DNA from: a virus
Virus record (IMG/VR): IMGVR_UViG_3300031673_000460
Location: 1-24,578 of that record
Length of the DNA: 24,578 nucleotides
Direction: 5' to 3' (one strand)
Shown here: positions 1 through 24,578 of the stretch, piece by piece
Numbering within the stretch: the first letter of the stretch is position 1
How the letters are laid out: each line of letters starts with the position of its first letter
Made by a program: the position numbers and the translations under genes
Notes under the pieces: model-generated
Seen by the model: only the letters and a program-made list of their open reading frames with translations
Databases searched by the model: none
Told to the model about the DNA's origin: nothing

Positions 1-1
1 A

Positions 2-1417
2 GATCTATTTTTTGAAAACGCTGACGGATTGTCTTTTGAGTTAATGGCGAATAAAGGGGTTTCGTTTGATTTGGTTAAAATTCCGTATTTAATCGTTCCC
101 GATAATATACCCGAAATAGGCTTAAATTTATCTATCGCTTTATTTGTAATGACTAAAGAGGGTATTCAGGCTTTAAAAGATCTATCGACAGCGATTTCTA
201 ATTTAATAAAGGCTGTTACACCAAATGTCGGTATTCCGCCTGTACCCCCTTTAGGAGAAATTATATCTTTGGCGATAACGGTAGCGGCACAATTTGCCTA
301 TACGGTTGCTATTTTAATCGCTATAAAAAAATTAGCTGAACAAATGTTTCAATTAATTTTTCCTAAAATTCGATATTATTTAGGATCTACAATAAGAGAG
401 TTAATCGAGAAAGGTTGCGATTATTTAGGCTTTACTTTAGAGTCCGATTTACTCTTTGAAAATAGGAATTTAACGCTTATGCCTGTTCCTTTGCTTAAAG
501 AGAAAAAAAGTATTTTTAATTTTTTACAAAACGAACTCGATTTTAGTTTTACAAAAGGTTATCCAACAGCACAGGACTCGATTAGTACATTGGGCGAATT
601 AATTAAGGCTGTCGAACTTTGGTTTAATGCTAAAACTAGAGTTTATCAGGGTAAAGTACAAATCGAAAGGCGAGATTATTGGCAAATATTGACGACAAAC
701 ACGTTAACGCCTAGTTTAAGCGATCAGGATAAAAGAACGAATGAATATTACCTAAACACCGACGAGGCGTGGAAACGTACGTATATTCATTATCAGGTCG
801 ATTACAGCGACTTACATACTTTAGATTTTTTCGATCCGACTGACGCTGAATATTCGACAGAACCTTTAAACGTAATTAATCAGGATCTCGTAACAATAAA
901 AGGTTTTAACGATATTAATATACCTTTCGCTTTAGGAGTAAGGAAAAGCGAGTTAAATTGGGTTGAGAGTCAGGCTTTAAAGTTTTTCCAAACTATGGAT
1001 AATATAATAAATTTTTTAGGCGGTAGCGGTAATTATGCTAGTATTATCGAGGATCGTTTAAGAGTTATACAAGTAACATCTCAGTTTTACTCAGTTACTA
1101 AAGTTTTATGGGCTATCAATGGGCGACAGCCTGTCGACTACGTTAATTATATTAAGGCGAGTGCGATTTACGAAAAATATCATAAGATTAATGAGATACA
1201 AATAAACGGGTATAAAGTATTTAATGACATCGCAATTCGTTTAAATTCATCAGATTTCGTAAATTTGCTAGATAACAACTATGCTTTTATAAATGGGGTT
1301 CTTTGCGAAATACTTTCTATTAACTATATTGACGAAGAAAGTAAGGCGATTATATCTTACAAAGAACCGTATAATTATGCACAGGGAAAGGTCGAGGTAA
1401 TAACTTTAAATGATTAA
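2..1417 (+). CDS. Tail/baseplate-like structural protein, 5' end cut by window
   Basis: The reading frame is open to the left edge: the codons before position 29 read DLFFENADG without a stop, so the gene starts outside the window and the TTG at 29 is not a convincing start. At least 470 residues are present. A long hydrophobic stretch (residues about 77-110 counted from position 29, rich in A, I, L and V) sits inside an otherwise soluble beta-rich protein. The part TLGELIKAVELWFNAK followed by KVQIERRDYW resembles the segment of tail-hub/tail-tip proteins in which a domain is evaluated with a local coordinate set, but this is a weak resemblance. Position at the head of a tail-gene run supports a structural role in the tail tip or baseplate. 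The call is inference from context; the exact function is not recognised. Confidence 0.6.
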   Translation, partial: DLFFENADGLSFELMANKGVSFDLVKIPYLIVPDNIPEIGLNLSIALFVMTKEGIQALKDLSTAISNLIKAVTPNVGIPPVPPLGEIISLAITVAAQFAYTVAILIAIKKLAEQMFQLIFPKIRYYLGSTIRELIEKGCDYLGFTLESDLLFENRNLTLMPVPLLKEKKSIFNFLQNELDFSFTKGYPTAQDSISTLGELIKAVELWFNAKTRVYQGKVQIERRDYWQILTTNTLTPSLSDQDKRTNEYYLNTDEAWKRTYIHYQVDYSDLHTLDFFDPTDAEYSTEPLNVINQDLVTIKGFNDINIPFALGVRKSELNWVESQALKFFQTMDNIINFLGGSGNYASIIEDRLRVIQVTSQFYSVTKVLWAINGRQPVDYVNYIKASAIYEKYHKINEIQINGYKVFNDIAIRLNSSDFVNLLDNNYAFINGVLCEILSINYIDEESKAIISYKEPYNYAQGKVEVITLND

Positions 1418-1631
1418 AAAAATGAGTTTAAAAGACAATGGCGAATTTGCTGAAATGGATAAACACTTAAAAAGGTTGATTAAATTACAGGACGAGGCGT
1501 ATTCTAAATTAACACCCGAACAGTATAAGCACGTAAAAACGTATCATTTAGATACTCACGAAATGATTAGGGGAATGAAAAAAGGCAATTTTAACGGTAT
1601 TCAGGATCTTTTAAACAAATATAACAAATAA
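1410..1631 (+). CDS. Small hypothetical protein in tail operon
   Basis: This 73-residue protein overlaps the end of the preceding tail gene by 8 bases, so translation is probably coupled. It is charged and helical-looking (LKRLIKLQDEAYSKLTPEQYKH, then a Lys/Asn-rich end) with no cysteine and no membrane segment. I do not recognise the family. Its position between two large tail genes suggests a small structural or assembly factor, which is inference only. A second in-frame ATG lies five codons in, so the true start could be slightly later. Confidence 0.7.
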   Translation: MIKKMSLKDNGEFAEMDKHLKRLIKLQDEAYSKLTPEQYKHVKTYHLDTHEMIRGMKKGNFNGIQDLLNKYNK

Positions 1632-1639
1632 AAAAACGT

Positions 1640-3937
1640 ATGCCTGTTCAAATCATAAACGCTGAATATACCGACTTTAACGGGGTTACTACGACTTTTT
1701 ATAAAAGTAATTCGGGCGATAAAATTACCGCTGAAATAAACATTCGGTCTATTATCGAGATTACAAGTATTAATAATCCTTTGACTTGGAATCCGATAAC
1801 GAACGTTGTAACAAGTCCAACGGTATCATGGATCGAAGAGGGGTTTAGAGTTGGTAATTGGGTTAAATGTGAAAGGCTTAGTAGTATCGGGGCTGTAATA
1901 TCGGAATGGTTTAGCACAATTAATTACGTTGACGATCAAGACTGCGATTTTAATTATTTTCCGTCATGGATAGCGACAGGAGATATTTTTCGAGTTTATG
2001 CGTTGGATCATTACGGAGTTACACCCCCGACTGTTGGTTTCAATACGCCTCGTTCTAGGGACGATTTAGACGTTTTAGTTAATCATTCTTTAAACGACGG
2101 TACAGGTAGTCAATTTAGTTTAATCGACGGAGAGGTTTCTCGATTTACTTTTACAAATGTCGTTAATATGACTGTCGGACAGACTATTGTCGGAAATGCG
2201 GTCGGTAATCAATCAGGGCAATTTTTAGAAAGCGTTTCACTTTACAGGGGTGCGGATAATGGCGATAATTGGAATACACATAAAATTACATTAGAGGTAA
2301 TAAATTCGGGAGTTTATAACTCTTCGTGGTTTGATTTTGCTAACTGTTTAAAACTATTTGTAAAAGGAGAATGGGCGAGTATATCGGGCGAACCATTTGA
2401 TAGAACTACTTTTATTTTAGACGACAGCGGTAATACGGGTTGGCTTAATCAGGCAAATAATACGTCGATAGTTGACTCTTCGCTAATTCAGGGTATTGAT
2501 GAAATTGATTATTGCGTACCTAGTAATCATACTATCGTGGTTGACGGTATCGATCCTGACATCGGTATCGGGGCTTGTTATATCTCTATAAACGATCCTT
2601 ATTACAAAAATAAAGCGTCCTCGCAAGTTCCTATCACTATGATAGTGGAAACTACCAATATCGCGACAACGACGCTTAATAGCCCTTTAAACTCGTTAGG
2701 GGCGGGTTATACTATCGAGATATTAAGTACATCGGTCACACTATCTCAGACGACTATCGAAATTCTTTTTACGCCAAATGCTCAATTTAATACTTTTATG
2801 GCGGGATTAGATCAGGGCGATAGGTTGTTTTATGTTTGGGTAAAATGTAGAAATATTAATTTATTAGCCTATGCGGATCAACTAACTTGCGAACCCCCCG
2901 TTGGTGGGGCTTTACCTATGGTTAGCGACTACGGGTTTTTAGATCATAGCCAAAATATAACTGAAATAATTGGATCACAGGTCGGCTTTAGTGCTGATAC
3001 TGAGGACGATATCGCTTATTATGGTAAATTTAGACTCGAATATTATGGTCTTTACGAGTCTTTTCAAGTTAGGGTTGAGGCTTATAACTTAGTAAACGAA
3101 CAAGATTTCACTTTACAGGAAACAAATTTCTCTTTTGCGGGGGTTCAAATATCAGGTTCGGGGCAATTATTACTTAATGAAACTCAAAGTATCGTTACAA
3201 TTTTACCAAATACTTCGGTAAAACAAGACGCTTTACTTTTATTAGATCCTACGTCCGATTTGCCACCGACTGAATATGGAGTATCGATTTACTATCCTAT
3301 GGTCTTAAATTGGAGATATTGGCTTTCTCAGGCAAATGCGAACGTTGACTTTTATCCAAACCAAAACCAAAATTGGGAACAGTACGATAATATCGCGGAT
3401 TGGGTTATAAGAATACACTTATCTTTAATAAAGGACGGTTTGGCTTATACTCATTCAAACGAATTTATTGATAATCAGTACGATAATGACGACAATATCG
3501 ATAGTAAAATTGACTTAATCAGGGAAATAGATAGTAGTTTAGTTTCTGTTATTCCGTCAGGCGAATTAATGAGAATAAGATCGACTCATATTAAATTACC
3601 CGCTGCGTGGGACACTTTAAAAACTTGGGGTATGTTAACTATCGAGCCTAAAGAGTCGTCGCAACGTTGGATCTGTTCTACGGTTGTCCCTTTTGACAAT
3701 AATACATCGAACCCTTTAACACCTTTAGCGGGGTTGTATATTCAAATAAATTATATTAGTCCTGATACTGCGGTAATGGAATGTTATTTTGATAGTTCAA
3801 AAATTGACTTAACAAACGGGGTAAAAATAACAGCAAAAATAAAAGAAGGTTGTTTCGATTTAGAAGATACGGAAAAAATAACAACGGATAACGTTATAAA
3901 AATTACTACTTTAGACATTGATAAAATAAAAGCATAA
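1640..3937 (+). CDS. Large beta-rich tail protein, function unknown
   Basis: This 765-residue protein starts 8 bases after the preceding gene with an A-rich leader (AAATAAAAAAACGT-ATG) rather than a Shine-Dalgarno site. The sequence alternates hydrophobic and polar residues throughout, is rich in N, T, S, D and Y, and has no signal peptide, membrane segment or coiled coil, as expected for a beta-sandwich tail protein. Aromatic-rich patches such as SWIEEGFRVGNWVK and NWRYWLSQAN recur. It lies between a tail-hub-like gene and a fibre-like gene, so it is likely a virion protein exposed at the tail tip or side. I do not recognise a family. Host-receptor binding is possible but not shown by the sequence. 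Confidence 0.7.
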   Translation: MPVQIINAEYTDFNGVTTTFYKSNSGDKITAEINIRSIIEITSINNPLTWNPITNVVTSPTVSWIEEGFRVGNWVKCERLSSIGAVISEWFSTINYVDDQDCDFNYFPSWIATGDIFRVYALDHYGVTPPTVGFNTPRSRDDLDVLVNHSLNDGTGSQFSLIDGEVSRFTFTNVVNMTVGQTIVGNAVGNQSGQFLESVSLYRGADNGDNWNTHKITLEVINSGVYNSSWFDFANCLKLFVKGEWASISGEPFDRTTFILDDSGNTGWLNQANNTSIVDSSLIQGIDEIDYCVPSNHTIVVDGIDPDIGIGACYISINDPYYKNKASSQVPITMIVETTNIATTTLNSPLNSLGAGYTIEILSTSVTLSQTTIEILFTPNAQFNTFMAGLDQGDRLFYVWVKCRNINLLAYADQLTCEPPVGGALPMVSDYGFLDHSQNITEIIGSQVGFSADTEDDIAYYGKFRLEYYGLYESFQVRVEAYNLVNEQDFTLQETNFSFAGVQISGSGQLLLNETQSIVTILPNTSVKQDALLLLDPTSDLPPTEYGVSIYYPMVLNWRYWLSQANANVDFYPNQNQNWEQYDNIADWVIRIHLSLIKDGLAYTHSNEFIDNQYDNDDNIDSKIDLIREIDSSLVSVIPSGELMRIRSTHIKLPAAWDTLKTWGMLTIEPKESSQRWICSTVVPFDNNTSNPLTPLAGLYIQINYISPDTAVMECYFDSSKIDLTNGVKITAKIKEGCFDLEDTEKITTDNVIKITTLDIDKIKA

Positions 3938-3941
3938 AAAA

Positions 3942-4922
3942 ATGGGAATTAAGATAAACCAATACGCACTAGAAAGACTAACTTTTGGCGACGACGACTA
4001 TTACGACATCGACTATTTTGACGGTGCAAACTATCAAACAGCTAAGATAAAAGGATCGACTATAAAAGCGGGTATTCAAGCGGGTATAACCTCAGATAAT
4101 TTTTATAGTATCGACGGAGTATTAACAGCAAATAGAACCGTTGACGGTGGTTTGTTTAATTTAGGGTTTAATAATCTCGGAAAACTTGTAATTGTATCGG
4201 ATCAATTAGGAGTCAATAATGTAACTTTTATAATAAATAACAACGCCTATAATAATGGTTTTAATATAGAAGATACCGTAACCTCTGAAAGTATTTTTAT
4301 GGTACGAAACGGAGAGGTAAGAATAAACGACGACTACTCTTTACCAATTACTGACGGTTTAAATAATCAGGTTTTAACGACTGACGGTTTAGGACAAGTT
4401 TCGTGGCAAACACCTTTAAAAATAGGTAACTATTCGCAAACCGCATCTAGCACACCAATAACAACAGCCCCCGAACAAACTTTGGTCGGCTCAGGGGTTG
4501 GATCGTTGAGTATTCCCGCAAATGCTTTTGTAGTTGGCGACTCTTTTCATGGTAAAATTGGCGGAAAATTAAACGCAACAGGGGGCGGAGGAAGATCGGA
4601 AATAATATTAAGAATTAAAGCGGGTACAACGGTTTTGGCGAGTACAGGAGTTTTCGAATTAGATACTGCAACGGATCAGGGTTGGGAGTGCGAACTCGAC
4701 TTTACTATCGCTAGTATTGGTGCGGTAGGTCAAATATGTACAAACGGTAATTTTGTCTATACAAAAGACGGAAACAGAACAGTTTTTGGGTATATCTTTC
4801 AGGACGTACAGCCTATTGACACTACTATATCCAATACCTTAGATATAACTTTAGAATGGAACGTTATAAATGGCGGTGACGATATCTACTCGGCTAATTT
4901 TGTACTTTATAAAACATATTAA
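3942..4922 (+). CDS. Tail fibre-like protein
   Basis: This 326-residue protein has an N-terminal attachment-like segment, followed at residues about 50-75 by DGVLTANRTVDGG, a repeat-type motif common in fibre and surface proteins of Bacteroidota and their phages (consensus like DGtLtgNRtV). At about 130-157 it carries LPITDGLNNQVLTTDGLGQVSW, a motif typical of the shaft-to-head junction of collagen-like or collar tail fibres. The C-terminal 170 residues are beta-rich (GSGVGSLSIPANAF, GGKLNATGGGGRSE, YIFQDVQPIDTTIS) and look like a receptor-binding or trimer head domain. The gene begins 4 bases after its neighbour. The fibre call rests on these motifs and on position; receptor specificity cannot be read from the sequence. 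Confidence 0.75.
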   Translation: MGIKINQYALERLTFGDDDYYDIDYFDGANYQTAKIKGSTIKAGIQAGITSDNFYSIDGVLTANRTVDGGLFNLGFNNLGKLVIVSDQLGVNNVTFIINNNAYNNGFNIEDTVTSESIFMVRNGEVRINDDYSLPITDGLNNQVLTTDGLGQVSWQTPLKIGNYSQTASSTPITTAPEQTLVGSGVGSLSIPANAFVVGDSFHGKIGGKLNATGGGGRSEIILRIKAGTTVLASTGVFELDTATDQGWECELDFTIASIGAVGQICTNGNFVYTKDGNRTVFGYIFQDVQPIDTTISNTLDITLEWNVINGGDDIYSANFVLYKTY

Positions 4923-4924
4923 AA

Positions 4925-6430
4925 ATGTCGGATTGTTGTTGTTTAGAAATACAGTATATTGATAACTCGGGGGTAGGTCATATCGCCCCTTTGATTGCTC
5001 AGGAAGATTCGTATAACGGTCGTTGTGCGTATTTATTTGAACACGACGACGGTACGATATTCTATTGGTGGTGGCAACCTAGCGAACAACTTTGGGTAAT
5101 GTCGCCAATACTCGGAGTTCAAAATAACAATATAGCAACGTGGTTTGCTGACGTTACTTGTCCCGCTACTGAGGGTAGCGTACAAAGTATTAATATACCT
5201 TCAAATGCCTATATTTCGGATATGTTAACTCGTGAGTGTTTAGAAACTTGCGAATGTATTTTACTAGGAATACTAAAAAGCGGTGAAGATCCTTATAGCG
5301 AAAATATTTCAGCTAGTGGAATTATTTTTAATAACAGACCGACATACGTTTTTGTTTATAATTCTATTGTTTATTATCTTTGGTTTATACCTGACACAAC
5401 GCTAGTAACAGCGGGACAATGGGTAATAAGCGGGGCTGTTGGTTCGTTAGCACCTTTTTTAGCTGAAACAACGCCTAGCCCTACAAAGGATATAGGTTGC
5501 CCTATTGACTTAATTTTTACGACAAAAATAGAGGATTTAGTTATTACAGTCGAAGAGGGTGTTTGTGTGTGTATTCCTATTGAAGAACGTATCTTTAAGG
5601 AATATCAAAGTATTAAATTGCCTGAAATATTTGAAGAGGAAAACAGGGGCTTTTTTAAATGCTGTGAACCGCAACTTGTTTTAGCGAGTACAACGTCAAC
5701 GGACACATGGAAAAATGACGTAACGTCGGCATGGATCAAATTATCCGATCCTTCAGACTCGGCTACTATTTTATTAACTAAGGACGGACAGCCAACATCG
5801 TACGCTATATCGATTATAACGTTTCCTAACGAACCAAACGCAATTTATAGGACTATCTATTGGAGGGACGTATTATCTAGCGACGGAGAGGGTTGTTATA
5901 AAATTTTAATATCTTATACTATTGGCGGTATGACGGGAAATTTTGAATGGGGTACTTATGATTTAAAAGAGTATTCAATCGAAAGGGCTTTGGGTACTGC
6001 GAGAATAAGGGTACTATTAAATTTAAAACAGCAAATCGAAGATATTGATTTCACTAATTCAATGGTCGAAGATTGTATTCGTTTTTATGGCTTTATAGGA
6101 AATAGGCAGCCGAACATGGAGATCGATAATTTAATTTATCAAAATAGAGTCGTTCGGTCTGTGGTTAGGGAAAACTTAGATACATACGAAATAAATACAG
6201 ATCCGTACACAGATGAAACAATAAGGCGATTAACGGACTTATACTTATTAAGTGAGAATGATATGTTTATAAGTGATTATAACGCTTTTAATAACAGCTA
6301 TCGTATTAACGACGTTCCTGTGATTGTACAGGACTCGCCCGAAATAGATTACTTAGACAAATTACAACGTAAAGCGGTTTTAACTTGTTTAGTCGGGGAC
6401 AAAACAAAAAACAAAAGAACTTATTATTAA
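4925..6430 (+). CDS. Virion-associated protein with duplicated aromatic domain
   Basis: This 501-residue protein starts two bases after the fibre-like gene. The N-terminus has the unusual run MSDCCCLEI. Two related segments are visible: residues about 33-60 (RCAYLFEHDDGTIFYWWWQP...WVMSPILG) and about 133-168 (RPTYVFVYNSIVYYLWFIP...WVISGAVG), an internal duplication of a roughly 90-residue unit. The second half is different, beta-rich at first and then more helical (RRLTDLYLLSENDMFISDYNAF). No catalytic motif was recognised. Position after the fibre gene suggests a second tail tip or receptor-contact protein. Cysteines are more frequent in the first half than in neighbouring proteins. Confidence 0.65.
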   Translation: MSDCCCLEIQYIDNSGVGHIAPLIAQEDSYNGRCAYLFEHDDGTIFYWWWQPSEQLWVMSPILGVQNNNIATWFADVTCPATEGSVQSINIPSNAYISDMLTRECLETCECILLGILKSGEDPYSENISASGIIFNNRPTYVFVYNSIVYYLWFIPDTTLVTAGQWVISGAVGSLAPFLAETTPSPTKDIGCPIDLIFTTKIEDLVITVEEGVCVCIPIEERIFKEYQSIKLPEIFEEENRGFFKCCEPQLVLASTTSTDTWKNDVTSAWIKLSDPSDSATILLTKDGQPTSYAISIITFPNEPNAIYRTIYWRDVLSSDGEGCYKILISYTIGGMTGNFEWGTYDLKEYSIERALGTARIRVLLNLKQQIEDIDFTNSMVEDCIRFYGFIGNRQPNMEIDNLIYQNRVVRSVVRENLDTYEINTDPYTDETIRRLTDLYLLSENDMFISDYNAFNNSYRINDVPVIVQDSPEIDYLDKLQRKAVLTCLVGDKTKNKRTYY

Positions 6431-6449
6431 TAAAAAAACAACAAAAAAA

Positions 6450-6803
6450 ATGGCAACAATAGCAACAATCGAATTAGAATTAGTAAACAATTACGTAGAG
6501 GTAATAACTACTTACGAAGCCCCAAAAGGGGAAAAAGGAATAATTAAAAACTCGCGTTGGAGTTTAAAAGATAGTTACTTTCAAAGGCTTTACTTAAACA
6601 CTAGCAAACCCGAAGAGATTACGGACATAGAGATAATTAACACTATTACGGGTGGTAGGCTTTATATTACTTATACGCAGTTGGACGAGGGTAAAATTTC
6701 AGTAAGTGGCGAAGCTATTGACTCAGACGGTTTACTGAATTTTTTAAGTAAATACACAGCGTATGTAGTATTGCCTGAAACGTCAGGTACATTACTTAAA
6801 TAA
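6450..6803 (+). CDS. Hypothetical protein at end of tail block
   Basis: This 117-residue soluble protein is preceded by an A-rich leader (AAACAACAAAAAAA-ATG). It is mixed alpha/beta with segments such as IELELVNNYVEVITTYEAP and ISVSGEAIDSDGLLNFLSKY. No signal peptide or membrane segment is present and no family is recognised. It lies between virion genes and the lysis cassette, so a minor structural or assembly role is plausible but unproven. Confidence 0.7.
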   Translation: MATIATIELELVNNYVEVITTYEAPKGEKGIIKNSRWSLKDSYFQRLYLNTSKPEEITDIEIINTITGGRLYITYTQLDEGKISVSGEAIDSDGLLNFLSKYTAYVVLPETSGTLLK

Positions 6804-6817
6804 TAATATTTTTAAAA

Positions 6818-7108
6818 ATGGACGGAACGTTGTTGGCTTTGAGTGGCTCGTTAATGAGTTTATTGTTATTAGTAATCGGGTTTTTTATATCTCGATTAAT
6901 TAGTGATTTAAAAAAGGTTGTGGAAGATACGGGAAAAAATAAAGGTCGAATTGATTTAGTCGCAAAGCAACAGGAAAACGACATTAAAAGGATCGAAGAA
7001 AGGACGACGTTAGAACTTTGTGCTTTAACCAAAAACGTTAGAAATTTAACAGAGAATGTAAATAATTTAATTAGCATTTTGGCTGAAAACGGGGTAAAAA
7101 AATTATAG
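6818..7108 (+). CDS. Membrane-anchored coiled-coil protein of the lysis cassette
   Basis: The 96-residue protein has one N-terminal membrane segment (residues about 5-26, LLALSGSLMSLLLLVIGFFISRL) followed by a charged heptad-like helix (VVEDTGKNKGRIDLVAKQQ to VNNLISILAENG). This single-anchor plus coiled-coil design is common for accessory lysis proteins and some holin-type proteins. It sits three bases upstream of a two-helix holin candidate and two genes before a spanin candidate. A tail-assembly chaperone or membrane-anchored regulator is the alternative. Family not recognised; the lysis role is inferred from topology and position. Confidence 0.65.
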   Translation: MDGTLLALSGSLMSLLLLVIGFFISRLISDLKKVVEDTGKNKGRIDLVAKQQENDIKRIEERTTLELCALTKNVRNLTENVNNLISILAENGVKKL

Positions 7109-7110
7109 TT

Positions 7111-7290
7111 ATGAAGGGTAAAATAGATAAGTTTTTAGGTTATTTTGTAAGTAAGAAATTGAGTGTATTTATTGTGGCTAGTTGCTTTGTCGGGTTCGGA
7201 AAAATCGAGTCGGTTGAGTGGGTAAATGTGGCTTTAATTTACATCGGGGGACAGTCCGTAATCGACGCTGTTTCTAAGCTAAGAAAGTGA
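7111..7290 (+). CDS. Putative two-helix holin
   Basis: This 59-residue open reading frame starts with ATG two bases after the preceding stop and ends with TGA. It begins MKGKIDKFLGYFVSKKLSVF, has a first hydrophobic helix (SVFIVASCFVGFGKI), a short polar turn (ESVEW), a second helix (VNVALIYIGGQSVIDAV) and the basic end SKLRK. The pattern K-basic start, helix, short loop with W, helix containing YIGGQSVID resembles small two-helix membrane proteins found in phage lysis cassettes. Such proteins form lesions in the cytoplasmic membrane at lysis time. Neighbouring spanin and endolysin candidates support the call. It is short enough to be missed by standard gene finders with a 60-codon cut-off. 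Confidence 0.7.
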   Translation: MKGKIDKFLGYFVSKKLSVFIVASCFVGFGKIESVEWVNVALIYIGGQSVIDAVSKLRK

Positions 7291-7464
7291 AAAAAATAGG
7301 CGTAAAAAACGTGAAATAGCGTAAAAACGTTAAATTTAATTTAAGGGGGTTTTTAGCGTGTTTAAGCGATTTAGGGTACTCTCGGGATATAGTATATCAG
7401 AAAAGATAGTTCGTCGATTCGCCTTGTAGCCCTTTGATAGCAAGGCTTTCAAAAAGTGAAAATA
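7291..7464. other. Non-coding gap inside the lysis cassette with repeats and hairpins
   Basis: This 174-base gap has no convincing gene. It holds two adjacent imperfect copies of GCGTAAAAA(A)CGT(G)AAA at 7300-7318 and 7319-7335, a perfect 13-base palindrome GATATA-G-TATATC at 7386-7398, and a six-base-pair inverted repeat GCCTTG...CAAGGC at 7421-7446 ending about 18 bases before the next ATG. No TAnnTTTG promoter box was found. Regulation of the lysis genes is a natural guess; the sequence does not prove it. Confidence 0.6.
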
Positions 7465-7926
7465 ATGGTAAAAAAATTAGGTATTATATTATTTTTTATG
7501 TATTCAATCATTTTTATAGTTGGTTGTTCGCCTCTAAAACGTCATGCTAGATTGGTTAAAAAATACCCTCACGTTCATACGCAAGACACGATAAAAGTGG
7601 TTGATACAATTCGTATCGAAGTACCTAAAATTTCGGTTGATACACTTTTTAAAATTGACAGTTTTTTAGTAAATCTTAGAGATACAATTTTAATAGAAAA
7701 GGAAAGATTAAAAATAAAAATGTATGCTGTTCACGACTCAATATTTATCGAGGGGACGTGTGATACTATTTTTCTCGAAAAGATAATTGAACGTAAAATT
7801 CCGATCAGATATTATGAAGCAAAAAAAGAAAATGACTTTAAAAAATGGGGCGGAATAATTCTAATTTCTTTTTTAATAATCATACTTTTATTAATACTTT
7901 ATAAAATAATTAAATTCTTTTTATGA
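7465..7926 (+). CDS. Putative single-protein spanin (u-spanin) lipoprotein
   Basis: From the ATG at 7465 the protein has 153 residues; a GTG three codons upstream (7456) is a weaker start. It has a short basic start, a hydrophobic signal and a lipobox FIVGC-SP with Cys21, so the N-terminus should be lipidated and moved to the outer membrane. Residues about 25-125 are a beta-rich periplasmic segment with recurring DTI/DSI turns. The end is a hydrophobic helix (about 128-150, WGGIILISFLIIILLLILY) that would stay in the inner membrane. N-terminal lipoprotein plus C-terminal membrane helix in one chain is the architecture of unimolecular spanins such as phage T1 gp11, which fuse inner and outer membranes at lysis. 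The stop overlaps the next gene by four bases. Confidence 0.7.
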   Translation: MVKKLGIILFFMYSIIFIVGCSPLKRHARLVKKYPHVHTQDTIKVVDTIRIEVPKISVDTLFKIDSFLVNLRDTILIEKERLKIKMYAVHDSIFIEGTCDTIFLEKIIERKIPIRYYEAKKENDFKKWGGIILISFLIIILLLILYKIIKFFL

Positions 7927-8549
7927 GATCAAATATTCAGGAATACACAGATAAACAACTTTTAGATAAGGTAAAAAGTTTAGCGAGTTTTAAGAAAATT
8001 CCGAAAGGTCGTTGGATAATTGGGGTTCGTTCAAATGAAGATGAAACCGATAGGTACGATGACAAGTTTTACGAATATCAGGGCGAAGAGTTTATTCGTG
8101 TAATGTCAGGAACGACCAATGCAAGTTCGACAATATTAAGCGGGGGGTTTCGTAGATACAATAAAATCGGTACAGCAATACTAAAAGCGAATGAGTGGTA
8201 TTATGATGTTTGGCAATGGGGACTACATAAAGGAAAAATGACAGCACTAATACAGGTCGGGGCAAAGGTTAAAGTTCACAGGGACGGAAACATGAATGGT
8301 AAAAGCGAAGAGATCGGAAAGGTTTACGAGGGTTATTACGGTATCAACTATCACACAAACACATACGATTTTAGTTTGAATAGCTTAAAAGTCGTTAAAT
8401 GGATCATAGGCGGTTGGTCTGCGGGTTGTCAGGTAATTAATGAAAGGGCGGAGTACCTAGAACAAATGAATTATTATCGTGAAGCATGGATAACGGACAA
8501 ACAGGAGTTCGTTACTTATGTTTTAATAAACGAGTTCGATCCTGAATAA
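7923..8549 (+). CDS. Putative endolysin, L,D-transpeptidase-like (YkuD-type) fold
   Basis: The 208-residue protein overlaps the spanin candidate by ATGA. The key region is residues 138-170: GINYHTNTYDF with His144, then GGWSAGCQVI with Ser166, Gly168 and Cys169. A His upstream of an S-x-G-C motif is the catalytic arrangement of YkuD-type L,D-transpeptidases (HGxx...SHGC), and a WSAGCQV version occurs in phage cell-wall proteins. No signal peptide is visible, consistent with holin-dependent release. No amidase or muramidase motif was found elsewhere in the window, so this is the best peptidoglycan-degrading candidate. Whether it cuts or exchanges peptide cross-links cannot be told from sequence. 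The N-terminal 120 residues are unassigned. Confidence 0.6.
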   Translation: MRSNIQEYTDKQLLDKVKSLASFKKIPKGRWIIGVRSNEDETDRYDDKFYEYQGEEFIRVMSGTTNASSTILSGGFRRYNKIGTAILKANEWYYDVWQWGLHKGKMTALIQVGAKVKVHRDGNMNGKSEEIGKVYEGYYGINYHTNTYDFSLNSLKVVKWIIGGWSAGCQVINERAEYLEQMNYYREAWITDKQEFVTYVLINEFDPE

Positions 8550-8564
8550 ATAAATTATTTTGAT

Positions 8565-8580
8565 GTTCAAGGTGTTGAAC
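8565..8580 (+). repeat. Short perfect inverted repeat before terminator
   Basis: GTTCAA-GGTG-TTGAAC is a perfect six-base-pair hairpin with a four-base loop, 15 bases after the endolysin stop and two bases before the main terminator stem. It could stabilise the 3' end of the late transcript or bind a protein. Confidence 0.6.
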
Positions 8581-8582
8581 TC

Positions 8583-8623
8583 AAAGGGGGGTTATAGTTT
8601 TCGGATTATAGCCCCCTTTTTTT
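8583..8623 (+). terminator. Rho-independent terminator of the late/lysis operon
   Basis: AAAGGGGG pairs with CCCCCTTT (eight base pairs); the stem continues as TTATAG against TTATAG with one bulged G and wobble pairs, a loop around TTTCGGA, and a run of seven T's at 8617-8623. It follows the last lysis gene and precedes the first early promoter. Confidence 0.85.
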
Positions 8624-8650
8624 ATGCTTATTATTTTGTTAAACAAAAAA

Positions 8651-8670
8651 AAAGTTTGTTAAAGTTTGTT
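8651..8670 (+). repeat. Two tandem copies of AAAGTTTGTT at promoter
   Basis: Two exact adjacent copies of the ten-base unit AAAGTTTGTT. The second copy supplies the TTTG -33 element of the promoter, so the first may be a second, alternative -33 site or a regulator half-site. Confidence 0.7.
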
Positions 8671-8696
8671 TTATACAAAATTAATTTATATGTTTG
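8665..8696 (+). promoter_or_regulatory. Bacteroidota-type promoter of the replication operon
   Basis: TTTG at 8665-8668, a 20-base spacer, then TATGTTTG at 8689-8696, matching the Bacteroidota primary sigma consensus (TTTG, about 19-20 bases, TAnnTTTG). The surrounding AATTAATTTATATGTTTGT and following CCTGTTCAA are shared with the other promoters here. Confidence 0.85.
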
Positions 8697-8734
8697 TCCT
8701 GTTCAATTAATTATTAACTAAAAAACATAACAAA

Positions 8735-8953
8735 ATGAAAGTAGAAATTTTAAAAGACAGAGAAGCTAATAAAATATTAATTAGATTAGCCAAAAGAGAT
8801 AAAGAGAAGTACAGAAAATTAATAGATTTAAACATAGAAAAGCACTTTACAGCTAAAGACAAAAAACAAAGATTATATTTTAAATCAAAAGTTAAAGACT
8901 TTAGAAACAAATTAAGAAAGGTAACAAAGGAATTAAATAAGCTAACCAAATGA
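8735..8953 (+). CDS. Small basic hypothetical protein, first early gene
   Basis: This 72-residue protein is the first gene after the promoter and carries the A-rich leader AAAAACATAACAAA directly before ATG. It is strongly basic, with about one third Lys/Arg, and appears wholly helical (ILIRLAKRDKEKYRKLIDL, KVKDFRNKLRKVTKELNKL). Such composition fits a nucleic-acid-binding or host-takeover protein, but no family is recognised. Confidence 0.75.
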   Translation: MKVEILKDREANKILIRLAKRDKEKYRKLIDLNIEKHFTAKDKKQRLYFKSKVKDFRNKLRKVTKELNKLTK

Positions 8954-9180
8954 AAGCAAAAGAGCAAAACGAGATTAAAGGAATTTATTATAATGAAAAA
9001 AGCAATAATGTTTTTTTTGTAAATTCTGTTAAAAACGGTAAGGTAATAGTTTCAACAGTTTTATTAAACAGACTAAACCAAATGTATAAAGTTTTAAAGG
9101 ATAATAAAATAATAGATTTAAAGACATTTAATAGTTTTACATATTCAGGAAATTACAAAAGATCAGAAATAAATAATTAA
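8950..9180 (+). CDS. Small hypothetical early protein
   Basis: The 76-residue protein overlaps its neighbour by ATGA, implying translational coupling. It begins with a beta-type segment (IKGIYYNEKSNNVFFVNSVKNGKVIVS) and continues with a helical stretch (LLNRLNQMYKVLKDNK). No membrane segment, cysteine motif or known family was seen. Confidence 0.7.
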   Translation: MKAKEQNEIKGIYYNEKSNNVFFVNSVKNGKVIVSTVLLNRLNQMYKVLKDNKIIDLKTFNSFTYSGNYKRSEINN

Positions 9181-9198
9181 TTTTTAAAACATAACAAA

Positions 9199-9438
9199 AT
9201 GGAAAAAAGAAACATATTAAACAAACAGACAAAAAAAATATTACAACTAATCGACGAACATTGTAAAGAAATGAATATTTTTAACATCGAAATCTCACTA
9301 CATGGGGGAATGAATATAATGTGCGCTTTTGATAGTTTGACTGTAAGAAAATTAATCGATTTAAAGTTTACAGGAGAAATACAGGACAGCGGTTTTTTAA
9401 AATTGAAAAGAAATATATTAACAATAACACTTACATAA
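9199..9438 (+). CDS. Small hypothetical early protein
   Basis: The 79-residue protein has the leader TTAAAACATAACAAA before ATG. It has a Lys-rich start, a helix (KKILQLIDEHCKEMNIF) and beta-like ends (IEISLHGG, ILTITLT). Two cysteines are isolated. No family is recognised; expression with the replication operon is likely. Confidence 0.7.
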   Translation: MEKRNILNKQTKKILQLIDEHCKEMNIFNIEISLHGGMNIMCAFDSLTVRKLIDLKFTGEIQDSGFLKLKRNILTITLT

Positions 9439-9780
9439 ATGGATCTAAAAAATAAAATACCGACTCAAAATATAATAAGAGAAATGTATTCGGACGGGTG
9501 GATCTCTTCCGACCTATTTTTAAGCGGTGGGGTTTCTTTCGACCTGATATTAATGTTTACCCATAAAATAGAAATAATCCAACAAAGACCTGAAATAAAT
9601 TTCGATATTCATTTTTATAACGATGTAACTGTTTACAGTCAAATACAGGCTTATATCGAATTGATAGAAGAAACGGAATATTTTGTCGATTACTTTACCC
9701 AACCAATATTAGACAGGTATAAAGAGCAATTAATCATTTTAAACGAATTACAGGGAGTAATTCAAACACAACTAAACTAA
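9439..9780 (+). CDS. Hypothetical early protein
   Basis: This 113-residue protein begins at the base after the previous stop. It contains aromatic and acidic residues, with a central segment FDIHFYNDVTVYSQIQAYIELIEE and a helical end (DRYKEQLIILNELQGVIQTQL). No catalytic motif or membrane segment was recognised. It lies in a run of small early genes upstream of the replication proteins. Confidence 0.7.
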   Translation: MDLKNKIPTQNIIREMYSDGWISSDLFLSGGVSFDLILMFTHKIEIIQQRPEINFDIHFYNDVTVYSQIQAYIELIEETEYFVDYFTQPILDRYKEQLIILNELQGVIQTQLN

Positions 9781-9786
9781 CATAAC

Positions 9787-9978
9787 ATGAAACTATTTAA
9801 ACGTAACAGACGTCTTAAAACAGATACTAAGCGTAATCTTAAAAAGAACTTATTACTCAAAAAGGGAAACATCGAAAAGATACATTTTTGGGAAAACAGC
9901 TACAAACACGATGAAGATTGTATTCGTTCAAGTTTTAACAGGGAATTATTTTTAACCTATTTAAACGCAATAAAATGA
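9787..9978 (+). CDS. Small basic hypothetical protein
   Basis: This 63-residue protein is preceded by AACTAACATAAC-ATG, a shortened form of the A-rich leader. The first 30 residues are very basic (KLFKRNRRLKTDTKRNLKK), which suggests nucleic-acid binding; the rest is acidic-aromatic. The stop overlaps the next ATG as ATGA. No family is recognised. Confidence 0.65.
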   Translation: MKLFKRNRRLKTDTKRNLKKNLLLKKGNIEKIHFWENSYKHDEDCIRSSFNRELFLTYLNAIK

Positions 9979-10187
9979 AACTAGAATTACAATTATACTT
10001 TAAGACATACGACGAAATAGGTAAAAATATTTGGGACGTAAAGGACTTAATCAGGGGCGGAGTTTTCGCTTTAGATACTTACAAACTGAAATACCATGTT
10101 TTATTAACTGAGGAACGTGAATATCGTGAAGAGATAATCGACGGAACGTGTTGTATGATTTTTCAAAGTCGTATGAATTATGAATAA
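9975..10187 (+). CDS. Small hypothetical early protein
   Basis: The 70-residue protein starts in an ATGA overlap with the upstream gene. It is mixed alpha/beta (LELQLYFKTYDEI, DLIRGGVFALDTYKLKYHVLL) with adjacent cysteines near the end (GTCCMIF). It overlaps the following gene by eight bases. No family is recognised. Confidence 0.65.
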   Translation: MKLELQLYFKTYDEIGKNIWDVKDLIRGGVFALDTYKLKYHVLLTEEREYREEIIDGTCCMIFQSRMNYE

Positions 10188-10695
10188 TAGCATGAATATT
10201 AATAAAATGAGTTTTCAGGAAACTCTCGACGTTGAGCAAAAAATGATCGAAATAATGCTAGATATTTGTAAAAAAAAAGATAATAACGCAGAATGGCAAT
10301 TTATAGAAACTCACAAAGAAAGATCCAAATTTGCACGAACTGACGGTATTCTAGTAAAAAACGGTTACATGATAGCCTCAATAGAAAATAGAGGTCGATA
10401 TAATGTTACGTGGGATTATGTTAAAAGTCAAAAAACGTGGTTATTAACTGAGGCGAAACTTTTGGCGAATATAGAACTTTCAAAGACTTTGCAAATACCA
10501 TTTATTTTTTGCGGGTTTTTTCCAAACGAAAACATTTATACAACTTTACAGGTAACGGACGATAATGGAAACGTTATAATTAAATACGATGTTTTAAAAA
10601 CGTGGGCAAAAAAAAACAAAAATACTGAAGAGAAAGTTCAAAAAAGAAACGCATACATTCCAATAGATCAATTTAAAGTTTATAAAATTTATTAA
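10180..10695 (+). CDS. Putative PD-(D/E)XK nuclease-like protein
   Basis: The protein is 171 residues from the first ATG; later in-frame ATGs at 10192 and 10207 are alternatives. After a helix (TLDVEQKMIEIMLDICKKK), residues about 53-72 read FARTDGILVKNGYMIASIEN-RGRY. This has the layout of the nuclease core: an Asp before a strand-turn-strand, then a Glu at the second strand, where many relatives show ExK. Here the residues are E-N-R, so the usual lysine is missing or replaced by the following Arg. A later helix LTEAKLLANIELSKTL and strand IPFIFCGFF fit the rest of the fold. It lies just upstream of replication genes. It could be an inactive or variant nuclease; the assignment is moderate. 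Confidence 0.45.
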   Translation: MNNSMNINKMSFQETLDVEQKMIEIMLDICKKKDNNAEWQFIETHKERSKFARTDGILVKNGYMIASIENRGRYNVTWDYVKSQKTWLLTEAKLLANIELSKTLQIPFIFCGFFPNENIYTTLQVTDDNGNVIIKYDVLKTWAKKNKNTEEKVQKRNAYIPIDQFKVYKIY

Positions 10696-10719
10696 TTTTA
10701 ACACCTAAACATAACAAAA

Positions 10720-11448
10720 ATGAAAAAAGAAACATTCTACTTTTCACACGATTATTCGTGTATTAATGATCCGAAAATTCAAGCCCTAATAGGCAAGTTC
10801 GGTGCAAAAGGGTACGGTATATTTTGGCGTATTGTCGAAATGTTGCATGAAGATACAGAACACAAACTATCTTTAAAACCTTACGTTTTAGAGGCTATCG
10901 CTAGTTTATTCAAAGAAGATATAAAAACAATTAAAGAGGTTATTGATTATTCGATTAACACCTGTGAATTATTCCAAAAAGAAAACGATTATATTTACTC
11001 GCCAAGGGTTTTAGATAATTTAGAAAAAAGGAATAAAATAAAAAAGGCTCGAAGTGAGGCGGGGAAAAAATCGGCTATTGCTAGAAGTCAACAAAATGCA
11101 ACAAGTGTTAAACAAATGCCAACAAAGGAAAACAAAGTAAATGAAAGTAAAGTAAAAGAAAGTATGATTAATAGTATTAATTATAATGATCTTTTAATTT
11201 ATTTTAATGCAATATTTAAAAAAAGCAATAAAGTATTTGCGGATAATTTAAAAGCAAAATACACAGCTAGATTAAAAGAGGGTTACACTATCATAAATAT
11301 TCGTACAGCTATGATCAAAGCGAGTTCGGATCAATTTCATAAAGATAATGTGTACAAATATTGTACGCTAGAATATTTTAGTAGATCGGCAACTATTGAC
11401 AAGTTCGGTTTTATACATCAACAACAAAAATACGTACCAACGACATGA
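10720..11448 (+). CDS. DUF4373/DnaD-like replication initiator
   Basis: This 242-residue protein is preceded by the leader AAACATAACAAAA-ATG. The first 100 residues match the Lin1244/Lin1753-like (DUF4373) domain: YFSHDYSCINDPKIQALIGKFG, then GYGIFWRIVEMLHED and IYSPRVLDNLEKR. This is a winged-helix domain related to DnaD, common in replication initiators of Bacteroidota phages. A linker rich in K, S, N and Q (about 108-150) follows, and a second helical region (150-230) resembles a partner-binding domain. The gene lies directly before dnaB, with a tiny ORF between them, as expected for a protein that recruits the helicase to the phage origin. Origin position itself was not identified. Confidence 0.75.
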   Translation: MKKETFYFSHDYSCINDPKIQALIGKFGAKGYGIFWRIVEMLHEDTEHKLSLKPYVLEAIASLFKEDIKTIKEVIDYSINTCELFQKENDYIYSPRVLDNLEKRNKIKKARSEAGKKSAIARSQQNATSVKQMPTKENKVNESKVKESMINSINYNDLLIYFNAIFKKSNKVFADNLKAKYTARLKEGYTIINIRTAMIKASSDQFHKDNVYKYCTLEYFSRSATIDKFGFIHQQQKYVPTT

Positions 11449-11597
11449 TAGAATTAGTTTTAACAAGTTGGGGTTTGGCTGTAATGGTTATAACCTATAT
11501 TTTAATTAAAAAACATAACAAAAATGCAAATAGAGAACAACGTTTATACGAAAGTTTTAGGATTAATACTATCGTCAGGAAAAAAGGATCAAAATAA
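11445..11597 (+). CDS. Possible 50-aa membrane protein overlapping the dnaB start
   Basis: An ATG inside the stop of the DUF4373 gene (ATGA) opens a 50-codon frame ending at TAA 11595-11597. Residues about 3-21 (ELVLTSWGLAVMVITYILI) form a clean membrane segment followed by a basic tail. The last 74 bases overlap the dnaB coding region in another frame, and the conserved leader of dnaB lies inside this ORF. The ATGA coupling and the hydrophobic segment favour a real gene; its 3' half could simply be constrained by dnaB. No family is recognised. Confidence 0.5.
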   Translation: MIELVLTSWGLAVMVITYILIKKHNKNANREQRLYESFRINTIVRKKGSK

Positions 11598-12876
11598 ATT
11601 ATTATATCAAATCGATCCGACATGGTTTAATATTAGGTTTCATAAGGACGTTTACGAGTCCATGATCTCAATAGCCGAAACCGAACATATTAACATTTTA
11701 AATATAGTTTCGTGGTTAAGAGATAAAAACAGACTACACGATGAATATGCCTATAAAATATCGATGTTACAAAATGAAGTCGGTACAATAGAACTTTTAA
11801 ACCCGAATGTATTATTTAACGAATGTTATTATTATCATTCAGTTCGACAGGTTTCTTTAATGGTTTCCAACGTAAACAAAGAACTTTTAACAGCGAACCC
11901 AAACAGTCAAATAATTCTAAAAGAAATCGAGAAAGCTAAAGATATTTTAACGCTAGATAATAAGTCGTATGAAATGGATAATAAAGTAAGTATCGAAAAG
12001 GTTTTAGATCAACACGAAAAAGCTAAAATGGGCTTATCTATTGGTATCGAATTAGGTTGGAATAATTTAAAAAAATATATTGTTTTAGAGGACGACGACG
12101 TAATGATAGTAGGCGGACGTCCCGCTATGGGAAAAACTGCGTGGGCTGTTAGCTTAATAAGAAATATTGTTTTTGAACAGGGAAAATCGTTAATATTTTT
12201 TAGTTTAGAAATGTCAAAAGAAAGGATAATTCGACGAATAATATCTTTAATTTTAAATATTGACTCTAATAAAATAAAATTTGGCGAATGTAGTGTTTCG
12301 GATATAAGTAGAATAACTCAATTAAAAAACGATCCTATTTGGTTAAAATTGCATATTTTAGACGGTTCGCAGTCAGTTAATGACATTCAAAGGGAGGTTT
12401 TGAAAATTTCAGGATCGGAAAAAATAGATCTTATCGTCGTTGATTATTTACAGAAAATAATGTCGGAAAAAAATGACTCTCGTTATCAGGAAGTAACAAA
12501 GATAAGTAACGGGATTAAACGCCTTGTAATGAGTGTACGAATACCGATAATAGCTTTAGCCCAATTAAGTCGGGACGTTGCTAGATCAGGCAAAAGACCG
12601 AGTTTACCTGATTTAAAAGAAAGCGGAGAAATAGAACAGGACGCTAGTATCGTGGGGTTTTTACATCGCCCTGAATATTACGGAGAAATGACTGACGAAA
12701 ACGGTAACTCGACTGAGGGCTTAGGGGAATTTATAACAGCAAAAAACAGGGACGGAATGATCGGAATTGCAAAAATGCAAATAGATTTAGCGACATCGGA
12801 TTGGTCTGAATATATCGAGAACCCTGAAAATAATTTTAATGCGAATAATTTGAATAACTACCATGAAGATTTTTAA
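11524..12876 (+). CDS. dnaB: Replicative DNA helicase, DnaB family
   Basis: The 450-residue length is usual for DnaB. The N-terminal helical domain (about 1-140) is followed by the RecA-like ATPase: Walker A GGRPAMGKTAW at 197-207, FFSLEMS with the catalytic Glu at about 229, Walker B IDLIVVDYLQ at 301-310, LAQLSR at 345-350 and KNRDG near 408. The protein should form a hexamer that unwinds DNA ahead of the phage replication fork. The leader AAAACATAACAAAA-ATG fixes the start. The DUF4373 protein upstream is the likely loader or initiator. No primase domain is visible in this protein, so priming probably depends on a host or other phage primase. Confidence 0.95.
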   Translation: MQIENNVYTKVLGLILSSGKKDQNKLLYQIDPTWFNIRFHKDVYESMISIAETEHINILNIVSWLRDKNRLHDEYAYKISMLQNEVGTIELLNPNVLFNECYYYHSVRQVSLMVSNVNKELLTANPNSQIILKEIEKAKDILTLDNKSYEMDNKVSIEKVLDQHEKAKMGLSIGIELGWNNLKKYIVLEDDDVMIVGGRPAMGKTAWAVSLIRNIVFEQGKSLIFFSLEMSKERIIRRIISLILNIDSNKIKFGECSVSDISRITQLKNDPIWLKLHILDGSQSVNDIQREVLKISGSEKIDLIVVDYLQKIMSEKNDSRYQEVTKISNGIKRLVMSVRIPIIALAQLSRDVARSGKRPSLPDLKESGEIEQDASIVGFLHRPEYYGEMTDENGNSTEGLGEFITAKNRDGMIGIAKMQIDLATSDWSEYIENPENNFNANNLNNYHEDF

Positions 12877-12879
12877 GAT

Positions 12880-13428
12880 ATGAAAAAACGCAAACCTAAA
12901 ACGTGTCGAAATTGTAAAGTTGAATTTATGCCTCATACGTCTTTACAGGTTGTATGCGGTATTCAATGCTCAATAGAGTATTCTAACACCAAAATAAAAG
13001 AAAAGGCTCTTAAAACGGCTAGAAAGGAGAAAAAACAGGGTTTAGAAAATTTAATGACTCACAGCCAATGGAAACAAAAGTTACAAACGTACTTTAATAC
13101 CTTTATAAGACTTAGGGACATTAAAAAGGGTTGTGTAAGTTGTGGAACAAGTTTAGAAAATAGAAAATTTGACGCGGGACATTATTATCCTACAACGTAT
13201 GAGGGACTAAGGTTTGACGAACGAAACGTGCATGGACAATGCGTAACCTGTAATCAGCATAAGCACTCGAATACACATGAATATCGAAAAAGAATTATTA
13301 ACAGGATCAGTCCTGAAGATCTAAAATGGTTAGACGAAAATAGAAACCGAAAACTAGATCTTATAACGCCTGAGGTAAAGGACTTAATAGAGGTTTATAA
13401 ACAAAAAATAAAAAATTTAAAAAAATGA
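12880..13428 (+). CDS. ninG: NinG-like recombination protein
   Basis: The 182-residue protein starts 3 bases after dnaB. It has an N-terminal zinc-binding site (C9-R-N-C12 and C26-x3-C30), a basic helix, then a second site with C85-V-S-C88, GHYYP around His101, and C121-V-T-C124-NQHKH. The GHYYP...QCVTCN pattern is the hallmark of phage lambda NinG (Rap)-type proteins, which have an HNH-like core and act in branched-DNA recombination. Length and motif order match the family. The C-terminal 40 residues are charged helix. The stop overlaps the next gene as ATGA. Confidence 0.88.
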   Translation: MKKRKPKTCRNCKVEFMPHTSLQVVCGIQCSIEYSNTKIKEKALKTARKEKKQGLENLMTHSQWKQKLQTYFNTFIRLRDIKKGCVSCGTSLENRKFDAGHYYPTTYEGLRFDERNVHGQCVTCNQHKHSNTHEYRKRIINRISPEDLKWLDENRNRKLDLITPEVKDLIEVYKQKIKNLKK

Positions 13429-14027
13429 AATTTATTCGTAAAAATACTTATTACAGGGACATCGTGTACGAATGGAATTTGCCTAGCGGTCATAGTTGCC
13501 CTTTCGCAGACGAATGTTTAGTAAAAGTTGATCGCAATACAGGAAAATTCGACAATAAAAGTAAAAGTTATAAATGTTACTCGGCAAGTGCGGAGAGGTT
13601 TCCCGCAGTAAGAAATCACAGGTGGGATAATTTCGACTTTGCTGTTAATGGTGGTATTCCGATAGTCCCTAAAGAGGCAAAATCGATAAGAATACACTCG
13701 TCAGGCGACTTTTTTAATCAGGAATATTTCGACACGTGGTTGGGTGTTTGTAAAAATAACCCTAGCGTCGAGTTTTGGGCTTATACTAAATCGCTAAAAT
13801 ATTGGGTTAAAAGAATAAACGAAATACCTGAAAACTTAGTATTAACAGCCTCTTATGGTGGTAGAAATGACGAACTAATAAAAGAGTATAATTTAAAACA
13901 TACTATCGTTATAAAAAATAAAAATGAGGCTATTGATCTACCTATTGACTATAACGACGACGAGGCTAGAAAGCCAAATATAAATTTTTATTTACTAGAT
14001 AATAATATAAAACATGAAAATAAATAA
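13425..14027 (+). CDS. GP88-family phage protein, function unknown
   Basis: This 200-residue protein resembles the phage Gene product 88 family (first named in mycobacteriophages). Visible conserved features are C25-PFADE-C31, C51 in YKCYSAS, the central IRIHSSGDFF (90-97) and VEFWAYTKSLKYW (115-127). Three cysteines in the first 51 residues could hold a metal ion or Fe-S cluster, but with only three thiols the fourth ligand would be a different residue. Its place in the replication/recombination operon, overlapping ninG and the next gene, suggests DNA metabolism. The biochemical function of the family is not known to me. Confidence 0.7.
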   Translation: MKFIRKNTYYRDIVYEWNLPSGHSCPFADECLVKVDRNTGKFDNKSKSYKCYSASAERFPAVRNHRWDNFDFAVNGGIPIVPKEAKSIRIHSSGDFFNQEYFDTWLGVCKNNPSVEFWAYTKSLKYWVKRINEIPENLVLTASYGGRNDELIKEYNLKHTIVIKNKNEAIDLPIDYNDDEARKPNINFYLLDNNIKHENK

Positions 14028-14439
14028 CGTAATTGACGAAATAAACGAGATAATCGGGTGGTATCGCGCTGTCCCTATTGACTATACGGGTATAAACGAA
14101 CTAATGTATCAACGGGTACAAATGGCGACTTTATTAAGTTATTTTGCTACTGAGTTGGGCGAATACAGGGTACAATGGAAAAATGCCGAAGCGGAAACGG
14201 AAAGGGTGCGTCGGACTTATGTAAAAGAGTATATCGATAATGGTTCGCCTATGAGTAAAGCACAGGAAAACGGTAAATTTTATTCGATAGAAGAGTACGC
14301 AATCGAGAAAAGGTATGACGGTGCGTTTAATTCTATGAAATTTTTTTACGAAACTACAAATGGAGTTATTGACGCTATGAGTCAACAGATTAGCAACCTA
14401 AAACGTGAAGAGAATTATAATAAAAATACACAAATTTGA
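14014..14439 (+). CDS. Helical phage protein, possibly replication/recombination accessory
   Basis: This 141-residue protein overlaps the GP88-like gene by 14 bases. It is almost all helix with coiled-coil character: ELGEYRVQWKNAEAETERVRR, then IEKRYDGAFNSMKFFYETTNGVIDAMSQQISNLKREE. The pattern of EYRVQWKNAEAE followed by a terminal helix ending in NLKRE is shared by many small proteins next to recombination genes in tailed phages. No catalytic residues are evident. It ends the operon that starts at 8735. Confidence 0.7.
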   Translation: MKINNVIDEINEIIGWYRAVPIDYTGINELMYQRVQMATLLSYFATELGEYRVQWKNAEAETERVRRTYVKEYIDNGSPMSKAQENGKFYSIEEYAIEKRYDGAFNSMKFFYETTNGVIDAMSQQISNLKREENYNKNTQI

Positions 14440-14466
14440 AAAAAAAGTTAAATTTATGTAGGATAT

Positions 14467-14489
14467 TAAATTAAACTTATATATGTTTG
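14467..14489 (+). promoter_or_regulatory. Bacteroidota-type promoter of the recombination operon
   Basis: AAATTAAACTTATA leads into TATGTTTG at 14482-14489, followed by TACCGTC. The -33 TTTG is not present at the usual distance (only TTTATG-like sequence near 14453), so activity may depend on a phage factor or the conserved A/T block. The gene start follows about 40 bases later with two ACATAACAA leader units. Confidence 0.7.
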
Positions 14490-14529
14490 TACCGTCATAA
14501 GACATAACAACTTAAAAACATAACAAAAA

Positions 14530-14823
14530 ATGCAAGTAGCAAACACAATTTTACAACAGTTAGGGGGTAACAAATTTATCGCCATGACGGGATCAAAACA
14601 ATTTATTGCGGGAGAAAATTCTCTATCAATGAAATTAACTAGAAATCAAACAGGGGCAAATTATTTAAGAATTACGCTTAATTCTATGGACTTATACGAT
14701 ATGGAATTTATTTCTATAAGAGGGGGTAACATGAAAACAAAAGTTGAAAGCAAAGGACTTTATAATGATATGATTGTAAGAGAATTTGAACAAAAAACAG
14801 GACTTTATACAAAATTATTTTAA
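14530..14823 (+). CDS. Conserved phage/plasmid protein of unknown function
   Basis: The 97-residue protein carries the leader TTAAAAACATAACAAAAA-ATG. The start ANTILQQLGGNKFIAMTGSK, the middle NYLRITLNSMDLYDMEFI and the end EFEQKTGLYTKL match a widely spread small protein I recognise from phages and mobile elements (consensus like QQLGGNrFIAMTGAK...LYTrL) but whose role is not established. It is beta-rich with no membrane segment. It opens the recombination operon. Confidence 0.75.
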   Translation: MQVANTILQQLGGNKFIAMTGSKQFIAGENSLSMKLTRNQTGANYLRITLNSMDLYDMEFISIRGGNMKTKVESKGLYNDMIVREFEQKTGLYTKLF

Positions 14824-14839
14824 TCTAAATTTTATAAAC

Positions 14840-15457
14840 ATGACAAAAGTAACAAAGCCGACTAAGTCGGTATTTGACTCTCTTAATGAGATCAATGTAA
14901 ATGAGAAAACAGAAAAAAAAGGAAATTTAACCTATCTATCGTGGGCGTGGGCTTGGAGTGAAGTCAAAAAGTTATACCCGACCGTTTGTAGGCAAGTTTA
15001 CGAAACCCCTGAGGGCATGAATTACTTTAATGATAGTAATACAGCATGGGTAAAAGTTGGGGTAACTATCGACGACATAGAACATATTGATTATTTGCCT
15101 ATAATGGACTTTCGTAATAGTTCAATAAAAGCCGACAAAGTAACAAGTTTTGACGTAAATAAGGCGATACAGCGATCAACGACAAAGGCTTTGGCTTTGC
15201 ATGGACTAGGACTTTACATTTATGCGGGTGAAGATTTACCCGAGGGTTATGAAGTACCTGAAGCACCAAAACCAAAACTAGACGCTAAGAGATTAGAGGG
15301 GGCTTTAAATTCTATCGGATCAGGAAACTATACTTTGGAAAAATTAGAGTCTAGTTTTAGTTTAACAGAAACACAAAAAAAGAAAATAGAAAATTTTATT
15401 ACAGATATTAAAACAAAACAAATTAAAACAGAACAAAATGAAAAAACAGGAAAATAA
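14840..15457 (+). CDS. Single-strand annealing protein, Sak/DUF1071 family
   Basis: The likely start is ATG 14840 (205 residues) after TTTATAAAC; an in-frame ATG at 14786 lies inside the upstream gene and has no leader. Residues 30-39, LTYLSWAWAW, and the following SEVKKLYP are diagnostic of the DUF1071 (Sak-type) recombinases. Further conserved parts are WVKVGVTI (70-77), LPIMDFRN (86-93), FDVNKAIQRSTTKALALHGLG (104-124) and IYAGEDLP. Such proteins anneal complementary strands in phage recombination, working with an exonuclease, here encoded next in a 20-base overlap. The Lys/Gln-rich C-terminus may bind partners such as the SSB-like protein. Confidence 0.88.
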   Translation: MTKVTKPTKSVFDSLNEINVNEKTEKKGNLTYLSWAWAWSEVKKLYPTVCRQVYETPEGMNYFNDSNTAWVKVGVTIDDIEHIDYLPIMDFRNSSIKADKVTSFDVNKAIQRSTTKALALHGLGLYIYAGEDLPEGYEVPEAPKPKLDAKRLEGALNSIGSGNYTLEKLESSFSLTETQKKKIENFITDIKTKQIKTEQNEKTGK

Positions 15458-16094
15458 TTTATTAGTTAGATGTAGTTCACTACATAAAATAATGACTAAA
15501 AGTCGAACGAAAGGGGCTTTAAGTGAAACAGCGAAAAGTTATGTACATGATCAGGTAAAAGAAGTTTTTTACGGTATAAGAACAAAGATCGAGGGAAAAT
15601 TTTTAGATAAGGGAATAAGAAACGAAAATCTAGCGATTAAAATGGTTAACGATGTTAGGTTTATGGATTATAGAAAAAACGAGATTAGAAAGACTAATTC
15701 GTGGCTTACAGGCGAATGTGATATTGAGGGCGATAACACTATAATCGATGTAAAATGTTCGTGGTCTTTTGATACTTTTCCCGCTTTTGATAACGAGGCG
15801 GAAAAAATGATAAAAAAATCAGGTTACGATTATCAGGTTCGGGGTTATATGCTTTTGTATAACAAACCCGAAGCGGAGGTTATTTGGTGCATGACATCGA
15901 CTCCTGACGACCTACTATCTTCGTGGGATAATACAGAAATTCACAAAGTAGATCATATCGCACCTGAGTTAAGAATGACGGGGGCAAAAATAAAAAGAGA
16001 TACTGAAATCGAAAAAGAAATGTTAATACAATACGAATTAGCGAATACATATTTTAAAGAGTGTTTAGCTGAATTAGAAAATAAAAATAAATAA
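15438..16094 (+). CDS. YqaJ/lambda-exonuclease-type recombination nuclease
   Basis: The 218-residue protein shows the full PD-(D/E)XK exonuclease core: RNENLAI with Glu63, LTGECDIEG with Asp95, IIDVKCSWS with Asp104 and Lys106, and DYQVRGYMLLY with Gln133. Together these define the YqaJ viral recombinase family related to lambda Red alpha. It would chew 5' ends to expose single strands for the annealing protein encoded just upstream. It lacks an obvious extra domain; the C-terminal 60 residues are helical and charged. The ATG lies inside the end of the annealing-protein gene, so production of the pair is probably coupled. Confidence 0.88.
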   Translation: MKKQENNLLVRCSSLHKIMTKSRTKGALSETAKSYVHDQVKEVFYGIRTKIEGKFLDKGIRNENLAIKMVNDVRFMDYRKNEIRKTNSWLTGECDIEGDNTIIDVKCSWSFDTFPAFDNEAEKMIKKSGYDYQVRGYMLLYNKPEAEVIWCMTSTPDDLLSSWDNTEIHKVDHIAPELRMTGAKIKRDTEIEKEMLIQYELANTYFKECLAELENKNK

Positions 16095-16110
16095 TAAAAA
16101 CTAAAAAAAA

Positions 16111-16494
16111 ATGGAGTTACAAGGTAAGGTGGTTACGATTTTTCCAAAAAATCAAATTAGCGAGAAATTCGCAAAACGTGAAATAGTTATTGAAACCGAA
16201 GATCAATACCCTCAAAAAATTATAATTCAATTCGTTCAGGATAAGTGCGAACTATTGGACGGTTACATGGAAGGCGAGGACGTGAAAATCGGTGTAAATA
16301 TCAACGGTAGAGAGTGGACGAGTCCAACAGGCGAAATAAAGTATTTTAATACTATCTCGGGGTGGTTTATAGATCATTTGAATAAAGAGGGCTTTGATCC
16401 GAAAAAGTACGCTGAGAATGAAGCAAACAACGTTTTTGAAAAGGATATTACTAACCAAATGGCGGAAGATCAGGACGACGACCTACCATTCTAA
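16111..16494 (+). CDS. SSB-like DUF3127 protein
   Basis: The 127-residue protein has the OB-fold-like beta pattern of DUF3127: MELQGKVVTIFPKN, REIVIETEDQYPQKIIIQFVQDK, DVKIGVNINGREW and YFNTISGWFID. It ends with an acidic tail DQDDDLPF. This is the classic SSB C-terminal tip (DDDLPF) that recruits replication and repair proteins. The protein therefore should coat single-stranded DNA during phage replication and recombination. The leader is AAAACTAAAAAAAA-ATG. It follows the annealing protein and exonuclease in the same operon. Confidence 0.85.
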   Translation: MELQGKVVTIFPKNQISEKFAKREIVIETEDQYPQKIIIQFVQDKCELLDGYMEGEDVKIGVNINGREWTSPTGEIKYFNTISGWFIDHLNKEGFDPKKYAENEANNVFEKDITNQMAEDQDDDLPF

Positions 16495-16503
16495 AAAAAA
16501 CAA

Positions 16504-16725
16504 ATGAAAAAAGAAACTCAAATAACAGCGGCACAGTTACAAAACTTAGTGAAAGACTGTCGTAAGATTATAAACGACCATATTAAGGAAAACGATATGT
16601 CGGTACATGGTTTTGCAGTAATGACGGGTGTACACCCGAACCAAATGTATATGTTTTTAAACATGGATAGAGGGTTAAACCTTACAACTATGCAAAAAAT
16701 AGGCGAAATATTATCAAAAAAATAA
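16504..16725 (+). CDS. Small helix-turn-helix DNA-binding protein
   Basis: The 73-residue protein begins 9 bases after the SSB-like gene. The segment MSVHGFAVMTGVHPNQMYMFLN followed by NLTTMQKIGEIL (residues about 38-69) has the Cro/CI (XRE) helix-turn-helix layout, with the G-V-H-P turn and a second helix carrying N and Q. The first 36 residues form another helix. It probably acts as a transcription regulator of early promoters; its operator is not identified. It is the last gene before a terminator. Confidence 0.7.
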   Translation: MKKETQITAAQLQNLVKDCRKIINDHIKENDMSVHGFAVMTGVHPNQMYMFLNMDRGLNLTTMQKIGEILSKK

Positions 16726-16747
16726 TAACGCTATAACGTACACTACG

Positions 16748-16780
16748 AAAGGCACTCGGTAAAATGGGTGCTTTTTTTTT
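16748..16780 (+). terminator. Rho-independent terminator of recombination operon
   Basis: AAAGGCACTC pairs with GGGTGCTTTT (about ten base pairs, two wobbles) around a GGTAAAAT loop, followed by a T run; two more T runs extend beyond it to 16800. It follows the HTH gene by 22 bases. Confidence 0.9.
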
Positions 16781-16810
16781 GTTTTTTTTTGCTTTTTTTT
16801 CTATAAAATG

Positions 16811-16842
16811 TTTGGTAGTTAAATTAAATTTATATATGTTTG
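16811..16842 (+). promoter_or_regulatory. Bacteroidota-type promoter for small early genes
   Basis: TTTG at 16811-16814, a 20-base spacer, then TATGTTTG at 16835-16842. It has the same geometry as the promoter at 8665, with the shared block AAATTAAATTTATATATG and following GTGCTGTTCAATCA. Confidence 0.87.
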
Positions 16843-16882
16843 TGCTGTTCAATCAAACAAAAACAATTTAAAACATAACAAA

Positions 16883-17155
16883 ATGAAAGCAAAAACACAC
16901 ACAATAACAGGGACAAGAAAAGGCAAAGAATTTACTAAGGTTGTTGAAATTCAATACGACTCAGAGGGTTTGCCTCGTTTTGTCAATAAACTGTTCGGTT
17001 CTACGGGTTATTTAGCTTACGAGGAGTCATTTGATAACAGCATAAAGGATGAGTACGGTCAAGCCCTATACATCGGAACGTCTGAAACGCCAAACACAGA
17101 CGTTTATACATACAGTAATAAATTAATAATAGAAAATTTTAAAATAATAAAATAA
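16883..17155 (+). CDS. Hypothetical early protein
   Basis: The 90-residue protein has the perfect leader TTTAAAACATAACAAA-ATG. It is beta-rich (HTITGTRKGKEFTKVVEIQYD, YTYSNKLIIENFKII) with a glycine/serine-containing middle and no cysteine or membrane segment. I do not recognise the family. As the first gene behind a strong early promoter it may be made in quantity soon after infection. Confidence 0.75.
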   Translation: MKAKTHTITGTRKGKEFTKVVEIQYDSEGLPRFVNKLFGSTGYLAYEESFDNSIKDEYGQALYIGTSETPNTDVYTYSNKLIIENFKIIK

Positions 17156-17181
17156 TAGTTAAAACTTTAAAACTTAACAAA

Positions 17182-17394
17182 ATGAAAAAAGATAAAAATT
17201 ATATTATCAAAGAAACTGAGTTTATACCTGAATTTTTAGTATATTTAGAGAGTAGATCAACAAAACATTTTTACGGGGATCAACTTTTACAGGTTTTCGG
17301 AAAACAGGTTTACGACTCAGTCTATAAACAAAACAATATTTTAGGTAATTATCAAATGAATTTAATTAAGGGTATTACTCAATATGTATTATAG
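17182..17394 (+). CDS. Small hypothetical early protein
   Basis: The 70-residue protein uses a slightly changed leader, TTTAAAACTTAACAAA-ATG. It appears mostly helical (IPEFLVYLESR, YGDQLLQVFGKQVYDSVYKQ) with a basic start. No family is recognised. Its stop overlaps the start of a 33-codon membrane ORF. Confidence 0.7.
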   Translation: MKKDKNYIIKETEFIPEFLVYLESRSTKHFYGDQLLQVFGKQVYDSVYKQNNILGNYQMNLIKGITQYVL

Positions 17395-17485
17395 TGTTTT
17401 AATAGTTGGCTTTACTTTAGTATTTTTTTACTTTCTTATGATTGTTTGGATCTATCAAAGTGAACAGGACGAAAAGAATAAATAA
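17384..17485 (+). CDS. Possible 33-aa single-pass membrane peptide
   Basis: The frame starts with ATG inside the end of the previous gene and ends with TAA at 17483-17485. It consists of a short start, a hydrophobic helix (SVLIVGFTLVFFYFLMIVWIY) and the charged tail QSEQDEKNK. It fills the gap between two genes exactly, is compatible with translational coupling and has the topology of small phage membrane peptides. Chance cannot be excluded at this length. Confidence 0.5.
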   Translation: MYYSVLIVGFTLVFFYFLMIVWIYQSEQDEKNK

Positions 17486-17491
17486 ATAATT

Positions 17492-17731
17492 ATGCTTAAA
17501 ACATGGACTGAGTTAATCGACTACCTATCTAAACAAAAAAATTGCAGTATTCACGCAAAAGAGTTTACTATCTTAGATCTTCATCAATTCCTAAAAAATT
17601 ACTCTTTTTTAATCTCTTTACATGATCCAAAAGAGAGGGCAACGAACTTAACTTGTCGATCGTTAAAGCTATCTCTAAAAGGGGTTTATTTAGCCCATAA
17701 AAAGGGACTGATTAAAAAAGTTAATACATGA
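17492..17731 (+). CDS. Small hypothetical protein
   Basis: The 79-residue protein starts six bases after the membrane-peptide ORF. It is helical with a Cys pair far apart and a basic end (SLKLSLKGVYLAHKKGLIKKVN). The pattern TWTELIDYLSKQ followed by CSIHAKEFTILDLHQFLKNY could be a small DNA-binding helical domain, but no family is recognised. It ends the unit before the hairpin region at 17788. Confidence 0.65.
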   Translation: MLKTWTELIDYLSKQKNCSIHAKEFTILDLHQFLKNYSFLISLHDPKERATNLTCRSLKLSLKGVYLAHKKGLIKKVNT

Positions 17732-17775
17732 CATCAAAATAAATTTACTTTATACTCTCTTTAATTAAATTATCG

Positions 17776-17783
17776 TATATTTG
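17776..17783 (+). promoter_or_regulatory. Promoter-like -7 box directly before a long hairpin
   Basis: TATATTTG fits TAnnTTTG and is preceded by TTAATTAAATTATCG as in the other promoters. No good TTTG is present 19-21 bases upstream. Transcription would begin about 17788-17790, the first base of the hairpin. Downstream GGCTCGTT differs from the TACTGTT found at the other sites. Confidence 0.55.
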
Positions 17784-17787
17784 GCTC

Positions 17788-17862
17788 GTTATGTTTTAAA
17801 AGGATCTAGGGGCGTGTTTCTACATACGTCTTTAGATCCGTTTTAACGTCATAACTTTTTTT
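17788..17862 (+). ncRNA. 28-bp hairpin plus T7: small RNA, attenuator or terminator
   Basis: The pairing, from outside in, is: GTTATG (17788-17793) with CATAAC (17850-17855), six pairs; an internal loop; TTAAAA (17796-17801) with TTTTAA (17841-17846), six pairs; one bulged G; GGATCTA (17802-17808) with TAGATCC (17833-17839), seven pairs; then nine pairs with several G-T wobbles up to a TTCTAC loop (17818-17823). Seven T's (17856-17862) follow immediately. A promoter-like box ends four bases before it. It could be an independent small RNA of about 75 bases, an attenuator in the leader of the packaging operon, or the terminator of the upstream unit. The structure is seen directly; the role is inference. 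Confidence 0.75.
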
Positions 17863-17893
17863 AAACATACACAAACACCAAAAAACATTAAAA

Positions 17894-18136
17894 ATGGCTA
17901 AAAACGACGCAAAACCGTATAAGAACGTGAAATGGTGGCAAACACTTATCGGCGTACCATTTCTAGTATTAACTTTCTTTCTTTGGCTTATAGATAGGCA
18001 AATACACGTTTTGTTACCTCATGCAAAACACCCCAATTTTAAGGAGTGGTTAAAAGACGATACTAGCTTTAAGCTAACAATGGCGAGAATAATAATTTTT
18101 GCTATTCCTATCATAATTTATAAGCTAGTTTGGTAA
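17894..18136 (+). CDS. Small two-helix membrane protein
   Basis: The 80-residue protein has a basic start (AKNDAKPYKNVKWW), a first membrane segment (QTLIGVPFLVLTFFLWLI), a polar loop of about 30 residues (RQIHVLLPHAKHPNFKEWLKDD) and a second segment (MARIIIFAIPIIIYKLVW). Both ends would be on the same side of the membrane. It is the first gene after the hairpin and its stop overlaps the next start (TAATG). No family is recognised. Roles as a superinfection-exclusion or membrane-anchoring protein are possible but not supported by a motif. Confidence 0.75.
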   Translation: MAKNDAKPYKNVKWWQTLIGVPFLVLTFFLWLIDRQIHVLLPHAKHPNFKEWLKDDTSFKLTMARIIIFAIPIIIYKLVW

Positions 18137-18870
18137 TGGATAGCAAAAGCAAAATCGAAACAATAGAGATAGGAAAATTAAAACTGAATAAGGAAAACCC
18201 GAGATCTATTAATGGCGATAAGTTTAAAAAGCTAGTAAGATCTATTAAAAAGTTTCCTGAAATGCTTAAAATTAGACCTATTGTAGTCGATGAAAAAATG
18301 ACTATTTTAGGCGGAAATATGCGTTATAAAGCCTGTGTCGAGATAGGGCTTACGGAAGTTCCTGTAATTGTAGTAAAAGGATTAAACAGCGAACAGGCAA
18401 AACAGTTTATTATTAAAGATAACGTCGGTTATGGCGAGTGGGATTGGGAAATGTTGGCGGATGAATGGGACGTGGTAAAGTTGAAAGATTGGGGCTTAGA
18501 CTTGCCAATTAAAGCGGAATTAAGCGACGAAGAGTATAGCACGAAGGTAGATAGCCCAATATATGAAACAAAAGCCTTAAAACCAACGGAAAACGAGTTG
18601 TACGACTTATCTAAGTATAATGAATTGGTCGAAGATATCGAAAAGTCAACTATAAGCAAAGAACAAAAAACATTTTTAAAACTCTCAGCGACTAGGCATA
18701 TTAAATTTAATTACTCTAAAATAGCCGATTATTACGCACACAGCGAAGAAGGTACTCAGGAGTTAATCGAAGACTCAGCCTTAGTAATTATAGATTATGA
18801 TAAGGCTATCGAAAAGGGCTTTGTTGATGTTTACAGGAATATCGAAAATTTATCCTTAATAGATGAATGA
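18136..18870 (+). CDS. ParB/Srx-fold domain protein of phage type
   Basis: The start is ATG 18136, overlapping the previous stop by one base (TAATG); 244 residues. Residues 8-90 are a ParB-like N-terminal domain: IEIGKLKLNKENPR, KFPEMLKIRPIVVDEKMTILGGNMRYKA (the G-G-N-M-R motif replaces the usual GxHR) and GLTEVPVIVV. After QAKQFIIKDNVGYGEWDWEMLADEW, a pattern typical of phage ParB-like proteins next to terminases and methyltransferases, the C-terminal half is helical and unassigned. It overlaps the glycosyltransferase-like gene by eight bases. The role may be DNA binding, CTP-dependent switching or support of DNA modification; partitioning is unlikely because no ParA is seen. Confidence 0.8.
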   Translation: MDSKSKIETIEIGKLKLNKENPRSINGDKFKKLVRSIKKFPEMLKIRPIVVDEKMTILGGNMRYKACVEIGLTEVPVIVVKGLNSEQAKQFIIKDNVGYGEWDWEMLADEWDVVKLKDWGLDLPIKAELSDEEYSTKVDSPIYETKALKPTENELYDLSKYNELVEDIEKSTISKEQKTFLKLSATRHIKFNYSKIADYYAHSEEGTQELIEDSALVIIDYDKAIEKGFVDVYRNIENLSLIDE

Positions 18871-19726
18871 CTTTGTAATATTTATTTTGTCGCATGGTAG
18901 GGCTAACGGTGTTTGTACGGTTAAAACACTAAAAAAACAAGGCTATACGGGTAAAATAATAATGGTAATAGATAATGAGGACGATACAGCAGACGAATAT
19001 TATAATAATTTTGACGATGTAGAAATGTTTGACAAAAAAGCAATATCTAAAACATTCGAAGAGGGCGATAATTTCGGAGATAGGCGAACAATAGTTTATG
19101 CGAGAAATGCCTGTTTTAATATTGCAAAAAAAAGAGGCTATAAATACTTTATGCAATTAGACGACGATTATACTAGGTTTGAATATAGAATTTATAATAA
19201 TAAGATACAAAAACCAAAATTTATAACAGACCTCGACTCGGTACTATTGGCGTTATTAGACTTTTATAAAAAAACCCCTTTCGATACAATATCAATCGCA
19301 CAAGGTGGCGACTTTATAGGGGGTAAGCATAATCGAATGGCGAAGAAACCTACAATATATCGCAAATGTATGAATACGTTTATTTGCAGTACGGAAAGAC
19401 CGTTTAAATTTATAGGTAGGATTAACGAGGACGTAAACACTTACACAAAGGAACAAAGTAAAGGTTTATTAATGGGCACGTTGCCAATGGTTTCAATAGT
19501 TCAGAAAACAACTCAAAGCAATAAAGGGGGTATGACCGAAACTTATTTGGATCAGGGGACGTATGTAAAGTCTTTTTATACAATTATGTTTTCGCCCTCA
19601 TGCTGTACGATTAAACCAATGGGCGATACGAAAATGAGATTGCACCACTCAATAAATTGGGAAAATGCAGTTCCTAAAATAATAAACGAAAATAATAAAT
19701 TATGTCCGACACATCCGACACTATAA
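18863..19726 (+). CDS. Glycosyltransferase-like protein, TET-associated (TAGT) type
   Basis: The 287-residue protein has a GT-A-like fold pattern: FILSHGRANGVCTVKTLKK at the start, the strand IIMVIDNEDDT (33-42), ARNACFNIAKKRGYKYFMQLDDDY (80-103) with an Asp triad in place of the DxD metal site, NEDVNTY at about 189, and an end motif RLHHSINWENAVPKII. I recognise this order from the TET-associated glycosyltransferases predicted to add sugars to hydroxylated bases in phage DNA. No oxygenase, hydroxymethylase or base kinase is visible in this window. Partners are the ParB-like protein upstream and the small terminase, which overlaps its end by 25 bases. The DNA substrate is inferred from the family. 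Confidence 0.65.
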   Translation: MNDFVIFILSHGRANGVCTVKTLKKQGYTGKIIMVIDNEDDTADEYYNNFDDVEMFDKKAISKTFEEGDNFGDRRTIVYARNACFNIAKKRGYKYFMQLDDDYTRFEYRIYNNKIQKPKFITDLDSVLLALLDFYKKTPFDTISIAQGGDFIGGKHNRMAKKPTIYRKCMNTFICSTERPFKFIGRINEDVNTYTKEQSKGLLMGTLPMVSIVQKTTQSNKGGMTETYLDQGTYVKSFYTIMFSPSCCTIKPMGDTKMRLHHSINWENAVPKIINENNKLCPTHPTL

Positions 19727-20070
19727 AAAAGAAATTGCTAGTCGCTCTCGAAAAGTCTTTGGGGGTTGTTACAACAGCCTGTAAAAATGTAGGGGTACAC
19801 CGTTCAACCTATTACGATTATTACAATAATGATCCTGAGTTTAAAAAGGGGGTTGACGATATACAAAATGTCGCGTTAGACTTTGCAGAAAGCCAACTAC
19901 ACCAACAAATTCAAGACGGGAATACAAGTGCGACTATATTCTTTTTAAAGACTAAAGGAAAAAAGAGGGGGTACGTTGAACGTCAAGAGGTGCAAGAGGT
20001 TGTAAAAATGGCGGACTTTAGTGGTTGGACTGATGAACAAATACGATCTTATTTAGACTCTAATAGGTAA
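19702..20070 (+). CDS. terS: Terminase small subunit
   Basis: The 122-residue protein has an N-terminal helix-turn-helix (KLLVALEKSLGVVTTACKNVGVHRSTYYDYYNNDPEF), then an oligomerisation helix (VDDIQNVALDFAESQLHQQIQDGNTSATIFFLKTKGKKRGYVER). The sequence GNTSATIFFLKTKGKKRGY is a hallmark of a large group of small terminases. It recognises phage DNA at the packaging start site and delivers it to the large subunit encoded 4 bases downstream. The gene overlaps the glycosyltransferase gene. The pac/cos site could lie within or near this gene but was not identified. Confidence 0.88.
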   Translation: MSDTSDTIKKKLLVALEKSLGVVTTACKNVGVHRSTYYDYYNNDPEFKKGVDDIQNVALDFAESQLHQQIQDGNTSATIFFLKTKGKKRGYVERQEVQEVVKMADFSGWTDEQIRSYLDSNR

Positions 20071-20074
20071 AGTA

Positions 20075-21430
20075 ATGAACAAAAAAGAGTCTTTACTTTT
20101 TGCTATGAGGTGCGAAATGGCGAGGCGTAACTTTTGGGACTTTTGCCTCTATTACGATAAGCAACTATTCGAGGCACGACCATTTCTTAAAGAGGTGGCG
20201 GAGGCGTTTCAGGACGTTGCTAACGGTACTATTAAGAGTCTATCGGTATCTATGCCTCCGAGAGCGGGTAAAAGCTATGTAACGTCTTTATTTTGTGCGT
20301 GGACGTTAGGGAATAACCCTACGGAGTCAGTCATGCGTAACACTTGCACAGCTACATTATACGCTAAATTCAGTTATGACGTTAGGGCTGTTGTAATGAG
20401 TCAGCGGTTTAGTAACGTTTTCCCCGATGTTAAAATGAGTCCTGATAAAGCCAACTTACAGGGTTGGAACACTAATAAAAGCCGAATGGTTGGTTACTTT
20501 GGTGCGGGGGTAGGCGGGACTATCATTGGGTTTGGGGCGAGTCTGTTGGCTATTACCGATGATCTTTATACAGGTATTGAAACAGCCCTAAACGAAACAG
20601 CTAACGATAAGGTTATACAATGGAAACAAGCAACACACGACAGTCGTATGGAGTCAGGATGTAGGCGGATAGACATAGGGACTCGTTGGACTATTGGGGA
20701 CGTTATAGGTTATCAAATGGAAAATAACGAGTATGATAAGTCGATAATAGTAAGGGCTTTGAGTGAACAGGACGAGTCGTTTTGTGAGGCTGTAATGACG
20801 ACCGAAGAGTATATTGATAAAAGGAATAAGACAGCGAAAGAAATTTGGTTGGCTGAGTACCAACAAAAGCCCGTTGACTTACTAGGTAGAATGTTCGCAG
20901 ACCTTAATACTATCAAAGAGATAGACTTTCGGAAGATACATAAACAGGTCGAGGGGTGCGTGGCTTATGTCGATGTATCTGATCAGGGCAAAGACTACAC
21001 CGCTGCCGCGGTTTGCGGGGTAATAGGCGATAAACTTTATGTAGTGGATTATCTATTTTCTAGGGAAAATACGGACGTTACGATACCTTTAACAGCCTCG
21101 TTAATGGATAAATGGAATGTAAGTTATTGTCGAGTCGAGTCTAATTCAATGGGCGCAATGTTTTCAAGGGAGTTACAAAGAAAGGTAAGAAAAACTAAAA
21201 TGTTACAGGTGCATAATACTACTAATAAAATGACTCGAATACTTATGCAGTCGGCTTTTATTACTCAAAAAATGATCTTTGTAAGCTATGAAAACATACA
21301 ATGTCAATCCTTTTTAGACAATGTTTATTCGTTCAGTAAAGAGGGGAAAAATAAGAATGACGACGCCCCTGATTGTCTAGCGGGACTATCAATGTTCGTT
21401 CAATCTATGTTTAAAGCGGTTCGATTTTAG
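20075..21430 (+). CDS. terL: Terminase large subunit (ATPase and nuclease)
   Basis: The 451-residue length is standard. ATPase domain: Walker A SMPPRAGKSY at about 59-68, Walker B-like LLAITDD at 157-163, and motif IGTRWTIGD at 201-209. Nuclease domain of RuvC/RNase H type: YVDVSDQGKDY with Asp300, YCRVESNSMG with Glu355, and the pair DDAPD near 429-433. It drives ATP-dependent DNA packaging into the prohead and cuts the concatemer. It ends a unit that starts with the hairpin region at 17788. No portal, protease or capsid gene follows, so those must lie outside the window. Confidence 0.95.
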   Translation: MNKKESLLFAMRCEMARRNFWDFCLYYDKQLFEARPFLKEVAEAFQDVANGTIKSLSVSMPPRAGKSYVTSLFCAWTLGNNPTESVMRNTCTATLYAKFSYDVRAVVMSQRFSNVFPDVKMSPDKANLQGWNTNKSRMVGYFGAGVGGTIIGFGASLLAITDDLYTGIETALNETANDKVIQWKQATHDSRMESGCRRIDIGTRWTIGDVIGYQMENNEYDKSIIVRALSEQDESFCEAVMTTEEYIDKRNKTAKEIWLAEYQQKPVDLLGRMFADLNTIKEIDFRKIHKQVEGCVAYVDVSDQGKDYTAAAVCGVIGDKLYVVDYLFSRENTDVTIPLTASLMDKWNVSYCRVESNSMGAMFSRELQRKVRKTKMLQVHNTTNKMTRILMQSAFITQKMIFVSYENIQCQSFLDNVYSFSKEGKNKNDDAPDCLAGLSMFVQSMFKAVRF

Positions 21431-21493
21431 CAAAGTTTTTTATTGATTATCAGGTTGTTACAAATTAATTTAAAAATAATATCATTTTTATTA

Positions 21494-21523
21494 GTTTATA
21501 TAAAATTAATTTATGTATGTTTG
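21494..21523 (+). promoter_or_regulatory. Bacteroidota-type promoter
   Basis: TATGTTTG at 21516-21523 in the shared context AAATTAATTTATG...GTACTGTTGAAAC; a weak -33-like TTTA lies at 21494-21497, 18 bases upstream. It drives the gene starting at 21561 and shows that in-frame ATGs further upstream (21513) lie in untranscribed DNA. Confidence 0.8.
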
Positions 21524-21560
21524 TACTGTTGAAACAAATCAACAAAAAAAAACTAGAAAC

Positions 21561-21860
21561 ATGATAACTCAAATTAATTGGAATGACGGAACAAAAACTT
21601 ACAAAAATTCTAAAGGGAAAATTGTAACTAATAAGATAAAAACAATTAGTAAAAACTTAAATGGTAAAAGAACAAAGTTTACCCTTAATAGAGAGGATCA
21701 GGAATATTTTTATGTACAAATAGAGGATAAATTTTCTTTTGGTTATAACAGGTTTCCGAAATCACATTGTAAAAGTTTAAAAGATTGTGTTGATTTTTTT
21801 ATGATACATGGAGGAAACTTAAATAAAGTATTAAAAGAGATAAGAGATAATAAATTTTAA
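21561..21860 (+). CDS. Hypothetical early protein
   Basis: ATG 21561 is chosen because it follows the leader AAAACTAGAAAC, also found before the gene at 22473, and because an in-frame ATG at 21513 lies in the promoter itself. The 99-residue protein is basic and beta-rich at the start (ITQINWNDGTKTYKNSKGKIV, GKRTKFTLNREDQEYFYVQIED), then helical (KSLKDCVDFFMIHGGNLNKVLKEI). No family is recognised. Confidence 0.75.
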   Translation: MITQINWNDGTKTYKNSKGKIVTNKIKTISKNLNGKRTKFTLNREDQEYFYVQIEDKFSFGYNRFPKSHCKSLKDCVDFFMIHGGNLNKVLKEIRDNKF

Positions 21861-21872
21861 ATTAATAAGCTA

Positions 21873-21892
21873 AGGGGGGTTAATTACCCCCT
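21873..21892 (+). terminator. G/C-stem hairpin without T tail
   Basis: AGGGGG pairs with CCCCCT around a GTTAATTA loop. It sits 12 bases after a stop codon and 18 bases before the next ATG. The missing T run suggests partial termination or mRNA 3'-end protection rather than a full terminator. Confidence 0.5.
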
Positions 21893-21909
21893 GATTAAAA
21901 CAAAACAAA

Positions 21910-22122
21910 ATGATATATTCAAACGCAAAATTTCAGTTTCCAAACGAACTGACGGAACAAGTAAACGAGGATATAAACTACGCTTTAATTGATAACAGGA
22001 TCATAGAAACATTGGTCGGGGACTTTTACACGACTATTGAATTAAATGTTAGTGAGGATCACAGGGACGCAGAGGCAATAGAATTAATAATCGGGGAAAT
22101 ATTAGAAAGTTATGACAAATAG
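21910..22122 (+). CDS. Small acidic hypothetical protein
   Basis: The 70-residue protein has the A-rich leader AAAACAAAACAAA-ATG. It is clearly acidic (many D/E, few K/R), with segments NELTEQVNEDINYALIDNRI and AIELIIGEILESYDK. Acidic small early proteins can mimic DNA or bind host enzymes, but nothing here proves that. It overlaps the next gene by 11 bases. Confidence 0.7.
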   Translation: MIYSNAKFQFPNELTEQVNEDINYALIDNRIIETLVGDFYTTIELNVSEDHRDAEAIELIIGEILESYDK

Positions 22123-22372
22123 AAAGGCGGGTTTCATGTTTAGAGATCGATATATTGAGGTAAAAGAAAAAATTACTATCGGGGTAAAATATGGAATGAA
22201 TGACAAAATAATTATAAGTTTTTCCGCTCAATCCTGTTTAATAGCCTCGAGGGGCGAGTGGAATTACTACTCGATAGAGGTTGAAAAGGAAAAATACGAC
22301 ATTAATCTAGGCAAAAGAATAATAATTGACGGAATGAATGACCGCTACTTCGCATGGTATGAAAGGGAATAA
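22112..22372 (+). CDS. Hypothetical early protein
   Basis: This 86-residue protein overlaps its neighbour by 11 bases; an alternative in-frame ATG is at 22136 (MFRDRY). It alternates hydrophobic and polar residues (YIEVKEKITIGVKYG, KIIISFSAQSCLIAS, YYSIEVEKEKYDINLGKRI), indicating a small beta fold. No family is recognised. Confidence 0.7.
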   Translation: MTNRKAGFMFRDRYIEVKEKITIGVKYGMNDKIIISFSAQSCLIASRGEWNYYSIEVEKEKYDINLGKRIIIDGMNDRYFAWYERE

Positions 22373-22406
22373 AAAATAAATCGAAAATAATTAATCTTTT
22401 ATTAGG

Positions 22407-22434
22407 TTGTTAATATAAATTTAACTTATATTTG
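22407..22434 (+). promoter_or_regulatory. Bacteroidota-type promoter
   Basis: TTG at 22407-22409, a 17-base spacer, then TATATTTG at 22427-22434, in the context AAATTTAACTTATATTTGTACTGTT. The ATG follows 38 bases downstream after AAAACTAGAAAC. Confidence 0.82.
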
Positions 22435-22472
22435 TACTGTTGTAAGAAAGCAACAAACAAAAAACTAGAAAC

Positions 22473-22718
22473 ATGACACTATTAAACAAATTTGAAGCTA
22501 ATAACATTTATGAAATGAGATTTATCGGAGATAGCGAACTAAAAGTTCCTATGATATGTATTAAAGTAACTGAGAAAACTGCAAGTTTTCAATACTATAA
22601 AAAAATTAATCAGGGTACAATTACTAAGAAAATTAAAAATAATAATGGTAATGAGTATGTTTTAACAGCTAGTTATTCAATGGCTCCCGTTATTAACTCT
22701 AAAAACTTAATAGTATAA
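22473..22718 (+). CDS. Small beta-type hypothetical protein
   Basis: The 81-residue protein follows the leader AAAACTAGAAAC, shared with the gene at 21561. It has beta-strand patterning (IYEMRFIGDSELKVPMICIKV, ASFQYYKKINQGTITKKI) and a conserved-looking start NKFEANNIYEMRF. No family is recognised. It opens a short unit of three genes. Confidence 0.75.
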   Translation: MTLLNKFEANNIYEMRFIGDSELKVPMICIKVTEKTASFQYYKKINQGTITKKIKNNNGNEYVLTASYSMAPVINSKNLIV

Positions 22719-22742
22719 TATTAATATTTAAAACTTAACAAA

Positions 22743-22925
22743 ATGAAATTTACATTATATCAAAACAATCTAAAGGTAAGGGACAATAAAGTAATATCGT
22801 ACACGACTCATGTGGCAACTATTGAGGGTACTAATTTAATACAGTTAGGTTATTGGGGTATGACAACCCAAAAGCATATTAACTACGTCGCAGATCAATT
22901 AAATTTAACACTAATAAAAAAATAA
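22743..22925 (+). CDS. Small hypothetical protein
   Basis: This 60-residue protein has the leader TTTAAAACTTAACAAA-ATG, the same as at 17182. It is beta-rich at the start (KFTLYQNNLKVRDNKVISYTTHVATIEG) and ends with a short helix (KHINYVADQLNLTLIKK). No family is recognised; the leader and tight spacing support it as a real gene. Confidence 0.7.
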   Translation: MKFTLYQNNLKVRDNKVISYTTHVATIEGTNLIQLGYWGMTTQKHINYVADQLNLTLIKK

Positions 22926-22926
22926 A

Positions 22927-23277
22927 ATGAAATACTTTTTTGAATTATCTTTAAGAGATACGAAACGAGCAACAGAAATTTTAAATGATCAACTATTTAA
23001 CGAAATAAAAATTGAGGCTATTAAATTTAATTATACAAATAGTTTTATAGTAGATACTTCGTTGGCTGATCTTCCCGACTTGGAACTAGAAATCGCTGAA
23101 ATTTTTACCGATTGTAGGATTGAGTTTTCCGTTTATGCTAATTGCGACACTTGTGAGGGTATAGGAAAAATCGAGGTTATGAATTGCCGAGATCAATCAA
23201 GTGAGTGTTGCGGGGGCTGTATAAAGTTAGAAGATTGTAACGACTGTGAGGGTGGTAAAATTAAAATAGAATTTTAA
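22927..23277 (+). CDS. Putative zinc-finger protein, DnaJ-type CxxC repeats
   Basis: The 116-residue protein starts one base after the previous stop. The first 68 residues form a mixed alpha/beta domain. The C-terminal 45 residues hold eight cysteines: C73-DT-C76-EGIGKI, C87, C94-C95-GG-C98, and C104-ND-C107-EGGKI. The CxxCxGxG pattern is that of the DnaJ zinc domain, which holds two zinc ions and binds unfolded protein or nucleic acid. No J-domain is present, so it is not a chaperone of DnaJ type. Nucleic-acid or protein binding is inferred. Confidence 0.6.
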   Translation: MKYFFELSLRDTKRATEILNDQLFNEIKIEAIKFNYTNSFIVDTSLADLPDLELEIAEIFTDCRIEFSVYANCDTCEGIGKIEVMNCRDQSSECCGGCIKLEDCNDCEGGKIKIEF

Positions 23278-23310
23278 CAAGTGTTGAACAAAATTTAACA
23301 AACGTCAACA

Positions 23311-23345
23311 AAGGAAAGGAAAGGAAAGGAAAGTAAAGTAAAGTA
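23311..23345 (+). repeat. Pentanucleotide tandem repeat (AAGGA)x4 (AAGTA)x3
   Basis: Seven adjacent five-base units, four AAGGA then three AAGTA, lie ten bases upstream of the ATG at 23356. The purine-rich GGA units could act as Shine-Dalgarno-like sites, and copy-number change would shift their spacing to the start codon. Confidence 0.9.
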
Positions 23346-23355
23346 AATATATTAT

Positions 23356-23721
23356 ATGATTAAAATATCTACTCGGTTAGTTTTTTTAATTTTCAGGATC
23401 GCGATTAAAATTCCTTTATCCTATCGAGGTTACTTACAGGGAAAAAACGAAAAGAAAATTTGGTTTAAATACAGGAGTACAAAATGTCTAGGTACTTTTT
23501 ATTTTGAATTTTTGGGTGTCGTTGTTATGAAGAGATACAAACCAACAAATAAAATACCGTACGAGAGGGTTAAAAACATCAAAAATAATATACCTGAGTT
23601 TAATTTTTTAAATTGTGATCTTTATAACTGTAAAAATTGGGGAGTTAAAAGGTCAAAATACTACTTAATCGACTACGGAATTAACGAAAAGATCAGTAAA
23701 ATGTATAAAAATAAAAATTAA
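23356..23721 (+). CDS. Minimal protein-kinase-like protein
   Basis: The 121-residue protein retains, in order, elements of a kinase fold: RIAIKIP with Lys18 (like VAIK), QGKNE with Glu32 in a helix, a hinge-like FEFLGVVVMKRY (50-61), FNFLNCDLYNCKNWG with Asp88 and Asn94 (like HRDLxxxN but with one extra residue before the Asn), and LIDYG at 104-108 (like DFG). Kinases normally need over 250 residues, so this is a strongly reduced version. The glycine-rich loop is not seen. It may be an active mini-kinase, a pseudokinase or a phage protein that binds host kinases. No TAnnTTTG promoter is directly upstream, so it probably depends on read-through and the repeat at 23311. Confidence 0.5.
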   Translation: MIKISTRLVFLIFRIAIKIPLSYRGYLQGKNEKKIWFKYRSTKCLGTFYFEFLGVVVMKRYKPTNKIPYERVKNIKNNIPEFNFLNCDLYNCKNWGVKRSKYYLIDYGINEKISKMYKNKN

Positions 23722-23796
23722 TTACATTTTTTTTACTCCTGAAACCCCTATAAAATAAGGAAACTTAAAAATAAATCGAAATTAAATCTATTATCG

Positions 23797-23829
23797 TTTG
23801 GAAGTATATACAAATTTAACTTATATTTG
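23797..23829 (+). promoter_or_regulatory. Bacteroidota-type promoter
   Basis: TTTG at 23797-23800, a 21-base spacer, then TATATTTG at 23822-23829, in the shared context AAATTTAACTTATATTTGTACC. An in-frame ATG at 23798 lies inside it and is not a start. Confidence 0.85.
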
Positions 23830-23869
23830 TACCAACAAAGAAACAAACAAACAATTTAAAACAAACAAA

Positions 23870-24121
23870 ATGGAAAATTTAAAAATAGGATCAGAAATTA
23901 AAATGACTTGCAAAAATAACGTAACTAACGAATTGTATGCAGAACACGTTTGGAAAATTACAAACATAACAGACAAAAATGTGATGTACACTAAAGGAAC
24001 TGTTTACAGAACTCAATATAAAACTATAAGTATAGAAAGAATTAGCATAAAAAAATTAGCTAAATTTTTAGCCTGTGGAATGGTTGAGGGAGATACAACT
24101 TGGACTTTAACAGAAATGTAA
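23870..24121 (+). CDS. Small beta-type hypothetical protein
   Basis: ATG 23870 follows the leader TTTAAAACAAACAAA, giving 83 residues; an upstream in-frame ATG sits in the promoter. The start MENLKIGSEIKM resembles LKNIQIGSNVQM at the start of the gene at 24405, suggesting related proteins. Beta patterning continues (HVWKITNITDKNVMYTKG), and the end is helical then WTLTEM. No family is recognised. Confidence 0.75.
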   Translation: MENLKIGSEIKMTCKNNVTNELYAEHVWKITNITDKNVMYTKGTVYRTQYKTISIERISIKKLAKFLACGMVEGDTTWTLTEM

Positions 24122-24132
24122 AAAAATTAAAA

Positions 24133-24152
24133 AGGGGGGGCAATAACCCCCT
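24133..24152 (+). terminator. G/C-stem hairpin between small genes
   Basis: AGGGGG pairs with CCCCCT around a GGCAATAA loop, 11 bases after a stop. It resembles the hairpin at 21873 and the core of the terminator at 8583, but only a weak T-rich stretch follows. Confidence 0.5.
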
Positions 24153-24192
24153 CTATTTATAAACTTTTTAAAACAAAGAAAAAAAAAACGAC

Positions 24193-24375
24193 ATGAATAT
24201 TTATACAGAAATAGAAGAGGGACAAACATTAGAAAACAACTTTACAGGTAATCAGTTCGGAGTTGTTAAAGTTCAGGACGAATTTATAACACTTGAAAGA
24301 GGCGGGGAATTTTTTACTTATACTGAAAACGAAATAAGATCAAAATTTGAGTTTTATTTTTCATACGAATATTAA
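24193..24375 (+). CDS. Small acidic hypothetical protein
   Basis: The 60-residue protein is preceded by an A-rich stretch ending AAAAAACGAC-ATG. It is acidic and beta-patterned (NIYTEIEEGQTLENNFTGN, FGVVKVQDEFITLERGGEFF), ending in aromatic residues (FEFYFSYEY). No family is recognised. Confidence 0.65.
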   Translation: MNIYTEIEEGQTLENNFTGNQFGVVKVQDEFITLERGGEFFTYTENEIRSKFEFYFSYEY

Positions 24376-24404
24376 ACAAACATTAATTTTTAAAACATAA
24401 CAAA

Positions 24405-24578
24405 ATGAAAGCAACTTTAAAAAACATACAAATAGGATCTAACGTACAAATGGGGAAAATCACTATGCTAGTTACTAATGAAACAAAAAAAGACTTTAGG
24501 GGTTTTCATGTTTACAAGGGTAGAGCTAGGGACATTTTAATAAGTAAAAGTAATTTTTCCAACCCTCATTACATGGAG
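24405..24578 (+). CDS. Hypothetical protein, 3' end beyond window
   Basis: The gene starts after the perfect leader TTTTAAAACATAACAAA-ATG and is open through all 58 codons to the window edge, so it is incomplete. The start LKNIQIGSNVQM resembles that of the protein encoded at 23870, followed by a VTNE in both. The rest is basic (KKDFRGFHVYKGRARDILI). No family is recognised. Confidence 0.75.
   Translation, partial: MKATLKNIQIGSNVQMGKITMLVTNETKKDFRGFHVYKGRARDILISKSNFSNPHYME

Follow-up and report, generated by a model that had tools for sequence, protein, structure and literature searches.

The window, by which we mean the whole stretch of 24,578 bases that was analysed, is an IMG/VR virus record classed as linear. 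Its genes come in this order: first those without assigned function, next an endolysin-like gene, then genes for replication and recombination, and, behind the hairpin studied here, a packaging operon. The operon opens with a small membrane-type protein (17894-18136, plus strand), which has no clear Pfam or PHROG family and which belongs to a family with the motif LG..L.P.......DR; a profile of this family, built in this analysis, covers 80 homologous ORFs in the fetched loci. It is followed on the plus strand by a ParB-like protein (18130-18870; PF02195, phrog_620), a TET-associated glycosyltransferase or TAGT (18863-19726; PF20691, phrog_842), and the small (TerS, 19702-20070; phrog_309) and large (TerL, 20075-21430; PF17289, phrog_38) subunits of terminase. 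An earlier reading made from the sequence alone had listed membrane protein, ParB-like, glycosyltransferase and terminase genes here; Pfam and PHROG matches support ParB-like, TAGT, TerS and TerL, and the first protein is indeed small and hydrophobic. The nearest TerL among annotated phage records is 44% identical, so an isolate is not available.

Ahead of the operon, on the plus strand, stands the box TATATTTG (17776-17783), which matches TAnnTTTG, the Bacteroidetes -7 promoter element. As the sequence-only reading had stated, four bases (GCTC, 17784-17787) separate it from the hairpin. The window holds seven intergenic TAnnTTTG boxes in AT-rich context (8689, 14482, 16835, 17776, 21516, 22427 and 23822), and from this promoter type we infer a host in the phylum Bacteroidetes. 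In Flavobacterium johnsoniae, transcription was measured to start 4-5 nt after the TAnnTTTG element, and the mean leader is 33 nt long (PMC6847099). The same spacing predicts a start at 17788-17789 on the plus strand, and 17788 is also the first base of the hairpin. Counted from there to the start codon at 17894, the leader would be 106 nt long, and in the window the interval from hairpin to gene contains no further TAnnTTTG box. The six other promoters are mostly followed by 4 nt and then GTT or GTC, and small 5'-terminal stems open the leaders at 21516, 22427 and 14482 (GTTGA..TCAAC, GTTGT..GCAAC and GTC..GAC, respectively).

The hairpin (17788-17855, plus strand) spans 68 nt and contains 28 pairs, arranged in stems of 6 (17788-17793/17850-17855), 6 (17796-17801/17841-17846), 7 (17802-17808/17833-17839) and 9 pairs (17809-17817/17824-17832). 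It is interrupted by a 2x3 internal loop and a one-base bulge (G 17840) and capped by the six-base loop UUCUAC (17818-17823). Stem lengths and loop size are exactly as first read, and so is the abrupt end: the last paired base, 17855, directly adjoins seven T's (17856-17862, plus strand), which become six in L003 and L168 and are not conserved across the clade. RNA folding, which that reading had proposed as a check, gave -30.7 kcal/mol for 17780-17870, compared with -12.3 +/- 2.9 for shuffled sequences (z -6.5; 0 of 200 shuffles as stable); the 95-nt leader reached z -7.3. No 75-nt fold on either strand of the window has a lower energy, and the runner-up, at 8546 (-29.3), contains an ordinary terminator. 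Because the apical stem has four G.U pairs, the RNA is far more stable on the plus than on the minus strand (-29.3 versus -16.6). The [AG]TGTTT tract described below includes a possible two-codon mini-ORF, ATG TTT TAA (17791-17799, plus strand), and behind the T run an A-rich, unstructured linker (17863-17893, plus strand), strongly conserved in L002, L003 and L007, leads to the start codon. Against Rfam release 15, the window gave no match above the gathering cut-off, its best sub-threshold hits being chance matches, and the leaders of 18 relatives had no match.

Four IMG/VR contigs (L002, L003, L007 and L168) carry the same promoter, hairpin and linker, with TATATTTG invariant in all of them. 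Their identity to the window is 89% over 200 nt around the hairpin and about 79% in the flanking genes. In these hairpins, 96.4% of cells are paired, as opposed to 33-54% when the register is slid. Differences fall in the loop, in the bulge or, mostly, at paired positions where wobble preserves the pairing (G.U to A-U, G-C to G.U, U-A to U.G). They amount to four further pair types, all reached by one-sided wobble changes; no double-sided pair change was found within single families, and the covariation in this set, taken alone, is therefore suggestive only. The layout of an intrinsic terminator, with a stable hairpin directly followed by a U-run, is present in the window, L003 and L168. A pattern search with the window's own stem returned close relatives and unrelated matches only, and blastn of the leader against phage records returned only chance matches.

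A search with a TerL alignment yielded 80 loci, which were then scanned for a box with structure downstream of it. About 20 divergent relatives (including L073, L079, L093, L095, L098, L099, L105, L114, L116, L125, L130, L138, L143, L146, L147 and L022) have a host-type box followed by a hairpin of 10-20 bp or more ahead of the packaging operon. In the layout of the clade, TAnnTTTG and a spacer of about 4-9 nt are followed in most cases by the tract [AG]TGTTT and then by the hairpin, which an A-rich linker connects to the gene that opens the operon. In the divergent relatives, 11-22 nt (33 in L022) separate the box from the hairpin core, and representatives with a box have leader z-scores of -2.3 to -5.4, which are not independent because the families are related. 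The first gene usually encodes the same small membrane protein, with a small basic protein instead in L022, L092, L101 and L129. Lying 5' of the hairpin, the tract is short, single-stranded and often UGAUGUUUU; it is specific to structured leaders, being present in 13 of 30 of them but in 3 of the 128 others. Stem sequences differ completely (median identity of hairpin cores 49%). The plus-strand fold beats the minus-strand fold in 21 of 23 cases, in a test that leans towards plus because the core borders were chosen there.

What follows the hairpin varies. A U-run directly 3' of it is found in the window family, L074, L105, L111, L116 and L130, and T-rich tails in L079, L125, L092 and L129; nine lineages (L073, L093, L095, L098, L099, L114, L138, L147 and L022) have no U-run, which is present in only about half of the lineages. 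In L079 (5104-5192), as in L080, L082, L085 and L086, a second TATATTTG box comes after the hairpin, 4 nt before a start codon, and in this family the hairpin RNA and the gene could have separate promoters. The hairpin itself is common but dispensable. Relatives with the same first gene and no hairpin exist, some with the start codon only 4 nt after the box (L117, L119, L144, L148, L149 and L254), others with leaders of 15-20 nt (L075, L078, L081, L083 and L150), so the hairpin is not essential. The flank examined in the ParB-based relatives L009-L019 does not show the element because their upstream gene order differs.

Across related leaders, pairing is kept while the sequence changes, the pattern that defines structured RNAs as a class. 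For example, the apical loop UUUUCUGUUUUG, with small variants, recurs in L125, L130, L147, L198-L205, L246 and L250, and both arms of the stem change around it, as in GGGGGUUGG/CCGGCCCCC and GGGGAACGG/CCGUUCCCC. Similarly, L092, L101, L129 and L259 keep a long loop while the base of the stem is altered on both sides; the stems of L092 and L129, GGGAUGGG/CCCAUCCC versus GGGACAUGG/CCAUGUCCC, were compared by eye, with registers one base apart and without a column count. The sequence-only reading had named a lack of compensatory changes in relatives as one ground for its refutation. In the window family the changes are one-sided wobbles, but among related leaders the two arms are altered jointly while the loop stays constant, so the reading is not refuted on this ground. 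Such comparisons indicate that the pairing, and in one subgroup the loop, is kept under selection. Since related phages maintain a hairpin at this place with quite different stems, it is a real control element at the head of this messenger RNA, not a fold that arose by chance.

To test the layout as a prediction, TerL was searched again from another lead sequence, which supplied 12 further non-redundant regions upstream of the membrane gene. Eight of them (L198, L203, L208, L213, L217, L224, L237 and L246) have the box, the tract or a close variant of it, and the hairpin; for L203, L208 and L217, whose start codons had been misassigned, the hairpin was identified by eye, and the box of L217 is an imperfect match. 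Among the rest, L254 is leaderless, L251 has a basic-protein gene first, and L231 and L239 are too short to judge.

We consider it probable that the hairpin acts in cis, after initiation, as a structured 5' leader of the packaging operon; this reading fits all cases. Host-type RNA polymerase would start at about 17788, and the nascent RNA would fold at once into the hairpin; the same RNA would then extend across the A-rich linker and cover the genes for the membrane protein, ParB, glycosyltransferase and terminase. Clade-wide, the element would consist of the short, single-stranded [AG]UGUUU tract and the hairpin behind it. How such a leader might work is a more tentative matter. The leading candidate, though we would not yet bet on it, is control of elongation by attenuation or antitermination, ahead of protection of the mRNA 5' end, which we rank second. 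Within the leader reading, elongation control suits the window best, given a hairpin with T7, genes beyond it, and a linear tract next to a hairpin, a combination also found in nut or LoaP sites. In the window lineage, hairpin and U7 would release part of the transcripts unless polymerase were carried past them by a factor of phage or host origin, or by a ribosome translating the putative AUG-UUU mini-ORF. Attenuation as it stands is not the property that the lineages share, since only about half of them place a U-run behind the hairpin. Two further candidates were rejected. Individual cases (L143, L073, L095 and L114) seemed to favour pairing between the 5' tract and the start-codon region, but the idea did not survive a swap control (mean of -5.48 for self versus -5.37 kcal/mol for cross pairing; permutation p 0.39). 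The stems of relatives mostly fall short of two helical turns, so an RNase III site is not a shared property.

Protection of the mRNA, which overlaps with the leader reading as a sub-mechanism of it, would have the RNA start inside a stem, so that RNA pyrophosphohydrolase and the RNases that depend on a 5' end cannot grip the packaging mRNA. The leader of T7 gene 10 is a 5'-terminal stem-loop stabiliser of this kind. So are ompA and papA (cited in PMC3997798), and a stem at the very 5' end is what the window lineage shares with all three. E. coli mRNAs are stabilised by 5' secondary structures (review PMC3997798), the predicted start in the window coincides with the first paired base, small GTTG..CAAC or GTC..GAC stems likewise stand at the front of the leaders at 21516, 22427 and 14482, and the structure is kept while the sequence turns over. 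In most relatives, however, the hairpin is not 5'-terminal: the core starts 11-22 nt after the box, which would leave about 7-17 unpaired 5' bases, and both the conserved [AG]UGUUU tract and the conserved loop of one subgroup are left unexplained. We regard stabilisation as possible but rather doubtful.

The sequence-only reading had offered either a small RNA gene of about 75 bases or an attenuator; a conserved structured leader of the packaging operon is what emerges. The attenuator stays a candidate within it, and the self-contained small RNA, which would end at the T run and act in trans, now looks improbable. Promoter, hairpin and T7 are contiguous in the window, and L111, L116 and L130 look like textbook terminators behind a promoter, but the U-run that would be the gene's own terminator is missing from the nine lineages named above, about half of the total, whereas the promoter is conserved among relatives. 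With so many lineages lacking it, the shared function is more than termination, and for the clade as a whole a small RNA that acts in trans is unlikely. Moreover, the hairpin always lies between promoter and operon, with the packaging genes directly downstream, and a second TATATTTG box behind it occurs in the L079 family alone. A strong hairpin with T7, and no other terminator between 17731, where the upstream operon ends, and 17776, could suggest an ordinary terminator of that operon. This is very unlikely: the hairpin is 3' of the promoter in every family with a recognisable box, so that the new transcript would stop too; the U-run is not conserved; and the clear intrinsic terminators of the window (16747-16776 and ~8583-8616), unlike this hairpin, precede the next promoter. 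Least credible of all is a site that works as DNA, be it a packaging start, a ParB-binding palindrome or a replication hairpin. The inverted repeat does adjoin the ParB-like and terminase genes, but its four G.U pairs in the window, with more in relatives, would be G.T mismatches in DNA, plus-strand RNA is favoured in 21 of 23 cases, and the relation to the promoter is always fixed.

Known systems offer partial parallels to the cis-acting leader that we prefer. Lambda nut, composed of boxA and boxB, and HK022 put, composed of two stem-loops, are antitermination sites, and they resemble the phage leader in placing a short linear tract and a hairpin near the start of a phage transcript. Put differs by its two stem-loops, and a boxA consensus is not shown in the phage leader. 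As a nut/put analogue, the element would be a new class of phage regulatory site in uncultured Bacteroidetes-type phages: the linear UGAUGUUUU box together with the hairpin, whose loop is UUUUCUGUUUUG in one subgroup, would stand at the head of the packaging operon and be recognised by a phage or host factor that sets polymerase entry into the operon, working with the divergent Bacteroidetes sigma factor; we give this specific version only a modest chance. Bacteroides tetQ has a leader-peptide attenuator. With the trp, erm and tetQ attenuators, the phage leader shares a possible mini-ORF, AUG UUU UAA, followed by hairpin and U-run, but the mini-ORF is putative, no alternative hairpin was seen, and the peptides are not conserved: the [AG]TGTTT tract is enriched while the peptides encoded differ between leaders. 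The LoaP-responsive leader of the Bacillus dfn operon (PMC12691694) likewise has a promoter-proximal hairpin before an operon and terminator signals in the leader. There, however, the LoaP site is a small hairpin of UNCG type that precedes a separate terminator (PMC12691694), whereas the phage leader has one hairpin and no UNCG loop. UpxY paralogs occur in Bacteroidetes; neither a NusG paralog or NusG-like protein nor a known antiterminator was found among the ORFs scanned in the window, which is a fragment.

Other structured RNAs turned up in the fetched loci. L190 (597-720, plus strand) has another promoter-led RNA of about 100 nt that ends in a T run, and RNA of the same type lies on the reverse strand of L189 and L193 (reverse-complement coordinates 5380 and 1252, respectively). 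In three different sequences its arms resemble an H-type pseudoknot, for example GATTCGAC/GTCGAATC crossing ACCTTTATAC/GTATGGAGGT; it has no Rfam match and is probably a separate small RNA gene. In L004, an operon leader behind TerL (3942-4026) starts with GTCAAAAGGGA at the predicted start, ends with TCTCTTTTGAC and T5, and forms an 11-bp terminal stem around a long loop.

In the literature searched, consisting of open-access papers only, we found no description of this leader element, and a structured leader of this kind, ahead of the packaging genes of uncultured Bacteroidetes-type phages, is apparently undescribed. The analysis sets a real structured leader apart from the many terminator-like hairpins of phage genomes. 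Little is known of the timing of packaging genes in Bacteroidetes phages, and here is a concrete, repeatedly conserved RNA element for which a place, a consensus layout and natural variants by the dozen are now at hand, which makes its function testable in cultivable Flavobacterium.
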